Shown: positions 1 through 64,000 of the stretch, one piece after another
Position numbering within the stretch: the first letter of the stretch is position 1
Layout: every line of letters starts with the position of its first letter
NCBI GenBank assembly: GCA_022826755.1
Contig: JAJDUG010000055.1
Coordinates: forward strand, 62,001-126,000
DNA length: 64,000 nt
Origin: Acidobacteriota bacterium
GTDB lineage: Bacteria; Acidobacteriota; Terriglobia; Versatilivoradales; Versatilivoraceae
Direction of reading: 5' to 3'
The notes under the pieces: generated by a model
Told to the model about the DNA's origin: nothing
Database searches by the model: none
Seen by the model: the letters and a program-made list of their open reading frames with translations, nothing else
Made by a program: the position numbers and the translations under genes

Positions 1-900
1 CGTTGCGTACTCCCGCAGCTTTCCGATGACCTCCCAGACCAACTCCTCCGGAGTGGAGGCGCCGGCTGTAATGCACACGCTCTTCTTGCCCTCCAGCCAG
101 GTCGGATCGAGCTTCGATGCCTCTTCGACCAGGTAGCTCGGCACGCCGGCGTCCTTCGCCACCTCGCACAGCCGGTTCGAGTTGGAGCTGTTGCGAGCGC
201 CCACTACCAGGACCACATCCACTATAGAGGCCGCCATTCGGACTGCCGCCTGGCGATTCTGCGTCGCGTAACAGATATCCTTGACGTCCGGTCCCACGAT
301 TTTCGGAAACCGCTTCCGAAGCCCGGCGATGACCTCACGGGTATCGTCCACGGAAAGCGTGGTCTGGGTAATATAAGCCACCTTTTCCGGATCGCGCACC
401 TTCAAGGCTTCGACACCCTTGACATCTCCGATCACATTGACCCTGCCTGAAATTTGCCCGACGGTGCCTTCGACTTCCGGGTGGTTCTCGTGCCCGATCA
501 GCACGATGTCGTAGCCGGCGCCGGCGTACCGCCGTCCCTCCGTGTGCACCTTGGACACAAGCGGGCAGGTGGCGTCAATCGCACGCAGGCTCCGCGCCGC
601 GGCGTCCTGCTCCACCCGCGCCGCCACGCCGTGAGCGCTGAAAACGGCTACCGCCCCCTTTGGAATCTGCTCGACCTGCTCCACGAAGCGCACGCCCTTT
701 GCCTTCAGATTCTCGACGACGCGCCGATTGTGAACGATCTCATGCCGGACGTAAACGGGCGGCCCGAACTTGCGCAGCGCTGCCTCCACGATATCTATCG
801 CCCGTTCGACACCCGCGCAAAAGCCCCGGGGCTGGGCTAGAACGACTCGTAGACAACTCTCATTTCTTTGGTCCATCATCGGTCGTTTCACCCACTCCAT
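1..900 (-). CDS. ispH: 4-hydroxy-3-methylbut-2-enyl diphosphate reductase (IspH/LytB), C-terminus cut by window edge
   Basis: IspH is the last enzyme of the non-mevalonate isoprenoid pathway and carries a [4Fe-4S] cluster that reductively dehydroxylates HMBPP to IPP and DMAPP. Reading leftwards from ATG at 900, the frame stays open for 300 codons to the window edge. It shows the N-terminal signature PRGFCAGV (cluster cysteine C28), [11 protein letters not shown] (C112), TQTTLS, and [10 protein letters not shown] (C210), followed by ARNSSNSN and ITAGASTPE. These are the three cluster cysteines and the substrate-binding motifs in the expected order and spacing. The family is about 280-320 residues, so only a short C-terminal tail lies outside the window. 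In-frame ATGs at 879 and 876 are alternative starts. The frame is also open upstream to an ATG at 1146, but that extension has no recognisable content. Confidence 0.95.
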
Positions 901-1373
901 TATGAGTAGGAGTCCTAACTCGATCGGGACACCCGCTCCGGGCGCCGGCATGATGGTCGTCGCGACCGGCAACCCGAGCGACCATGATGACGTCGAAGCC
1001 CGGTCCGACAACGCCGGCAAGTTCTCCAGGAAACCGAGTACCGCCGTCAAACCTTGCGCCGACTCCAACCCCAAGTGCGCGCCTGCAGCAGGCCCCTTGG
1101 TTACCCCTAACGTATTTTTACCACATGAGTAACCTAAATTTACCATAGAAAGTTCGAAACGATGTCTGCAAATCGTACACCCATCGATGCCCGCACCATC
1201 CGGATGGCCGCAGCCGCCTCCCGATGGCACAAGGCCTGCATGTGTTCGTCAGTGTCCTGTCGGGGACCCGGCAACGGTCCAATCCGGTCAATCCACGGCA
1301 AGACTTGACTTGACCTATGGAGAAAACAGGGAGGAGGGACCGGCCACTGAATGGAAGGAGGGAGCAATCCGTT
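901..1373. other. intergenic gap, no supported gene
   Basis: This stretch separates the start of ispH from the end of the response regulator, both on the minus strand. It contains short open frames on both strands, but none has a ribosome binding site, codon pattern or motif that supports a gene. The sequence near 1100-1150 is AT-richer than its surroundings and is a plausible promoter region for ispH, though I cannot assign a specific box. Confidence 0.5.
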
Positions 1374-2084
1374 TCAGGAGAGGGAACCGGCTGCTTGCTG
1401 AGCGGGACGCCGGAAGCGGTAGCCTACGCCGGTGACGGTTTCGATATAGTCTTTGAAGTTGGGCCCCAGCTTTCTGCGAATCCTTCGAATGTGGACATCC
1501 ACGGTTCGAGCGTCACCGTAGTAGCTGTACCCCCAGACTGCGTTGAGGATTTTCTCGCGGGTCAGGGCCCTGCCGGCATTCAGGATCAAGGCCTTCAGCA
1601 GGCCGAATTCCTTGAGGGTGAGCCGGCGGTTCTCACCCTCAAAGCGAATCTCGTAGTTCTCGAAGTGCATCTCCAGACGACCGTCGTCGTAAGACTCCAC
1701 CTGCCGGCCATCACTCTTTCTCAATGTGGAACGGACCCTGGCCACCAGTTCGCGAACCCCGAAAGGCTTGGTCATGTAATCGTTGGCGCCCAATTCCAGT
1801 CCCAGAACCTTGTCCGATTCGGTGCTTCTGGCCGACAGGATCATGATGGGAATGTGCCGGGTCTCGGGGTCCCTGCGAAGGATGCGGCAGACCTCGAACC
1901 CGCTCACACCCGGCAGCATGAGATCCAGGATGATCAGGCTCGGCTTGAGCTTGAACGCCAGGTTGATGCCTTCTTCCCCGGTATGGGCTTCGACCACCGA
2001 GAAGTTCTTCTCCTTTTCCAGGTTGTAGCGTACCGCTTCGCAGATGTCCTTGTTGTCCTCGATGGTGAGGATGCACTGTCTCAT
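1374..2084 (-). CDS. PhoB/OmpR-family response regulator
   Basis: This is a two-domain DNA-binding response regulator of 236 residues. The receiver domain (about 1-120) has the acidic pair near residues 9-10, the phospho-acceptor D54 in LDLMLPG, and the conserved lysine in DYMTKPFG. The C-terminal winged helix (about 135-232) has LTLKEFGLL, LTREKILNAVWG, VDVHIRRIRRKL and VTGVGYRF, all typical of the PhoB/OmpR output domain. ATG at 2084 is chosen; a TTG four codons upstream is possible. The neighbourhood contains a PhoR-type kinase, pstSCAB, phoU and ppk1, so a PhoB role is likely. However, its probable partner kinase lies 11 kb away on the other strand, not directly beside it as in most phoBR pairs. 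Assignment to the family is secure; the phosphate role is inferred from context. Confidence 0.9.
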   Translation of the reverse strand: MRQCILTIEDNKDICEAVRYNLEKEKNFSVVEAHTGEEGINLAFKLKPSLIILDLMLPGVSGFEVCRILRRDPETRHIPIMILSARSTESDKVLGLELGANDYMTKPFGVRELVARVRSTLRKSDGRQVESYDDGRLEMHFENYEIRFEGENRRLTLKEFGLLKALILNAGRALTREKILNAVWGYSYYGDARTVDVHIRRIRRKLGPNFKDYIETVTGVGYRFRRPAQQAAGSLS

Positions 2085-2096
2085 GGTCTGAAACAA

Positions 2097-2272
2097 CAGT
2101 GAAGAGTGGCTAGTGGAGAGTGAAGAGTCTTGTGATCGACACGTTCAGCATCCTGTTGATCGCGGGGGGCGGGGTCCAGACTTACTGGAAGGACTGCGCC
2201 GAGACCGACGAGATGCTTCGCGTGTCGATCAAGTAGCTTTTCACTCTCCACTCTTCACTCTTCACTCTCCAC
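2097..2272. repeat. MITE-like inverted repeat bounded by heptamer-type arrays
   Basis: The element fills the gap between the response regulator and the TonB receptor gene. Its left end carries GTGGAGAGTGAAGAGT followed by GATCGACACGTTCAGCAT. Its right end, read on the opposite strand, carries the same GTGGAGAGTGAAGAGT pattern followed by GATCGACACGCGAAGCAT. The two ends are therefore imperfect terminal inverted repeats of about 50 bp. A related element with the core GACTGCGCCGAG lies at 5228-5362. There is no open frame inside that could be a transposase, so any mobility would need help in trans. Confidence 0.6.
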
Positions 2273-5017
2273 TTAGAAAAGCGAGAAGCTGGTCCCGACC
2301 TTGAAGGTCCGTCCCAGGTGATAGCGACGCTGCAGGTGGTCAGCCTGCGTCCAGCGATATTCGTTGTCGGACAGGTTCTCGATCGTAAACTTGACGCCCC
2401 ACCGTTCCCCGATGGTGTAGAGGTAGGCCAGGTCCATGAACAGGTTCCCCTCCTGATAAATATCGGGGAGGCCGAAGGTGCCCACATCGCTGATCTTGCG
2501 GGACACCGAATTCAGGAAGAACCGGACCGTGCTGCGCCACCGAGGCTTGTTCCACTCGGTGCCGAAGTTGTAGATGAAGCGGGACTGCCCCAGCAGCGGC
2601 CGTCTTTTCGAGGTGGCCAGCAGCGCCAATTCCGGCGGAATGTCGACATTGGAATCCACGAAGGTGAAGTTGCTTTGCAGGCTGAACGGTTCCAGGCCGC
2701 CGTGCAGGTAACCCAGGTGTTGGCGCCATTCGATTTCGAAGCCCTGGTTCCGGGCGCTGGTGGCGTTTACGAAGCTGCGCCGCTGGTTGATGGTGGGCTG
2801 AATGGTGGTCTCGATGGGGTCGGTGAAGTCCTTGAGGAAATAGCTGGCGGCAATCACCTGGTTCCCCCCCGGGAACCACTCCCAACGAGCATCGAAGTTG
2901 TCGATCCTGGCGCGCCTCAGGTCGGGGTTTCCGGCCGTGTCGTAGCCACCCAGCACGTTCAGGAAATCGAAGGGGGAGAGCTCGCGAAAGTCGGGCCGGT
3001 TGAGGGTGCGCGCATACCCGAAGCGCAGGTTCTGCCGGGGGCTCAGGGCATAGCTCACGTTGATGCCGGGCAGAGGGTCGCGGTCATCCAGCTCGGCCAC
3101 GGCCGGAACACCGCCGGGAACCAGCGGATCGATGGTGGTGACCTGAATCAAGGCGTCCTCCAGGCGGAGGCCGCCCACCAGCCGCCACTTGGAGCCCAAT
3201 GAGATATCCAGCATGGCAAAGGCACCGAAGATGTCCATGTCTCCCCGATAGGTGTCGGTGCCTCGCGTGTTTTCGCGCAGGACGAACCGGTCGGGAGCGA
3301 TGTTGTCGGGCCCCAGGAGTTCATTGGGGGCAAGGCTGGTATCGATGTGGCGGAAGTTGGTGGGCTTGAAGCGGAAGCGCCGGGCTTCAAAATCCCGTTC
3401 CCGGAAGGTGGCCCGAACCCCGACACTGAACATGCCGGTAACGCCGCTGCCGAAGAAGGGCTTCCCCCACTCCACCAGAGGCTCGTGGATCTTGTCTTCG
3501 AGCGAATTGTAGAAGCGTAGCGCCGATTGGGGCAGCGAAAGGAACCCCAGGCTGTCATCGTCCCGTCGCTGGAAGATGGTTTCCCTGAAATCGGGCTCGT
3601 CCCGGCCCGACTGGGAATAAGTGTACTGCCAGCGGATCAGGCTGTTGCCCAGTGCCGACAGGTTGTGTTCCCCCTCGATTCCGGTCGAGAACAGCCCCCG
3701 CTCAATCCAGCGCAGCCGTTCGGCTACGATATCCAAATCAATACCCCCGTTCAGACCCTCGAAGCGGCGGGCTTCCTTGTCGGAGTCGTGGGTGTAGGTA
3801 TTGCGGAAAACAATCTTGTTGTTGCTGTTCAACCGCAGGGCTGCGTTGAACACGGCGCCCACCCGGGATGCCTCCATGCCCCGGGCGAAATCGGGATAAT
3901 CGGTGCGAATGCCGATGTTGCCACCGCCGGTATTTACCAGGTAACGCCGGGCCTCCCGGTAGATCTGGGGCTTGTTGGTGAAGGTGAAGGCTCCCACCAG
4001 GCCCAGCGGACCCACCGTATCGCCTCCGGCAAAGGAATAGGTCTGAGAGGGACGGGCGCTGTCGATGGAGGTGCCCTCCCAGTTGACGGGGAAGGCCCGG
4101 CCGAACTCCTGCATCTCCTGTCGGCTGAAGCTGCCCGGGAAAAGCCTGGTTTGTGGAATCCGGCCGGGCACACTGCGGGACCCGTCATCGTAACCCCAGA
4201 AATCGGACTCGCCGCCCCGGTAGCTCTGGAACTCCTTGAAGGTGGTTCGGCTGTTGAAGCCGTAACTCATGCCGCCATTGAAGGTTCTCGCCACCGGGAA
4301 CTCGATGGTCTGCATCTGAACCAGGCCTCCCGAGAACTCGCCGGGCATGTCGGGCGCGTAGGTCTTGATGACCTTGATGTTCTCGATCAGAGCGGCGGGA
4401 AAGAGGTCCAGCGGCACCACTCGCCGTTCGGGGTCGGTGGTGGGCACCATGGCCCGGTTCAGCATGGTGGCGCTGTAGCGTTCCCCCAGGCCTCTCACGT
4501 AGACATAGCCGTCGTCGACCACGGAGACGCCGGTCACCCTCTCCACTGCTCCGGCTGCATCGGAAGCCACCGACTTTCTGATTTCATCCCGGCTCATGCT
4601 GTCGCTTACGGTGGGCGCCAGCTTGCGCTCGGTGAGCATGGCCTCTGCGGTGGCGGTGACGGCGTCGATATCCGCGGTGACGTCGACCACCGTCTGGGTG
4701 GCGACGTTGGCCATGACGGTGCTGACCTCCTGGACGGCACCGGCCGCAACCACGATGTCGCTCACCGTGGATTCATGGTAGTTGTCTGCGGTGAAGAGCA
4801 GTTGGTAGGTGCCGGGAGGCAGTTGCAGGGAATAGTATCCGTCCAGATCCGTCACGGTCGAGAGTTCGGGCCGGCCCTCCACTTCGACTCGGGCCTGCCG
4901 CACCAGGGAGCCGTTGGCGGCATCCAGTACGGTCCCTGCCACGGTACCTGTTTCCTGACCGGCCAGATTCTGGGGAAGCAGCAATAGCAATGAAAGAACG
5001 GTTAGAAGGCGGAACAC
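2273..5017 (-). CDS. TonB-dependent outer-membrane receptor with carboxypeptidase-regulatory N-terminal domain
   Basis: This protein of about 914 residues is an outer-membrane active transporter driven by TonB-ExbBD. A hydrophobic signal peptide (FRLLTVLSLLLLLPQ) is followed by a CarboxypepD_reg-like beta-sandwich (about 25-110; DLDGYYSLQLPPGTY). Next come a plug domain (about 130-250; VYVRGLGERYS, YAPDMPGEFSGG) and a long beta-barrel ending in the aromatic-terminated strand TSFSLF. GTG at 5017 is chosen because AGGAG lies eight bases upstream; an upstream GTG at 5041 lacks a Shine-Dalgarno. The plug resembles receptors of the type seen in Caulobacter and Acidobacteriota that sit beside secreted repeat proteins, and such a gene is next upstream. 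The substrate is unknown. Placement between phoB-like and phosphoesterase genes suggests an organophosphate or other phosphorus compound, which is inference. Confidence 0.9.
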   Translation of the reverse strand: MFRLLTVLSLLLLLPQNLAGQETGTVAGTVLDAANGSLVRQARVEVEGRPELSTVTDLDGYYSLQLPPGTYQLLFTADNYHESTVSDIVVAAGAVQEVSTVMANVATQTVVDVTADIDAVTATAEAMLTERKLAPTVSDSMSRDEIRKSVASDAAGAVERVTGVSVVDDGYVYVRGLGERYSATMLNRAMVPTTDPERRVVPLDLFPAALIENIKVIKTYAPDMPGEFSGGLVQMQTIEFPVARTFNGGMSYGFNSRTTFKEFQSYRGGESDFWGYDDGSRSVPGRIPQTRLFPGSFSRQEMQEFGRAFPVNWEGTSIDSARPSQTYSFAGGDTVGPLGLVGAFTFTNKPQIYREARRYLVNTGGGNIGIRTDYPDFARGMEASRVGAVFNAALRLNSNNKIVFRNTYTHDSDKEARRFEGLNGGIDLDIVAERLRWIERGLFSTGIEGEHNLSALGNSLIRWQYTYSQSGRDEPDFRETIFQRRDDDSLGFLSLPQSALRFYNSLEDKIHEPLVEWGKPFFGSGVTGMFSVGVRATFRERDFEARRFRFKPTNFRHIDTSLAPNELLGPDNIAPDRFVLRENTRGTDTYRGDMDIFGAFAMLDISLGSKWRLVGGLRLEDALIQVTTIDPLVPGGVPAVAELDDRDPLPGINVSYALSPRQNLRFGYARTLNRPDFRELSPFDFLNVLGGYDTAGNPDLRRARIDNFDARWEWFPGGNQVIAASYFLKDFTDPIETTIQPTINQRRSFVNATSARNQGFEIEWRQHLGYLHGGLEPFSLQSNFTFVDSNVDIPPELALLATSKRRPLLGQSRFIYNFGTEWNKPRWRSTVRFFLNSVSRKISDVGTFGLPDIYQEGNLFMDLAYLYTIGERWGVKFTIENLSDNEYRWTQADHLQRRYHLGRTFKVGTSFSLF

Positions 5018-5227
5018 TCCAGTCACTCCTTTTCTTTCCACAGGTCAAGGACCTGGGAGTTCATGGCCAGCAGGCTGAAGGTACACCGAGCCTGTGAACA
5101 CCGTGTTAAGGGGGAATAAAGAATTGATTAAGATCGACCGATGGAAAGTTCGGATACAGCGTGAACAGGATTAGCGGGAACCACGGCTGTCCTCCCGAGA
5201 TTCCCGGCGCCGGGAATCATCGCTGAA

Positions 5228-5362
5228 AGGAAAGAGTGGAGAGTGGTCAGCCGAGGGTTTCGGGAACAGGCAAGCACCGGATGACCTGACTGCGCCGAGG
5301 CCAACAAGACGCTTGACCTGTCGATCAGACAACTATCCACTGACCACTGACCACTGACCACT
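5228..5362. repeat. second MITE-like element with CCACTGA heptamer array
   Basis: The left end carries GAGTGGAGAGTGGTCAG. The right end carries CCACTGACCACTGACC, a run of tandem heptamers, which reads as the inverse of the left motif. The core GACTGCGCCGAGGCC, followed by TGTCGATCA, matches the core of the element at 2097-2272. It sits just after the stop of the secreted protein gene that ends at 5369. Tandem heptamers of this kind recall the short tandemly repeated repetitive sequences known from cyanobacteria. Confidence 0.6.
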
Positions 5363-5368
5363 ACGAAA

Positions 5369-7189
5369 TTACGGAGGTCCGATTTCCCCTTCGACGTGAT
5401 ACTGGACCCACTCCTCGTCCCATCTCTCGTCACCGAAGGCGCCGAGATAGTTGGCGGACTGATCGAAGAAGCCGTCGTCCGGGGGCAGGATCCAGTTGGC
5501 GCGGAAGATGGGCCCTCCCCCGCGGGGCCTGAAGTCGGGGTCGCTCAACTGCAGGGGGCGCACCAGGTCGGGGTCGGCAATCTTGACGTTGGCCTGACCC
5601 GGCAGAAACTCGGGTCCCAGGTTGTCCTTGCTGCCAAGAGGGTCGAGGACCTGGTCGGCCATGGTGTTCATCCGGCCCGACATCAGCCCGTTGTTCCACA
5701 TCAACAGACCGTTTACCGACAGCGCTCCATTGTCGATGGATTCCTGGTCCAGAACGACGAATCCGGTATTGACCCAATTGTAGAGGAGGATATTGTTGTA
5801 GCTGCCACCGGAACCCCGGCGGAAATAGGCGCCGGCCACGCCTGTCCCCTCGTCAAAGCCCTCGGTGTAGCTGTCTCCGGCTCCCACCATGGTGACATTG
5901 TAAACCTGGGGCTCGGTGACCGGAGTGGCGGTATAGTCCTCTTCGTTGTTGTCCGACTCGATGCCGCGGTTTCCCTGCTGGTCCACGCCGGCCACGCAGA
6001 CGGCGTGCTGCAGGCGCCCGGTCCAGCCGATCTGGATATCCAGGAAGTCGTCCTGCCCGTAGGTGCCCACCAGGTAGCTGGCGTCCATGGTGCCGCCGAA
6101 CCACTCGAAGAGATCGTCCAGCCCGTACTTGGCCTGCAGGTGATGGGCCACCGTTTCCGAGCCGCAACCCCCGAAGGTGATGGCGTTGATCTCATTGTTG
6201 GGACCAAACTCGGCGCCCGCAAACTCCACCCGGACGTAGGTCAGAGTTCCGCAGTCATGGGTGGGATCGTCCCCGCCGTACTCGGTGTCGTCCGAGGGCG
6301 GAAGTCCCTCGATGTTCCCGAATCCGGTAGGCCAGTTTACCGGGGCGGCTCCCAGCAGCACCAGTCCTCCCCAGTCCCCGGCATTGCGCTCGCCGAAGGG
6401 CAGCTTGCTGGTGAAGGTGATGGGACGGGAGCGGGTGCCGGCGGCCATTAGCCGTCCCGTAGTGGTGACAAAGAGAGAAGAGGCCGGCTGGGAACCGGGC
6501 TCGCCGGTGATGACGGTTCCGGGCTCGACGGTCAGGGTGGCCCCGTTCTTGACGAAGACAACCCCGTTGAGGTTGTAGGTCTTGGTATTCTCCCAGGTGG
6601 TATCGGAGGTGATGTCGCCGCTCACTTCAACGGTTTCATCCACCACCGAGATCTTGAAGTAGGCGTTTTTGAGAACGCGCCCGCCCCGATAGTCTCTCAG
6701 CTGAACTACGACAGTGTGCATGCCGAGCTCGTTGGGAATGGTGTAAGCCATCCCCGAGGCCGAGCCGCCGGATCCGACGATCACGGCCTTGTTCACCTCG
6801 GACACTCCCGCGTCCAACCGGGTGAGTCCCAAGCCCCTGTCGATATCGTCCGGGGTCTGGCTGAAGATGTTCTGCGGGATCATTGTCGTGTGTTCTCTTT
6901 TGGTGAAGAACGTCCTGACACCCGTCTGGTTGTTGATGATGTAGGTGAACATGGCGTAGGGCTGGATGTCCTGATTGACGTGGTATGACCCCCGAACCGT
7001 CATCTGCTCGCCCGGACGGTAGACATACTTGTCGGCCCAGATCCACATGCCGATGTCGGAATCCTTTTGAATCAGTGTCGCCTGGTGGGCATCGCGAGCC
7101 AGGCTCCCACTTCGGGCGAGGGACGCCGGAGCCAGGCTCAGAGCGGCCACTGCGATAACAGCGGCGAGAGAGATTAGGTTTCTTTTCAT
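5369..7189 (-). CDS. secreted repeat-rich protein, partner of the TonB receptor (function unknown)
   Basis: The product has 606 residues and starts with a clear signal peptide (KRNLISLAAVIAVAALSLAPASLA). Residues of about 45-195 form a domain with YVYRPGEQMTVRG and VVVQLRDYRGG, resembling bacterial Ig-like or macroglobulin-type domains. From about 195 there are beta-helix-like stretches (VVFVKNGATLTVEPGTVI, TYVRVEFAGAEFG, AKYGLDDLFEWFGG, LLYNWVNTGFVV). This pattern occurs in surface proteins encoded next to TonB receptors in several phyla. No catalytic motif is evident. The start has a strong GGAAGG site. It lies directly upstream of the TonB receptor on the same strand, separated by the MITE-like element, so the two may be co-expressed. 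The exact role, possibly surface binding of a substrate, is not known to me. Confidence 0.75.
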   Translation of the reverse strand: MKRNLISLAAVIAVAALSLAPASLARSGSLARDAHQATLIQKDSDIGMWIWADKYVYRPGEQMTVRGSYHVNQDIQPYAMFTYIINNQTGVRTFFTKREHTTMIPQNIFSQTPDDIDRGLGLTRLDAGVSEVNKAVIVGSGGSASGMAYTIPNELGMHTVVVQLRDYRGGRVLKNAYFKISVVDETVEVSGDITSDTTWENTKTYNLNGVVFVKNGATLTVEPGTVITGEPGSQPASSLFVTTTGRLMAAGTRSRPITFTSKLPFGERNAGDWGGLVLLGAAPVNWPTGFGNIEGLPPSDDTEYGGDDPTHDCGTLTYVRVEFAGAEFGPNNEINAITFGGCGSETVAHHLQAKYGLDDLFEWFGGTMDASYLVGTYGQDDFLDIQIGWTGRLQHAVCVAGVDQQGNRGIESDNNEEDYTATPVTEPQVYNVTMVGAGDSYTEGFDEGTGVAGAYFRRGSGGSYNNILLYNWVNTGFVVLDQESIDNGALSVNGLLMWNNGLMSGRMNTMADQVLDPLGSKDNLGPEFLPGQANVKIADPDLVRPLQLSDPDFRPRGGGPIFRANWILPPDDGFFDQSANYLGAFGDERWDEEWVQYHVEGEIGPP

Positions 7190-7511
7190 GGAATTCCTTC
7201 CTTGGTGCTGGTCTTGATCTCGATTTGGAATGGCCAGGCAGCCTTCTTCCGGTACGTCCCATGAAGAAGCGCCGCCTCACACGGCCGCCAAAGCTACCAG
7301 CAAGGAATTGCCGGGAAATGGAATCCCAATGAAAATGTGATGAATTCATTTGTTACTTAGCCCTTTGATCTTATAAATTTTAGGGTTTGCAACTGTTTTT
7401 ACCGTCAAAAACAGGGCAACATGGAGACCCATATAGTATCGTCAGCGACTTGGGGCGAAATGCGGGTATAGCGTCTGAAGCAACGCAGGACCTACCGGGA
7501 GAGGAGATCAA
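7190..7511. promoter_or_regulatory. divergent promoter region with a palindrome at 7387-7419
   Basis: This 322 bp gap lies between two divergently transcribed genes encoding secreted proteins and must hold both promoters. It is AT-rich at 7330-7420. The palindrome consists of CTGTTTTT (7393-7400) and AAAAACAG (7407-7414) with a six-base spacer, flanked by TTGC and GCAA. It could be an operator or a small hairpin. It is not a match to the classical enterobacterial Pho box, and I do not assign a regulator to it. Confidence 0.4.
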
Positions 7512-9053
7512 ATGCCAATGAAACGCCTTTCGAAAACGACCAGGATGCGGGTGGGACTTCTGCTGGCCCTGATGATCGGGACGCTGGGCAACCACTGGAA
7601 GGACATTCTGCCGGCCGCCGAACCCGACCCCGACGAGATTCACGTCCTGCAGCAAGGCGGGAAGTTCGGCAAGCTCTCCCTGGAAGTCAAGGAAGCCGGG
7701 TCCCATCTGCATATGCCGGCCCGGCTCTACTTCACTCATGACGACGGCCGGGAAGAACTGCCCACGGTCGGCCGCTTCCAGCACTTCATGGTGACCGCCT
7801 CCGGCCGGGATCTGAAAACACTCCCCGTCGGTGAATACCAGGTCTACGTCTCGCGCGGGACCGAGTACTCGCTGGACCGGCAGAAGGTCAAGATCGAAGA
7901 AGGCAGGACAGCTTATCTGAACTCGACACTGGAGCGCGTGGTGGACACCAGCGGGTTCATCTCGGCCGACTTCCATCTCCATCTCCAGTACGCCATGCGG
8001 GACGGGGCCATGACGTCGGCTGCCGAAGGGATCGACCTGCTCACGGCCACCGACCACAACATCCTGAAGGACTACTCCCCCCACATTCGCGCGCTCAAGC
8101 TGGAGCGCTTCATCACCTCTACTGTCGGCTCGGAGATCGACACCGCCTTCGGCCACTTCAACAGCTTCCCACTGGAGATCGATCGCTGGGGCCGGCGCGA
8201 GTTTCGCCACGGCATTCGGACCCCGGGAGAGTTCCTGCGGATCGTCCGACAGGAACCGGGCGAGCAGATTGTGCAGGTCAACCACCCGCGGCGGTGGACG
8301 TCCAGCCCTGTCAGCGGCTATTTCGATGAACGGCTCAACGCGGACACCGGGGCCTTCGACTACCCCTATTTCGAAACCGGCTTCGACAGCTTCGAGATCT
8401 TCAACGCCATCACCGACAAGAGCGAAACGATTATCGGCCGCACCAAACTGGTCGATCAGAAACTCCAGGACTGGTACCGACTGCTGAATCGCGGGGTGCT
8501 GATGGCCGGCGTGGCCAACACCGACGCGCATCGCTATCCCCAGGACTCTCTCGGCTATCCCCGCAACTACGTGGCTTCCGATACCGACAACCCCTGGGAG
8601 ATCGACCCCCGCAAGGTCGTCCAGGCCGTCAAGCGGCGGGCCGTCACCGGCAGCCTGGGGCCCTTCCTCCACTTCACCGGAAACGGATCGGCGGTGGGAT
8701 CGGTGATCACCGATCCGGATCGCTCCGTTTCCCTCAGAATCCAGCTGCAATCGGCACCCTGGGTTCCGGTCGAGACCCTGGAAGTCGTCCGAAACGGCGA
8801 AGTGATCAAGACCTACTCGGTGCCGCCCCCGGAAGAAAAGGAAAGACCCTGGAAGTTCAACACTGAGCTGGTGGTGGATTGCCAGCAGGATAGCTGGGTT
8901 CTGGTGATCGCCTCTTCCCAGACCCCCTGGGAGAAGCCCTTCGAAAACTACCGCTCGTTCTCCTTCACCAACCCGGTCTTCGTCGACGTCGACGGCAACG
9001 GCTACTTCGATCCCCCCAACGGTGGCTTTCCGTTGCAGGAGACGGGTGATTGA
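7512..9053 (+). CDS. secreted PHP-domain metallohydrolase, CehA/McbA-like
   Basis: The 513-residue product begins with a signal peptide (RVGLLLALMIGTLG). A beta-rich N-terminal region is followed by a PHP-type metal site: ADFHLHL near residue 152, LLTATDHN near 180, VNHPRRW near 258 and VANTDAH near 340. This arrangement fits the CehA/McbA branch of the PHP superfamily, whose named members hydrolyse carbaryl; other PHP proteins are phosphoesterases. The C-terminus ends with NPVFVDVDGNGYF, shared with the larger PHP protein at 10467-12965, so the two are paralogues. A good GGAGA site precedes ATG at 7512. The stop lies 6 bp from the end of the convergent phosphoesterase gene. A phosphorus-releasing role is suggested only by the neighbourhood. 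Confidence 0.82.
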   Translation: MPMKRLSKTTRMRVGLLLALMIGTLGNHWKDILPAAEPDPDEIHVLQQGGKFGKLSLEVKEAGSHLHMPARLYFTHDDGREELPTVGRFQHFMVTASGRDLKTLPVGEYQVYVSRGTEYSLDRQKVKIEEGRTAYLNSTLERVVDTSGFISADFHLHLQYAMRDGAMTSAAEGIDLLTATDHNILKDYSPHIRALKLERFITSTVGSEIDTAFGHFNSFPLEIDRWGRREFRHGIRTPGEFLRIVRQEPGEQIVQVNHPRRWTSSPVSGYFDERLNADTGAFDYPYFETGFDSFEIFNAITDKSETIIGRTKLVDQKLQDWYRLLNRGVLMAGVANTDAHRYPQDSLGYPRNYVASDTDNPWEIDPRKVVQAVKRRAVTGSLGPFLHFTGNGSAVGSVITDPDRSVSLRIQLQSAPWVPVETLEVVRNGEVIKTYSVPPPEEKERPWKFNTELVVDCQQDSWVLVIASSQTPWEKPFENYRSFSFTNPVFVDVDGNGYFDPPNGGFPLQETGD

Positions 9054-9059
9054 ACGGGG

Positions 9060-10031
9060 CTAATCGGAGGACATGTCGTACTCCAGGGTGAACTGGCTGT
9101 CGGCGTCTCGCTCGTACTTGTCCAGGGTCGGCGAATAGGTGCTCACCTCGATCCGGTTTCGGGTCGGTGAGAACTTCATGATCCTGAGCCAACCGTCGCC
9201 TCCCCTTTCCCGACCCTGATAGTCGGACAGGAGGCTGTAGACCCGGTTGCCGTTGTAGGTGTCTTCCCTGAGAGCCTCCCCCAGGACGTGCCCGCAGAGC
9301 ATCATGAAGAAATTGGGATTGTCCTTCAGCACGTCATAGGTGGTTTGCCCCTGATGGCTGAAGGTCTTGTCGAGCTTGAGTACGCTGTGGCTGACGACAA
9401 TGGCCCGCCTGTCGCTGTGTTCCTTCAGGAGTTCATCGGCCCATCCCAGCACGTCGCTGCCGGCAGCGAACTCCAGGAAAACGAGGATGAAATCGAGCCC
9501 GCCTGCGCTCAACAGGTGGTAGAAGTTGTCGTTGTCGTCCCCGTGGTTCTCGCCGAACCAGGGCCTGTCCTTGAAGCGGGCCAGCCCGAAGTAGCGGTTG
9601 TAGAGCTGGGTGGTCTCGATACGGACGCCGTCGATGCGGATCGGAAGCCTGCGGTAGATGTATTTGTCATGATTGCCCAGTGCAATGCCGTAGGGAATCG
9701 GCGGCGTCCCCTCCAGCTTGCGGAAGGCAGCGTCGGCGTGTTGCCACTGATCCTCCCGATCGGCATGGTTGACGGCATCTCCCACGTGAGCCACGTAGAC
9801 GATATTGAGGGCTTCCCGGTTCTCGGCGATCCACCGGGTCTGGGCCTTGAAAATCTCCGGTGTTCCTCCGCCGTCGCCGGACGCATAGTTCTGGGTGTCG
9901 GGTATTACGGCGATGGTAAAGTCTGCCTGGGCCCGGGCGCCGGCCGGCCAGAGGAAGAGGGCGAGGATCAGAACCACCCCCCAAATGCCATAAACGGAAC
10001 CACATCGCCAAACTCTGAAGTCTGTTGTCAT
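9060..10031 (-). CDS. secreted calcineurin-like metallophosphoesterase
   Basis: This 323-residue protein has a signal peptide (IWGVVLILALFLWPAGARA) and then the complete metallophosphoesterase motif series: IPDTQ, VGDAVNH, ALGNHD, VVSHS and CGHV. These supply the two-metal site of the calcineurin fold. Such exported enzymes cleave phosphomonoesters, phosphodiesters or nucleotides, and the sequence does not tell which. ATG at 10031 is chosen because AAGGAA precedes it and the signal peptide starts there; the open frame extends upstream to 10163 without a signal. The position inside the phosphate locus supports a role in releasing phosphate outside the cytoplasm. Confidence 0.88.
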   Translation of the reverse strand: MTTDFRVWRCGSVYGIWGVVLILALFLWPAGARAQADFTIAVIPDTQNYASGDGGGTPEIFKAQTRWIAENREALNIVYVAHVGDAVNHADREDQWQHADAAFRKLEGTPPIPYGIALGNHDKYIYRRLPIRIDGVRIETTQLYNRYFGLARFKDRPWFGENHGDDNDNFYHLLSAGGLDFILVFLEFAAGSDVLGWADELLKEHSDRRAIVVSHSVLKLDKTFSHQGQTTYDVLKDNPNFFMMLCGHVLGEALREDTYNGNRVYSLLSDYQGRERGGDGWLRIMKFSPTRNRIEVSTYSPTLDKYERDADSQFTLEYDMSSD

Positions 10032-10466
10032 GTCAATTTCCTTGGATTTCGACCGTGGGATGCCGGAGATCGGCATCAGCGCTGAAATCGTCTGAAGCGG
10101 CTGCAAGCGAAACGCCGTTCTCGAGCCAAGTGTGAGAGCCGCAAATGAACTTCCCGTGATCAACCCATGAAGCGTGGATGAACCGGGTCCGGGGCCGGTG
10201 TCCTGTCTCCAGCCGACTGGTCAGACTGAATTGTCCGGAACCAATATACTGAATCCAGGCGGGGCGGCCAAGGCTTTCAATCCCATCGGGGAAAGGTTAT
10301 GATCCTTTGCCACAGGATACAGTTTTTGGAAGGACGGACGCCGACCTTCCCGGGGAGACGCCGGGTTCGCCCCTCTAATTCATATCCGGCCGCCGGACTC
10401 TGGCGCTCACCGGACAGTCGTCCCCTCCGAACAACATTTTCCCACTAATTCAGAGGAGGAACCTCC
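10032..10466. promoter_or_regulatory. divergent intergenic region upstream of the phosphoesterase and PHP-phoR-pst run
   Basis: This 435 bp stretch separates the minus-strand phosphoesterase from the plus-strand PHP gene that begins the phoR-pst series, so it should contain promoters in both directions. I see no gene and no convincing match to a known operator. The only clear element is the strong AGAGGAGG ribosome binding site just before 10467. Confidence 0.4.
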
Positions 10467-12965
10467 ATGCCACGACTGATTTTGCTCGGTGGTTTTTTCC
10501 TGTTGACGATCTACGCCTTCTCGGCCCGACAAGGGCAGGTCGAAGTCTTCGAGATCGGCAAGCACAACGTAGACCTCTTGCCGGGCGGCAAGGAAGCCGA
10601 CGGCATCATCGGCGACTTCGTGATGCGGAATGACCGGATTCAGCTTCTGGTGGCCGGCAACCTGCCGCTGAGAAGGCCCAACATGACCGTGGAGAAGGAC
10701 TTCGTGACGCCCGGCTGCCTCTACGATCTCGACCTGGCGGGAGAGAGCAACGACCAGTTGACGGCTCTCCGGCCCGGCCATCTGGGCGGACCTCTGTCCC
10801 TGGTTCAAATCAGCAATCCCGGCACGGCTGGGATTGCCCGCCTGGAAGCGGTCAGGACGGCCGCCAAGGGAGAAGGCCTCGCCATCCGGCACGAGTACGA
10901 GTTGGCAGCCGGACAACCCTTTGTCAAGATCACCTCCACCTATCGCAACCAGTTCGGCGGCAACAAGATCATCGAACCGGGGGCTGCCTGGAAGGAATTC
11001 TCCCAGCGCTGGACCGTGGGAGCCATCCAGGTGGGAGACAGCATCGACCCCTTCGACAAGCGCGCCTATGCCTGGGCCGCCCTTCAAACAGGTGGCCGAA
11101 GGGGTCGATCGGCTCGCCTGCTGGCTTCCCCGCTGCCGGAAAAGGTCGATCTCCCACCGGGTGAGGAGCGGCGGTTTGCCATTGCCGTGACTGTGGCCGC
11201 ATCTCCCCTGGAGGCATACGGAATCCTGGCGAGCCTGGGAAGAAAGGCGGGACAGGTTGCCGGGACGGCCGCTGGCCCGGGGGGAGCGCCGGCGGTTCAT
11301 GCCCGGGTGCTGGTGGAAATCCAAGGCGAGAAGCTGCCGGCCTATCCCGATGCACAAGGGAACTTCCAGTTTCAGTTGCCGGTGGGGGAATATGACGCTC
11401 AGGTCGCCGATATCGGCCGGGAAGAGACCTCCGCTACCCGCCGGAGCTTTTCCGTGGCCGCGGGACGGGCCAGGCGGCTCGACTTCAAGCTGCCGCCGGC
11501 ATCCAGGGTTGCGTTCGACATCCGGGATCAGGCAGGCGAGCCTTCTCCCTGCAAAGTTCAGTTCATCGGCCGCAACGGCACCTCCACGCCCGACCTGGGC
11601 AGCCCCTACCGGGCTCACGGCTGCGACCACCAGTACCACTCCCACAACGGCCGCTTCACCCAGCAGCTCCCCCCGGGGACCTATCTGGTGAGAATCACCC
11701 GGGGGCCCGAGTTCGACCTGTTGGAGGAAACGGTCGAAGTCGAGCCCGGCCGGACAGTCAAGGTCAGCGGAACGCTGAAGCGCACCGTGGATACCCGGGG
11801 ATGGATCAGCACCGACTACCACTCCCATTCCACTCCCAGCGGCGACAACTACTGCAACACCGACGATCGCATCATCAACCTGGTGGCCGAGCACATCGAA
11901 TTCGCTCCGGCGACCGAACACAACCGGATCTACGACTGGCAACCTCACATCGACCGCCTCGGCCTGACACGGCACATCAGGACCATCGTCGGGCTGGAGC
12001 ACACCGGCAGCGGGCAACACTTCAACGCATTCCCGCTCCAAAGCTTCCCTTACCGGCAAGATGGAGGGACCCCTCCCTGGCAATTCGATCCACGGCTGAA
12101 CGCCATTGTGCTGCGCAACGCCGACGGGGGCGGCCCCGACCGCTGGGTTCAGATCAACCATCCCGGCGTGGGGACCGTCTTCAACGACCGCAACCAGGAC
12201 CAGGTTGCCGACGGGGGCTTTGGGGGATTCGAGGACCTGATCGATGCCGGAGAATTCTGGAGCGACCAGATCCTGAACCCCCATGCCTCGATCACCGACA
12301 ATCGCGGAGGCCGGACCCGAAGGTATGAGAATCGAATCTTCGGATGGCTGCAGCTTCTCAACCAGGGACGCAACGTCTGGTGCGTGGCCGTCAGCGACGC
12401 CCACGGGGTATTCTCCAGCCCGGCCGGGGATTGGCGGACCTACGTTCCCAGCTCCACCGACCAGCCGGACCGCATCGATTACCGGGAAATCATCCGCAAT
12501 TCCAAGGCCGGCCGCATGATGATCTCCAACGGTCCCTTCCTCCAGGTGGAGACCGCCGAGGGCATGCCCATCGGTTCCCAGGTGGTGTCGCAAGGATCCA
12601 TCGACCTGAAAGTCAAGGTGCAGACCGCCAACTGGCTGGAGATCGACAGGGTTCAGGTCCTGGTCAATGGACGCCAACACCCGGATTACAATTTCACGCG
12701 GGCCAAGGACCCCTCCAAGTTCAAGGGCAGGCCCCTGGTCTTTGAGGAGACCATTCGCGTGAACCTCCAGGAAGATGCCCACCTGATCGTGGTGGCGACG
12801 GGAGAAGAGAGCGATCTGAGCAAGGGCTGGGGACGAGCCCGTCCCGCGCCCATGCGCCCGGTCGCCTATAACAACCCGATCTTCGTGGATGTCGACGGAA
12901 AGGGATTCAAGCCCAACGGGGACAACCTGGGTTACCCACTGCTGGTGGCGCCGGAGCGTCGCTGA
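10467..12965 (+). CDS. large secreted PHP-domain protein with carboxypeptidase-regulatory-like domains, CehA/McbA-like
   Basis: This protein of 832 residues starts with a hydrophobic export signal (LILLGGFFLLTIYAF). The N-terminal 260 residues are a beta-rich region I do not recognise. Two CarboxypepD_reg-like sandwiches follow (about 261-325, NFQFQLPVGEYD; about 350-440, TQQLPPGTYLVRI). The PHP domain (about 445-660) has TDYHSHST, FAPATEHN, VQINHPG and VAVSDAHG as metal-ligand motifs. The C-terminus has NPIFVDVDGKGF, shared with the smaller paralogue at 7512-9053. The gene ends 23 bp before the PhoR-type kinase on the same strand, so co-transcription with phoR is likely. That is the best evidence that these PHP proteins belong to the phosphate response. 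The substrate is unknown. Confidence 0.82.
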   Translation: MPRLILLGGFFLLTIYAFSARQGQVEVFEIGKHNVDLLPGGKEADGIIGDFVMRNDRIQLLVAGNLPLRRPNMTVEKDFVTPGCLYDLDLAGESNDQLTALRPGHLGGPLSLVQISNPGTAGIARLEAVRTAAKGEGLAIRHEYELAAGQPFVKITSTYRNQFGGNKIIEPGAAWKEFSQRWTVGAIQVGDSIDPFDKRAYAWAALQTGGRRGRSARLLASPLPEKVDLPPGEERRFAIAVTVAASPLEAYGILASLGRKAGQVAGTAAGPGGAPAVHARVLVEIQGEKLPAYPDAQGNFQFQLPVGEYDAQVADIGREETSATRRSFSVAAGRARRLDFKLPPASRVAFDIRDQAGEPSPCKVQFIGRNGTSTPDLGSPYRAHGCDHQYHSHNGRFTQQLPPGTYLVRITRGPEFDLLEETVEVEPGRTVKVSGTLKRTVDTRGWISTDYHSHSTPSGDNYCNTDDRIINLVAEHIEFAPATEHNRIYDWQPHIDRLGLTRHIRTIVGLEHTGSGQHFNAFPLQSFPYRQDGGTPPWQFDPRLNAIVLRNADGGGPDRWVQINHPGVGTVFNDRNQDQVADGGFGGFEDLIDAGEFWSDQILNPHASITDNRGGRTRRYENRIFGWLQLLNQGRNVWCVAVSDAHGVFSSPAGDWRTYVPSSTDQPDRIDYREIIRNSKAGRMMISNGPFLQVETAEGMPIGSQVVSQGSIDLKVKVQTANWLEIDRVQVLVNGRQHPDYNFTRAKDPSKFKGRPLVFEETIRVNLQEDAHLIVVATGEESDLSKGWGRARPAPMRPVAYNNPIFVDVDGKGFKPNGDNLGYPLLVAPERR

Positions 12966-12988
12966 CCCCGGAACAAGGAACTCCAGGA

Positions 12989-14794
12989 ATGATCCGCTCT
13001 CGTTTCTCCTGGAAACTCACTGCAGTTCTTCTTCTGCCGATTTTCCTCTCCACCGCGGTTGTGGGAGGGTTGGCCATTCGAAGCATCGAGGAGGACTCGA
13101 AGGAAGAGGTCCGCAGATCGCTGGCTGCCCAGGCCGCGCTTCTCAGGAATGTGGCCGCGCCCCGGCTGGGCCAATCTCACGAGACAGCCTTGAAGCAGGA
13201 GGTTCGGTCCCTCGGAGAAGAGATCGGGACTCGTCTCACGGTCATCGATGCCGGGGGCCAGGTGCTGGCGGACTCGCAAGAGGAACCTTCCAGGATGGAC
13301 AATCTTGCCAGCCGACCCGAGATTCTGTCGGCTCGCTCCCACGGTTCGGGCACCGCGACCCGCTACAGCCATAGGCTCGGCGCCACCCTCACCGATCTCG
13401 CCTTGCCCATCGAAGAAAACGGTCGATTGCTGGGCTATGCTCGGGCCTCACTTCCCTTGTCCGGAGTAGATCAGCGGGTGGCCCGTCTCAGGACTGTTGT
13501 CGCGCTGGGGACTGTCCTGGCGTTGCTGGCCGCCGGGGTCCTGGGATTGGCCTTGGCGCGCAGCTTTGTCAAGCCCGTGAACGCGATGACGGCTGTAGCA
13601 GAAGGAATGGCCCATGGCGACTACAATCGCCGGTTGCCGGCGACCCGAACCGACGAGCTGGGAGACCTGGCTCGAGCCCTCAACCGAACGGCTGAAAGCT
13701 CTCAGAGCCGAATGGAGACGATTATCACCGACCGCAACAAGTTGCTGTCGTTACTGAAAGGCATGGTGGAGGGCGTGGTGGCCGTGGATCGCGAGGAACG
13801 GGTGCTTCAGATGAACTCGGCCGCCGGAACCATCCTGGGCGCCTTGCCTGAAACCAGTGTTTCCAAGCCCATTTGGGAAGTGACCCGGGTTCGACAGGTC
13901 TGCGACACCCTGAGTCGTACCCTGAAAACCGGGCGGGACGTGAAGGACGAACTGCGGTTGGTGACGCGGTCCCAGGATCAGGTAGTGGAAATGCTGGCGT
14001 CCCCTCTGCTTGACGGTGAAGGCGAACTGGCGGGAGCAGTGGTGGTGCTCCACGATGTTTCCAATTTACATCGCCTGCAAACGGTTCGCCGGGACTTCGT
14101 AGCCAACGCCTCCCACGAGCTCAAGACGCCGATTGCGGCGATCCGGGCCCTGGTCGAGACTCTCATCGAGGACCGATCCATGCCGTCTTCCGATAGAGAG
14201 CGTTTTCTGGACAAGATCTGGAATCAATCGATGCGGCTGTCGTCGTTGGTGACCGACCTTCTCACGCTCTCCCGGCTGGAATCCTCACCCACCGGCCCGG
14301 ACCTGCAGCCCATCGATCTGCGCCAACCCTTTCGTGGAGCGGTGCAGGCCCTGTTACCCACCAGCGAAGAGAGAGGCATTGCCGTTCATGCAGAGATTCC
14401 CCCGGGTCCCGTCCGGGTTCTGGGGGACGCCGAGGCACTGGGGCAGTTGACCACCAACCTGCTGGACAACGCCCTGAAGTACACCGGCCGGGGAGGGCAA
14501 GTCTGGGCCCGCCTCAAAAACACCGGCAATCAAGTCCTCATCGAGGTTCAGGACACCGGAATGGGCATTGCGCCTCAAGATCAAGCCCGGGTCTTTGAGC
14601 GGTTCTATCGAGTGGACAAGGCCCGATCCAGAGAGTTGGGCGGCACGGGCCTGGGGCTTTCGATCGTCAAGCACATTGCGGTGATTCATCAGGGGCAGGT
14701 CTTCGTGGAAAGTTCGCCGGGTATCGGCAGTACCTTTCGCGCTTCCTTTCCGATTGCCCCCCAGGATCCCGTTCACGCCGATACACCTCTGTAG
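12989..14794 (+). CDS. phoR: PhoR-type sensor histidine kinase
   Basis: The 601-residue membrane kinase has a first transmembrane helix at about 10-30, a periplasmic domain of about 135 residues, and a second helix at about 170-190. A HAMP linker (about 190-245), a PAS domain (about 250-350; EGVVAVDREERVLQMN), HisKA (FVANASHELKTP, phospho-histidine near H376) and HATPase_c follow. The ATPase domain shows NLLDNALKYT, DTGMGI, FERFYRVD and GGTGLGLSIVKHI. The order HAMP-PAS-HisKA-HATPase is that of PhoR. It lies 105 bp upstream of pstS, matching a role in phosphate sensing with PstSCAB and PhoU. The unusually long extracytoplasmic loop is larger than in enterobacterial PhoR and may sense a ligand directly. 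Confidence 0.9.
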   Translation: MIRSRFSWKLTAVLLLPIFLSTAVVGGLAIRSIEEDSKEEVRRSLAAQAALLRNVAAPRLGQSHETALKQEVRSLGEEIGTRLTVIDAGGQVLADSQEEPSRMDNLASRPEILSARSHGSGTATRYSHRLGATLTDLALPIEENGRLLGYARASLPLSGVDQRVARLRTVVALGTVLALLAAGVLGLALARSFVKPVNAMTAVAEGMAHGDYNRRLPATRTDELGDLARALNRTAESSQSRMETIITDRNKLLSLLKGMVEGVVAVDREERVLQMNSAAGTILGALPETSVSKPIWEVTRVRQVCDTLSRTLKTGRDVKDELRLVTRSQDQVVEMLASPLLDGEGELAGAVVVLHDVSNLHRLQTVRRDFVANASHELKTPIAAIRALVETLIEDRSMPSSDRERFLDKIWNQSMRLSSLVTDLLTLSRLESSPTGPDLQPIDLRQPFRGAVQALLPTSEERGIAVHAEIPPGPVRVLGDAEALGQLTTNLLDNALKYTGRGGQVWARLKNTGNQVLIEVQDTGMGIAPQDQARVFERFYRVDKARSRELGGTGLGLSIVKHIAVIHQGQVFVESSPGIGSTFRASFPIAPQDPVHADTPL

Positions 14795-14899
14795 GGTTCT
14801 CCTCGCAGGAAATCACCTCCGATTCCAATCAAAATGCGGTCTCTTTATTCGATCTTTACAAGAGGCTGGTAGAGGTCTTGCTCGACAAAGGAGGACTTG

Positions 14900-15910
14900 A
14901 TGAAGCACTGGACAAAGTTGAAGGTCATCATCGTTGCGATTGGTGTGCTGTACGCGCCGTTTTTCCTGATCGGCTGTGCCGGGGGTGATGGAGACGGGCC
15001 AACCACCGTGAGAGTGGACGGTTCCAGCACCGTCTTCCCGATTACCGAAGCCGTGGCCGAGGAGTTTCAAAAAAAGAATCCAAAAATTCGGGTTACCGTC
15101 GGGATATCGGGTACGGGTGGAGGCTTCAAGAAGTTCAGCGCCGGTGAAACCGACTTGAACGATGCCTCGCGGCCCATCAAGACCGAGGAAATGTCGATGG
15201 CCTCTGAAAACGGGATCGATTTCATTGAGCTCCCGGTCGCCTTCGACGGCATCTCCGTCCTGGTCAATCCTGGAAATGAATTCGTCGATTCCTTGACCGT
15301 GGAGGAGCTTCGGAAGATCTGGCAGCCGGGGAGCACCGTAAAAAAGTGGAGCGACATCCGGGCAAACTGGGAAGACCGCGCCCTGAACCTCTATGGACCG
15401 GGCACCGACTCCGGAACCTTCGACTACTTTACGGAAGCCATCAACGGCAAGTCCCAGGCCTGCCGTGCCGATTTCACCGCCAGCGAGGACGACAACGTGC
15501 TGGTGCAAGGAATTGCCGGGGACCCGAACGCCCTGGGATTCTTTGGCTTCGCCTACTATGGGGAGAATCGCTCCCGGCTCAAGGCGGTGCCGATCGATGG
15601 CGGCAAAGGACCGGTTGCGCCCTCAGAACAGAGCATCAACGACGGAAGCTATGAACCCCTTTCGCGGCCGATTTTCATCTATGTCGGCAAGAAAGCGTCC
15701 GAGCGTCCGGATGTCGAGGCCTTCGTCGAATTCTATCTCGAGAATGCCCCCAAGCTGGTGACAGAGGTCGGATACGTGCCGCTGCCGGATCGCGTCTACC
15801 AGTTGGCGCTCGCAAGATTCCAGAAACGAGCCACAGGCTCGCTTTTCGCCTCGGGACACAGGGTTGGCACGAGTCTTGAAGATCTGCTCAGCACCGAAGA
15901 AAAAGAATAG
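14900..15910 (+). CDS. pstS: phosphate ABC transporter substrate-binding lipoprotein PstS
   Basis: The protein has 336 residues and a lipoprotein signal (FFLIGC). It begins mature sequence with VRVDGSSTVFPI, followed by ISGTGGGFKKF, DLNDASRPI, FDGISVLVNP and GPGTDSGTFDYF. These are the phosphate-contacting loops of the PstS/PBP family. ATG at 14900 is chosen because GGAGG precedes it at ideal spacing; a TTG codon immediately upstream is less likely. It is the first gene of the pstSCAB operon and supplies phosphate to the PstCA channel. The gap to phoR upstream (105 bp) probably holds the operon's own promoter, though no canonical Pho box was found. Confidence 0.95.
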   Translation: MKHWTKLKVIIVAIGVLYAPFFLIGCAGGDGDGPTTVRVDGSSTVFPITEAVAEEFQKKNPKIRVTVGISGTGGGFKKFSAGETDLNDASRPIKTEEMSMASENGIDFIELPVAFDGISVLVNPGNEFVDSLTVEELRKIWQPGSTVKKWSDIRANWEDRALNLYGPGTDSGTFDYFTEAINGKSQACRADFTASEDDNVLVQGIAGDPNALGFFGFAYYGENRSRLKAVPIDGGKGPVAPSEQSINDGSYEPLSRPIFIYVGKKASERPDVEAFVEFYLENAPKLVTEVGYVPLPDRVYQLALARFQKRATGSLFASGHRVGTSLEDLLSTEEKE

Positions 15911-15919
15911 GAAGAAATT

Positions 15920-16849
15920 TTGCCGCAGGTCTCGACGGCCAATCCACTGCTGGCAGGCGCAAGCACCAGGAAGTACCGGACGCGGGAAGATTTGATCCGA
16001 TTCGTACTTTTCCTTTGCGCGTTCCTGTCCATCCTCACCACGCTTTCCATCATCGCCATCCTGGCGTGGGAGGCCTACTCCTTTTTTCGAGAGGTGGGGG
16101 TGTTCGATTTCCTCTCGGGAACCCGATGGACCCCTCTGCTGGAGCCCCGATCCTTCGGTGTGCTTCCGCTGGTGGCGGGCACCGCTCAGATAGTCGTCGG
16201 TGCTTCTCTGATCGCAATACCCGTGGGACTGGCCAGTGCCATCTACCTGGCGGAGTTTGCCTCGGCGAAGGTCAGGAGGGTGCTGAAGCCGGTTCTGGAG
16301 ATTCTGGCGGGCATTCCAACCGTCGTCTACGGCTATTTCGCACTCACCTTCGTGACTCCCCTGATTGCCGCCGTTTTCCCCAGCACACAGATTTTCAACG
16401 CTGCCAGCGCATCCATCGTCGTCGGCATCATGGTCCTGCCCATGACAGCTTCCCTGTGTGACGATGCGCTACGCGCGGTTCCGGAGTCTCTGCGGCAGGG
16501 AGCTTTCGCCCTGGGAGCCACCCAGTTCGAAGTAACCTTGCGAGTGGTCCTGCCCGCGGCCCTTTCGGGAGTCATGGCATCCTTCGTCCTGGCCGCCTCC
16601 CGCGCCATTGGAGAAACGATGGCGGTGACGCTGGCCGCGGGAGCGACACCGAAGATGACGCTGGATCCACTTCAAAGCATTCAGACCATGACGGCTTATA
16701 TCGTCCAGGTGAGTCTCGGCGACACCCCCGTGGGCACCGTCGAGTACCAGACCATCTTTGCCGTGGCCGCCCTGCTGTTCACTATCACCTTGGGCATGAA
16801 CGTCATCGCCCATCGAGTGCTGGCAAGATTCCGCGAGGTCTACGAGTGA
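15920..16849 (+). CDS. pstC: phosphate ABC transporter permease PstC
   Basis: This 309-residue inner-membrane permease has about six transmembrane helices. It carries the PstC/PstA EAA-type loop ([16 protein letters not shown]) that docks on PstB, and the family motifs [16 protein letters not shown] and [10 protein letters not shown]. The start is TTG at 15920, preceded by AGGAAG; no ATG in frame fits as well. It begins 9 bp after pstS and overlaps pstA by four bases (GTGA), so translation of the two is probably coupled. Confidence 0.95.
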
Positions 16850-17706
16850 GATCCGACCGCCTCCGGCGCCGGCACGCCACCACCAAGTGCTTTCGCCTTC
16901 TCTGCGCCGCCGTGGCCTGGGCCGGAATCGTCATTCTGGCAGTGTTGCTCTTTCACGTCTCCCGTGAGGGCATCCGTTGGCTCGACCTTCAATTTCTCAC
17001 GGAGTTTCCCTCCCGCTTTCCGGAACAGGCGGGCATCAAATCGGCGCTTTGGGGAACCGTCTGGCTGATCATCCTGACAGCCGGAATCTCCATCCCCGTG
17101 GGCGTTGCAGCGGCGATTTACCTGGAGGAGTTTTCTCCAAAGAATCGCCTGTCACAGTTGATCGAGGTCAACATCGGCAACCTGGCGGGGGTACCGTCCA
17201 TTGTCTACGGAATTCTGGGACTGGTTCTCTTTGTGCGGTTCCTGGCGCTGGGACGAAGCGTCCTGGCCGGAAGCCTGACCATGACTTTGCTGATTCTCCC
17301 GGTCATCATCATCGCGGCGCGAGAGGCGCTCCGCGCCGTGCCGGATTCCATTCGTCAAGCTGCTTTCGCCTTGGGAGCGACACGTTGGCAAGCGGTGAGA
17401 GCTCAGGTCCTGCCCGTGGCGCTGCCGGGCATTCTCACCGGCGTGATCCTGGCAATGTCGCGGGCCATCGGCGAGACCGCTCCCCTGGTGATGATTGGCG
17501 CCCTGACCTACGTCGCCTTCGTTCCGGAAGGGCCCATGGATGCCTTCACGGCTCTGCCCATCCAGATCTTCAACTGGGCCTCCCGTCCACAGGAAAATTT
17601 CCATCAATTGGCTGCAGCCGGAATCATTGTACTTCTGGTGACACTGCTGCTCATGAATGCCACCGCCGTCTGGATTCGACAACGCGCCGAGAGGACAGGT
17701 CGATGA
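16846..17706 (+). CDS. pstA: phosphate ABC transporter permease PstA
   Basis: The 286-residue product is the second membrane subunit of the Pst transporter. It has about six transmembrane helices, the motif [15 protein letters not shown], and the EAA loop [16 protein letters not shown], followed by [14 protein letters not shown]. It starts with GTG at 16846, sharing GTGA with the stop of pstC. Its own stop overlaps the ATG of pstB (ATGA), so the permease pair and the ATPase are translationally linked. Length and motif order match PstA and not PstC. Confidence 0.95.
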
Positions 17707-18500
17707 ACACCCTGACTAAATCCGATGCTCAAACCCTATCCACGGAACAGGCCCGGCCGGTCCTGGACGTCATTGACGTGACCATACGCTACGGGGAAAA
17801 ACCCGCCATCAACAAGGTCTCCCTTTCCATTCCTCAACATCGGATCACCGCGATCATCGGACCCTCGGGTTGCGGCAAGAGCACCCTGCTGAGGGCCTTC
17901 AACCGGATGAACGACTTCATTCCCAACGTGGGCATGGAGGGGCAGATCCTCTATATGGGCTCCGACATTTATGCTCGCCAGGTCGATCCGGTAGAGGTTC
18001 GGCGCCGCATCGGAATGGTTTTTCAAAAGCCGAACCCGTTCCCCAAATCCATTTTTCAGAATGTTGCCTGGGGGCCCTCCATCAATGGTTTTTCCGGCAA
18101 CCTGGAAGCCCGTGTCGAACAGTCCATTCGCCGCGCCGCCCTTTGGGAGGAAGTCAGCGACCGGCTGCATGAGTCGGCCCTGGCGCTCTCCGGAGGCCAG
18201 CAGCAACGACTCTGCATCGCCAGGGCCCTGGCCATGGAGCCGGACGTCATCCTGATGGACGAACCCTGCTCGGCTCTTGATCCCGTTTCAACGGCTCGCA
18301 TCGAAGATCTGATGTTCGAGCTGAAGGAACGGTACACGATCGTTATCGTCACCCACAACATGCAGCAGGCGGCCCGCGTCTCCAACCTGACGGCCTTTTT
18401 GGAGAATGGCAGCCTGGTCGAGTTCGGGGAAACCGACCAGGTCTTTACACGCCCGCAACACAAGAGAACGGAAGACTATGTGACCGGACGCTTCGGGTAG
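17703..18500 (+). CDS. pstB: phosphate ABC transporter ATPase PstB
   Basis: This 265-residue ATPase powers phosphate import. It has Walker [10 protein letters not shown] (near residue 53), the PstB-typical Q-loop region [13 protein letters not shown], signature LSGGQQQRL, Walker [14 protein letters not shown], and the switch histidine in VTHNM. The ATG overlaps the pstA stop (ATGA). The frame stays open far upstream on the same strand inside pstA, but that part encodes nothing recognisable. The C-terminal [10 protein letters not shown] is the usual PstB ending. Confidence 0.96.
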
Positions 18501-18600
18501 CGCTTGCGGATTTCGGAGATACCGTGATTCACCCGGATCGCCATTCTTCAGCACGCCGGCCGACTCGCAGGCGAAAACCCCGTGCCAAGGGAGGACACCA

Positions 18601-19290
18601 ATGTCCATCCATTTGCAGAAGGACCTGGAACACCTCGAGAAGGAGCTCTTGATCCTGTCATCGATGGTGGAGGATGCAACCAACAAGGCGATATTGGCCT
18701 TGGTCGATCGACGACTGGAACTGGCCCGGCAGGTGATGCGCGAAGACGACCGCATCAACCATCGGGAGGTCCTGATTGAAGAAGAATGCCTCAAGATGCT
18801 GGCCCTCCATCAACCGGTGGCGGCCGACCTTCGTTTCATCGTTGCAGTGCTGAAGGTGAACAACGACCTGGAGCGAATGGGAGATTTGGCCGTCAACATC
18901 GCCGAACGGGCCGCCTATCTCGCCACCCAGGAGCCGCTGCAGGTTTCCCTCGATTTTCCCAAGATGGCCGAAGGCGTTCGCGCCATGGTGCGGGAGAGTC
19001 TGGACGCCTTGAGCAACATGAATCCGCGACTGGCCCGGCACGTCCTGACCATGGATGACGAAATCGACGAAGCCAACCGCGGAATGTTCGACATCCTGCA
19101 GGAACTCATGCAACGGGACCCATCGACCATTGTGAGAGCCGTCCACTTGCTGTCGGCTTCTCGCCACCTGGAACGCATCGCCGATCTCGCCACCAATATC
19201 GCCCAGGATGTCGTCTACATGTCGGAAGGCCGACTGATTCGCCACTTGACCGAAGACGACCTTGAAAGGCTATCGGACCAAAAGCAATAA
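18601..19290 (+). CDS. phoU: phosphate signalling protein PhoU
   Basis: PhoU links the Pst transporter to PhoR and dampens signalling when phosphate is plentiful. The 229-residue all-helical protein has two repeats of the three-helix PhoU domain. Each has the metal-binding E/DxxxD pattern: DLRFIVAVLKVNNDLERMGDLAVNIAERA in the first repeat is represented by NDLERMGDLAVNIA, and the second by HLERIADLATNIAQDVVY. GGGAGG precedes the ATG. The gene lies 100 bp after pstB and 15 bp before the porin gene, as in many pst operons. Confidence 0.95.
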   Translation: MSIHLQKDLEHLEKELLILSSMVEDATNKAILALVDRRLELARQVMREDDRINHREVLIEEECLKMLALHQPVAADLRFIVAVLKVNNDLERMGDLAVNIAERAAYLATQEPLQVSLDFPKMAEGVRAMVRESLDALSNMNPRLARHVLTMDDEIDEANRGMFDILQELMQRDPSTIVRAVHLLSASRHLERIADLATNIAQDVVYMSEGRLIRHLTEDDLERLSDQKQ

Positions 19291-19305
19291 CGAGGATCCA
19301 CCTCA

Positions 19306-20523
19306 ATGAGGATGCCATGGAGAAAGAGAAACATTGCCGGAACGATAGTATTGACGCTGACCTGGTGTGTCGTGAATGGTTTCGGCGCCGACAAGGAGGT
19401 TCAGGTTGAATGGAAGGACGGGGTGCGCCTGGAAACCAGGGACAAGAGCGTCCGGTTCCGGTTCGGTGGCAGAATCCACTATGACTGGGCCGCCATGTCT
19501 CAGGATTCAGGCGTTCGACAGCGCCTGGGGGCTCTTCAGGATGGCACCGAGGCTCGCAGAGCGAGACTTTATTTCTCCGGAGCTCTTCATGAACAGGTGG
19601 AGTTCAAGGTCCAGTATGACTTCGCCGGAGGTACCACCAAGCTCAAGGATGTCTACCTCGGCCTGGCCGGAATTCCCTACCTTGGAAAGATCCGAGTGGG
19701 ACACATGAAGGAGCCTTTCAGCCTGGAAGAGATGACCAGCAGCAACAACGTCACCTTCCTGGAGCGTGCCTTGCCCAACGCCTTCGCCCCCTCCCGAAAC
19801 ACGGGCCTGATGATTTCGAACCATGCCAAGGAACGGGTGAGCTGGGGCATGGGTGTTTTTCTCGACACCAACGACCTGGGAGTGGACCAGGGGGACGGAG
19901 AGTTCAATTTCACCGGGCGGTTGACGGGAACGCCCTGGCAGGCGGAAAAGGGGAAAGACATGGTCCACCTGGGGCTCGGCTACAGCTACCGGAGTCCGAG
20001 TGAACCCGGTTTTCGCTACCGTCAAAGGCCCGAGGCTCACCTGGCGCCCCGCTTTGTGGATACCGGAACACTGAGGATGCAATCGGCCCACCTGGTGGGA
20101 CCCGAGTTCGCGCTGGTTCACGGTCCGGCATCGGTGCAAGCCGAGTACATCCGCGCCGGGCTGAACCCGGTGGCGCCCAACGCCAACTCCAATTTCCACG
20201 GCTATTACCTGCTGGGAAGTTACTTTCTCACCGGTGAGCGGCGAAACTACCGTGCTTCGTCAGGTCAGTTCCGAGGAATCAAGCCCAGGAGGGACTTCAA
20301 CATCCGCCAAGGGGGAATGGGCGCCTGGGAGGTGGCGGTTCGCTATTCGTCCCTCGACCTGAACCACCGATCTGTTTCGGGTGGAAGGCTGAACGATTTT
20401 ACGGCAGGACTCAACTGGTACCTGAATCCCAATGCTCGCCTGATGTGGAACTACATCCGCGCCGAGCGCGACGACCTCGGCAAAGCCGACGTTTTTCAGA
20501 TGCGTTTTCAGGTCAACTTCTAG
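19306..20523 (+). CDS. phosphate-selective outer-membrane porin, OprP/OprO type
   Basis: The 405-residue product begins with a signal peptide (NIAGTIVLTLTWCVVNGFGA) and continues as alternating beta-strands ending in the aromatic-terminated MRFQVNF. Motifs such as VEFKVQYDFAGG, LKDVYLGL, IRVGHMKEPFSLEE and LTGTPW are typical of the porin O/P family. This family forms trimeric channels for phosphate or polyphosphate. The 15 bp gap to phoU indicates the same transcript. The stop codon overlaps the convergent ppk1 stop in a shared CTAG. Specificity for phosphate or polyphosphate cannot be read from the sequence. Confidence 0.9.
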   Translation: MRMPWRKRNIAGTIVLTLTWCVVNGFGADKEVQVEWKDGVRLETRDKSVRFRFGGRIHYDWAAMSQDSGVRQRLGALQDGTEARRARLYFSGALHEQVEFKVQYDFAGGTTKLKDVYLGLAGIPYLGKIRVGHMKEPFSLEEMTSSNNVTFLERALPNAFAPSRNTGLMISNHAKERVSWGMGVFLDTNDLGVDQGDGEFNFTGRLTGTPWQAEKGKDMVHLGLGYSYRSPSEPGFRYRQRPEAHLAPRFVDTGTLRMQSAHLVGPEFALVHGPASVQAEYIRAGLNPVAPNANSNFHGYYLLGSYFLTGERRNYRASSGQFRGIKPRRDFNIRQGGMGAWEVAVRYSSLDLNHRSVSGGRLNDFTAGLNWYLNPNARLMWNYIRAERDDLGKADVFQMRFQVNF

Positions 20524-22649
20524 CCAAGAGAGTCGGCTGCGGAACCCGCCGCCCGTTGCGCTTTGCGGATAAAGATCTCCTGGGCGTTTCTGACCGGCTC
20601 CGGCTTGGCGGGGCGGCGGCGAACGTAGGAACCGTCGTGCCGGGCGTCCCAGGCGGAGCAGTTGTCCTTCTCGTAGACCTCGATAATCCCGTCCAGTTGG
20701 CGTTTCAGCTTCGAATCCCGGACCGGCACGACCGTCTCCACCCGGTTGTTCAGGTTTCGCTTCATCCAGTCCGCCGAACCCAGATAGTATTCGGGATCTC
20801 CTCCATTGCTGAAGCGGAAGATCCGGCTATGCTCCAGGAAACGGCCCAGCACGCTGTAGACGCGAATATTCTCCGAGAGTCCCGGCGCCCCTGCCCGCAG
20901 GCAACAGAGCCCCCGGACGTTCAGGGCCACGGGAACTCCCGCCGCGCCGGCTGAATAGAGCTCCCGAATGACGTTGGGATCCTGCAACTGGTTCAGCTTG
21001 GCATAGATCCCGCTGGGCCGACCGGCCCGTGCATGGTCCGCCTCCCGGCGGATCAGCTCGGCGAAGCGCCGCCGCATGGTTACCGGCGCCACCATCACTT
21101 CCCGATAGTCGCCATGGGGAAGGCCGCCGGTCAAGGCGTCGTAGAGCACAGCCACCTCCTGGCAGATGGCCGGATCGCAAGTCAACACCCCCAGGTCTTC
21201 ATAAGCCCTGGCGGTACCGGTGTGGTAATTCCCGGTCCCGATATGGGCGTAGCGGCGGATGCCCTGTTTTTCCTCCCTGATCACCAGGGCCAGCTTCACA
21301 TGGGTCTTGAGCCGCTCCACACCGTAGGCGACGTGAACGCCCTCTCTTTCCAGGAACTTTCCCCAGGCAATATTGGGAGCCTCGTCGAAGCGGGCCGTGA
21401 TCTCCACCAGGACCGCCACCTGCTTGCCCCGTCGGACCGCCTCGGCCAGGGCGCGCACGATGGGCGAGTCGCTGCTGGTGCGGTAAATCGTCAGCTTGAT
21501 GGCCAGCACCCCGGAATCCACAGAAGCCGCCTCCAGAAAGCGCAGCACCGAGGTCTCGAAATCGTGGTAGGGGTGGTGCAGCAGGATGTCCCCTTTGGCG
21601 ATTTCGTCGAAAATTGCCGAGGGAGCCTGGGCGGCAAGGTGCTGCAACCGAGGATGGTCAACCGGTTTATGAGGCGGGAAGTAGATCTTGTCGCTGTCCT
21701 TTATCTTCAGTTGAAGAAGGTCGCTGAGGCCCAGCAAGGGACGGGAGGAATAAACGTCTTCCGGGTCGATCTTGAGCTGCCGCGTCAACCATTTCACCAG
21801 CCCCTTGGGCATATCGGGTTCTACCTGGAGCCTGACAACGCCGGCGAAGCGCCGCGCCTTGAGCTCGCTGCCGACCTGTTGCACCAGGCTCCCCGGCTCT
21901 CTCAGGAGGTCCTCCTCTTCGGCAGCCGGCTGGACCTCCCCCTCGGCCCCACGGGTCACCTGGAAGAAGTAGACCTTGAAGGAACGGTCGGCGGGGTACA
22001 TCAAGTCCAGGTTGGCGGCAATCACCTGTTCCAGGGGAACGTAGCCGCCGCCGGGCAGGGGTGCCCAGCGGGGACGGTTGTTGGGAACCTTGATGCGCAG
22101 AAACTGTTCCCGTCCACCCTTCCCGCCGGAGAGGAGCACTGCCAGGTTCAATCCCAGGTTGCTGATGAAGGGAAAGGGGTGCTCCGAATCCACGGTCAAC
22201 GGCGTCAGGATGGGCCGTACCGATTGCTCGCAATAGGCGCGCATCGATTGCCGCTGCTCGGGGGTCAATTGCTTGTATTGAAGAATCGGATGGCCGACTT
22301 CGGCCAGCGCCGGGAGCAGTTCCTGATTGAGAAGACCGGTCAGAACGGCTGACTGATCCTGCAGTTCCAGTCGGCAGGCATCGAATTCCTCTCTCGGAGT
22401 GCGCCCATCCAGGGAAAGCTTGCGGGACCCTTGCTTGATCTGGCGCTTCAGGCCGCTCATTCGCTTCATGAAGAACTCGGAATGCAGCATGCCCATGATT
22501 CCGGCGAACTTGATCCTCTCCATCAGTGGAAGATCGCGGTTGGCGACCAAAGACAAGACCCGTCGGGCAAACCCCAGCCAGCTCAACTCTCGATTGATGT
22601 AGGCCTCAGGCGATTCCAGGTCAATTTTCTTGGGTGATGAGGTCGCCAT
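20520..22649 (-). CDS. ppk1: polyphosphate kinase 1
   Basis: Ppk1 reversibly polymerises the gamma phosphate of ATP into polyphosphate. The 709-residue product has the N-terminal region INRELSWLGFARRVL and the head-domain region LTPLTVDSEHPFPFISNLGLN. The catalytic domain has LLHHPYHDFETSVL, KLTIYRTSSDSP, the phospho-histidine motif KTHVKLAL, the second histidine region EHSRIFRF, and GSADWMKRNLNNRVE. Length is normal for the family. It is convergent with the phosphate porin, and the two stop codons interlock in one CTAG palindrome. The role fits storage of phosphate taken up by Pst. Confidence 0.96.
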   Translation of the reverse strand: MATSSPKKIDLESPEAYINRELSWLGFARRVLSLVANRDLPLMERIKFAGIMGMLHSEFFMKRMSGLKRQIKQGSRKLSLDGRTPREEFDACRLELQDQSAVLTGLLNQELLPALAEVGHPILQYKQLTPEQRQSMRAYCEQSVRPILTPLTVDSEHPFPFISNLGLNLAVLLSGGKGGREQFLRIKVPNNRPRWAPLPGGGYVPLEQVIAANLDLMYPADRSFKVYFFQVTRGAEGEVQPAAEEEDLLREPGSLVQQVGSELKARRFAGVVRLQVEPDMPKGLVKWLTRQLKIDPEDVYSSRPLLGLSDLLQLKIKDSDKIYFPPHKPVDHPRLQHLAAQAPSAIFDEIAKGDILLHHPYHDFETSVLRFLEAASVDSGVLAIKLTIYRTSSDSPIVRALAEAVRRGKQVAVLVEITARFDEAPNIAWGKFLEREGVHVAYGVERLKTHVKLALVIREEKQGIRRYAHIGTGNYHTGTARAYEDLGVLTCDPAICQEVAVLYDALTGGLPHGDYREVMVAPVTMRRRFAELIRREADHARAGRPSGIYAKLNQLQDPNVIRELYSAGAAGVPVALNVRGLCCLRAGAPGLSENIRVYSVLGRFLEHSRIFRFSNGGDPEYYLGSADWMKRNLNNRVETVVPVRDSKLKRQLDGIIEVYEKDNCSAWDARHDGSYVRRRPAKPEPVRNAQEIFIRKAQRAAGSAADSLG

Positions 22650-22941
22650 GACAGCATCTGCCTTCCGGGATTCGCGGAACCCGGAAACGACTCTCCAAAC
22701 TGCGGTAAAGGGGGAGACATCTTAGCATCGCCCACCCTGGGCAGGCGACCCAAAAACACCTAGCGAACAGGGCCGCAATGCGGCCCACCCTTGAACTTTT
22801 CGCCTGAGATGGTATGCTTTGGCCCCTTCAAAAATTGAGAACACTGGACGGAAGAAGCTGCCCGGCCAGGGGCAAGGAGTGGCGATGGCTGCATGAGGAG
22901 AATGGACATTGCCCCGATCAAGTCAGCTCCCAGGAGAACCT

Positions 22942-24348
22942 ATGACCGCTGAGGCGAAAATAACAGGCCGCAAATACAAGGCTTACACCCGCAAGGATAT
23001 TGACCGGATTCCGGAACTGCAAGCTCTGCCGCCCAATGAGATGCTAAGCGTAAAGGCCGTGTCGGCGGTGCTGCCGTTCCGTGTCAACCGCTATGTTATC
23101 GAAGAGCTGATCCGTTGGGAGGACGTTCCCGACGACCCCATCTACCAACTGACATTCCCGCAGCGAGGCATGCTGGACCGCAAGGATCTCTCCAGAATGA
23201 TGGAACTGGTCTGGAGAAAGGCCCCGGCCAAGGAGCTCAATGCGGCAGCCCGCCAGATCCAGACCGGACTCAATCCCCATCCCGCCGGACAGATGGAGTT
23301 CAACGTCCCCCGATTGGGCCAGGAACCTCTCCAGGGAATGCAGCACAAGTATCGGGAGACCGTGCTCTTCTTTCCCAGCCAGGGCCAGACCTGCCACGCC
23401 TACTGCACCTACTGCTTTCGCTGGCCCCAGTTCGTGGGCATGGACGAGCTGAAGTTCGCCTCCAGGGAAACCGAGAAGCTGGTGGACTACCTGAAGCAGC
23501 ATCGCGAGGTCACCAGCGTGCTCTTCACCGGTGGGGATCCCCTGATCATGAAGACGGCTGTGCTGCGACGATACCTGGAACCGCTACTGTCCCCCGAGCT
23601 TGATCACCTGGTCAGCATCCGCCTGGGGACGAAAGCCACCGCCTACTGGCCCTATCGTTTCCTCACCGATCCGGACGCGGACGACCTGCTTCGGCTCTTC
23701 GAGGAGATTCACCGGGCCGGCAAGCATCTGGCAGTCATGTCGCACTACAGTCACCCCAGAGAATTGCAACCGCTCGAGGCCCAGGCCGCTGCTCGCCGCA
23801 TCCTGGCTACCGGAGCGGCCATCCGCTGCCAGGCCCCGCTCATCCAGCACGTCAATGACGACCCCGACGTCTGGGCCGAACTGTGGCGATCCCAGGTGCA
23901 ACTGGGGGCCGTGCCCTACTACATGTTCGTAGAGAGGGATACCGGGCCCAAGAACTACTTCGAAGTGCCCCTGGCCGATGCCGCCGAGATTTTTCGCACC
24001 GCCTACAAGCGGGTCTCCGGACTGGCTCGCACCGTCCGGGGCCCTTCCATGTCCGCCACTCCCGGAAAGGTCGCCGTAGACGGAGTGTCCGAGATTTACG
24101 GACAAAGAGTATTCGTCCTCAGGTTCCTCCAGGGGAGGGATCCGGACTGGGTCGGCCGTCCCTTCTTTGCCCAATACGATCCTGAAGCCACCTGGCTTGA
24201 CGATCTGCGCCCCGCCTTCGGCCAGAAGCAGTTTTTCTTCGAGCAGGTCCTGAGGCAAATCAAGAACACGGGAGAAGCCCAGACCTGGCGAAAGCGGCCC
24301 CCCTCGCAACAGCGCTTGAAGATCTTCGGAGACGTGGGCTGGGAATAG
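22942..24348 (+). CDS. KamA-family radical SAM protein (lysine 2,3-aminomutase-like)
   Basis: Members of this family use a [4Fe-4S] cluster, SAM and usually PLP to move an amino group in lysine or related amino acids. The 468-residue product has the cluster motif TCHAYCTYCF (C151, C155, C158), FTGGDPL for SAM binding, and ATPGKVAVDG, where the lysine is a candidate PLP anchor. The N-terminal PNEMLSVKAVSAVLPFRVN resembles the helical region of LAM proteins. ATG at 22942 has AGGAG just upstream. It stands alone between ppk1 and a convergent secreted-protein gene. Whether the substrate is lysine, glutamate or another amino acid is open. Confidence 0.85.
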   Translation: MTAEAKITGRKYKAYTRKDIDRIPELQALPPNEMLSVKAVSAVLPFRVNRYVIEELIRWEDVPDDPIYQLTFPQRGMLDRKDLSRMMELVWRKAPAKELNAAARQIQTGLNPHPAGQMEFNVPRLGQEPLQGMQHKYRETVLFFPSQGQTCHAYCTYCFRWPQFVGMDELKFASRETEKLVDYLKQHREVTSVLFTGGDPLIMKTAVLRRYLEPLLSPELDHLVSIRLGTKATAYWPYRFLTDPDADDLLRLFEEIHRAGKHLAVMSHYSHPRELQPLEAQAAARRILATGAAIRCQAPLIQHVNDDPDVWAELWRSQVQLGAVPYYMFVERDTGPKNYFEVPLADAAEIFRTAYKRVSGLARTVRGPSMSATPGKVAVDGVSEIYGQRVFVLRFLQGRDPDWVGRPFFAQYDPEATWLDDLRPAFGQKQFFFEQVLRQIKNTGEAQTWRKRPPSQQRLKIFGDVGWE

Positions 24349-24553
24349 GCACGGCAAACGCTCCCTCACCCCTCTGTTCCGACCGCGGAGCCTGGCGCTA
24401 CCCGGCCAGGATTTCCCGCGATTCGCCTGGACAGTCACCAGTCTGCGATCTTGGCCAGTTCCTGCGGCTGTCCGGTCACTCACGGACGGACAGGGGACCT
24501 TGTTGAACGACCGGGTGAGCGGCAGATCGCAACCGTTGCAGCCCAGGTGAGTC

Positions 24554-26305
24554 TCAGTACTCGATGGGCCGCTGCTCGAAGTGGCGGTGGAGCCGATATT
24601 CGATCTTGCAGTCCACCCGCGCGACCGAGACATCGAAGGCCACGTCGGTATCCCTCTTCAACAGCTTGACCTTCACATGATTGCGCCCCTTTTTGGGGAA
24701 GTGCTCGGGCCCCAGGTGGTAGTCGTGGGCGTAGCCATAGGTTCCCAGGGAATGGGAGCTGGACTGGGGGCCGATCAATCGATAGGTCATGTCGACTTTC
24801 CGGAGAATCGATTCGGGCAGAACCTGCCGGTTGAATTCGACCTCGACACGATCGTAGTCCGGGATCAGGTTGCCCAGGCGCACTCGCAGCACCACCGACT
24901 TGACCCGCCCCAGCTTGTGCCAGTGGTGCAATCGGTCGGCCACGTAGAAAGACACCTCGACCGGCCGATCGACCTGGATTTTCTGAGGGAGAGGCTGGGA
25001 ACGGCCGGGCAGCCAGTTCAGGGAGGCATCGGGCCGGCGGTTGGAATGAGCCAAGTAGACCTTGTCGGCGGTTTCCAGCAATTTCGGATGCCCCAGCGGT
25101 CGCAGTGTTTCATACTCTTGAGCCGTCCAGGGCCATCCGTTGGGAGCCCAGAGGTGGTCTCCGATTCCGAATCCGTCCACCCCCTGGTCCCAGGCATTGG
25201 CCGCGCCGGCCCAGATCATGGAGGGTGTGGCGTATCGAGCCAGGGGCCGTCCCAAGCCGTTGTGGAAGACGGAGTAGACGCGGCATCCGGTTCCTCGAGC
25301 GAGCTTCACCACCCCGCTCAGGTCCACATCCTGATCCAATCCTTCCTCCTCGCTCTGGCTGCTCTCGCAAAAGAGCCCGTCAACCAGTTTTTCCGAAACC
25401 CAGGTGGGAACCTGGTAACCGCCCAGCCTCCAGGCTTCCGGATGGGCCGGGATGCGGGCGTAGATGCGCTTGCGCCGTCCCTGGCTTCGGCCGGCTTCGT
25501 CGGCCACCTTGCGCAAATCCCGTATCCATCGGGTCATAACCGGCGCCAACTCACCAACCTGGTCGAAGCGACAAAAGGGCATTCCCCAGGTGAGGTTCAG
25601 CTCGATGCCGTCCGTGTCGTACCGGGCCAGCAGTTCCCGGAAGAGCAGAAAGCGCTCCCGCCGCACCTCCGGGTGCAGGAAGTTGAACCGGTCCTTGACC
25701 GGACCCACGCTTCCATCTGCGAAACCCAGGGCGTCCGGCGCCCTCGGATCCGGGTCCTCTCCCACCTGAAACTGTGGATTGTCCATGGCAAAGGCGGACT
25801 TGCGTCCCAGCCCCTCATTTTTCTCCCGGGTCCCGCCCTGCACGCACACCCAGGCACTGGCAAACATGAACAGGCCCGTCTCGTGGCAACGATCGCACAG
25901 GATCTTCAAAGGGTCGTGTCCGTCCCGAATGAGCTGGCGCAGGATTTTTGCGGCTCGGTACCAAACGTAGTGGGTCCACTTTTTGACCTCATCTCCCCAC
26001 AACTGGCAGACCTGACTGTCGTAGAGCACCGACCCGCCTTCGGTCCCGGCAAAGTAGACGAAGGTATCGGCTCCGCTGCCGGCAAGTTGATCCACGATGG
26101 CGGCATGGTCGGCCGGAGTTACCGGCGGCTCGAAACAGTACAGATCGGCGGCGTGGCGCCCGTCGTCGAAGAGAAAGACGCGGGGCTCGTCCCGCCGCTT
26201 CGATTCCCTCTTTGCTGCCGGATTCATCCCTGCAGAGCTACCGGCAACGACCAGGCTTGCGGGCGCACCCGTTCCCACCGTTCTCAAAAATTGTCTTCGC
26301 CTCAT
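24554..26305 (-). CDS. Tat-exported glycoside-hydrolase-like protein of unknown specificity
   Basis: The 583-residue protein begins with a twin-arginine signal (RRRQFLRT followed by a hydrophobic stretch). The body looks like a TIM barrel: ADTFVYFAGTEGG, GTREKNEGLG, YDTDGIELNLTWGMPFCRF, IYARIPAHPEAW, GLFCESSQSEEEGL and GIGDHLWAPNGWPW. A beta-sandwich tail follows (about 440-583). The acidic residue in DGIELN and that in LFCES are candidate catalytic acids. The overall form resembles uncharacterised family-10-like sugar hydrolases of planctomycetes and acidobacteria. ATG at 26305 has GAGGAG upstream. It lies 22 bp downstream of the DUF1080 gene on the same strand, so the two are probably one operon for carbohydrate breakdown. 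Confidence 0.65.
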   Translation of the reverse strand: MRRRQFLRTVGTGAPASLVVAGSSAGMNPAAKRESKRRDEPRVFLFDDGRHAADLYCFEPPVTPADHAAIVDQLAGSGADTFVYFAGTEGGSVLYDSQVCQLWGDEVKKWTHYVWYRAAKILRQLIRDGHDPLKILCDRCHETGLFMFASAWVCVQGGTREKNEGLGRKSAFAMDNPQFQVGEDPDPRAPDALGFADGSVGPVKDRFNFLHPEVRRERFLLFRELLARYDTDGIELNLTWGMPFCRFDQVGELAPVMTRWIRDLRKVADEAGRSQGRRKRIYARIPAHPEAWRLGGYQVPTWVSEKLVDGLFCESSQSEEEGLDQDVDLSGVVKLARGTGCRVYSVFHNGLGRPLARYATPSMIWAGAANAWDQGVDGFGIGDHLWAPNGWPWTAQEYETLRPLGHPKLLETADKVYLAHSNRRPDASLNWLPGRSQPLPQKIQVDRPVEVSFYVADRLHHWHKLGRVKSVVLRVRLGNLIPDYDRVEVEFNRQVLPESILRKVDMTYRLIGPQSSSHSLGTYGYAHDYHLGPEHFPKKGRNHVKVKLLKRDTDVAFDVSVARVDCKIEYRLHRHFEQRPIEY

Positions 26306-26327
26306 AGCCAGACTCCTCAATTGAACG

Positions 26328-27161
26328 CTAGAGTTCCTTCACCTCGATATTCCGAAAGCGGATCCTGGCCCCGGCGGGCCAGGATTTCCCCCCATGCACC
26401 TGGACGGCCACGAATCCGCAGTCTTCCAGGGTGCCTTCAAACGTTTGCTCACTGGTGTATTCGGTGATGAAGTGACCGTTCAGGCTGGTGGTGATGGTGG
26501 GCGGGTTGCCCACGATCCGGGCTTTCAACCTGTTCCAGTCGTTCAGCTTCCAGATCGCGGCCCAGTCTTCTACGGCGAAACCGGGCTCGCCGCCCGCGCC
26601 GCGCTGGTTGCTCTCGGCCGGCCGCGCCTCGATGCCTGTCAGGACTTTGGCGCCGCCCTCCCCATGGATGCCGTGAAGGCGAAAGGTCGCATTGGTGCTT
26701 CCATCCAGCCCTTCGCGGTAGATCTCCCCGATGTTTCCCTTCTCCCGGTAGTCGATCATGACCTGGTAACACTGTCCCTTTTCGGTGCTGCGAAGGAACA
26801 GGCCCGAACAGACACCCCAGTCCGGCTTCACCTCCAGGGTGACTTCGAAATCGCCGAAGGTCCGATCCGTCAGCAGGATGCCCCCGTTGCCGCTCCCCGG
26901 GGGGTCCTGCTCACCCACGATGGCCCCTTCTTCCACCGTCCAGCGTCCGCCCGTCCCGTGACCGATCTTTTCGGAATTGGTATGCCAACCATCCAGGTCC
27001 CGTCCATTGAAGAGGGATTGGGCGCCAGCCTCCTCCGCAACGGATTGGCTCTCGGATTCCGCCTTCTGCGCGGGTGGCGTAGAAGCGCAGGACACTGCCA
27101 GCGACAGTGAGGCCGCGGCCGCGGCCCACAAGAGGATTGGATGTTGGGCGATGGTATTCAT
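26328..27161 (-). CDS. DUF1080 (3-keto-disaccharide hydrolase-like) lipoprotein
   Basis: The 277-residue product has a lipoprotein signal (SLSLAVSC) and one DUF1080 domain: LFNGRDLDGWH, WTVEEGAIVG, GGILLTDRTFGDFEV, SGLFLRSTEKG, NDWNRLKARI, TTSLNGHFI and IRFRNIEVKEL. This concanavalin-like fold is abundant in PVC and Acidobacteriota genomes, where characterised members act on 3-keto glycosides. The ATG at 27161 begins the lipoprotein signal; the frame is open for 20 more codons upstream. It precedes the Tat-exported protein by 22 bp. The upstream gap of 650 bp is filled with repeats. Confidence 0.85.
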   Translation of the reverse strand: MNTIAQHPILLWAAAAASLSLAVSCASTPPAQKAESESQSVAEEAGAQSLFNGRDLDGWHTNSEKIGHGTGGRWTVEEGAIVGEQDPPGSGNGGILLTDRTFGDFEVTLEVKPDWGVCSGLFLRSTEKGQCYQVMIDYREKGNIGEIYREGLDGSTNATFRLHGIHGEGGAKVLTGIEARPAESNQRGAGGEPGFAVEDWAAIWKLNDWNRLKARIVGNPPTITTSLNGHFITEYTSEQTFEGTLEDCGFVAVQVHGGKSWPAGARIRFRNIEVKEL

Positions 27162-27355
27162 GGTCCACCCTTGCAAGGATTGAAGTGAAAGAGGAAGACG
27201 ATCTGTCGGTGAAGTTCCCATTGTAGCAAGCTGACCGCCAGGGATTCCAATGGCTCGCGCCCACGGCTACCCGCGGACGCTGCCCCCCGCCACGGATTCT
27301 TGCTTACGGGACGCCGCGTTGGCCCCCCACCGGCTCGACTGCGGGCGGAGCCCCA

Positions 27356-27640
27356 CCCGGGAACGCGGGCGTCCCGCCTGCATCCTTATTCCTCGCTGGA
27401 GCAGATGGAGCGTCAGCGCAACGTTGCCGGCAGGCAGCCACCCTGCCGGCGTGAACAGCACTGGCCAGTCAGAATGAAGGGCAAGGCCCCGTTATCGGGT
27501 CGATCCCGGCGGCGGCGTCGGCCAACGCTGTGCCGGGCAAATGTGCGGGCGGGACGCCCGCGTTCCCGGGTGGGCCATCTTCCACACAACAAACCGGGAA
27601 CATGGTTTCCATCCTGCCCGGGAATCGGGCAAGGCGCCAG
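27356..27640. repeat. REP-like hairpin pair in inverted orientation
   Basis: Two copies of a GC-rich palindrome lie about 170 bp apart in opposite orientation. The left is at 27365-27381 (GCGGGCGTCCCGCCTGC) and the right at 27543-27570 (GCGGGCGGGACGCCCGCG). The right copy continues into about 65 bp (to 27636) that is nearly the same as 63541-63608. Matching pairs occur at 51929-52137 and 63404-63608, and a single copy at 38046-38172. The arrangement resembles bacterial interspersed mosaic elements. No gene lies inside. Confidence 0.7.
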
Positions 27641-27654
27641 GTCCAGCGCTCAAG

Positions 27655-27721
27655 TATCACTCCCCCTTTGAGGGGGAGTCGCAGATGCCGAGCCGAATGG
27701 TGAAGGCTGATGCGGTGGGGG
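27655..27721. repeat. dispersed hairpin repeat, copy 1
   Basis: It starts with a perfect hairpin, CTCCCCCTTTGAGGGGGAG (27659-27677), and continues with GCCGAATGGTGAAGGCTGA. A second copy in the opposite orientation lies at 44452-44510. Both lie in gene ends or gaps. The hairpin lacks a T-run and so is not a standard terminator. Confidence 0.65.
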
Positions 27722-27811
27722 CGAAGCCGGGCACGGTTGCGGCAACACTCCCACCTGGGATAGAGTTGCTCCGATAATCGCCCCTTTACCCCCTCCTCGA
27801 GGAGCTGACCC

Positions 27812-28708
27812 ATGCAACTGGCATTGGATCCACTGATGCATTGCGACCGCCCCCTTCCCGACGTGGTCCGATTGGTTGCGGATCTGGGTTGGGAAAACCT
27901 GGAGCTCTGCTCTCGCGACGATTTCTTTCCCGAATACTGGCCGCCGCGAGCCGACAAGACCAGGATTCGGGAGTTCACGCAGGCGCTTCACGAGACCGGA
28001 ATGAACCTGGTCAGCCTGCTGCTGACCTATCGCTGGGCCAGCCCCGACGAGCAGGAACGCCAGGCGGCCGTACGTTACTGGAAATGGGCCATCCCCATCG
28101 TCAAGGAGATCGAATGCCGGACGGTGAACTCCATCTTCGACCGCGGCCCCTCGCCGCAGTCGACGGCATTCGCCGGACCCGAAGCCCACGCCGAGGCCAG
28201 TGAAGCGGCTTTCTGGAAGTCGATGGAGGAGTTGCTGCCCGTCTTCGAGGCCGAGCAACTTCCGCTGCACATCGAGGCTCATCCGGATGATTTCGTGGAG
28301 GAAAACAACTTGGCGGTGGACATGATCCGGTCCATCAATTCCCCCTGGGTCAAGTATCTCTACTGCGCCCCCCACACCTTTCACCTGGGCGACGACGTGG
28401 CTGCCATGCTGCGCTATGCGGCACCTGTCCTGGCCCACGTCCACGTGGCGGACTCCTTCAACCACAAGCGAGGGTGGCGCTACATCATGAACCCGGCCGG
28501 CACCCCGGCGCGGATTCACCAGCACCTGGACATCGGCGCGGGGGAGGTGGACTGGGAGGCGTTCTTCTCAACGTTGGCGGAGATCGAATTCGACGGCATC
28601 ATGACCAGCCAGGTGTTCGCCTGGGACGGCGAACGGGCGGTGCAGTCCTCACGCTTCATGCTCGGCAAGATGCGGGAGTACGTGGACAAGTACTGGAATC
28701 AGTCCTGA
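27812..28708 (+). CDS. sugar phosphate isomerase/epimerase (xylose isomerase-like TIM barrel)
   Basis: The 298-residue product has the AP-endonuclease-2 / xylose isomerase-like fold. Visible features are the N-terminal strand LALDPLM, the strand ENLELCSRDDFFP, the candidate metal-site region LPLHIEAHPDDF, VKYLYCAPHTFHLGD, and LAHVHVADSF, followed by DIGAGEVDWEAFFSTL and YVDKYW. Histidines and acids in HIEAHPDD, HVHVAD and the C-terminal acid are candidate metal ligands. GAGGAG lies before the ATG. It stands between repeat regions; the tail-to-tail neighbour encodes a dimethylformamidase-like protein. The substrate cannot be deduced. Confidence 0.8.
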   Translation: MQLALDPLMHCDRPLPDVVRLVADLGWENLELCSRDDFFPEYWPPRADKTRIREFTQALHETGMNLVSLLLTYRWASPDEQERQAAVRYWKWAIPIVKEIECRTVNSIFDRGPSPQSTAFAGPEAHAEASEAAFWKSMEELLPVFEAEQLPLHIEAHPDDFVEENNLAVDMIRSINSPWVKYLYCAPHTFHLGDDVAAMLRYAAPVLAHVHVADSFNHKRGWRYIMNPAGTPARIHQHLDIGAGEVDWEAFFSTLAEIEFDGIMTSQVFAWDGERAVQSSRFMLGKMREYVDKYWNQS

Positions 28709-28718
28709 ACGCCGGGCT

Positions 28719-28743
28719 GGCCACTGACCACTATCCACTCACT
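28719..28743. repeat. short heptamer array
   Basis: The sequence CCACTGACCACTATCCACTC lies between two convergent gene ends and overlaps the last codons of the minus-strand gene that ends at 28739. It is the same CCACTGA-type heptamer found at 5332-5362, and is related to arrays at 2240-2272 and 58011-58031. Confidence 0.55.
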
Positions 28744-30352
28744 TCGACAGCCGGTCCAGTAGATTGCGGGTGATGCGCTCCACCGTCCTGTCCCGGCCCC
28801 GCAGGCCCTTGGCCCATTCGGTACACCCGGTGGTAAACACGGTCCCACCGCGGCTGTAGAGTCCCATCACGGCAGCCCCGGGCTGGGCGATTTCCCTGGC
28901 AGTCCCCTCGCCGTAGAGGGCTTCCGAGGCCAGGCGAACGGACTCGTCCGCGTGGGAGAGGGCGGCCGGCGCGGTGGCCAGGATGGTGAAATTGTCCGGG
29001 GTTCCTTCACGCCCGGTCGGAACCGGCCGGCCGCCTTCCCAGCCGAAGTCGCAGCCGTCGCACTCATAGCCCACCAGCCTGTCGGTGCCTCCCAGAGGAT
29101 CGCCCTCACCCAGCCCGGTGCCCCTGAAGACCCAGTGGTCCGACCGATGGACGGTGTAATGGCCCGGTCCGTCGCGGTACTGGTCGAAGAAGTCGTAGTA
29201 GCCGCCCCGGGCAAAGCTCACTCCGGTGAGCCGGTTTTCCGGCCTCCCGACCAGGTGGTGACACCAGAGGGTGGTGAGTTGCTCGTGGCGGCCCGAGGCA
29301 TAGTAGGGATCCCGCTTGAAGTCCTTCCAGCAGACCAGCGCCCGTCCCCGGTCTTCGCTCCGAACCTGCCACCAGAGGTTGTTGCCGCTGAAGAAGGCCA
29401 CGTTGCCCCCCTCGCCGACGAATTGCTCCAGGTGATCCCGCATGGGCGCCGACCAGTACTCGTCATGCCCCACGCTCAGCACCAGCCGATAGTGCCGAAG
29501 GACTTCCGGGCAGAACTCCAGATCGCTGTTGACAGCGTAGTCCAGCCGATAGCCGGCGCGCTCGGCCCAGGCCACGAAGAACTTCTCCCAGTTGCGCCAT
29601 CCGCTTTCCCAGGTGGTGAATCCATCGTAGACCTTCAACTGCCGCCCGTCCGACTTCAGGGTATAGGTAGTGCCCGGAACCACCAGGTACCAGCGGCGGC
29701 CCGGGTGGGTCACCTGAACGAAGGAATGGAGGGCAAGCTCGATCCCGACGCCCCGGCAAGCCGCCCGCAGAGAGTGGGAAATGCGCCGTGCATCCAGGTC
29801 CTTCTCAAACCGGCCCTCGAGTGTGAACAGGTAGATTCCGTCCTCGTCGAACCCCGCGTAGGGCCGGTCGAAGGAGACCCGGTGGGCGGGTCCGCCGGGG
29901 CCGCTGTAGAGGGTGTACCCGCCCCAACTGTTGTAGGCGGCATCGGTGTTGGTGGTGCGCTGCAGCAGGATCCTGGCCCCTTGGCCCGGCCGGGCCGCTC
30001 TGACCACGAAGGAGATTTCGCCCTGGACCCCGCCATGAGCTCCCTCTCCGCGAAGGACCAGGCTGTAGTACCCCGAGGACCAGTCAAGGGGCACTTCGAT
30101 TCGGAACGCGGGAGGCCAGCCGCAGCCGTAGCTGGAGGCATTGGCCGGGACCGGGTGGCGGGTTCCCAACAGGCCGTCCCGGGCCCACACCACCTCCCGC
30201 CGCGCTCCCACGCGCGCGATCTCCGCCGAGTACCGGGGCAGGTTGGTGGAAACGTGAAAGCCGATCCCGTCTCCGGCCGGGACGCTGAGTCGATCCGCGT
30301 ATCCCTCTACAAAGAGTCCCTTTGCACCAGGCTCAGTCAAAACGGGAGCCAT
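28739..30352 (-). CDS. N,N-dimethylformamidase beta-subunit-like protein (DMFA2_C domain)
   Basis: The 537-residue product has no export signal. Its N-terminal part is beta-sandwich-like (RLSVPAGDGIGFHVST, GYYSLVLRGEGAHGG). The rest matches the C-terminal domain of the large subunit of N,N-dimethylformamidase: AYNSWGGYTLY, DYAVNSDLEFCPEVLRHY, VLSVGHDEYWS, GGNVAFFSGNNLWWQVR and GGTVFTTGCTEWAKGL. The glutamine-amidotransferase-like fold and the HDEYWS motif are features of that domain. In the characterised enzyme, iron is bound by two tyrosines and a glutamate; related proteins have varied roles. GAGGAAGGG precedes the ATG. No small (alpha) subunit gene is visible nearby, so a true dimethylformamidase activity is uncertain. 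Confidence 0.75.
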   Translation of the reverse strand: MAPVLTEPGAKGLFVEGYADRLSVPAGDGIGFHVSTNLPRYSAEIARVGARREVVWARDGLLGTRHPVPANASSYGCGWPPAFRIEVPLDWSSGYYSLVLRGEGAHGGVQGEISFVVRAARPGQGARILLQRTTNTDAAYNSWGGYTLYSGPGGPAHRVSFDRPYAGFDEDGIYLFTLEGRFEKDLDARRISHSLRAACRGVGIELALHSFVQVTHPGRRWYLVVPGTTYTLKSDGRQLKVYDGFTTWESGWRNWEKFFVAWAERAGYRLDYAVNSDLEFCPEVLRHYRLVLSVGHDEYWSAPMRDHLEQFVGEGGNVAFFSGNNLWWQVRSEDRGRALVCWKDFKRDPYYASGRHEQLTTLWCHHLVGRPENRLTGVSFARGGYYDFFDQYRDGPGHYTVHRSDHWVFRGTGLGEGDPLGGTDRLVGYECDGCDFGWEGGRPVPTGREGTPDNFTILATAPAALSHADESVRLASEALYGEGTAREIAQPGAAVMGLYSRGGTVFTTGCTEWAKGLRGRDRTVERITRNLLDRLSK

Positions 30353-30416
30353 CGATCCCTTCCTCGTTCACCCTCAGCGACCCTCACCAGCTACCCAAAT
30401 CTCAGCTTGGAATCTT

Positions 30417-30600
30417 GTGTTACATGCATGAACAGGATGGACAGGATGAACTACCAGGCAATCCTGAATATCCATGATTCCATCATGATTGCCCCTACCG
30501 GCTGCAGCGGTCCTTTCGAGTCGGTAGAGTCTTGCCATGGGGATTTCCTTTAGTATTTCTTCGTGTGTCTTCGTGGTCCTTCGTGGATATCTTTTTTCCA
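30417..30600. repeat. dispersed repeat fragments (GAACAGGATGGACAGGAT and TTCGTGTGTCTTCGTGG modules)
   Basis: The 305 bp gap between two minus-strand genes holds no gene. It carries GAACAGGATGGACAGGATG (30431-30449), and TCTTCGTGTGTCTTCGTGG near 30555-30573, followed by TCCTTCGTGGAT. These are the same two modules seen at 32.4-33.6 and 37.8-38.0 kb, here with the second in opposite orientation. Confidence 0.6.
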
Positions 30601-30657
30601 CGTTGCCCCTTCATGGATCGAGAGCCAATGTTTACTGCCATTGGCGATGTATGCGGG

Positions 30658-32406
30658 CTACCCCCCGGCCTGCGAGCTCAAAAACACCATCAGCGCCGAC
30701 CCCGCCCAGACCAGGGACACCATCAGGCCGCAGCAGAGGGCGAACCAGAGCAGACCCCGGTAGTACCACTCCAGGCCCGGCTCCCGGACCAGTTCGATCG
30801 AACTCTCCCGACCGCAGATCTTTTGGGCGGCGTAGGACCGATAGAGCTGCGCCAGGGAGGCTTCATCGAGCTTCTCTTCCATCCGGGCGCCCCCGTCCGA
30901 GCCCTCCATGGCCGGCAACCGGATTCCCACGGCGCTCAACCGCTTCTCTCGTCCCAGCGGCGTATTCAGGATGCAGTAGAAGCGCTGCAGGCGTGTCTCC
31001 GACTCGGGCCGGGTGAACCGGCTGACCAGGAACATGGTCAGGGCGGCCGCCCCTATCGGGGGGAATACGCTCATCGGCACCTTGGCGCTGGGCGGCCCCT
31101 CGTAGAAGATCTGCACGACCCAGAGCAGACCGATGCCCACCCCCAGCGCGGCCCAGACCCCGCGCCGATTGGCCCCTCTCCAGGCGATCCCGAAAAACAG
31201 GGGGATGCCCAGGAATCCCTGGAGCGGCGCCACGAACTCGATGATCTCCTTGAGCGTGGAAAACTGCAGGGTAATCAGGTAGGCAAGCAGGACCGCCACT
31301 ATCCCTCCCACCCGGGCCCAACGCAGGTAGAACTGCTGGCTGCGCCCCGGAAACCAGCGCTTCTTGAACAGGTAGTCCACCGTCATGGCCGAGCTGGCGG
31401 TGGCCATGGTGTCCACCGTGGACATCAAGGCGGCGAAAAAGCTGGCTACCAGCAACCCCAGCAGTCCGGCCGGAACGATCTCCTTCATCACGATTCCCCA
31501 GACCAGCTCGGTATCCTGAGGAAGCGGCTGAGTGTGGAGGCCGGGCTTGTAGATGGCGAACATGATTCCATAGACGGCAAACAGCACCGTCATGATTCGC
31601 TTCCAGATGTGGCTCCAGGCGCACTGGGTGGCCGCCCGTTCGTCCCTGCCCACCACCATGAAACTGAACAGCACGGGGGTGGCCACCGCCCCCAGCCCGC
31701 CCAGGATCAAGGCCAGCACGTACGTCAGTGGAATTTCCTCCGAGAAGAGCGACCAGCGTTCCGGAGCCACATTCACCAGGCCTTGAAACCCGTCCACCTC
31801 CGTCCAGAGAAAGGGCAACAACAGGAAGCAGAAGACCGTCAGAGCCAGGAGGCCCTGGAACAGATCGGTCAGCAGCGAGGACATCAGGCCTCCCGATCCC
31901 ACGTAGAGGGCCACCACCAGGCAGGCCGCCAGCAGGGTGATTTCCACCGACCAGCCCGTCAGTCCGGCAATGGTCTTGGCCACCGCCAGAGCGAAGGTGC
32001 CGATGAGAAACAGACTCAGGGCGCTTCCCAGGAAGGCAATGCAGGTGGCCACCCCCGGCCCGAAGCGCATCTCGAAGACCTCGGCCAGGTTGAACACCCG
32101 AACCCGCTTGTAGATCGGGGCAAAGATGTAGTAGACGATCAGGCCAACGCCACCGGCAAACCAGAGCCAAACCCCCGACAGGCCGCTCCGGTAGGCCGCT
32201 CCGCCGACCACCACCGCCTCCGCTCCCCCTACCGAGGAGGCAAAGACGTAGATGAAGGCCACCAGGGACCCCCACTTGCCCCCCGCCGTGAAGAAGTCGC
32301 GAAGGTTCCGGGTCTGCCTCTTGCCGACCACCACTCCCAGAAAGGTCACCACCAGGAAATAGACTGCCAGGACGGCCAGGTCGAGTGGATGCAGGGTCGA
32401 AAACAT
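30658..32406 (-). CDS. sodium:solute symporter (SSS family)
   Basis: This 582-residue inner-membrane protein has about 13 transmembrane helices with the LeuT-type inverted repeat of the SSS family. Landmarks are DLAVLAVYFLVVTFLGVVVG, YVFASSVGGAEAVVVGG, WLWFAGGVGLIVYY, VFNLAEVFEMRFG, LLVASFFAALMSTVDTMA and VDYLFKKRW. The conserved STVD and the N-terminal helix-1 region fit Na+-coupled uptake of sugars or organic acids. A soluble insertion of about 80 residues precedes the last helix. Substrate is not evident. The gene is followed by the repeat-rich gap leading to the glycosidase-like protein at 33671. Confidence 0.9.
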   Translation of the reverse strand: MFSTLHPLDLAVLAVYFLVVTFLGVVVGKRQTRNLRDFFTAGGKWGSLVAFIYVFASSVGGAEAVVVGGAAYRSGLSGVWLWFAGGVGLIVYYIFAPIYKRVRVFNLAEVFEMRFGPGVATCIAFLGSALSLFLIGTFALAVAKTIAGLTGWSVEITLLAACLVVALYVGSGGLMSSLLTDLFQGLLALTVFCFLLLPFLWTEVDGFQGLVNVAPERWSLFSEEIPLTYVLALILGGLGAVATPVLFSFMVVGRDERAATQCAWSHIWKRIMTVLFAVYGIMFAIYKPGLHTQPLPQDTELVWGIVMKEIVPAGLLGLLVASFFAALMSTVDTMATASSAMTVDYLFKKRWFPGRSQQFYLRWARVGGIVAVLLAYLITLQFSTLKEIIEFVAPLQGFLGIPLFFGIAWRGANRRGVWAALGVGIGLLWVVQIFYEGPPSAKVPMSVFPPIGAAALTMFLVSRFTRPESETRLQRFYCILNTPLGREKRLSAVGIRLPAMEGSDGGARMEEKLDEASLAQLYRSYAAQKICGRESSIELVREPGLEWYYRGLLWFALCCGLMVSLVWAGSALMVFLSSQAGG

Positions 32407-32463
32407 GGCCGGCTATTCTATCACCCCGACTGCCGGCGGGAATAAGGCGCTGGAGAGCCAGCG

Positions 32464-32535
32464 CCGGGGGCGGGGCTTGTCTGAGACAAAAAAGAGTTAT
32501 CCCCGAAGACACCCGAAGGACGACGAAGAGCCACG
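32464..32535. repeat. composite dispersed repeat, short copy
   Basis: The copy begins with a GC-rich part (GGGGGCGGGGCTTG), then GAGACA, then AAAAAGAGTTATCCCCGAAG and ACACCCGAAGGACGACGAAG. The same order of parts appears at 32854-33059, 33245-33450, 37790-37895 and 51768-51845. Confidence 0.6.
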
Positions 32536-32633
32536 ACGAAAACCGGAAGGGGAAAAAGAAATCCACCAAGGACACGAAGTGACGCCCTTCAAGTTCCGGC
32601 GTTTGGTCTCGGCCCCGAGCGCAAAAAGATTTT

Positions 32634-32802
32634 TTACATGGATGCACAGGATGCACAGGATTATCGTCCTCAACCCCCTTGCCCCGATTGCAGGTATCCA
32701 GTGTCTCGTTTCGCGTGAGTCAGCTTCCTTTGCAACAGCCTCTCGTCCTGCTTATCCTGTGCATCCTGTGTATCCATGTTCAATTGGTAGATAACCGGAT
32801 CA
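32634..32802. repeat. CACAGGAT-type repeat with inverted ends
   Basis: The left part (32634-32662) contains ATGGATGCACAGGATGCACA. The right part (32719-32802) contains TATCCTGTGCATCCTGTGTA, the inverse of the left, followed by GGTAGATAACCGGATCA. The right part recurs almost exactly at 37961-38035. Open frames here encode repetitive proline-histidine peptides that I regard as translation of the repeat and not as genes. Confidence 0.65.
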
Positions 32803-32853
32803 ACTGAACAGGGTCCTTGTTGCCGATAGGCCACGAAGAAAAACCGAAGGAGA

Positions 32854-33059
32854 TCCATTCGTATTCGTGTCTATTCGTGTTCATTCGTGGTTCGTCTTTA
32901 TTAACGCCCCCCTGTTTCACTCTCGGATGATCCGCCCGTCGTGGGGGCGGGGGCGCGGCTTGCCTGAAACAAACCGGTTTCGCGCTGCATGCGACGGGGT
33001 AAAAGGAGTTATCCACGAAGACACACGAAGAACGACGAAGCGCCACTAAGGCGTTGAGG
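32854..33059. repeat. 206 bp composite repeat, copy A
   Basis: The copy runs through TATTCGTGTCTATTCGTG, GGTTCGTCTTTATTAACG, CGTCGTGGGGGCGGGGGC, CTTGCCTGAAACA, GCGCTGCATGCGACGG and GTTATCCACGAAG to GCCACTAAGGCGTTGAGG. Copy B lies 391 bp downstream in the same orientation. By eye the two differ at roughly one position in eight. The surrounding 32407-33670 region contains no supported gene and consists almost entirely of such modules. Confidence 0.75.
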
Positions 33060-33244
33060 TTAACCGTGACGGGATGCCAAGGAAAACGGCGAACCACCAA
33101 TGGACACGAATGAACACCAATAAACGGATTGATGAGGTGTCGATTGGCGGGTGTGACAATCGATATCGAGGGGTTATCCACGAAGTCATGGCAAGGGTGC
33201 AGAAGTTACAGAAGCGTTTCGGTGTCGCTTGTCGTTCGAGCAAG

Positions 33245-33450
33245 TCCACCCGTATTCGTGTGAATTTGTGTTCATTCGTGGTTCGTCTTTATTAACGACC
33301 CCTGTTTCACCCTCGAATGATCCGACCCGTCGTGGGGGGCGGGGGCGCGGCTTGCCTGAAACAGCCCGGATTCGCGCTGCATGCGACGGAGTAGAAAGAG
33401 TGATCCACGAAGGGGCACGAAGGACGACGAAGGGCCACCAAGGGGTTGGA
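33245..33450. repeat. 206 bp composite repeat, copy B
   Basis: This copy has the same order of parts as copy A, with GGTTCGTCTTTATTAACG, CCCGTCGTGGGGGGCGGG, CTTGCCTGAAACA, CGCTGCATGCGACGG and GATCCACGAAGGGGCACG. An inverted partial copy (GAACCACCAATGGACACGAA) lies between the two copies at about 33090-33125. A further GTTATCCACGAAG fragment is at 33173-33186. Confidence 0.75.
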
Positions 33451-33670
33451 GACGACTCGATAGGGGCCCGCCAAGGGTCGGGCAGGGGGAAAAGATTTCT
33501 ACGAAAGGCGCCACAGTAACAGGATCTGTTAACATCGACGCACAGGATAAACAGGACAATCGGAAAAGCTTCAATGGGGGCGACGGGGCCGGTCCGGCCA
33601 ACTCAACCGTCTTCTCCGTACGGCTTTCCGCCAAACGGTCTGGAACGCTGGATTGGCGAAGGAGTTATCC

Positions 33671-36301
33671 ATGCACCGACGGGATTTTCTCTACCTGGGT
33701 CCGCTGGCTCTCGGCCTCAGCCGCTGCCGCCTGGAAGACCCTCCCACGTCTTCGCTCCAGCCCATCCCGGAACCGCATTTCCCCAATCGTGTCTTTCAGT
33801 TCGTGTGGCGCAACTGGGAGCTGGCCAACACCTCCCGGATCGCTCGGGTGCTGAGGACCAGCGAGGCCAACGTCCTGACCCTGGGCGCCTCCATGGGGCT
33901 TCCCTCCAAGCGCCCTCTGACCGTCGATCAGCTCAGGCGGATTCACATCACCGTGATCCGCCAGAACTGGCATCTGCTCCCTCGCCACCAACTCATCCAG
34001 CTCCTGGACTGGGACCGCGCCAAGTTCGAGTTCGCCCTCAAGGAAGACGATTTCCTGGATATCAAGCTGGGTCCCAAGCCTGACTGCGGGGAGGTGCTCT
34101 ATCGGAGTCCTTCCGGGGAGGAACTGCGCCGGGCTGCCGGTATCCGCGAAGTCCTGCAGGACACGCTGGGAAGCCGGCTTCAGCAATCGGGTCAGGAGGC
34201 TTTCCACTTCGTCCGAGAGCTGAGCCTGACCCGGCGGCCCCGCCTGCGGGACGGGGCCCGGAGAGCCTCCCGCGGCGAAGTGGACCTGAGCAGCGGCTGG
34301 AGCCTGGTACTGCCCTCCCGGCCCAGGTTGGCCCAGGCGGCCCGACGCTTCCGGGATTACCTGGCCGGCTCCATGGGAGCTCGGGTGGAGATCGCCACCG
34401 CCCCGCCCTCCCGTGGAAGAACCATTCGGATGGAGGTAGGCTCTGCCGGGACCGTCGGGACTCGAGGTTTCGAAGTCCGGGTGGGCTCGCGGGAGTTGCA
34501 TATCACCGGTCGGCAGGAAGAAGACGTCCTGCAGAGCCTCTACTGGCTTCAGGACCGGATGGAGCTTGGAGGCGGCCCTTTCGTGCCAAAAGGGACCCTC
34601 CGGCGCGAGACGGCCTGGGACCCCCGCTACCTCTACTCCTACCTGGCGCTCTTCGGAGATCCGCTCATGGAAGAGGATATCGACCCCTTCCCCGGACCCT
34701 ACCTGGAAGCGCTGTCCCGGGCCGGCATCAACGGGGTCTGGATGCACTCCCTGCTGAGCACCCTGGCACCCTCCCCGGAGTTTCCGGAATTCGGCAAGGG
34801 CTGGGAAAAACGCCTGCACCGGCTCAACTCCCTGGTGGAGCACGCCCTTGGGTTCGGTGTCCGTATCTATCTCTACCTGAATGAGCCGCGGGCCATGCCG
34901 CCATCCTTCTTTGACCGGCATCCCGACATCAAGGGTTCTCCCGACAGGGGCTTTTTCGCCATGTGCACCAGCGTCCCCAGGGTGCGCCGCTGGATCGCCG
35001 ACAGTCTCACCCATGTCATGCGTCAGGTCCCGGACCTGGGCGGATGGTTTTCCATCACCATGTCGGAAAATCACACCAACTGCTTCTCTCACGGCAGCAG
35101 TTGGGGCCGGGAGGCTCCCCGGGCCGAGGGGTGCCCCCGCTGCTCCCAACGGAAGAGCTGGGACACCATCGGCGAACTGATCGGAACCCTTCGGGAAGGA
35201 GTTCGCAGGGCCGGCTCCACCGCCGAGGTCATCGCCTGGGACTGGGGCTGGGGAGACGACCTGGCAGCCAGGCTCATCCCGCTGCTGCCCAAGGACGTGC
35301 GCTTCATGAGCATCAGCGAGTGGGAGCAGCCCGTGTCCAGGGGTGGGGTACAGACAGAGGTGGGAGAGTACTCCATCTCAGTGGTGGGGCCCGGACCCCG
35401 GGCCAGGCGCAACTGGGCCAGGGCCGACCGGGAGGGCGTCCGCACCATGGCCAAGCTGCAGTTCAACAACACCTGGGAGATCTCGGCGGTGCCCTATATC
35501 CCCGTGGTGGATCTGATCCTTCAACACTGCCAGAAGCTCTCCGAGGCAGGCATCAGCGGCATCATGCCCTCCTGGACCTGCGGGGGCTATGCCTCGCCCA
35601 ACCTGGAGGCGGCCAAGGCCTACTATTTCCGTCCGGCGGGAACCAACCGGGACATCCTCCTGGAGCTGGCCACCCGCCGCTACGGCCCGGCGGCAGCCCC
35701 GCTGATGGTCGAGGCCTGGCGCCGGTTCAGCCAAGCCTTCCAGGAATTCCCCTACGGGGTCCGCATCTACAACATTCCCACCCAGCACGGGCCGGCCAAC
35801 CCGCTGCGCCTCCACCCCACCGGATACCGCTCCAGCATGATGCTCTTCCCCCAGGATGACTTCCGGCGCTGGTCCGGAGACTACCCGCCTGAAGTCGTCA
35901 CGCAGCAGTTCCGCAAGCTGGCCGCGGGTTGGCGCCAGGGGCTGGCCCGCTTCCGGCAGGGCGCGGAGAAAGTGCCACCGACACGAAAGGACTTTGCCGA
36001 GATGGATGTGGCGATTGCCGAGACCTGCCAGCACCACTTCCAAAGCACGGCCAACCAGGTGGAGTTCTATCTGTTGAGGGAGAAGCTCCGTCACAGCCAA
36101 GGGACGGAACCCGGGGTTGCCAAGCGGATGATCGAGATCGCCCAGGCGGAAATCGAGCTGGCGCGGGCTCAATTCTCCATCGCCCGCCACCATTCCACCA
36201 TTGCCTTCGAGGCCTCCAACCACTACTACTACCGGCCGCTCGACCTGGCTGAAAAGATCCTGAACTGCCGCCAGGTGATCGACGACCTGTCACGGGCCTG
36301 A
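33671..36301 (+). CDS. exported glycoside-hydrolase-like protein (hexosaminidase-type architecture)
   Basis: The 876-residue protein starts MHRRDFLYLG, a Tat-like signal with a possible lipobox (LGLSRC). The first 200 residues are helical and unrecognised. Residues of about 205-310 look like the alpha/beta domain that precedes many hexosaminidase-type catalytic barrels (LPSRPRLAQAARRFRDYL, LQSLYWLQDRMELGG). A TIM barrel follows: RYLYSYLALFGDPL, GINGVWMHSLLS, VRIYLYLNEPRAMP, GWFSITMSENHTNCF, EVIAWDWGWGDDL and FMSISEWEQP. The C-terminal part is helical. A cysteine pair (CPRCSQ) lies in the barrel. ATG at 33671 has AAGGAG upstream. Candidate acids are in MSENH and AWDWGW. The exact family is not clear; similarity to DUF4838 or GH20-related proteins is my best reading. 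Confidence 0.65.
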   Translation: MHRRDFLYLGPLALGLSRCRLEDPPTSSLQPIPEPHFPNRVFQFVWRNWELANTSRIARVLRTSEANVLTLGASMGLPSKRPLTVDQLRRIHITVIRQNWHLLPRHQLIQLLDWDRAKFEFALKEDDFLDIKLGPKPDCGEVLYRSPSGEELRRAAGIREVLQDTLGSRLQQSGQEAFHFVRELSLTRRPRLRDGARRASRGEVDLSSGWSLVLPSRPRLAQAARRFRDYLAGSMGARVEIATAPPSRGRTIRMEVGSAGTVGTRGFEVRVGSRELHITGRQEEDVLQSLYWLQDRMELGGGPFVPKGTLRRETAWDPRYLYSYLALFGDPLMEEDIDPFPGPYLEALSRAGINGVWMHSLLSTLAPSPEFPEFGKGWEKRLHRLNSLVEHALGFGVRIYLYLNEPRAMPPSFFDRHPDIKGSPDRGFFAMCTSVPRVRRWIADSLTHVMRQVPDLGGWFSITMSENHTNCFSHGSSWGREAPRAEGCPRCSQRKSWDTIGELIGTLREGVRRAGSTAEVIAWDWGWGDDLAARLIPLLPKDVRFMSISEWEQPVSRGGVQTEVGEYSISVVGPGPRARRNWARADREGVRTMAKLQFNNTWEISAVPYIPVVDLILQHCQKLSEAGISGIMPSWTCGGYASPNLEAAKAYYFRPAGTNRDILLELATRRYGPAAAPLMVEAWRRFSQAFQEFPYGVRIYNIPTQHGPANPLRLHPTGYRSSMMLFPQDDFRRWSGDYPPEVVTQQFRKLAAGWRQGLARFRQGAEKVPPTRKDFAEMDVAIAETCQHHFQSTANQVEFYLLREKLRHSQGTEPGVAKRMIEIAQAEIELARAQFSIARHHSTIAFEASNHYYYRPLDLAEKILNCRQVIDDLSRA

Positions 36302-36367
36302 GGCCGGCAGATGGTCGGATCTCCATTCAACGGTTGACGCGCACTCGGCGCGGCGAGGTGGGGTCCC

Positions 36368-37594
36368 CTACTGCCCGGCCACAAAGGGGGTTCGGGGGAA
36401 GCCCATGAGCAGCTCCGGACCGTCCTCGGCCAGGTGGAACACGTCGCCCAGCGGGACAAACATCTTGCCCGTTCCCGGCAGGCCGAAGACGGCGTGCATC
36501 ACGGCGGTCATTCCGGCCTGCATGGGCGCCGGGTTGCTGTCGTCGAAGGGGACGGGCTGCTCGCTGTAATCCATGCCGATTCCGTGTCCGATCCTGCCCC
36601 CCAGCAGATCCAGACCATGGGGCTCCACGTGCTCTCGGATGGTCCGGCCCAATTCGGCCACGGGCGTGCCCGGCTTCAAGATCTCCTGTGCCCGATCGTG
36701 GGCTTCCCGGGTCACCTGGCACAGCCTGGTGAGGGCGTCGCAGGGTTTCCCCAGGGTTCCGGTGCGATGCCCGTGGCACCAGTACCCCTGGTACACAATG
36801 TAGGAGCAACTGGCCATGAGGTCGCCGTATTGAAGGATGCGCTCATGGGGCCGGATGTCGAGCCGGGTGTTGTTCCAGTCGGGGGGCGGACCCGAAGCCA
36901 TCCAGTACTTGGCGTGGTCGGCTCCTTCCCGGCGCGCCACCCGCTCCATCTCGGCCACGATTTCTATTCCGGGCAGTCCGGGCCGGGCGACCTCCAGCAT
37001 GGTTTGAAATCCCAGGTCGCTCAGCTCGGCCGCACGCCGCATCAACTGCAGCTCCGCCTCGCTCTTGACGGCTCGGAGCCGGGACACCACGTCGTCCACG
37101 CGATGGAGCCGGTCCCCCAGGCCGCGAGCCAGTCCCTCGTAGAAGGGAGCCGGCATGGTGCTCACCCCGACCACGCCCACCCCTTCTCCTCCCAGGCCGT
37201 TTTCTTCCAGGACGGCCAAAGTCTGACCGGAAAAGTCTCGGGGGCCCTTGTCGTCGGCTCCGCCCCGATGACCCGCCACCGCGTTGGGGTCGACAGCTTC
37301 CACCAGCCGCATGTCCTCGATCGGAGACACCTCGGCGGCCTGCTCGAACATGAACTGCATGCCGGCAGCCAGCATCACCGGGTCGCCCTGGCGGGGCACC
37401 ACCACCACCGTTTCCACGATCCGGTCATCGTTGGCCCAACCCGACAGATAGGAGACATGACCGGTCTGACCCCACTTGTGCTCGCGGGCCGGGGAATAGG
37501 CCAGCAAGGCCCCCAACTGCCGGTCCTCCAGGAACCGTTGCACACGATCGTAGCGGCTCTGAAACTCCTGTCTGGAAATCGCCTGTGATTCCAT
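36368..37594 (-). CDS. M24 (creatinase/aminopeptidase P fold) protein with atypical metal-site residues
   Basis: The 408-residue product has the creatinase N-terminal domain (about 10-160; LLAYSPAREHKWGQTGH, YLSGW) and the pita-bread C-terminal domain (about 170-400; RLRAVKSEAELQLMRRAA, GRIGHGIGMDYSEQP). In ordinary M24 metallopeptidases two aspartates, one histidine and two glutamates bind metal. Here the segment after QYGD reads LMASCSYIVYQGYWCHGHRTG in effect, with Ser and His where the two aspartates should be. The usual glutamate in the GM..IEPG segment is also replaced (GMTAVMHAVFG). The histidine in GHGIG is kept. This suggests a creatinase-like or other metal-independent hydrolase. 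GGGAGG precedes the ATG. Confidence 0.8.
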   Translation of the reverse strand: MESQAISRQEFQSRYDRVQRFLEDRQLGALLAYSPAREHKWGQTGHVSYLSGWANDDRIVETVVVVPRQGDPVMLAAGMQFMFEQAAEVSPIEDMRLVEAVDPNAVAGHRGGADDKGPRDFSGQTLAVLEENGLGGEGVGVVGVSTMPAPFYEGLARGLGDRLHRVDDVVSRLRAVKSEAELQLMRRAAELSDLGFQTMLEVARPGLPGIEIVAEMERVARREGADHAKYWMASGPPPDWNNTRLDIRPHERILQYGDLMASCSYIVYQGYWCHGHRTGTLGKPCDALTRLCQVTREAHDRAQEILKPGTPVAELGRTIREHVEPHGLDLLGGRIGHGIGMDYSEQPVPFDDSNPAPMQAGMTAVMHAVFGLPGTGKMFVPLGDVFHLAEDGPELLMGFPRTPFVAGQ

Positions 37595-37789
37595 CCCTGA
37601 CCTCCCGTAACTGCCGAACCTGCCGAAAGAAAAATTAGCCCGGCTCTACCCCGGAGCATTGAATCGAGATCCGCCTCAGGCGGAATAGTTGTGGCGACCG
37701 GCCCGTGCCGAAAGAATAGCACCGGGTGAACCGGATTTCACCTCCGTTTCAGCGTCTTTCCAGGCAACAGCGCGATGCCCCGTGCCCAA

Positions 37790-38172
37790 TAGGCGATACG
37801 CCCGTCGTGGGGGGCGGGGGCTCGGCTTGTTTGAAACAACAGAAAAAAGAGTTATCCACGAAGACACACGAAGGACGATGAAGGGCCACTAAGAAAGATC
37901 ATGTTCTTGACCCACTCAAAGGGAACGTCCCGTGGGTTCGGGTGAGGGAAAACGCAGCCAGTCAGCTTCCCGGGCAACAGCCTCTCGTCCGGTTAATCCT
38001 GTGTATCCAGGTTCAATAGGTAGATAACCGGATCAGAGGAGGGCCCCCCCGGGAACGCGGGCGTCCCGCCCGCATGCTATCCCGTTGCGTGCCGCTCAGT
38101 TTCCCTTCGATGCGGCTCCCGGCTACCCTGCCAGCGGGAACGGCATGGGCCGGCCGAAGTAGAGCCTTGGCG
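37790..38172. repeat. stack of three dispersed repeat families
   Basis: This part of the 728 bp gap holds, in order, a composite repeat copy (37790-37895; CCGTCGTGGGGGGCGGGG, GAGTTATCCACGAAGACA), a copy of the GGTAGATAACCGGATCA element (37961-38035), and a REP-like hairpin copy (38046-38172; GCGGGCGTCCCGCCCGC). The last continues into about 90 bp that match 51955-52060. No gene is supported. The remaining 150 bp before 38323 would hold the promoter of the PhyH gene. Confidence 0.7.
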
Positions 38173-38322
38173 TCGTTCCAAAATAATTGCTCGGCTCGCA
38201 GCAAACTGAATTAGACTGAGCCGGCGGCGGTTCAGGACGCAGTCGATCGAAGCCCGGGCCGCTGGGGATCGGCTCTAACCGGAAACCGCGTCCTTCAACA
38301 ACCCCGAGGAGGCAAGCACCGG

Positions 38323-39105
38323 ATGCCAACGACAACCCTGGAGCGCTCCAGGTCGGAGCTGTGGCAGAGCCAGGGATATCTGACCGGCCTGGAGGTCTTT
38401 CCGGAATCCGAGATGACGGACTACCGGTCGCAGTTCGACGCCCTGGAAGCGGACCAGGGACGGAGCAAAGCCGAAATCGGGCTCAACAACCTGCACTTCA
38501 CCCACGAGTTCGTCTGGAAGCTAAGCACCCATCCTCCGGTTCTGGAAGCGATCCGTTCGGTCCTCGGCCCCGATGTCCTTCTCCTGGGAAACCACTTTTT
38601 CTGCAAGTATCCCTCCGCGTCCCGAGGCGACAAGTTCGTGGCCTGGCACCAGGACGTGACCTACTGGGGACTGGAACCGCCGCAAGCGGTCACCGCCTGG
38701 GTGGCCATCGACGACGTGGATGTCGACAACGGCTGCATGCGGGTCGTTCCGGGGTCCCACCGCCACGGCATTCTGACCCACGGAAGGTCGCCGACGGCTG
38801 GAAATCTGCTCAGCATCAACCAGGAAATCCCCGAGGAGAGCTTCGACTCGAGCCAAACGGTGGACCTTGTGCTGAAGGCCGGCCAGATGTCGGTCCACGA
38901 CGGCATGCTAATCCACGGAAGCAACCCCAACCGCTCCGCCAGACGGCGCTGCGGTCTGGCCATCCGATACATTTCTCCGAGGGTCAGGCAGGTTCGGGCC
39001 AACTCTCTGGGAAGACACTACCGGCCGGTCCTGGTCTGCGGGCGGGACAACTACGGTCACTTTCCCAGGACTCCAGTGCCCTTCCAGAGGCCCGACCAAA
39101 CTTGA
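38323..39105 (+). CDS. phytanoyl-CoA dioxygenase (PhyH) family protein
   Basis: The 260-residue product is a non-haem Fe(II)/2-oxoglutarate dioxygenase. It has the iron-binding HxD in WHQDVTYWG, the distal histidine in MLIHGSNPNRS, and the 2-oxoglutarate-binding arginine in RRCGLAIRYI. VTAWVAIDDVDVDNGCMRV and VPGSHRHG are further family landmarks. All key residues are present. GAGGAGG precedes the ATG. A second gene begins within 30 bp downstream, so the two form an operon. PhyH enzymes hydroxylate varied small molecules and the substrate is unknown. Confidence 0.9.
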   Translation: MPTTTLERSRSELWQSQGYLTGLEVFPESEMTDYRSQFDALEADQGRSKAEIGLNNLHFTHEFVWKLSTHPPVLEAIRSVLGPDVLLLGNHFFCKYPSASRGDKFVAWHQDVTYWGLEPPQAVTAWVAIDDVDVDNGCMRVVPGSHRHGILTHGRSPTAGNLLSINQEIPEESFDSSQTVDLVLKAGQMSVHDGMLIHGSNPNRSARRRCGLAIRYISPRVRQVRANSLGRHYRPVLVCGRDNYGHFPRTPVPFQRPDQT

Positions 39106-39131
39106 GCGCCGCGGAAACAGCGAAAAGGCTT

Positions 39132-39905
39132 ATGACACCCGGAGACCAGAATACCGGCCACCCGGCCGATCCCGGGAACGACTCGGTTGTGGTCCTTTTC
39201 AAGGGCGGCCGGCTTCCGACCTGGCATCGGCTTTCCCGCAAGGAGCAGGACGCCTTCTCGCAGGAGCACGTCGACCTGATGTTGTCGGTGTCGCGCCGAT
39301 ACCGGCTGATGCACCTGGAGGGGTTTCGACTGCTCGGTCCCCAAAACAACTGGCAACGCTTCTGGGTGATCGAATTCCCCTCCCTGGCGGGAGCCGAAAC
39401 CTGGATTCGGGCCGAGATGGCCCCGCCCTACGGTCGCTACGGCTACTACGAGTACCATCTCGCGCGACGAGCGTACCCTGACGGCGTCATTGATCGGTCC
39501 GCCCGCCCTCCTGCACAGGAATCGGCCGGCGGCGACCCCCACCGCATTCCGTCCCTGAAGACAGACCCCTCCAGCCTGGTGGTTCTCACCTTCCGGCGCT
39601 GGTTGCCCGGGGCCGCCGAGCTGTCGCCCGAGGAGCGCGCTGAGATCAGACAGGCCCGCACGTTGAGAGCGGTCGCCCAACGCCACGGGTTGATACGGCT
39701 GGAGCTGTTCCGGCTCATGGCTCCCAAGGCGGACTGGCATGAGGTAGGGCTGGCCGAGCTGCCCTCCTTTGCCGCGGCCGAGGCCTGGATGGAAGCCGAG
39801 ACCGCACTCCCCCACGGCAGTCTTACCCTTCTGACCATGCACCTGGCCCGCAAATGGGCTCCCGCCTACTTCGCGCAGTGGGTATGCCCGCCGTCTGCCG
39901 ATTAA
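39132..39905 (+). CDS. protein with two tandem alpha-beta (dimeric-barrel-like) domains
   Basis: The 257-residue product is an internal duplication. Repeat 1 (about 18-120) has VVVLFKGGRLPTWHRLS, LMHLEGFRLLGP, FPSLAGAETWIRAEMAPPYG and YEYHLARR. Repeat 2 (about 150-250) has VVLTFRRWLPGAAELSPE, LIRLELFRLMAP, LPSFAAAEAWMEAETALPHG and MHLARKWAP. Each looks like a ferredoxin-like alpha-beta domain of the kind that pairs into a dimeric barrel, so one chain may form the whole barrel. ATG at 39132 has AAAGG upstream; a TTG at 39102 overlapping the PhyH stop is an alternative. No cofactor or catalytic motif is obvious. Linkage to PhyH suggests a shared pathway. Confidence 0.7.
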   Translation: MTPGDQNTGHPADPGNDSVVVLFKGGRLPTWHRLSRKEQDAFSQEHVDLMLSVSRRYRLMHLEGFRLLGPQNNWQRFWVIEFPSLAGAETWIRAEMAPPYGRYGYYEYHLARRAYPDGVIDRSARPPAQESAGGDPHRIPSLKTDPSSLVVLTFRRWLPGAAELSPEERAEIRQARTLRAVAQRHGLIRLELFRLMAPKADWHEVGLAELPSFAAAEAWMEAETALPHGSLTLLTMHLARKWAPAYFAQWVCPPSAD

Positions 39906-40135
39906 GCAGTGTTACCGGCCGAGCCATAAGCGGCAAATCCCGGGATGCGACCGTCACCGAGGCTGTCGAGCGTTTTCCGGCCCGCTTCCTGGTCCACACC
40001 GGAAGACTCGACCAATGAGCGCTGTGTCGGAGCCGCAGCAGGTAGAAGTCAGGGATGTATACAGTCACCTTCGCCCGTGCGAAGGAGGCGGTCACTGTCG
40101 GACTGTTCCGCCCGGGGATAGCGGTGGAGTTGACA

Positions 40136-41005
40136 TCAGTAACACCACCAGTGCCTGGTTTGTCCTCTGACCGTAATCTCGAGTGAGCCCCTCCTACCTT
40201 CCGGCGGAGGACTGGAATCAGGGGAGCATCCACGGGTCCAAACCGTAACCTCTGTGTGACCCCTGGTGAAGAGCCAGACCGGACGGGAGCACGACCCGCT
40301 GCCCTCGATATCCAGAGTCCCCGAGGAGAGTTCTACGTCGGGCTTGTCGGTAACGGGCCGCGGCACCTTCCAAGCCCGGTAGCGAATGTGCCCGCTGGAG
40401 TCTGTATCGATGGCAACCCGATGGGCTTCGGTATTGCAGACAAAGTTTAATTGAGGTGGCCTCCCGGTTCGGTCCTTGTCATTCTCATCCGGGAGGTTGA
40501 TTGTGGAAAGCGCGTAACGTTGGTCCGTGGCGCGAAGCCAGACTCGGCCATTACCGTACATGATTCCTGACCAGTTACAAAAGACCGTTTCAGGCTTTTG
40601 ATTGAGAACAGTTGATCGAACGGACGCTGGAAAGGTCTCTTGAAATCGGGCTTGAAGAGTAGCGGCGTCCTCGATGTAAATGGTGTTTCCCTCATGATTG
40701 ACCCTAAGCGGAAAATAGACCAGGAAAGACATCGCTACCGGGTCCTCCTTGGAAAGCGCAAGACGCAATTCCTGATCGAATGCGAGGAAACTATCCTTAC
40801 CAGGCCCGCCGGGTATGGACAGGTCACAGTATTCACCCAACCGCTCTTCCTGGGCATCGACTTCTCCCTGCGCAGCCGCTTGCCGGATCTGCTCAATATC
40901 TTGGCTCTCGGCCAATCCAGTTTGAAACCCGGCCATAACAGCCAAGGCAACAAGGAAAAGCACCAACCTTCCTCTGCAAGCGTTTCGGTCGGTCATGGTT
41001 CCCAT
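40136..41005 (-). CDS. secreted hypothetical protein with several cysteines
   Basis: The 289-residue product has a signal peptide (LVLFLVALAVMAGFQTGLA) and then a short helical stretch (DIEQIRQAAAQGEVDAQEE). The main part has segments AMSFLVYFPLRVNHEGNTI, SIMYGN-like GIMYGNGRVWLR, and LNFVCNTEAHRVAI. Conserved-looking cysteines occur at CDLS, VFCNW, FVCN, SCS and RGC. I do not recognise a family. Base composition is less GC-rich than the neighbours. GAGGG precedes ATG at 41005; a second ATG three codons later is possible. It is followed on the left by 230 bp without a supported gene. Confidence 0.6.
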   Translation of the reverse strand: MGTMTDRNACRGRLVLFLVALAVMAGFQTGLAESQDIEQIRQAAAQGEVDAQEERLGEYCDLSIPGGPGKDSFLAFDQELRLALSKEDPVAMSFLVYFPLRVNHEGNTIYIEDAATLQARFQETFPASVRSTVLNQKPETVFCNWSGIMYGNGRVWLRATDQRYALSTINLPDENDKDRTGRPPQLNFVCNTEAHRVAIDTDSSGHIRYRAWKVPRPVTDKPDVELSSGTLDIEGSGSCSRPVWLFTRGHTEVTVWTRGCSPDSSPPPEGRRGSLEITVRGQTRHWWCY

Positions 41006-41060
41006 CAGACACCCTCACAATTCACGAGCCTTGCCAACCGGCGGCCACTAGTGGAAATCC

Positions 41061-41594
41061 TCAACCTGGCCTCTCGGCCAGGGGGATCCACGCCGGCAGC
41101 CAGTCCGGATCCTCAACCTGCCGGCGGGTGTAGGGGTTCTTCTGAGGTAACAGCTCGCTCCACGCCTGGCGCAGCCGCTTCCCTTCCCGCTCCCACTTCT
41201 CCTCGTCTTGGATGGGCGCGATCGCATGCTGCACCAACTCCCTGATGGCCCGCTCCCGCGCCCAACGCCACGCCGAACGGTACAAGCGCCGGCGCTCGGC
41301 CTCCAGTCCGGGACTGTCCCGAAGCAAGCTCTCGATCTCGCTACGGGCCTTCCATACCTCGCCGGCCGGTCGCCATCCCTCCCAATATTGCAGCTTCAGA
41401 AAGTTCTGAATGATCGTGCTGTACCCGTCCCGCAGGGCTCGTTCGTCTGCCCTGGCCAAGGCCTCGATTTCCTCGGTGACATTCTCCCAATCGATCACCT
41501 CGACATCGCGCCGCTTCAGGGCCGCCGCCTGCCGTCTGGCCCAGGTGTAGAAATCGAGATCGTAAAGGGATCTCTTGGGTTCGGAAGTTGACAT
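41061..41594 (-). CDS. DUF29 family protein
   Basis: The 177-residue helical protein has the DUF29 hallmarks: YDLDFYTWARRQAAALKRR near the N-terminus, DWENVTEEIEALARADERAL, and HLLKL-like IIQNFLKLQYWEGW. The tail is shortened and variable. DUF29 proteins are small and common in cyanobacteria, proteobacteria and acidobacteria, often at mobile positions; no function is established. ATG at 41594 is chosen to start just before the conserved block. In-frame ATGs at 41624 and 41645 are also possible because none has a strong ribosome binding site. Confidence 0.8.
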   Translation of the reverse strand: MSTSEPKRSLYDLDFYTWARRQAAALKRRDVEVIDWENVTEEIEALARADERALRDGYSTIIQNFLKLQYWEGWRPAGEVWKARSEIESLLRDSPGLEAERRRLYRSAWRWARERAIRELVQHAIAPIQDEEKWEREGKRLRQAWSELLPQKNPYTRRQVEDPDWLPAWIPLAERPG

Positions 41595-41800
41595 AACCGG
41601 ATATCGGAAGTTGCCTTTACTCATTCCAAAGGACTTAAAACACACCGAGGGTCCGATCTCCTGAAAACCACAAAATGTAGGGTGCCAGCGGCATCTCCCG
41701 GGCGTCGCTTGTGGTCCAATTGGGCCGTGATTGCCACGCTACAGCCCCCTCCACAGACACAAGGGCCGCAGAAGGCTTCTGCGTTTCGAGGCAGGAAAGG

Positions 41801-42649
41801 TCAGCTCACCCGTTCCCAGCGGCTGGGATCGATGCCGGGGGCCTCCAGGGGCATGTTGGGAGGCTTGTTGCCCCCGCCATAGTTCCAGATTCGAGTGTTG
41901 CGGTCGCCCATCACCTCTCGGACGGCCGGGGAGACCTTGGCCAGCTCTTCCGGATCCCAGGGATCGATCTCGCTCCCGGGGCCGGCCCAGGCGGGCCGGT
42001 AGGCGATGGCCAGCATCTCGCGGGCGTAGGTGCCGATGTTGGGGAAGTTTCCGTGGAATACGTTCTGGTTGATGAGAGCGGCCGACCCCGCCTTGCAGGT
42101 GACCATCACCTGCTCGGGGTGGTCCTCGTAACGGAGGTAGGGGTTGCCGTCGTTGTGGAAGCTCAGATGGGATCGGGGAATCACCTTGAAGGGAGAGACT
42201 TCCGGCGTCAGGTCTTCCAGGTAGTAGAGGACCCGCACCAGGCGGGGACAGCTCAGGTTGTACCCGAAAATCCTGGAGCCCCAGGGCTGGCCGTCGCTGT
42301 GCAGGCTGATCCCGGGATGGCCCGGCTCGGAACGGTCGTAGCCGTAGCTCATCATGATGATCCGGTCCCCGAACAGCTCCTTCAGGAAGGCGATGGTGGG
42401 CGGATGGGCGATCAACTCGGTAATGGGTCCGCCCCAGAACTGGACGCTGGACCGGCCGCGCTGGTGAATGCTGTAGTCCCGGGGTATGGTCTCCATCCTG
42501 GCCGTCTCGGCCCTCAAGCGCTCGAGGTGCTGGCTGTCCAGCAGGTCGGGCAAGACCACGAAACCTTCAACCTCCAGGTGCCGGATGCGCTGCCCCAGCG
42601 TCAGGGCGGACCAGTCGGTATCCACAATCTTGACTTTTCGCGTTGCCAT
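41801..42649 (-). CDS. phytanoyl-CoA dioxygenase (PhyH) family protein, second copy
   Basis: This 282-residue Fe(II)/2-oxoglutarate dioxygenase is distinct from the one at 38323. It shows EVEGFVVLPDLLD at the N-terminus, the iron HxD in SLHSDGQPWG, the distal histidine in NVFHGNFPN, and an arginine in MLAIAYRPAW for 2-oxoglutarate. VLYYLEDLTPEVSPFKVIPRSH is the usual central strand pair. GGGGGAT precedes the ATG. It is divergent from the amidohydrolase pair at 42874, with a 224 bp gap that should hold both promoters. Confidence 0.88.
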   Translation of the reverse strand: MATRKVKIVDTDWSALTLGQRIRHLEVEGFVVLPDLLDSQHLERLRAETARMETIPRDYSIHQRGRSSVQFWGGPITELIAHPPTIAFLKELFGDRIIMMSYGYDRSEPGHPGISLHSDGQPWGSRIFGYNLSCPRLVRVLYYLEDLTPEVSPFKVIPRSHLSFHNDGNPYLRYEDHPEQVMVTCKAGSAALINQNVFHGNFPNIGTYAREMLAIAYRPAWAGPGSEIDPWDPEELAKVSPAVREVMGDRNTRIWNYGGGNKPPNMPLEAPGIDPSRWERVS

Positions 42650-42873
42650 GGGTATCCCCCGGATGTTTCGATGTCAGCTCACCCGACCCGCATTCCCGGC
42701 CAAGTCGCAGACTCATGCTAGCGAAGGCAAGCCGCCACGGTCAAGCGGCGCCGGGCCGGCGAAACGGGGCCGGTCGCAGGCAGCTCGGGCTCGACAGGGG
42801 CCCCGACTTGGGAGATAATCCCGGGCAGGTTCGCAGGAGTATTCGGCTGCGCCTACAGAAACCCCATTCGATC

Positions 42874-43635
42874 ATGACAACCCTGAATTTCCGAGCCCGG
42901 GTGCCTGTCTTCGACGCCAATATCGGCGTGGGACATCTCCGCAATCGGGCCTCGCCTTTCGAGAGCCCCGAGCAACTCCTGCGGGAAATGGACCGGCACG
43001 GGGTGGCGCGGGCGCTGATCTACCACCTCGAGGGAGAGGCGATGAGCGCTCTCGAAGGCAATGAGCGGTTGCTGTCCTGGGTGGAGGGGCAATCGGCTCT
43101 GCACCCCCAATGGGTGGCCGACCCCACGCCCGACAGCCTGGCCCAGTTGCAGCAGTTGCATCGCCCCGGCCAACTCACCAGTGTCCGCCTCCACAACACC
43201 CGGGAATGCGGACTCCCGTTTGTGGACTGGATCTACGGGGACCTGCTGGAATGGTTGGCTGCCGAGCGCATCCCCCTGTGGCTTTCCCTGGCCGACACGC
43301 CGGCGGTGGAGGCCAGGGAGACGCTGCGCCGGTTCCCCGACCTGGTCACGGTCTTGCTGGGAGCCCATTACGCCCATTCCCTGATCGTCGGTCCGCTCCT
43401 GCGGCAGTTGCCCCAGGCCCACCTGGAATTGAGCCGCTACGAAGGACTGGGAAAGATTCCGCCGCTGATTCGGGAATTCGGAATCCGGCGCCTGGTCTAC
43501 GGTTCGTTCTACCCTCGCTACGCCATGGGGCCGATGCTGTTCTCGCTGCATCACTTGGGCCTGGAGACGAGCGACCTGGAACTGCTCTGTTCCGGGAATC
43601 TCGACCGTATCTTGAAGGAAGGGGAGGATCGATGA
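42874..43635 (+). CDS. amidohydrolase-2-like protein lacking the usual metal ligands
   Basis: The 253-residue product has the TIM-barrel outline of the amidohydrolase_2 family: VFDANIGVG at the first strand, LLREMDRHGVARALIYH, LTSVRLHNTRE, WLAAERIPLWLSLAD, VTVLLGAHYA and RRLVYGSFYP. In active members the first strand carries DxHxH and the last strand YGSD. Here these read DANIG and YGSF, so the metal site is largely missing. The ATG at 42874 starts the conserved part, though it has only a weak ribosome binding site. Its stop overlaps the start of the intact family member downstream (ATGA). It may be a partner subunit or pseudoenzyme. Confidence 0.7.
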   Translation: MTTLNFRARVPVFDANIGVGHLRNRASPFESPEQLLREMDRHGVARALIYHLEGEAMSALEGNERLLSWVEGQSALHPQWVADPTPDSLAQLQQLHRPGQLTSVRLHNTRECGLPFVDWIYGDLLEWLAAERIPLWLSLADTPAVEARETLRRFPDLVTVLLGAHYAHSLIVGPLLRQLPQAHLELSRYEGLGKIPPLIREFGIRRLVYGSFYPRYAMGPMLFSLHHLGLETSDLELLCSGNLDRILKEGEDR

Positions 43636-44381
43636 TTGCCGGATCCAGGGTGATCGATTTTCACGGGCATGTCGGCCGGTGGGATGGCACGGGCATGAGG
43701 GACGACCCCGACGAAATGCTTCGAGCCATGGACGCTGTCGGCATCGACCAGAGCTGCCTCTTCAACATCTTTCATCCCGACGGCCGCACCGGCAACGACC
43801 TGACCGCGCGCTTTGTGAAGCGCCATCCCGCTCGCTTCATCGGCTTTGCCTACGTCTCCCCCCTGATGCCGGAGACCATGGCGCCCGAGCTGGAGCGGGC
43901 CGTCGACCACCTGGGGATGCGGGCCATCAAGATCTATCCCTCCTACACACCCTTCCCCCTGGACAACCCCGTCTGGGACCCGGTCTACGACTTCGCCCAC
44001 CGGCGCGGCCTGGTGATCATTACCCACACCGGCATCGAACCCACCACCGCGCCTCGCTTCCTTTCCCAGGTCGCGCCAAGATTCCCCGGGGCGCGCTTCG
44101 TGGCCGGTCATGCCGGAAACGTCGAGCCCTTTCGCAGTCAGGCCATCCGGGCGGCCCAAGCCTGCCCCAACGTCTACCTGGAGACCTGCTCCTCCTTTCG
44201 CAGTCCGGGAGTGGTGGAAGAACTGGTGCGGAAGGCGGGAGCGGAGCGGGTGCTGTATGGCTCCGATACCCCCCTGATGGACCCGCGATGCCAAATCGGC
44301 AAGATCCTTACGGCAGACATCAGCGACGTGGCCAAGCGACAGGTCCTGGGAGAGAACGCCTCCCGGCTGCTCGGGATCTGA
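43632..44381 (+). CDS. amidohydrolase family protein with intact metal site
   Basis: The 249-residue TIM-barrel protein has IDFHGHVG (DxHxH), MRAIKIYPSY, LVIITHTG, FVAGHAGN and VLYGSDTPLMD. These provide all the usual amidohydrolase_2 metal ligands and the catalytic aspartate. The ATG overlaps the upstream stop (ATGA), so expression is coupled to the ligand-poor relative. Members of the family are decarboxylases or hydrolases of small carboxylates or lactones; the substrate is unknown. Confidence 0.88.
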   Translation: MIAGSRVIDFHGHVGRWDGTGMRDDPDEMLRAMDAVGIDQSCLFNIFHPDGRTGNDLTARFVKRHPARFIGFAYVSPLMPETMAPELERAVDHLGMRAIKIYPSYTPFPLDNPVWDPVYDFAHRRGLVIITHTGIEPTTAPRFLSQVAPRFPGARFVAGHAGNVEPFRSQAIRAAQACPNVYLETCSSFRSPGVVEELVRKAGAERVLYGSDTPLMDPRCQIGKILTADISDVAKRQVLGENASRLLGI

Positions 44382-44451
44382 GTGGCTTCGGCCCTTGGCG
44401 GCATGCAGCAATCCACACCCCGTCAGGCGACACCCGCAGGCTCGGCGCCTA

Positions 44452-44510
44452 CCCCCCACCGCATCAGCCTTCGCCATTCGGCTCGACTCCCCTCAAGGGG
44501 GGAGTGATAC
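44452..44510. repeat. dispersed hairpin repeat, copy 2 (inverted relative to 27655-27721)
   Basis: It reads CCCACCGCATCAGCCTTCGC, then ATTCGGCTCGACTCCCCTCA and GGGGGGAGTGATA, which is the reverse complement of the copy at 27655-27721 with a few changes. The hairpin part (ACTCCCCTCAAGGGGGGAGT) is kept. It lies between the amidohydrolase gene and the cold-shock gene. Confidence 0.65.
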
Positions 44511-44587
44511 GGATTTGACAAGGAAAAACCCGAAGCGTATAGTGGCCTCTGACTCTGGTGAGGCGAGTGTCTGTTGGGTTTTGAAGC

Positions 44588-44617
44588 AGCCGCCGCGGTT
44601 TGAGGCGGTTTTTTTTT
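44588..44617 (+). terminator. intrinsic terminator or attenuator upstream of the cold-shock gene
   Basis: A GC stem, GCCGCC paired with GGCGGT, is followed by nine T residues. It lies 60 bp upstream of the cold-shock start codon and about 200 bp after the amidohydrolase stop. It could end the amidohydrolase transcript. The position in the leader of a cold-shock gene also allows a role as a regulated attenuator. Confidence 0.65.
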
Positions 44618-44677
44618 GTCCCGGCACTCGGAGATCCGGGGGTGTCAACTATCTGGAGAAGGAGTGAGCGAAGGGCT

Positions 44678-44890
44678 ATGTCAGAAAGAATTCAGGGAAC
44701 AGTCAAGTGGTTTAACTCAAGCAAAGGCTACGGTTTCATTTCCCATGACGGCGGCGAGGATGTCTTTGTGCATTACTCGGCCGTGCAGGCGGACGGTTAC
44801 CGGTCGCTGGATGAGGGACAGCGGGTGGAATTCACCATCGAGCGCGGTCCCAAGGGGCTGAAGGCCAGCAACGTGGTAACCGTGCAGTAA
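44678..44890 (+). CDS. cold-shock protein, CspA family
   Basis: The 70-residue single cold-shock domain binds single-stranded RNA and DNA and acts as an RNA chaperone. It has [16 protein letters not shown] (RNP1 KGYGFI) and VFVHYSAV (RNP2), followed by [17 protein letters not shown]. Length is standard. ATG at 44678 is preceded by GAAGG. A terminator-like hairpin sits in its leader region, which would allow control at the RNA level. Confidence 0.95.
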
Positions 44891-44892
44891 AG

Positions 44893-46368
44893 CTAGGCAA
44901 TAATATCCTGGACGATGCGGGCGGGAAACTCGTCCGTCAGTCTTTCGTTACGGCCCTCGCGCTCGAAGATCAACTGCCGGTGGTTCATGCCCAGCAGGTG
45001 AAGGATGGTGGCGTGGAAGTCGTGCACGCTGACGGGGTTTTCTGCCGCCTTGTAGCCGATGTCGTCGGTGGCCCCGTAGACGGTACCCGCCTTGATGCCG
45101 CCACCAGCCAGCCAGACACTGAATCCGGAGGGGCCGTGATCGCGCCCCACCTCCCCGCTGGCGGGCTGCTGTGCGATGGGAAGGCGTCCGAATTCTCCTC
45201 CCCAAACCACCAGCGTGCGGTCCAACAATCCCCGCAGCTTCAAGTCCTCTAGGAGCGCCGCGGCCGGCTTGTCCGTCTTGCGGCAGGCATAGCCCAGGTT
45301 CTTGACCAGGGCGTTGTGGTTGTCCCAGATCTGGCCTTCGATGTAGATCTGCACCATCCGGACTCCCCGCTCCACCAATCTTCGCGCCATCAGGCAGCGC
45401 TTGCCGTAAGAAGCGGTCTGCTCGTCGTTGAGGCCATACATTTCCTTGGTGGCCTCGGATTCCCCGGAGACATCCAGAGCATCCGAAGCGGCCAATTGCA
45501 TGCGGGCCGCCAACTCGTAACCGGCAATGCGGGCTTCCAGTTCCGGTTCGTCCGGGTGCCGGCTCAAGTGGTGTCGATCCAGGTGCCTGAGAAGCGAACG
45601 GGACAGCTTCACCACCGGATTGGGCCACTCCTCCCTGGGATGCAGGTTCAACAGCGGCGAACCCTGGGACCGTACCCGGGTCCCCTGGTAGACGGCCGGC
45701 AGAAAGCCTGCCTGCCAGTTCTGGATGTCGTTGATGGGCAGCCCCTTGGGATCGTCCAGCACCACGTAGGCCGGCAGGTTCCGGTTCTCGGTGCCCAGGC
45801 CGTAGACCACCCAGGCGCCCAGCGAAGGCCGCCCGGGAAACATGCGCCCCGAGTGCATGGTGAACAGCGAGGACTCGTGGGCGATGTGGGGCGTGAACAT
45901 GGAGCGAATGACGGTAATGTCGTCCACCTGCTCCGCCAGGTGCGGCATCGCCTCCGACACCTCGATGCCCGATTCACCGTGCTTGGCAAACTTGAAGGGG
46001 GACGGCATGAGACCGCCGGCTTCCCGCACCGCTCGAATCTCGCTGGCCAGGTCGCGGCTGGGAGGCTGACCGGCGAACTTCTCCAGGGCGGGTTTGGGAT
46101 CCAGCAGATCCACCTGGCTGGGCCCGCCGTTCATGAACAACTGTATGACCGAGGTGGCCTTGGGCTCGAAATGGGGGTCTTGCTTATTCAGATCGTAAAC
46201 CTGGCGCGAACCTGCCGCCAGCAGGGAATCGGGTCCCAGCAGGTCCGTCCCCAGCAAGGTGGCCAAGGCGGCTCCCTGAAGGCCGTCTCCCACCCGGGAA
46301 AAGAAGGTTCGCCTGTCCATGGGGTCCGGGCGACTCCCGGCGCCGGCATGCCGTTGTCTGGATTTCAT
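44893..46368 (-). CDS. DUF1501 family secreted protein
   Basis: The 491-residue product has a Tat-like start (MDRRTFFSRVGDGLQGAALA, 16 residues in). It shows the DUF1501 landmarks: VIQLFMNGGPSQVDLLDPKP, GIEVSEAMPHLAEQ, IRSMFTPHIAHESSLF, RPSLGAWVVYGLG, WDNHNALVKN, LVVWGGEFGRLP and VSVHDFHATILHLLGM. The fold is that of the alkaline phosphatase/sulfatase group. It is nearly always paired with a PSCyt1/DUF1549/DUF1553 gene, which lies 53 bp upstream here on the same strand. GAGGAA precedes ATG at 46368. The pair is thought to act on polymers outside the cytoplasm; the biochemical role is not established. Confidence 0.9.
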   Translation of the reverse strand: MKSRQRHAGAGSRPDPMDRRTFFSRVGDGLQGAALATLLGTDLLGPDSLLAAGSRQVYDLNKQDPHFEPKATSVIQLFMNGGPSQVDLLDPKPALEKFAGQPPSRDLASEIRAVREAGGLMPSPFKFAKHGESGIEVSEAMPHLAEQVDDITVIRSMFTPHIAHESSLFTMHSGRMFPGRPSLGAWVVYGLGTENRNLPAYVVLDDPKGLPINDIQNWQAGFLPAVYQGTRVRSQGSPLLNLHPREEWPNPVVKLSRSLLRHLDRHHLSRHPDEPELEARIAGYELAARMQLAASDALDVSGESEATKEMYGLNDEQTASYGKRCLMARRLVERGVRMVQIYIEGQIWDNHNALVKNLGYACRKTDKPAAALLEDLKLRGLLDRTLVVWGGEFGRLPIAQQPASGEVGRDHGPSGFSVWLAGGGIKAGTVYGATDDIGYKAAENPVSVHDFHATILHLLGMNHRQLIFEREGRNERLTDEFPARIVQDIIA

Positions 46369-46421
46369 CGGATCTGTTCCTCGATTGCGGCTCCTGTCCT
46401 GCCTCGGAAATACGGGTCTTC

Positions 46422-49400
46422 TCAATTCACATACAGAAATTCGGCGGAGTTGAGAAACGTGTGACACAAGGATGCCAGCGCCAGCCATTCGGCCTTGCTG
46501 GCTACCGGCTCCGCCGGAACCTCCACTTCCAGATGCCGCTTCCATTCGCGGGTCAAGCTGCCGAGGACTTCCTCGGCCTTGGCGGACTCCTTGGCAGTGG
46601 GCGGCCGGCTCAGTGCCAGCAGGTAGACCCGCTCGATCTGCCTGGAAGGATCCTCCCCCACGGCGTCGATCACCCGACCGGCCATGTGGCGTGCGCTGAG
46701 GCGCACCAACTGGCTGTTCTCCAGTTGCAGGGCCTGGGATGAAACCGTGGAATGGGGCCGCTTGAGGCAGTTGGGCACCAGCAGCGGGGCATCGAAGGAC
46801 TCCAGCAGGCTGAGGGGCTGGGAACGCCTCTGCTTCACGTAGATGCTTCTCCGGTAACCCTTGGGACTCTCCTTGGCGATCACCTCTCCGTCGGGCTTGA
46901 CCTCCAGCTCGTCGGCGGGACCGTAGCGGGTCGGGTCCAGCCGGCCGGCGACCCAGAGAATGGAATCCCTGAGAGCGTCCGCATCCATCCGTCTCAATGG
47001 GAAACGGGACAGGAGGAGATTGTCGGGATCGCTCTCCAGGGAGAGACGTCCGGCGCTGGAGGTCTGCCGGTAGGCCGTGGAGGTCATGACCAGGCGGTGC
47101 AGGGACTTCAGGCTCCAACCGCCATCCACGAACTCGCGGGCCAGCCAGTCCAGCAGCCTGGGATGGGATGGCCGCGCTCCGGTGCTTCCGAAGTTGCCGG
47201 GCGTGCTCACCAGCCCCACGCCGAAGTGATGCTGCCAGATGCGGTTCACCATGACCCGGGCCGTCAGAGGATGGTTGGGTTGAGTCAACCACTTGGCCAG
47301 GGCCAGACGCCGCCCGGTGGTTTCGGTGCTCCAGTCGGGCTTTTCCACCCGGTAGGGCGTCAGCTCACCGTTAAGCACCGCCGGCACCCCGGGCAGCACC
47401 TGGTCCCCGGGGTTGGTGTATTCGCCCCGTCCCAGAATCCGAGTGGGCGTGGGACGACCTCCCATGTCGAACAGCGCGCGAATCTTGGGCTTGTCTTTCA
47501 GCTTCTTCTTCTCGTCCTTGATCTGCTCCTCGATTTCCTTGGAGGCCTCGGCAAAGTCCTCGAACCTCTGAAGGAGATCGGCCTGGGTCACCTGAAGAGT
47601 CTGGGCGAACTTGTCCAGCAGGTACTTCTGAACCGGGGTTCGTTTGTCGGGCTCAGCCTGCGAGGCCTCTTCCAGATCCTGGCGCAGGGACTCGGGAAGG
47701 GCCGCCATTTTCTCCTCGAGAATCTGCTTGCGGAGGGGCCGGGCTTTCTGCTCCAGTTGCCGTTCCAGCTCCGCGATCTTGCGCTTGAAGGGAGCGTTGT
47801 GCTCCTCGACGTCCCGCAATTCTCCAGGTGAAGGCAGCGGCAACAACCGGGTGTTGGAATCGTTGCAACTGGCTCCCACCCCGATGCAGCCCATGCTGGG
47901 GGAGAGCCAGTCGTAGGGATCGTAGGCCGTCCTCAAGATGGCGCTCAGGGAATAGTAGTCCCGCTGGGACAGCGGATCGAACTTGTGGTCGTGGCAGCGG
48001 GCGCAAGCCAGCGTCAGCCCCATGGTGGAAGAGCTCAGGATTTCAATCTGGGTGGCCACCACGTCCAGCCGCTCCGGCAGGTTGTTCTGCTCGGTGCTGT
48101 AGGTCGAGTCCGGTCCCATCCGCAGGAAGCCGGTGGCCACCAGCAGGTCCAACTGATCGGGACCGTAGGTCTCCGCGGCCTTGTAGTCGAACAGCTCATC
48201 CCCGGCAAGCTGTTCGGTCAGGAACCGGTCGTAGGGCTTGTCGGCATTCAGCGACCGTATGACGTAGTCGCGGTAACGGAAGGCGTGGGGGCGGACTTCG
48301 TCGGAGGAAACCCCTCCTTCGGAATCGGCATAGCCCACCGCGTCCAGCCAGTAGCGTGCCCAGCGCTCGCCGTAGTGGGGAGATTCCAGTAGGCGGTCCA
48401 CCAGGCGCTCGTAAGCCCGAGGGTCGGAGTCGGCCAGGTAGGCCCGGATCTCCTCGGGAGAGGGCGGAAGACCAACCAGGTCGAGGTGAGCCCTCCTCAT
48501 CAAGGCGAGGCGGCCGGCCGGAGGGGAATAGCCCAGGTCCTCCGCCTCCAATCGAGCCAGCAGAAAGGCGTCTATCGGGTTCCGGATGCGATCCCTTCCC
48601 TTCACCCCGGGTTCCTCCGGGCGGCTGGGCGGTTGAAAGGACCAGAATTGCCGGTCCTTGGAGCCTGCTGTTGAAACCCGGCCCGGGTCGGTTTCGGGAG
48701 GCTTTTCGGGATCGGGAGGCGCGCCCGCGGCAATCCAGGCCTGCACCTTCGCGAACTCGACCGAGGTCAGGCCGCGCACCGAGAACTGTTCCTGAAGCTG
48801 GGGCGGCGGCATCTCCTGGGCTTGGATGCGCCGAACCAGCAGACTCTCCTCCGGTTGGCCGGGAACGATGGCCGGACCCGACTTCCCCCCTTTCAACAGA
48901 TCCTCGCGGGTCCTGAGGTCCAGACCGGCTTCCTGGCGCCTGCGGCCGTGGCAGGGCAAGCACTTGGCCCCCAGAATGGCCGCCATCACCTCCCGCTCGC
49001 GCACGGGGGGCGCGGTCGCGGGAAGGGGCGCTTCCGGGGTTTCCCCGGGCATCCCGGCTTCAATCCAGCGGCGGACCACTTCGATGGCGCCCGCCTCCAG
49101 CGGCTCCCCTCCCATGGGCATGCCGCCGGAGTTGATCAGGACCAGCAGCCGGCTCTCCAGAGGCTTGTGGGCCACCACCACCGATCCCGAGTCTCCGCCT
49201 GCCAGCACCCTTTCCAGACTCTCCAGGGACAGCCCGCCTTGACGGGCCTGGTCACTGTGACACTGCAGGCAATGCTGCCGGAAGATTGGCAGGACGTCGG
49301 TTTCGAAGCCGGGAGGACCTGCCTCTTGAGCAGGCAGGGAAAGGAGCCGCATTCCCATCAACCCGAGGATGAGCCATCCCTTGCGCCATCCGGAGCCGCA

Positions 49401-49457
49401 ATTCCGGGCGATCCAGGCTCTCTGCCTCCGTCCCGTGTACTGGGCTGTTGCTTTCAC
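46422..49457 (-). CDS. PSCyt1-DUF1549-DUF1553 protein (planctomycete-type cytochrome)
   Basis: The 1011-residue exported protein has an N-terminal signal (GWLILGLMGMRLLSL) and a haem-binding region with CLQCH near residue 60 and a second motif CLPCH near 165. DUF1549 follows (about 290-500; PIDAFLLARLEAEDL, RRAHLDLVGLPPSPEE, ERWARYWLDAVGYADSEG), with CARCHDHKFDP after it. A helical insertion of about 120 residues (KIAELERQLEQKARPL) separates it from DUF1553 (about 710-1000; VMVNRIWQHHFGVGLV, PSHPRLLDWLA, FPLRRMDADALRDSIL). GTG at 49457 has AGAGGA upstream. It forms an operon with the DUF1501 gene, a pairing typical of PVC and some Acidobacteriota. Confidence 0.92.
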   Translation of the reverse strand: MKATAQYTGRRQRAWIARNCGSGWRKGWLILGLMGMRLLSLPAQEAGPPGFETDVLPIFRQHCLQCHSDQARQGGLSLESLERVLAGGDSGSVVVAHKPLESRLLVLINSGGMPMGGEPLEAGAIEVVRRWIEAGMPGETPEAPLPATAPPVREREVMAAILGAKCLPCHGRRRQEAGLDLRTREDLLKGGKSGPAIVPGQPEESLLVRRIQAQEMPPPQLQEQFSVRGLTSVEFAKVQAWIAAGAPPDPEKPPETDPGRVSTAGSKDRQFWSFQPPSRPEEPGVKGRDRIRNPIDAFLLARLEAEDLGYSPPAGRLALMRRAHLDLVGLPPSPEEIRAYLADSDPRAYERLVDRLLESPHYGERWARYWLDAVGYADSEGGVSSDEVRPHAFRYRDYVIRSLNADKPYDRFLTEQLAGDELFDYKAAETYGPDQLDLLVATGFLRMGPDSTYSTEQNNLPERLDVVATQIEILSSSTMGLTLACARCHDHKFDPLSQRDYYSLSAILRTAYDPYDWLSPSMGCIGVGASCNDSNTRLLPLPSPGELRDVEEHNAPFKRKIAELERQLEQKARPLRKQILEEKMAALPESLRQDLEEASQAEPDKRTPVQKYLLDKFAQTLQVTQADLLQRFEDFAEASKEIEEQIKDEKKKLKDKPKIRALFDMGGRPTPTRILGRGEYTNPGDQVLPGVPAVLNGELTPYRVEKPDWSTETTGRRLALAKWLTQPNHPLTARVMVNRIWQHHFGVGLVSTPGNFGSTGARPSHPRLLDWLAREFVDGGWSLKSLHRLVMTSTAYRQTSSAGRLSLESDPDNLLLSRFPLRRMDADALRDSILWVAGRLDPTRYGPADELEVKPDGEVIAKESPKGYRRSIYVKQRRSQPLSLLESFDAPLLVPNCLKRPHSTVSSQALQLENSQLVRLSARHMAGRVIDAVGEDPSRQIERVYLLALSRPPTAKESAKAEEVLGSLTREWKRHLEVEVPAEPVASKAEWLALASLCHTFLNSAEFLYVN

Positions 49458-49577
49458 GATGAAGTCCTCTGAGGTGCGATTATATCACCCCGAAGCCTCC
49501 GATGCGGCGCCGGCATGCAGCCCTTGGTGTATGATCTTCGGGCGTGCATCCCCAAGGCATCCGGTTCCGAAAGACCC

Positions 49578-51014
49578 ATGGCCATCGACGTCAAGACCCG
49601 ACTGCAGGAACTCTACCGGCAGTGGTGCGGCGAGCCTGCCGAGGAGATGGCGCCGGTCTCGGCCGATGGATCGGTCCGACGCTATTTCCGGATCACCGGA
49701 GGGCGGCGTTCGATCATCGGCGCCTTCAACCCGGACCGCAAGGAGAACCGGGCTTTCCTGAACCTCTCCGGCCACTTTCACCGCCACGGTCTTCCGGTGC
49801 CGGAAATCTACGCCTCGGACCTGGACCGCCACGTCTACCTGCAGCAGGACCTGGGTGACGTCACCCTCTATTCACTGGTCTCGACCCAGGGCCGGGAGGA
49901 GGGATTCTCAGACCGGCTGGCCGGTCTCTACCGGCAGGCCCTGGAGACGCTGGCCCGCTTCCAGATCGTCGGCGGCCGGGGTCTCGACACCTCGGAGTGC
50001 TACCCGCGACCCTGCTTCGATCGGCAGTCCATGCGCTGGGACCTGAACTATTTCAAGTACCACTTCCTGAAGCTGGTGGAAATTCCCTTCGAGGAGCAGG
50101 CCCTGGAGGACGACTTCGACACCTTGATCGACTTTCTGATGGAAGCCGACACCAACCACTTCCTCTACCGCGACTTCCAGTCCCGCAACCTCATGTGGTT
50201 TCAGGAGCAGCTCTACGGCATCGACTACCAGGGGGGGCGAAAGGGGGCGTTGCAGTACGACGTGGCCTCACTGCTGCTGGACGGCAAGGCAGACCTGCCC
50301 TGGTCCCTGAGGAATCGGTTGCTGGATCATTACCTGGGAGTGGCCGGCAATCTGACCCCCCTCCAACCGGATGCTTTCCTTCGCTTCTACCGGCCCTACG
50401 CCCTGTTGCGCCTGATGCAGGCCTTCGGCGCCTACGGTTACCGGGGGCTTCACCAGGGCAAGAGCCACTTCGTGGCCAGCATTCCCTATGCTCTGGGCAC
50501 TCTGGAAGGACTCCTGGCTCAGGGGGCCTTGCCGGTCCGGCTGCCTGCGTTGTCGGAGGTATGGCGGCGCATGATCGGATCCGATTCCCTGCGCCGGAAA
50601 GGGCGGGAGCAACGACCGGGGCTCACGGTTCACCTCAGGAGCTTTTCCTACAAGCAGGGCCTGCCCCGGGACCGGACCGGGCATGGGGGAGGATTCGTTT
50701 TCGACTGCCGCATCCTGCCCAATCCCGGGCGGTTTTCGGCTTATGCTCATCTGACCGGCCAGGACGGTGAGGTCATCCGCTTTCTGCAACAGGACCAGGA
50801 GGTTCAGCGGTTTTTGAGGAAGACGGAAGACCTGGTGGACCAGGCGGTCACTCACCACCTGGGGCGAAACTTCACCGATCTGACGGTCGCCTTCGGCTGC
50901 ACCGGCGGGCGCCACCGGTCGGTGTTCTGCGCCGAGCGCCTGGCAGCCCACCTGCAATCCCGGAAGGACCTTCGGGTCGATCTTCATCACCGCGAGCTGG
51001 CGGCCCTGTCATGA
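49578..51014 (+). CDS. sugar-kinase-like phosphotransferase fused to a RapZ C-terminal domain
   Basis: The 478-residue product has two parts. Residues of about 1-325 match the aminoglycoside-phosphotransferase fold of AmgK-like anomeric sugar kinases: SADGSVRRYFRITG, LQQDLGDVTLYSLV, the catalytic loop FLYRDFQSRNLMW, and GIDYQGGRKGALQYDVASLL. Residues of about 350-475 match the C-terminal domain of RapZ: SFSYKQGLPRD, DCRILPNP, FGCTGGRHRSVF and VDLHHREL. AmgK phosphorylates MurNAc or GlcNAc at C1 in wall recycling, and the RapZ C-terminal domain senses glucosamine-6-phosphate. The RapZ N-terminal P-loop domain is absent. The stop overlaps the start of a MurU-like gene (ATGA). ATG at 49578 begins the conserved part. 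Confidence 0.85.
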   Translation: MAIDVKTRLQELYRQWCGEPAEEMAPVSADGSVRRYFRITGGRRSIIGAFNPDRKENRAFLNLSGHFHRHGLPVPEIYASDLDRHVYLQQDLGDVTLYSLVSTQGREEGFSDRLAGLYRQALETLARFQIVGGRGLDTSECYPRPCFDRQSMRWDLNYFKYHFLKLVEIPFEEQALEDDFDTLIDFLMEADTNHFLYRDFQSRNLMWFQEQLYGIDYQGGRKGALQYDVASLLLDGKADLPWSLRNRLLDHYLGVAGNLTPLQPDAFLRFYRPYALLRLMQAFGAYGYRGLHQGKSHFVASIPYALGTLEGLLAQGALPVRLPALSEVWRRMIGSDSLRRKGREQRPGLTVHLRSFSYKQGLPRDRTGHGGGFVFDCRILPNPGRFSAYAHLTGQDGEVIRFLQQDQEVQRFLRKTEDLVDQAVTHHLGRNFTDLTVAFGCTGGRHRSVFCAERLAAHLQSRKDLRVDLHHRELAALS

Positions 51015-51913
51015 AAGCCATGATCCTGGCAGCGGGACGGGGAACGCGCCTGGGCCCGCTGGGCCGGCAAAAGCCCAAGGCTCTGGTGGAAATTCAGGGG
51101 ATCCCCCTGTTGGCCGGGGTCATCTCTCGTTTGGCTCAACAGGATTTCAGGGAAATCATCGTCAACACCCACCACCTGGCGGACCTGGTGGATGAATTTC
51201 TGACCGGTTTCCGCCGGCGTCACCGCCTGGCCGGGCTCACCCTGGAGGTCTCCCGGGAAGAACGACTGCTGGACACCGGCGGGGGCGTGCAACGAGCCGG
51301 CTGGTTCTTCGATGACGGCCAACCCTTTCTGGTCCACAACGTGGACGTGCTCACCGACCTGCACCTGGGACGACTGTTGCAGGCCCACCTCGATTCGGGA
51401 GCCCTGGCGACCCTGGCGGTCCGCCAACGAAAAAGCTCCCGGCGCCTGCTCTTCGATTACCGGGAACGCCTGTGCGGCTGGCAGTCCCTGGCCACCGGGC
51501 AAGAGCGCATGGCCCGCTCTCCGGACGGTCCGCTCACGCCCCTGTCCTTCATGGGCATCCAGGTGATCTCCCCCGCCCTGCTGGACGGGCTCACCCTCTC
51601 CCCACCCTTTTCGCTGGTGGATGCCTACCTGCAGGCGGCCGCCCAGGGACAGCCGATCCGGGCCTACCGCGCCGATGAGGCCAAGTGGGCGGACCTGGGC
51701 AGCCGGGAACGGTTCAAGCAGGCCGAGGAGATGTTCGAGCCGGATTTTTTCGCCGGACTGAGAGAGGGCCCCTGCCTGAAACAAAAGGAAAAAGAGCTGT
51801 CCACGAAGGCACATGAAGGACCACCAAGGACCACCAAGCGTGACGGCTCTGCCGCATCGGCACAGGTTGCGGCCCGGCAAGCCGGCGCCTGCCCCCTCGA
51901 GGAGCAAGAGTGA
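51011..51913 (+). CDS. MurU-like sugar-1-phosphate nucleotidyltransferase with a repeat-derived C-terminal tail
   Basis: The 300-residue protein has the nucleotidyltransferase signature MILAAGRGTRLGPL followed by KPKALVEIQG, then IIVNTHHLADLV, DTGGGVQRAGWFF, VHNVDVLTDL, LSFMGIQVISP and KWADLGSRERF. It closely follows the MurU pattern (MurNAc-1-phosphate uridylyltransferase). ATG overlaps the kinase stop. From about residue 253 the sequence (CLKQKEKELSTKAHEG and onward) is translation of the dispersed composite repeat. The last 45-50 residues are therefore probably not part of the ancestral enzyme. Together with the fused kinase this would convert a free amino sugar to its UDP form. Confidence 0.85.
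   Translation: MKAMILAAGRGTRLGPLGRQKPKALVEIQGIPLLAGVISRLAQQDFREIIVNTHHLADLVDEFLTGFRRRHRLAGLTLEVSREERLLDTGGGVQRAGWFFDDGQPFLVHNVDVLTDLHLGRLLQAHLDSGALATLAVRQRKSSRRLLFDYRERLCGWQSLATGQERMARSPDGPLTPLSFMGIQVISPALLDGLTLSPPFSLVDAYLQAAAQGQPIRAYRADEAKWADLGSRERFKQAEEMFEPDFFAGLREGPCLKQKEKELSTKAHEGPPRTTKRDGSAASAQVAARQAGACPLEEQE
51768..51845. repeat. composite dispersed repeat, copy inside the nucleotidyltransferase gene
   Basis: The copy reads GGGCCCCTGCCTGAAACA, AAAAAGAGCTGTCCACGAAG and GCACATGAAGGACCACCAAG. The order and spacing match the copies at 32.4-33.5 and 37.8 kb. It lies within the coding frame near the 3' end of the gene. Confidence 0.65.
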
Positions 51914-51928
51914 TGGGAGGAGGCGCCG

Positions 51929-52137
51929 CCCGGGAGCGCGGGCGTCCCGCCCGCATGCTATCCCGTTGCGTGCCGCTTGGTTTCCCTGCGATGCGGCACC
52001 CGGCCACCCTGCCGGCGGGAACTCCATGGGCTCGGCCGAAGCAGCGTCCTGGCGCCGTTGCCGGTCGACCCGGGTAGAGGAGACGGCCAAGCCTGTGCCA
52101 AGACTTGTGCGGGCGGGACGCCCGCGCTCCCGGGTGG
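51929..52137. repeat. REP-like hairpin pair in inverted orientation
   Basis: The left copy (51936-51954; GCGCGGGCGTCCCGCCCGC) and the right copy (52109-52128; GCGGGCGGGACGCCCGCGC) face each other about 160 bp apart. The left copy continues into sequence shared with 38080-38172. The pair fills the gap between the nucleotidyltransferase and the end of the SDR gene. Confidence 0.7.
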
Positions 52138-52145
52138 GCTTCTTC

Positions 52146-52946
52146 TCAGTTCATGGCCGCCCCGCCATCCACGTGAATGGTCTGGCCGGTGATATTGCGG
52201 GCATCCTCCGAGGCCAGGAAGGCGGCCAGCTTGCCGATGTCCTCGGGTGTCTGCTCCCGCTGGAGGGGTGTGCTCTTGTGAAACCAGGCCTCAAACAGCT
52301 CGCGGGGTTCCATACCGGCGAATGAGGGCTCTCCGGCGGCCACCAGGGGCGCCAGCCGCTTCCAGAAGTGTCCCCAGACCATGCCCGGGCAGATGGCGTT
52401 GACGTTGATGTTGTAGGGAGCCAGGTCCTTGGCCACGATTCGGGTGAGGGTGAGCAGGGCGTTCTTGCCGGCGGCGTAGGCCGGCACGATCTGGGGGTCG
52501 CGCTTGGCGGCGATGGAGGAGATGTTGATGATCTTGCCGCAACGGCGCTCCATCATGTGGGGAGCCACCGCCTTGCAGAGGAAGAAGGGGCCCTTGACGT
52601 TGATGGTGTAATTGTCGTCCCACTCCTCCTCGGTCTGATTGGTGAAGGGCAAACCCAGGCGGTCGCCGAAATGGCCGGCGTTGTTGACCAGGATGTCGAT
52701 GCGCCCGAACTCCTTCAAGGATGCCCGGACCAGCACCTGACAGTCCTTTTCCAAGGTGATGTCGGCCTGAACCGCCAGAGACCGCCGCCCCATCCTGCGG
52801 ATCTCTTCAGCCCGCTTTTCCGCGGGCTCCAGGGCGATGTCGGCCACCACGATGTGGGCCCCTTCTCGAGCCAGGCAAAGTGAGATGCCGCCGCCCACAG
52901 CCCCGGCGCCGCCGGTGACGATGGCGACCCGATCCGGTATGCGCAT
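52146..52946 (-). CDS. short-chain dehydrogenase/reductase
   Basis: The 266-residue classical SDR has the nucleotide-binding TGGAGAVGGGI, DIL VNNAG (as ILVNNAGHFG), the catalytic serine in INISSIAAK, and YAAGK with the catalytic Tyr and Lys. NVNAICPGMV and the C-terminal ITGQTIHVDGG are also typical. The acidic residue after the second strand (VVADI) suggests NAD preference. GGGG-rich Shine-Dalgarno sequence lies before ATG at 52946. It is followed on the left by the REP pair and stands downstream of vapBC on the same strand. The substrate is unknown. Confidence 0.9.
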   Translation of the reverse strand: MRIPDRVAIVTGGAGAVGGGISLCLAREGAHIVVADIALEPAEKRAEEIRRMGRRSLAVQADITLEKDCQVLVRASLKEFGRIDILVNNAGHFGDRLGLPFTNQTEEEWDDNYTINVKGPFFLCKAVAPHMMERRCGKIINISSIAAKRDPQIVPAYAAGKNALLTLTRIVAKDLAPYNINVNAICPGMVWGHFWKRLAPLVAAGEPSFAGMEPRELFEAWFHKSTPLQREQTPEDIGKLAAFLASEDARNITGQTIHVDGGAAMN

Positions 52947-52962
52947 GGAAACCCCTTTCAGT

Positions 52963-53379
52963 CTATGTACTTCCTTCTCTGGAGATCGACCAGTCCTCGC
53001 AATGGAGACCCTCCACCCGAACGAACTCCTGGGTGTTGGCGGTCACCAGTATCAAACCCCGTGCCAGCGCTTGACCCGCGATCAGGGTATCAAGGGGCCC
53101 GATGGGGCGTCCAACGGCTTCGAGGTTCGCCCGAACCGCGCCTGCCGCGCGTGCGTCCGAGGCATCGAAGGGAACGACTTCAAAACCGATGCAATCGAGC
53201 AATTCAAGATTCCGGTTAGCGTATCTGCTCTTGAAGGCGCCGTAGTAAAGCTCGTAGATTACCGGGGCCGGTAACCCGAAATCTGAAGATGTGTGGCGCC
53301 GCACCCGATCGACAAGCGAGGGCTGCGAGCCGTTCAGTAACGCGATGCACGCGTTTGTGTCGAGCAGATAGCGCATCAC
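52963..53379 (-). CDS. vapC: VapC-type toxin, PIN-domain ribonuclease
   Basis: The 138-residue PIN-domain protein has the catalytic acids in YLLDTNACI, PAPVIYELYYGA, PLDTLIAGQAL and VTANTQEF. These are the four acidic positions of VapC nucleases, which cleave specific tRNA or rRNA sites. The start is GTG at 53379 within GTGATG, overlapping the vapB stop (TGA) so that toxin synthesis depends on antitoxin translation. An ATG one codon later is an alternative start. All the expected active-site residues are kept, so the toxin should be functional. Confidence 0.9.
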   Translation of the reverse strand: MMRYLLDTNACIALLNGSQPSLVDRVRRHTSSDFGLPAPVIYELYYGAFKSRYANRNLELLDCIGFEVVPFDASDARAAGAVRANLEAVGRPIGPLDTLIAGQALARGLILVTANTQEFVRVEGLHCEDWSISREGST

Positions 53380-53624
53380 TCGAAGGCTGCGTCCAGTGCA
53401 GGCCGGACCTGGTGCCCCTGCTGTTTGCGCCCTTCGGCCAAGAAATCCTTTGAGAACTTCCCTTCAATGGCATCCAGCCAGGCCCAATCAGTGGCAACGG
53501 GCTCGAGGACGACGCACGCCCCCTGCTTGCGGATGCGGACTTCCTTGCCGTCCATGCGGAATTCCTTGGGCAGGCGAACGGCCTGAGAGCGTCCGGACCA
53601 GAACAATTTCGCCGTCTTTGACAT
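53376..53624 (-). CDS. vapB: VapB-type antitoxin (AbrB/SpoVT fold)
   Basis: The 82-residue product has the swapped-hairpin DNA-binding N-terminus (TAKLFWSGRSQAVRLPKEF, then KEVRIRKQG) and a C-terminal toxin-binding tail (WAWLDAIEGKFSKDFL). It would repress its own promoter and neutralise the PIN toxin. ATG at 53624 has GGGGAG upstream. The frame stays open far upstream but codes for nothing recognisable there. It overlaps vapC by four bases. Confidence 0.88.
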   Translation of the reverse strand: MSKTAKLFWSGRSQAVRLPKEFRMDGKEVRIRKQGACVVLEPVATDWAWLDAIEGKFSKDFLAEGRKQQGHQVRPALDAAFE

Positions 53625-53810
53625 AGGGAACTCCCCGGCTAATGGTATATAGCAGAGTAATATATCACGAAAGTGGTGGACGGGCAAGGGAGCGCCTCCA
53701 AGACGGTGGGGCCAAAATGCCTGCAACCGCATCCTCACCTGGGACCGGGCGGCGTTGAATCCAGCCGCGGGTTCCGCTGGACTGGACGAAGGGGTACAAT
53801 CGGAGAGACC

Positions 53811-54956
53811 ATGGACCAGAAAGTCGGCGCCAATCCCCCAAGAAAGGCCGGCGGCAAGCGTGGCTGGCGCCTGTCCCTGATCGACACCGACGTTCACAAC
53901 CAGCCCCGCTCCTGGGACGACCTCAAGCCTTATCTGCCCGCCGGGATGCGCGAGCGCGGATTCCCCATTCCGGACACGGCCGGCACCGGTTACGCCAATC
54001 CGATCGGGGTGCTGCGGCGCGATGCCTTTCCTCCCAGAGGCGGGCCTCCCGGCTCCTGCTACCGGACGATGCGCAAGCAACTGCTGGACGCCTACGACAT
54101 CGACTACGCCATCCTGACGGGCGCCGAGATCGTGGGCATCGGCACCTCGGCCGACTACTACTACGCCCCGGTGATGGCTGCAGCCTACAACGACTGGCTG
54201 ATCGAGGCCTGGCTCGGCGAGGACCCGCGCCTGTTCGGCTCCCTGGTGCTCGCGCCCCAGAACCCGGCCGCGGCGGCCCGGGAAATCCGCCGCCTGGGCG
54301 GGCACCCGCGCATCAAGCAGACCATCATGACCTCGGCCTCGCGCATCCCCTACGGGAACCCCTTCTACCACCCCATCTACCAGGCTGCCCAGGAATGCAA
54401 CCTGCCGGTGGCGATACATCCCGGCCACGAGGGATCGGGCATCTCCGGGCCGCCCAGCTCGGCCGGATACCCATCCAGCTATTTCGAGAAACACACCAAC
54501 ATCAGCCAGAGCTACATGGCCCAACTGGTCAGCCTGGTCTCGGAAGGGGTGTTCGAGAAGTTCCCCCGGCTCAAATTCGTCTGCATCGAAGGCGGCTTCG
54601 GCTGGGTCCCCCACTTGATGTGGCGCTTCGACAAGAACTACAAGGCCCTGCGGATTCAAACCCCCTGGTTGAAGCGCCTGCCCAGCGAAACCATTCTGGA
54701 CCACGTGCGCTTCACCAGCCAGCCCATCGAAGAGCCCCCCAGGACTTCACAGTTGCTGGAACTGTTCGAGATGATGCAAGCCGACCGTGTCCTGATGTTC
54801 GCCAGCGACTACCCCCACTGGGACTTCGATTCTCCTTTGGCGGCCTTTCCCAGGGTCCCGGAAGAGCTGGGTGAACGGATCTTCTGGCGCAACGCCCAGG
54901 AACTCTACGGCTTGGAGAACCAGGCCCCGAAGATCGAGGAGCGAGGGAGTGGCTAG
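53811..54956 (+). CDS. amidohydrolase-2 family protein
   Basis: The 381-residue protein has LIDTDVHNQP on the first strand, DYAILTGAEIVG, ADYYYAPVMAAAYNDWL, FGSLVLAPQNP, LPVAIHPGHEG, FVCIEGGFGWV and LMFASDYPHWDFD. Metal binding would use the histidine in DVH, the histidine in IHPGH and the aspartate in SDYPH. The form resembles ACMS-decarboxylase-like enzymes. GGAGAG precedes ATG at 53811. The stop overlaps the start of a Rieske protein gene by a few bases, suggesting a common pathway. Confidence 0.88.
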   Translation: MDQKVGANPPRKAGGKRGWRLSLIDTDVHNQPRSWDDLKPYLPAGMRERGFPIPDTAGTGYANPIGVLRRDAFPPRGGPPGSCYRTMRKQLLDAYDIDYAILTGAEIVGIGTSADYYYAPVMAAAYNDWLIEAWLGEDPRLFGSLVLAPQNPAAAAREIRRLGGHPRIKQTIMTSASRIPYGNPFYHPIYQAAQECNLPVAIHPGHEGSGISGPPSSAGYPSSYFEKHTNISQSYMAQLVSLVSEGVFEKFPRLKFVCIEGGFGWVPHLMWRFDKNYKALRIQTPWLKRLPSETILDHVRFTSQPIEEPPRTSQLLELFEMMQADRVLMFASDYPHWDFDSPLAAFPRVPEELGERIFWRNAQELYGLENQAPKIEERGSG

Positions 54957-55371
54957 GCGGTACAGGGTGTGCACCACCGAGGAGCTGCAGCCGGGAGAGC
55001 GCAAGATCGTGGATGCCGGCGGGCGTTCCATCGGCGTCTTCAACGTCGGGGGCAGCTACCATGCGCTGCTGAACCTCTGTCCCCACCAGAGAGGCCCCCT
55101 CTGCCTGGGGCAGGTGACCGGCACCATGCTTCCCTCCCCGGTCGGGGAGTTTCGCTACGGCCTCGAGGGCCGGATCATCCGCTGTCCCTGGCACGGGTGG
55201 GAGTTCGATCTGACCACCGGCAAGTCGGTCTTCAAGCCGGAGGGGGTGAAGCTGAAGGTCTATCGGGTGACGGTGGAACCCGCCTGTCCGGGACCCGAGG
55301 CGGAGAATGAGCCCAGGGTGGAGACCTTTGCGGTGACGGTGGAACGCCAATGGATCGTTCTGCACGTCTGA
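54949..55371 (+). CDS. Rieske [2Fe-2S] ferredoxin-like protein
   Basis: The 140-residue soluble protein has the Rieske cluster motifs CPHQRGPL and CPWHGWEFD, with an insertion of about 40 residues between them. It starts with GTG at 54949 inside the end of the amidohydrolase gene, preceded by GAGGAGCGAGGG, a strong ribosome binding site. It would pass electrons to an oxygenase or reductase that is not visible nearby, or serve with the amidohydrolase. Such Rieske-amidohydrolase pairs occur in other bacteria with unknown substrates. Confidence 0.88.
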   Translation: MARRYRVCTTEELQPGERKIVDAGGRSIGVFNVGGSYHALLNLCPHQRGPLCLGQVTGTMLPSPVGEFRYGLEGRIIRCPWHGWEFDLTTGKSVFKPEGVKLKVYRVTVEPACPGPEAENEPRVETFAVTVERQWIVLHV

Positions 55372-55381
55372 CAGGCGGCCT

Positions 55382-56257
55382 TCACACCAGCGTCTTCAGG
55401 TAGGTAATGCCCTGCCGGACCGATTCGTCGTACTCCTCGGCGCTGAGCACGCCCGAGCCGTGGTCCTGCAGGAATTTCAGCATGTCGGCGGAAACCTCTC
55501 CCGACCCGGCCTCCTCCCGGGCTCCAAGAGGGGTTCGATCGATGGGATTGACAAACTCCTGGGTGAGGTAGGAGTCGTACCCCACCTCGCGCAGGGTCCG
55601 GATCACTGCTTTCCAGTCGTAGCTTCCCTGTCCCGGCGGCCGCCGGTTGTTATCGGCCACGTGGAAGTCGATCAGACGCGAGCCCACGTTGCGTATGGCC
55701 TGCAGGGGATCAACTTCCTCGATGTTCATGTGAAAGGCATCCAGCGCCACGCCCACTTCCGGCCCCACCTCGTCGGCCAAGGCCAGGGCCTGGTCGTGGC
55801 GGTTGATGAAATGGGTCTCGAATCGGTTCAGGGCCTCGATGCCTACGCGAATACCGCGCTCTGCCGCATATTCGGCAATCCGGCGGACCCCTTCGATCCC
55901 CCACCCCCACTCCTGGTCCGGACTGGCCACCCGGGCGAGCCGGTTGCACTCGCTGGGAAAGATCACGAAAATCGACCCGCCAAGGTCATGAACCATGCGC
56001 ACGCAGGCCTGCATGTATTTCACCGTTTCGGCCCGAACCGATGCCTCCTCCGACACCAGGTCCCTTCCCGGCATCATGATGCTGTGTGAGCCCCAGCAAG
56101 CCAACCGGTACTTTTCCAGCAATCGGGCAACCTGGCTTGTATCATATTGGGTCGGTTCTCCACTGATCTCGATCCCGTCATAACCGAGGCGGTGGAGGCG
56201 CTCGATAGTAGTTTCAATGGGTTCCTGGCGCATCCAGTTGTGCATGGCGAATTTCAT
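55382..56257 (-). CDS. sugar phosphate isomerase/epimerase (TIM barrel), second copy
   Basis: The 291-residue protein has MKFAMHNWMRQEPIE, GYDGIEISGEPTQYD, FVIFPSECNRL, IRVGIEALNRFETHF, VGVALDAFHMNIEE, LIDFHVADNNRR and GYDSYLTQEFVNP. These match the D-psicose/tagatose 3-epimerase type, with candidate metal ligands in GIEALNR, LDAFHMN, FHVAD and TQEF. All four are present, so the enzyme should be active. AAGGAA precedes the ATG. It is convergent with the Rieske gene and divergent from the FAD oxidoreductase. Confidence 0.88.
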   Translation of the reverse strand: MKFAMHNWMRQEPIETTIERLHRLGYDGIEISGEPTQYDTSQVARLLEKYRLACWGSHSIMMPGRDLVSEEASVRAETVKYMQACVRMVHDLGGSIFVIFPSECNRLARVASPDQEWGWGIEGVRRIAEYAAERGIRVGIEALNRFETHFINRHDQALALADEVGPEVGVALDAFHMNIEEVDPLQAIRNVGSRLIDFHVADNNRRPPGQGSYDWKAVIRTLREVGYDSYLTQEFVNPIDRTPLGAREEAGSGEVSADMLKFLQDHGSGVLSAEEYDESVRQGITYLKTLV

Positions 56258-56389
56258 GGCAGGGTTCCTTTCACATTCGGTTTGGCCGGAACTGCATTAT
56301 CTCAATAGCGGACGGCCGCCCGCAAGGAACACTCTTTGCCGGGATGCGCGCCGGCGCCCGTTCCCGAAACTCGACATCGGATTCTTTCC

Positions 56390-57508
56390 GTGAGCAACCA
56401 GCAACCCTCCATCGTGGTGGTGGGCGCCGGGTTCGCCGGAGCGGCCACGGCCTTTCACCTGACCCGAATGGGCATGGAACGGGTCACCATCCTGGAACAG
56501 GAGGACGTTCCCGGGATGCACGCCTCGGGACGAAACGCGGCCATGGTCCGCCAAGTGGTGCCCAACGAGTCCATTGCCGCCCTGGCCCGGGGGGGAGCGG
56601 CCTTCCTTCGCCACCTGCCCGGGGATTGGCCGCTCGAAACCCGTTTCGAGCAGAACGGCTCCTTCCTGCTCGCCTCGGCCGAGGACGCGGTCAGGCTGAA
56701 GCAGGACGGCGACCGCAGCCGCCAACGCGGAGCGCCGGCGGAATGGTGGCCCATCGAACGCATCGTGGAGGCCGTGCCGATCCTGGAGGGTTCTCCGGCC
56801 GAAGGAGGCTTGTGGTGTCCCACCGACGGCGTGGTCGACATCCACGGCCTGCTGCACGGTTATCTGAAGGCGGCAGTCTCTGCCGGTGCACGGCTGAGGA
56901 CTTCAAGCGGCCTGCGGCGGGTCCTGGTCCGCCAGGGCAAAATTGGCGCCATCCAGACGGATTCTGACGAAATATCGGCCGATGTGGTGGTCAACGCGGC
57001 CGGAGCCTGGGCCCGACAGATCGGGCAATTGGCCGGGGCCTCCCCGGTTCCGCTGGTTCCCTACCGCCGCCATCTGTTCGTGACCAGGCCTCTGGACTGG
57101 GTTGAGCCTCAATGGCCCATTGTCTGGGACCTCAGCCAGGACCTCTACTTGCGCCCCGAATCGGGAGGTCTTCTGCTCTGCCCGTGCGACGAAGCAGCTC
57201 AGGAACCCGGGCCGGCGGCAGACGATCCGGCAGCCCTGCAGATGCTGGCCGACAAGGTGACCCGCAATTACCCCAGGCTGTCCGACCTGCCCATTCGACG
57301 ATCCTGGGCCGGACTCAGGACCCTGGCTCCCGACGGTCGATTCGTGGTGGGATGGGACTCTTCGGTGGAGGGGTTCTTCTGGCTGGCGGGGCTGGCGGGG
57401 CACGGCGTGGCCGCCAGCTACTCGGTGGGGCTCCTGGCCGCCAGCCTGGTCCTGCAAGAGTCTCCCGGCGCGGCCCCCGCCGCGTTCTCTCCGGGTCGGT
57501 TTCTCTGA
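56390..57508 (+). CDS. FAD-dependent oxidoreductase (DAO family)
   Basis: The 372-residue flavoprotein has the dinucleotide fold VVVGAGFAGAATAFHL, ILEQEDVPGMHASGRNAA, VVNAAGAWARQIGQLAG, LVPYRRHLFVT and the C-terminal FFWLAGLAGHGVAASYSVG. This is the glycine/D-amino-acid oxidase group. GTG at 56390 is chosen because the fold starts directly after it; the frame is open upstream to TTG at 56336. It shares a short divergent gap with the sugar isomerase. The amine or amino-acid substrate is unknown. Confidence 0.87.
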   Translation: MSNQQPSIVVVGAGFAGAATAFHLTRMGMERVTILEQEDVPGMHASGRNAAMVRQVVPNESIAALARGGAAFLRHLPGDWPLETRFEQNGSFLLASAEDAVRLKQDGDRSRQRGAPAEWWPIERIVEAVPILEGSPAEGGLWCPTDGVVDIHGLLHGYLKAAVSAGARLRTSSGLRRVLVRQGKIGAIQTDSDEISADVVVNAAGAWARQIGQLAGASPVPLVPYRRHLFVTRPLDWVEPQWPIVWDLSQDLYLRPESGGLLLCPCDEAAQEPGPAADDPAALQMLADKVTRNYPRLSDLPIRRSWAGLRTLAPDGRFVVGWDSSVEGFFWLAGLAGHGVAASYSVGLLAASLVLQESPGAAPAAFSPGRFL

Positions 57509-57541
57509 GAGGCAAAAGGTTTGCGCCCATTCTTCCCGGAG

Positions 57542-58009
57542 CTACCTCAGGTCGAGGCTGACCTTCACCACCTCCGAGCGCTCCCTGACGGCAAACTTGG
57601 CGCGCTCCCATTTTGGCGGGCCGAATCTGATGGGCGGGTTGTTGGATATTCCCCACGGCTCTTTTGGAAGACCCAGCCAGTTGTAGGTCATGAATCCGTC
57701 CCCGTCGAAGTCCTGCATCACCTGAACCGCGTAGTCGCCCGGGGGCACATCCTTGAACGTGAACTGAACCGACTCCCCCAGCGACTTGACGATTCCTTTC
57801 TGCAAGGGCTTTTTCAACTTCTTCCGCATTAGAAACTGTGCCTTGTTGACCAGCGCAATGTGCAGCCGGCCTTTTCCGGGCCTGACCTTGTTGACGGTGA
57901 CATCCACGCCGGAGCCCGCAAGCAAGGGACTTGCGCTGAACAAAACAAGAACCACGAGGACAACTGATACTCGTATGGAGTGCCTCGCCACACTCCGCCA
58001 GTCACTCAT
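57542..58009 (-). CDS. DUF2141 domain secreted protein
   Basis: The 155-residue product has a signal peptide (VSVVLVVLVLFSASPLLA) and one DUF2141 beta-sandwich: GRLHIALVNKAQFL, VQFTFKDVPPGDYAVQV, QDFDGDGFMTYNWLGLPKEP and GISNNP. The family is widespread in Gram-negative bacteria and has no known function. Its ribosome binding region lies in the heptamer array at 58011-58031. It follows the gamma-glutamyltransferase gene by 6 bp on the same strand. Confidence 0.88.
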   Translation of the reverse strand: MSDWRSVARHSIRVSVVLVVLVLFSASPLLAGSGVDVTVNKVRPGKGRLHIALVNKAQFLMRKKLKKPLQKGIVKSLGESVQFTFKDVPPGDYAVQVMQDFDGDGFMTYNWLGLPKEPWGISNNPPIRFGPPKWERAKFAVRERSEVVKVSLDLR

Positions 58010-58010
58010 A

Positions 58011-58031
58011 ACTCTTCACTCTCCACTCTCT
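58011..58031. repeat. heptamer array spanning a stop codon and a ribosome binding site
   Basis: The sequence ACTCTTCACTCTCCACTCTC is the same type of array found in the elements at 2097 and 5228. On the minus strand it encodes the last residues (ESGE) and the stop of the upstream gene, and it provides GTGAAGAGTT as the leader of the DUF2141 gene. Confidence 0.55.
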
Positions 58032-59701
58032 ACCGCCGCGGCGTGGCGGCCCGCCTTGGGATCGCCGGCCACCAGAACCGTTCCATCCTCAGGGTCCACC
58101 TGAAGCATGACCGGACTGGCCACCCGATCCACGAACTGCAGGCGGTGGCCGCGGCCCTCGAGATCGTCGGCGACTGCCTTGTCGGTGCCCTCGTAGAGGC
58201 TCAGGCTTCCCAATTGGGGAGCAGGCTGGCTGAAGGATCCGGTGTGGTGAGCGGTGGCAAAGCGTGGAACGGTGACGGCCCGAGCCGGATCCATCCCGAA
58301 TTCGATGGCGTCCAGCAGCAGTTGCAGGCTCACCTGGTCCTGGTGATCTCCCCCGGCCACGCTGATGGCGATGACCGGCTTGCCCTGCTTGAGAACGATG
58401 GTGGGCGTCAGTGTTATACGGGGCCGCTTGCCGGGAGCCACCACGTTGGGGTGGCCCTCCCAGGTATTCAGGCTGACCAGGCGAGTCCCGTGGGTGACGC
58501 CGGTGCTTCCGCCCTCATCCACCTGGCTGCCCCAGCCGCTGGGAGTGGCCGCCACCACGTTGCCCCAACGGTCGGCCACCACGCAGGTGGTGGTATCGCT
58601 GGACTCGCCGACACTGCGCGGAGACTGCTTGCCGGACACCTGGACCGGGCGCATGCCGTAAGGATCTCCCGGACGGACCGTGAGCGAAGCGTTGGCGAGG
58701 TCGATGAGCGGGCGGCGCAAGAGGGTGTACTCATCCGACAGGAGGCTGTCCAGCGGCACTTCCACAAAGCGTGGATCGCCGTAGTAGAGATCACGGTCGG
58801 CCAGGGCCAGCTTCATGGCCTCGGCGACCACGTGGATGTAGTCGGCGGAAAGATGTCCCATTTGCCGGAGGTCGTGCCCCTCCAGCAATCGCAGCGCTTG
58901 GGAGAGATAGGGGCCCTGCGTCCAGGGCCCGGCCTTGCAGACGGTATAGCCCCGATAGTCGATGGTGACCGGCTTCTCCACCCAGGTCCTGTGGGCGGCC
59001 AGATCCTCCTTGCGCAGCAGTCCGCCATGCTTCCGGTACCAGGCGTCCAGCTCCCCGGCAATGTCTCCCCGGTAGAAGCGGTCGGACACGGCGCGCAGCC
59101 CCTGAAGCCGCCCTCCCTCCGCCTGTGTTTCGGCCTCGATCAGGCGCCGCAGGGTTCCGGCCAGTTTCGGGTGCCAGGACTCCTGGCCGGCATCCAGGAT
59201 CTCCAGCACCGGCCGGGCGACCTGGGCAAAGGTTCGGGTGCCGTACCGCTCCAGCGCGGTCACGCACAGGTCGATGACCGCCGGCACCGCGGCCGACTGC
59301 AGGTTGTTGGGGTCCCCTCCCTGGGGGATCCCGCCGATCTTGCGGTAATGCTCCAGCGTCGCCAGCTTGGGAGCCGCTCCCTGACCCGAGAGCACCTCCA
59401 CCGCTTCACGGCGGACGTCGTAGATCAGAAACGGAACCTCTCCACCGATGCAATACTGCCCGTAATCGGTCACGCTGAGCGCCAGGATGACGGCCGCCGC
59501 GGCATCGGCGGCGTTGCCCCCCTCGCGCAGAATTTCGATCCCGGCGGCCACCGCCCGGCTGTCGCCGGCAGCCACCGCCCCAACCCCACCCGAAGCGTTC
59601 CAACTCATTTCAGTATCCGATGTTTCTTCCGATTCTTTCGGGAAACAGGCGACGGCCAATACCAAGGCCACGCCCACCAAGCCAATCCATCCCAACTTCA
59701 T
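58016..59701 (-). CDS. gamma-glutamyltransferase-family lipoprotein
   Basis: The 561-residue Ntn-hydrolase precursor has a lipoprotein signal (GVALVLAVAC). The large-subunit part shows EILREGGNAADAAAAVILAL, YCIGGEVPFLIYD, PAVIDLCVTALERYG and YIHVVAEAMKLALADRD. The small-subunit start is at DTTTCVVADRWGNVVA, where the first residue of the TTC group is the likely nucleophile and cleavage site. GSQVDEGGSTGVTHGTR, RPRITLTPTIVL and VAGGDHQDQ follow. It would cleave gamma-glutamyl amides in the periplasm. ATG at 59701 has GGGAGG upstream. The last residues are encoded by a heptamer repeat. Confidence 0.9.
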   Translation of the reverse strand: MKLGWIGLVGVALVLAVACFPKESEETSDTEMSWNASGGVGAVAAGDSRAVAAGIEILREGGNAADAAAAVILALSVTDYGQYCIGGEVPFLIYDVRREAVEVLSGQGAAPKLATLEHYRKIGGIPQGGDPNNLQSAAVPAVIDLCVTALERYGTRTFAQVARPVLEILDAGQESWHPKLAGTLRRLIEAETQAEGGRLQGLRAVSDRFYRGDIAGELDAWYRKHGGLLRKEDLAAHRTWVEKPVTIDYRGYTVCKAGPWTQGPYLSQALRLLEGHDLRQMGHLSADYIHVVAEAMKLALADRDLYYGDPRFVEVPLDSLLSDEYTLLRRPLIDLANASLTVRPGDPYGMRPVQVSGKQSPRSVGESSDTTTCVVADRWGNVVAATPSGWGSQVDEGGSTGVTHGTRLVSLNTWEGHPNVVAPGKRPRITLTPTIVLKQGKPVIAISVAGGDHQDQVSLQLLLDAIEFGMDPARAVTVPRFATAHHTGSFSQPAPQLGSLSLYEGTDKAVADDLEGRGHRLQFVDRVASPVMLQVDPEDGTVLVAGDPKAGRHAAAVESGE

Positions 59702-59922
59702 CAGGGCCTCCCTGTAAACCCGGCCTCGCCATGAGCCTGCAGGGGCAGAGGGCCGATTCACACTCTGACAAACTCGGCCAGGAGAAATACACTTCTTGCT
59801 GCAGAAATACACTCCTGAGGAAAGTGCGGGGAGCACATCGATCGACGGGGCCGGCCGTCCCGGTGCAGCGAAAGCGATCGCGCCTGGGCCAGTCCGGGTC
59901 GCAAGCCAGGAGGGAACTCCTC

Positions 59923-60168
59923 CTACTTCCTTTCCTCTATCAATTCTCCCCTGGTGAATCCTTCAAACAGCCCTTCCAGCCGCGCCATCCGCTCTCGGAG
60001 ATCGGCTACATCCCCTCGGACATGGGCCACATCCTCTCGGACATGGTGAATTTCCTGTTTTAGTTCGTGTTTCAACTCCTGTCGGATATCGGATGAAACC
60101 TTCCATCCAAGGCTGACCAGGGATACGCCCAAAATGCCGATGGCGATCAACTCCGCGCTGATTTTCAT
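59923..60168 (-). CDS. small membrane-anchored coiled-coil protein
   Basis: The 81-residue product has one N-terminal membrane helix (LIAIGILGVSLVSLGW) and then a charged coiled coil with repeating units (ELKHELKQEI, VREDVAHVRGDVADLRERMARLEGLFEGF). Similar short proteins are common in many genomes and have no assigned role. ATG at 60168 has AAGGAG upstream. It is a single gene in a gap between the glutamyltransferase and the PQQ-propeller gene. The flanking 60169-60493 holds no further gene that I can support. Confidence 0.65.
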   Translation of the reverse strand: MKISAELIAIGILGVSLVSLGWKVSSDIRQELKHELKQEIHHVREDVAHVRGDVADLRERMARLEGLFEGFTRGELIEERK

Positions 60169-60493
60169 TGCCGATGCTCCTTCCACTTCGACGGACCTGC
60201 CGAGAGGGAGATCAGACCAGGCGAGGGGGTGTTTTGTTGACGACTCTCCCGGTCAGTGTACCACGATAAGCCGGCCCGAGACAGGAGAGGCTGCGCCACC
60301 GGATCCGGGTCAAAAAAGGGAGGTCACCTGCCATGCAGCACGCAGTTGGGAAGACGAATTCCTGAAAGCACCTGTCTGGCGACAGACAGGCGGGCGCTTC
60401 CCGGCATTGACGCCCGACAACCCCAATTGAGTGGGACCAAGCCCGGCCGCAAAGGTGTACAATGCGGCCATCTTCAGCGAAAGGAGAACCGCC

Positions 60494-61798
60494 ATGAGCC
60501 ACAAGAGGCTCCCGACCGCAGCACTGATTGCCACCGTCATCGTCTTGGCTTCCTGCAGCCAGGTACAGCTTCCCCAACAATCGAACCATTCCTTTCCCGA
60601 GGGCCTGTGGCCCCAGTGGCGGGGACCGGAAAGAACCGGCCTTTCCACCGAAACCGGACTGCTCCCGCAGTGGCCCGCCGGCGGCCCCTCCCTGGTCTGG
60701 TCCACTTCCGACCTGGGAGAAGGCTACGGGAGCGTCGCCATCCAGGGAGGCCGGATCTACGTGCAGGGCACCCGGGAATCCGACAGCACCCTCTTCTGCC
60801 TCGAGGAGAGCAGCGGCCGCACCCTCTGGACAGCTTCCCTGGGGGATCGCCTGGATCACGGCCGCGGACCCGGTCCCCGTGGCACCCCCACCATCGAGGC
60901 GGACCGCATCTACGTGCTGACCGAAAACGGCGACCTTGCCTGCCTGCAGACCGCCGACGGCAAGACCTTGTGGCACCGCAACATCCTGCAGGATTTCAAG
61001 GGCGAGAATCCCAAGTGGCTCATCAGCGAGTCCCCCCTGGTGGACGGCGACCGGCTGATCGTGATGCCCGGCGGCGACCAGGCCAGCCTGGTGGCTCTGA
61101 ACAAGAATACCGGGGAAACGATCTGGACCAGCAAGGAGCTCAGCGACCGGGCCGGTTACTCCTCCGGCGTGGTGGCGGAAGTCCAGGGCATCCGCACCCT
61201 GCTGGCCTTTACGGCCGCCGCGGCGGTGGGGCTGAGGGCCGAGGACGGGCAACTGCTGTGGCGCTATGAGCCGGTGGCCAACCGCACCGCCAACGTCACC
61301 ACCCCGATCGTCTACGGGGACCAGGCCTTCTACAGCTCCGACTACGGCACCGGATGCGCCCTGCTTCAGCTCAAGGCCGACAACGGGTCCATGGAGGCCA
61401 AGGAGGTCTACTTCAACCGCGACATGAGAAACCACCACGGAGGCGTGGTGCTGGTCGACGGCTATCTCTACGGGTTTTCGGCCGCCATCCTCACCTGCAT
61501 GGAGTTTGAGACCGGCAAGGTGATGTGGAAGGACCGCAGCGTGGGCAAGGGATCGGTCACCTATGCCGACGGCCGGCTCTACCTGTTCAGCGAGAAGAAC
61601 GTGGTGGGCCTGGCCGAAGCCACCCCCGAAGAGTACCGGGAGAAAGGGCGCTTCGAGGTGGCCGACCAGGGCTGGCCCAGCTGGGCCCACCCCGTGGTCA
61701 GCGGCGGCAGGCTCTACATCCGCAACCAGGGCGTGCTCAACTGCTACGACATCCGGGCAAGCAAGAACGGCGGGGCGCAGCCGAGCCTGGAGTACTGA
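60494..61798 (+). CDS. PQQ-like beta-propeller lipoprotein
   Basis: The 434-residue product has a lipoprotein signal (IVLASC) and repeated propeller blades: WPQWRGPERTGLSTE, VAIQGGRIYVQGTRES, LFCLEESSGRTLW, GTPTIEADRIYVLTENGDL, GRLYLFSEKNVVGLAEA and PVVSGGRLYIRNQGVLNCYD. The form is the PQQ-binding-like (outer membrane protein BamB-like) WD40-type propeller abundant in PVC and Acidobacteriota genomes. No PQQ ligands or catalytic residues are clear, so it is more likely a structural or binding protein than a dehydrogenase. AAGGAG precedes ATG at 60494. Confidence 0.87.
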   Translation: MSHKRLPTAALIATVIVLASCSQVQLPQQSNHSFPEGLWPQWRGPERTGLSTETGLLPQWPAGGPSLVWSTSDLGEGYGSVAIQGGRIYVQGTRESDSTLFCLEESSGRTLWTASLGDRLDHGRGPGPRGTPTIEADRIYVLTENGDLACLQTADGKTLWHRNILQDFKGENPKWLISESPLVDGDRLIVMPGGDQASLVALNKNTGETIWTSKELSDRAGYSSGVVAEVQGIRTLLAFTAAAAVGLRAEDGQLLWRYEPVANRTANVTTPIVYGDQAFYSSDYGTGCALLQLKADNGSMEAKEVYFNRDMRNHHGGVVLVDGYLYGFSAAILTCMEFETGKVMWKDRSVGKGSVTYADGRLYLFSEKNVVGLAEATPEEYREKGRFEVADQGWPSWAHPVVSGGRLYIRNQGVLNCYDIRASKNGGAQPSLEY

Positions 61799-61850
61799 GG
61801 AAGAGCCGGCAGTTTGTTCCGACTATACTTGAGGAACGAGGGTTTGGACT

Positions 61851-62762
61851 TCAACTTCCCTCATGTCCCGCGGCGGCCCTTGTCCCCTGCCGTCGCTGGT
61901 GCGAGGCCATTGCCAACGAGAACTGAACGGATTTAACCAGTGCGACCGCAGCATTGAGGGAAAAGAGTATCAGCATCCACAATACCCATCGGTCTCCTTC
62001 CCCTTGGACCTGAGAATAGCTCCAACCCGCCCAGCCCAAGAGAAGGACCGCGGCGATGACCATTGACCATTTCCCCGCCCATTTCTCAGCTCTCTTGATT
62101 CCCTCATTAAGGAAAAAAAAGAGCAAAAAGAAGCTCACTGCATAAGTTATCCATACCAACAGCCCCCACACGACACTAGGATAGTCGGAAGAGAAGTCCA
62201 TTACGATTGTGAGGAACACAACAAGGACAAGACTTCCCGAAAGCAGATAGTTCACCACTAACAGGACGGAGATGTGCTTGGAATAGGCTGCGCGGGGAAT
62301 AACCCGCAGGGAACGTATCTTGAAGAAACCCGCTGATGCAGCGTAAAGGCTGGCGACGAACACCAAAGCCCAGCAAGCAATGCTCAGGTACAGGCCGATT
62401 TTGAAAACAAAGGAACTAAACAAGTAACCGAAGAGTAGGCCAATCCACAACACAAACACTGCCAACCACGCCAGACATGCTTTCCCACTGAGCAAGAACC
62501 CCTGAAATGACGGACTCCGTTGCCGTCTCAGAAAGGATAGAACAAAGAAAAACAACGCCGTACTCATGGGCAAAATCAGAGACGTGTTTTCGCCCATCAA
62601 CTCAAAGCCGCTATAGGTCTTGTACTCCTTTTCGTTGCAGCCCTTGATGCTTGCGAATGGCAGAAAAAATGCCAGCACACTCACCAGATAGACCAACCGC
62701 CACCCATGGCTGCTGACCCTCTCCCATAGTTCGACGATTTGTTCTAGCACACGCTTCCCCAT
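61851..62762 (-). CDS. hypothetical membrane protein with about seven transmembrane helices
   Basis: The 303-residue product has hydrophobic segments LVYLVSVLAFFLPFASI, ILPMSTALFFFVLSFL, CLAWLAVFVLWIGLLFGYLF, LSIACWALVFVASLYA, VLLVVNYLLSGSLVLVVFLT, VVWGLLVWITYAVSFFLLFF and MVIAAVLLLGWAGW. I do not recognise a family. The base composition is clearly lower in GC than in neighbouring genes, which suggests acquisition from another source. GAAGGG precedes the ATG at 62762. It lies beside an orphan antitoxin, another sign of a mobile-type region. Confidence 0.65.
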   Translation of the reverse strand: MGKRVLEQIVELWERVSSHGWRLVYLVSVLAFFLPFASIKGCNEKEYKTYSGFELMGENTSLILPMSTALFFFVLSFLRRQRSPSFQGFLLSGKACLAWLAVFVLWIGLLFGYLFSSFVFKIGLYLSIACWALVFVASLYAASAGFFKIRSLRVIPRAAYSKHISVLLVVNYLLSGSLVLVVFLTIVMDFSSDYPSVVWGLLVWITYAVSFFLLFFFLNEGIKRAEKWAGKWSMVIAAVLLLGWAGWSYSQVQGEGDRWVLWMLILFSLNAAVALVKSVQFSLAMASHQRRQGTRAAAGHEGS

Positions 62763-62912
62763 CAAAGACCCTTCTCAAAAAAGTCTCAGGCGCCCGATGA
62801 CGCAGCCAAGCGTTTTGGCCCTTCCGGGCTTCAGCTTCCCATCCCACGAGTAGTATACTCGGCTCCACTGGGGTATTGCGTCTCCACACTTAATGTGCAT
62901 CGAGGCAGTTCC

Positions 62913-62954
62913 TTAGAGCAACTCAAGGACCGCCAGAACATCCGCAACCTTCAC
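62913..62954 (-). pseudogene. remnant of a PIN-domain toxin gene
   Basis: A GTG codon overlaps the stop of the antitoxin gene (GTGA), as in intact vapBC/fitAB pairs. It opens a frame of 13 codons reading VKVADVLAVLELL before TAA. The usual PIN-toxin start is like VxxVDASAVLELLLGT. After the stop the frame continues with GTA in the place of the expected GT, so a TTA to TAA change could have produced the stop. Beyond that the similarity ends, so the rest of the toxin is lost. Confidence 0.55.
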
Positions 62955-63181
62955 CGTCTGTCCCGTTCTTCCCGGATCATTTGGGCCGGCGGCACCGTCG
63001 GACGAACCCGAGTTCGAGCCCGGAGCCGCTGGCGTAGCTCTTCTACGGTCGGATACTCGGCATGACGGCGAAGCTCCACAATCAGATAATCGGACAGAGA
63101 CTTTCCCGCCACGGCAGCCCGGGACTCGAGAACCCTGTGAAGGCCATTGGGGACGTTCCGCAACTGAATCATTTTCGACAT
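62951..63181 (-). CDS. FitA-type ribbon-helix-helix antitoxin, apparently without its toxin
   Basis: The 76-residue product has an N-terminal ribbon-helix-helix (MIQLRNVPNGLHRVLESRA, GKSLSDYLIVELRRHA) and a flexible tail (YPTVEELRQRLRAR, VPPAQMIREERD) that would bind a PIN toxin. ATG at 63181 has GGGAGG at good spacing. The expected toxin gene immediately downstream is reduced to a few codons. The antitoxin may still repress its own promoter or counter a related toxin encoded elsewhere. Confidence 0.8.
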   Translation of the reverse strand: MSKMIQLRNVPNGLHRVLESRAAVAGKSLSDYLIVELRRHAEYPTVEELRQRLRARTRVRPTVPPAQMIREERDRR

Positions 63182-63403
63182 GGGAAAAACCTCCCTGCAT
63201 GTCCTGCACATTTCAAGCCGTGGATTCTTCCCTCGCTCATTTCGTGCCCAATGGTGTTGACAACCACTTTGGTTGGAAGCCGATCGCCTTGGGCGTCTGC
63301 CCGTCCGTGCTATTGATCATCCCGAAAATGTCTTGTTTCCTCAACCTACGCCAAGATAACGCCCTCGAAAGGGATCTGCATCTGGCTGGCCGTGGTTTCC
63401 CCG

Positions 63404-63608
63404 CGGGAGCGCGGGCGTCCCGCCCGCATTCTTGTCAAGGCGCTGCTCCAGGGCCGGTCGACGGGTGAACCAACCAACTCTGTGCGGCCAATCGCCACGA
63501 CCCTGCCAAGTCTTGTGCGGGCGGGACGCCCGCGCTCCCGGGGGGCATCCTCCACACCTTGAACCGGAAACATGGTTTACATCATGCCCGGGAATCGGGC
63601 AAGGCGTC
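63404..63608. repeat. REP-like hairpin pair in inverted orientation
   Basis: The left copy (63410-63427; GCGCGGGCGTCCCGCCCGC) and the right copy (63517-63536; GCGGGCGGGACGCCCGCGC) lie about 100 bp apart, facing each other. The right copy continues into about 70 bp (GGAAACATGGTTTACATCAT, CCCGGGAATCGGGCAAGGCG) nearly the same as 27571-27636. The whole 63182-63671 gap has no supported gene. Confidence 0.7.
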
Positions 63609-63671
63609 GGGTGGCGCCGTCTTCTCTCATAATCCCTTTCTCCAAACAGGGCCACTTGTGGAGGGTCAACC

Positions 63672-64000
63672 TCAGACGCGCCCCCGCAGCCGCCCGCGGG
63701 CCAGCGAGGCCAGGATGCCGGCCAGGCAGAGTAGGCCGGAGACCAGGAAGGCGACCTGGGTGCTTTTGAGGAAGAGCGGATACTGCTCGGGCGTGATCTG
63801 CACCCTTCCGATATATACGGCGAAGATCAGGGTGGCGATGCCCATGCTGAGCATCTGGCCGGTCAAGCGCATGGTCCCCAGGGTTCCGGAAGCCACGCCG
63901 AAATACTTCTTGTCCACCGAGCTCATGACGGCGTTGGTGTTGGGCGAGGAGAACAGGGCGAATCCGATTCCAAGAAGGATGAGGTTGGCAATGACCATCC
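63672..64000 (-). CDS. MFS transporter, DHA2-type, C-terminal part (cut by window edge)
   Basis: The frame is open to the right edge, so about 109 C-terminal residues are visible. They contain three membrane helices (IANLILLGIGFALFSSPN, LSMGIATLIFAVYIG, VAFLVSGLLCLAGILASL) and the segment SVDKKYFGVASGTLGTMRLTGQ. This resembles the last quarter of drug-efflux proteins of the EmrB/QacA group with 14 helices. The stop lies just beyond the repeat region. The substrate cannot be judged from this part. Confidence 0.82.
   Translation of the reverse strand, partial: MVIANLILLGIGFALFSSPNTNAVMSSVDKKYFGVASGTLGTMRLTGQMLSMGIATLIFAVYIGRVQITPEQYPLFLKSTQVAFLVSGLLCLAGILASLARGRLRGRV

Follow-up and report, generated by a model that had tools for sequence, protein, structure and literature searches.

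An AmgK-like kinase fused to the RapZ C-terminal domain and encoded with a MurU-like protein in an acidobacterial operon

A gene in the window, the 64,000-nucleotide stretch of Acidobacteriota DNA analysed here, joins an AmgK-like sugar kinase to the C-terminal domain of RapZ (RapZ_C) and is followed by a gene for a MurU-like nucleotidyltransferase. Judging from its homologues, this pair probably encodes a recycling kinase and a uridylyltransferase for the salvage of MurNAc to UDP-MurNAc. For RapZ_C we lean, tentatively, towards a role as a MurNAc-6-phosphate (MurNAc-6P) phosphatase that would feed the kinase. The fusion gene and its domains are:

49578..51014, plus strand: fusion gene, 478 aa, AmgK-type kinase and RapZ C-terminal domain (Pfam)
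49650..50336, plus strand: kinase (APH) domain, residues 25-253 (Pfam PF01636, E 1.5e-15; fold match 3csv, TMt 0.79)
50622..50999, plus strand: RapZ C-terminal domain, residues 349-474 (Pfam PF22740, E 4.6e-35; AF2 model)

Beyond APH and RapZ_C, Pfam detected no further domain in the 478-aa protein, and the RapZ N-terminal P-loop domain (PF03668) is absent. PDB matches were 3csv (APH) and the E. coli RapZ C-terminal domain. These searches confirm two claims of the initial annotation, that an AmgK-like kinase and RapZ_C are combined in one gene and that the kinase-like N-terminal domain of RapZ is missing. Against NCBIfam, the protein scored 61 bits with the AmgK models and 110 bits with RapZ, both under the strict cut-offs (550/500 for the AmgK equivalogs). 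Four relatives of the same class have the two genes in matching order, with identities of 47-50%, and a closer relative of the fusion is 87% identical. Since the two-gene order is kept in relatives, the fusion reading frame does not represent a chance frame. An alternative in-frame ATG lies at 49515. A sigma-70 promoter scan around the operon gave no match and was uninformative. Upstream, minus-strand genes at 44893-49457 diverge from the operon; by eye, we take their products to be a DUF1501-like protein and a large one whose CxxCH motifs are cytochrome-like.

The second gene overlaps the fusion gene by 4 bp (ATGA at 51011-51014):

51011..51913, plus strand: MurU-like nucleotidyltransferase gene (Pfam NTP_transferase; best NCBIfam family MurU; PDB)
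51758..51913, plus strand: C-terminal tail of the MurU-like reading frame, last ~50 residues, without counterpart in relatives (alignment; a further match stops near here)

MurU was its best NCBIfam family (E 1e-30, 107 bits against an equivalog cut-off of 250), as the initial annotation had proposed, and its top PDB match, 4y7t, was followed by 8hhd, a structure named MurU. MurU-like homology stops near residue 250 (about 51757). The tail (KEKELSTKAHEGPPRTTKRDG...) resembles a repeat (CCACGAAGGCACATGAAGGACCACCAAG) that has one copy within the window; it is probably repeat sequence read through into the end of the gene.

The host genome carries one glmS (808 bits) together with murA, so de novo synthesis looks intact. 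No second AmgK-like kinase was found elsewhere in the host genome, which makes the fusion its sole AmgK-like kinase. The second RapZ_C match in this genome is a separate, full-length RapZ in which the N-terminal domain is present.

The catalytic centre of the kinase is conserved:

50172..50225, plus strand: kinase catalytic residues D199, N204 and D216 (RDFQSRN ... DYQ), unchanged across 99 kinases of the fusion clade and 37 of the AmgK type

R198, Q218, G223, Y227, D228, S231 and R278 are likewise identical in all members of both sets, and murU lies at most 300 bp downstream in 63 of 93 fusion loci by a domain-based count. The retained AmgK-type residues and the neighbouring murU support the amino-sugar or MurNAc recycling role that had been assigned to the pair from the start. 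The APH domain is most likely an anomeric kinase of amino sugars, with MurNAc as the predicted substrate.

Could the kinase and uridylyltransferase serve another sugar instead, such as GlcNAc, heptose or a surface-glycan sugar? We consider this unlikely. It would be in line with the scores of both proteins, well under their NCBIfam equivalog cut-offs, and with fusion-specific changes near the active site, where the fusion clade mostly has Y, G, D and Q in place of H197, D219, E155 and K281 of AmgK-type kinases. However, the AmgK homologues of A. baumannii and Legionella also score below the cut-off (246-263 of 550 bits), the closest characterised homologues of the two proteins are AmgK and MurU, and the link to AnmK described below is strong. 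Furthermore, T. forsythia AmgK-MurU expressed in E. coli accept MurNAc probes (PMC13041923); Parabacteroides, a member of the T. forsythia family, has the fusion, which T. forsythia AmgK may or may not share.

We found the fusion in 5 of 199 genomes of the same phylum, all five from one class and each followed by a MurU-like gene. The remaining classes of Acidobacteriota mostly possess a bare AmgK-like kinase and a separate RapZ. Similar fusions in other phyla, which the initial annotation had thought possible, do occur. The best 80 of a larger number of relatives in a species-genome scan cover at least about nine phyla among the matches listed (Bacteroidota, Ignavibacteriota, Calditrichota, Neomarinimicrobiota, Elusimicrobiota, Verrucomicrobiota, Latescibacterota, Acidobacteriota and one Deferribacteres MAG). 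Among 148 Bacteroidota species, RapZ_C occurs in 20 (17 fused, 3 as a separate reading frame of 134-149 aa) and canonical RapZ in none. Across 26 fusion genomes, canonical RapZ is found alongside the fusion in Acidobacteriota and Elusimicrobiota; the others contain the fusion only. No kinase-RapZ_C fusion was detected on phage among the viral contigs searched. The literature searched contained no paper describing such a fusion, in agreement with the earlier statement that no characterised one was known. The APH-RapZ_C architecture is thus widespread and already in databases, but is not known to have been studied.

In the kinase tree, all kinases of the fusion type fall into a single clade (SH-aLRT 99), separate from the AmgK proteins of Proteobacteria, Bacteroidota and Acidobacteriota. 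The protein of the window clusters with one from Latescibacterota, away from the other acidobacterial fusions, and this grouping suggests that the fusion was acquired twice within Acidobacteriota. Split forms require three changes on the tree. Three Bacteroidota genomes encode the kinase, RapZ_C (133-135 aa) and MurU as three adjacent genes. Because an independent RapZ_C gene is retained there, in the middle of the operon, the domain can work in trans. Another genome, G233, has the fusion-clade kinase and MurU and has lost RapZ_C. A Calditrichaceae contig (L089:4861-4960) shows an in-frame TGA between kinase and RapZ_C, either a recent split or a sequencing error.

RapZ_C contains a strictly conserved cysteine loop:

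50898..50921, plus strand: CX5R(S) phosphate loop C441-T-G-G-R-H-R447-S448 (E. coli C247-R253-S254), GCTGGxHRS in 119 of 119 RapZ_C sequences examined; AF2 model

When 93 fused, 4 split and 19 canonical domains were compared, C247, T248, G249, G250, H252, R253, S254, D182, R184, N188, P189, S166, F167 and H276 (E. coli numbers) never varied. The AF2 model of RapZ_C (pLDDT 94) superimposed on E. coli RapZ chains with TM 0.75-0.88, and in it a strand terminates at C441 and a helix begins with R447. This placement of a C-x5-R-S loop is the arrangement in the phosphate loops of Cys-based phosphatases. The Foldseek matches listed included no protein tyrosine phosphatase (PTP) fold, with RapZ as the sole confident match, and a sequence-profile search of the C-terminal domain for PTPs or other PDB families confidently matched RapZ alone. 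The CX5R likeness to PTPs is therefore local and does not reflect homology. The invariant Cys and the CX5R motif would nevertheless allow a catalytic rather than a sensory role for RapZ_C.

E. coli RapZ_C forms dimers (PMC7073468, PMC5737377) and binds GlcN6P tightly and specifically, with slow release and a KD of 10 nM for the C-terminal domain (PMC7073468). Its pocket has been seen with sulphate, malonate and probably GlcN6P (PMC5737377, PMC9841335). C247A and C247S variants are both inactive; the authors suggested a catalytic thiol and noted that the GlcN6P density appeared chemically transformed, and phosphatases are unmentioned in their paper (PMC9841335).

Dimer formation and GlcN6P binding suit the main rival to the phosphatase reading, which is close to the idea of the initial annotation: RapZ_C would be an allosteric or dimerisation module that binds GlcN6P, GlcNAc-6P or MurNAc-6P and tunes an AmgK-type kinase to amino-sugar supply. 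We regard this as a serious possibility, though short of an even chance. Besides the specific GlcN6P binding and dimer formation in E. coli, it is in keeping with the conserved phosphate pocket of the fusions, with de novo production of GlcN6P in the host genome, and with the presence of MurQ in most fusion genomes, through which MurNAc can flow to GlcN6P. Against it, the E. coli pocket residue H190 is G in 93 of 93 fusions, which also share a specific Gly-rich insert (G368, G370); their ligand may therefore not be that of E. coli RapZ. A binding loop would not need the invariant catalytic-type Cys, and even C247S is inactive in E. coli. In addition, several split operons retain RapZ_C as a gene of its own.

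RNA is bound by RapZ_C in E. coli, and in Bacteroides and Parabacteroides NCBI lists the fusion as 'RNase adapter RapZ' despite the missing N domain. Both facts would suit a RapZ_C that handles no ligand in the fusion and is a remnant, either structural or binding RNA or protein. We judge this improbable: R238, one RNA-contacting residue in E. coli RapZ, is replaced by F or W in fusions while the pocket is invariant, and the domain is kept in about nine phyla among the matches listed as well as in split genes. An Rfam search of the window found no GlmZ-like or other known RNA, and with R238 replaced, regulation of the GlmZ type is unsupported.

Stand-alone RapZ_C proteins of roughly 110-200 aa are encoded on viral contigs and by Rhizobium phage RHph_TM16, where the gene adjoins epimerase and ArnB-like aminotransferase genes. 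The viral-contig copies all keep GCTGGRHR, with the Cys and the Arg, some having HRA in place of HRS. The record of Microcystis phage MaAM05 has a RapZ-like gene beside a gluconeogenesis factor (YvcK-like) gene. It may be host sequence; rapZ-yvcK is a bacterial pairing that this record matches.

The phosphatase reading draws on genome context. AnmK produces MurNAc-6P, MurQ diverts it toward GlcNAc-6P, and MupP dephosphorylates it for AmgK-MurU (PMC5371407, PMC5371409). AnmK was present in 39 of 50 genomes whose kinase has RapZ_C, fused or split, in 2 of 52 with a bare AmgK-like kinase (0 of 27 Bacteroidota, 2 of 25 Acidobacteriota), and in 53 of 58 without an AmgK-like kinase. Over the 102 genomes with either type of kinase, the association had a Fisher p of 1e-15, a value that takes no account of common descent; all fused kinases belong to one clade, and the bare-kinase Bacteroidota perhaps to a few. 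Of 30 fusion genomes with AnmK, 7 had no full-length MurQ (versus 0 of 30 controls), and the host genome belongs to these 7. No MupP-like HAD was found in the host genome, where three weak HAD matches reached 23 bits at best against a cut-off of 359. Both AnmK and MurQ were missing in 7 of 40 fusion/split genomes, some of which are probably incomplete MAGs. Thus, RapZ_C goes with MurNAc-6P metabolism, a pattern most consistent with a phosphatase in genomes that lack MurQ, and about equally consistent with a sensor in those that have it. We also noted 26 Bacteroidota genomes of about 2-3 Mb that have a bare AmgK-like kinase without AnmK; none of the bare-kinase Bacteroidota genomes examined for MurQ has it.

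We propose a two-gene muramic-acid salvage operon in which RapZ_C would act on the 6-phosphorylated amino sugar of the MurNAc route. AnmK would make MurNAc-6P from anhydro-MurNAc, and the CX5R(S) loop would receive it. RapZ_C, as a cysteine-dependent phosphatase replacing the HAD phosphatase MupP, would free MurNAc beside the kinase, so that the product may be channelled. The APH domain, predicted to be an anomeric kinase for MurNAc and probably also GlcNAc, would then yield MurNAc-1-phosphate, which the second protein would uridylylate to UDP-MurNAc as in the AmgK-MurU route. MurA is bypassed by that route.

We prefer a phosphatase because of the invariant CX5R(S) loop, the loss of activity of E. 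coli C247A and C247S, the co-occurrence with AnmK and the lack of MurQ and MupP in the host genome, and because G233, where RapZ_C is lost, has neither AnmK nor MurQ. Several observations speak against it and keep our preference tentative. RapZ_C has no global fold similarity to PTPs, and tight GlcN6P binding with slow release by E. coli RapZ suits a sensor (PMC7073468). AnmK is missing in 11 of the 50 fusion/split genomes, and its co-occurrence is phylogenetically non-independent. Where present, as in most fusion genomes, MurQ would compete for MurNAc-6P. Other HAD proteins of the host genome (GmhB-like, YihX-like, TIGR01458) could perform the phosphatase step.

A broader proposal, which we put forward with reserve as something that may well prove wrong, is that RapZ_C represents an unrecognised family of cysteine-dependent sugar-phosphate phosphatases. 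The fusion would then be a bifunctional MurNAc-6P phosphatase/MurNAc 1-kinase, and RapZ, the RNA regulator, would either have evolved from an enzyme of this kind or remain one. An enzymatic RapZ_C would supply the missing step from MurNAc-6P to MurNAc in the cell-wall recycling of Bacteroidota and several other phyla, account for the thiol requirement of RapZ, and show 'RNase adapter' to be a wrong database name for these kinases. It would also offer a testable clue to how RapZ handles GlcN6P. The sensor version, if true, would provide an amino-sugar-regulated entry to UDP-MurNAc, and fosfomycin tolerance is linked with this route.

Compared with known systems, the fusion shares with AmgK the APH fold, the catalytic residues and an adjacent murU, but differs by the added RapZ_C, its distinct clade, the active-site substitutions and the sub-equivalog score. 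With RapZ/YvcJ it has in common the C-terminal domain with the GCTGGxHRS pocket (38-40% identity to E. coli RapZ), including C247, T248, G249, H252 and R253, whereas the N-terminal P-loop domain, H190 and R238 are not kept. MupP, the MurNAc-6P phosphatase of Pseudomonas, catalyses the same reaction as proposed for RapZ_C upstream of AmgK-MurU, but is a HAD phosphatase, while the C-terminal domain of the fusion has the RapZ fold. Finally, Cys-based phosphatases (CX5R) differ from RapZ_C in overall fold (Foldseek) but share the C-x-x-G-x-x-R-S loop between strand and helix.
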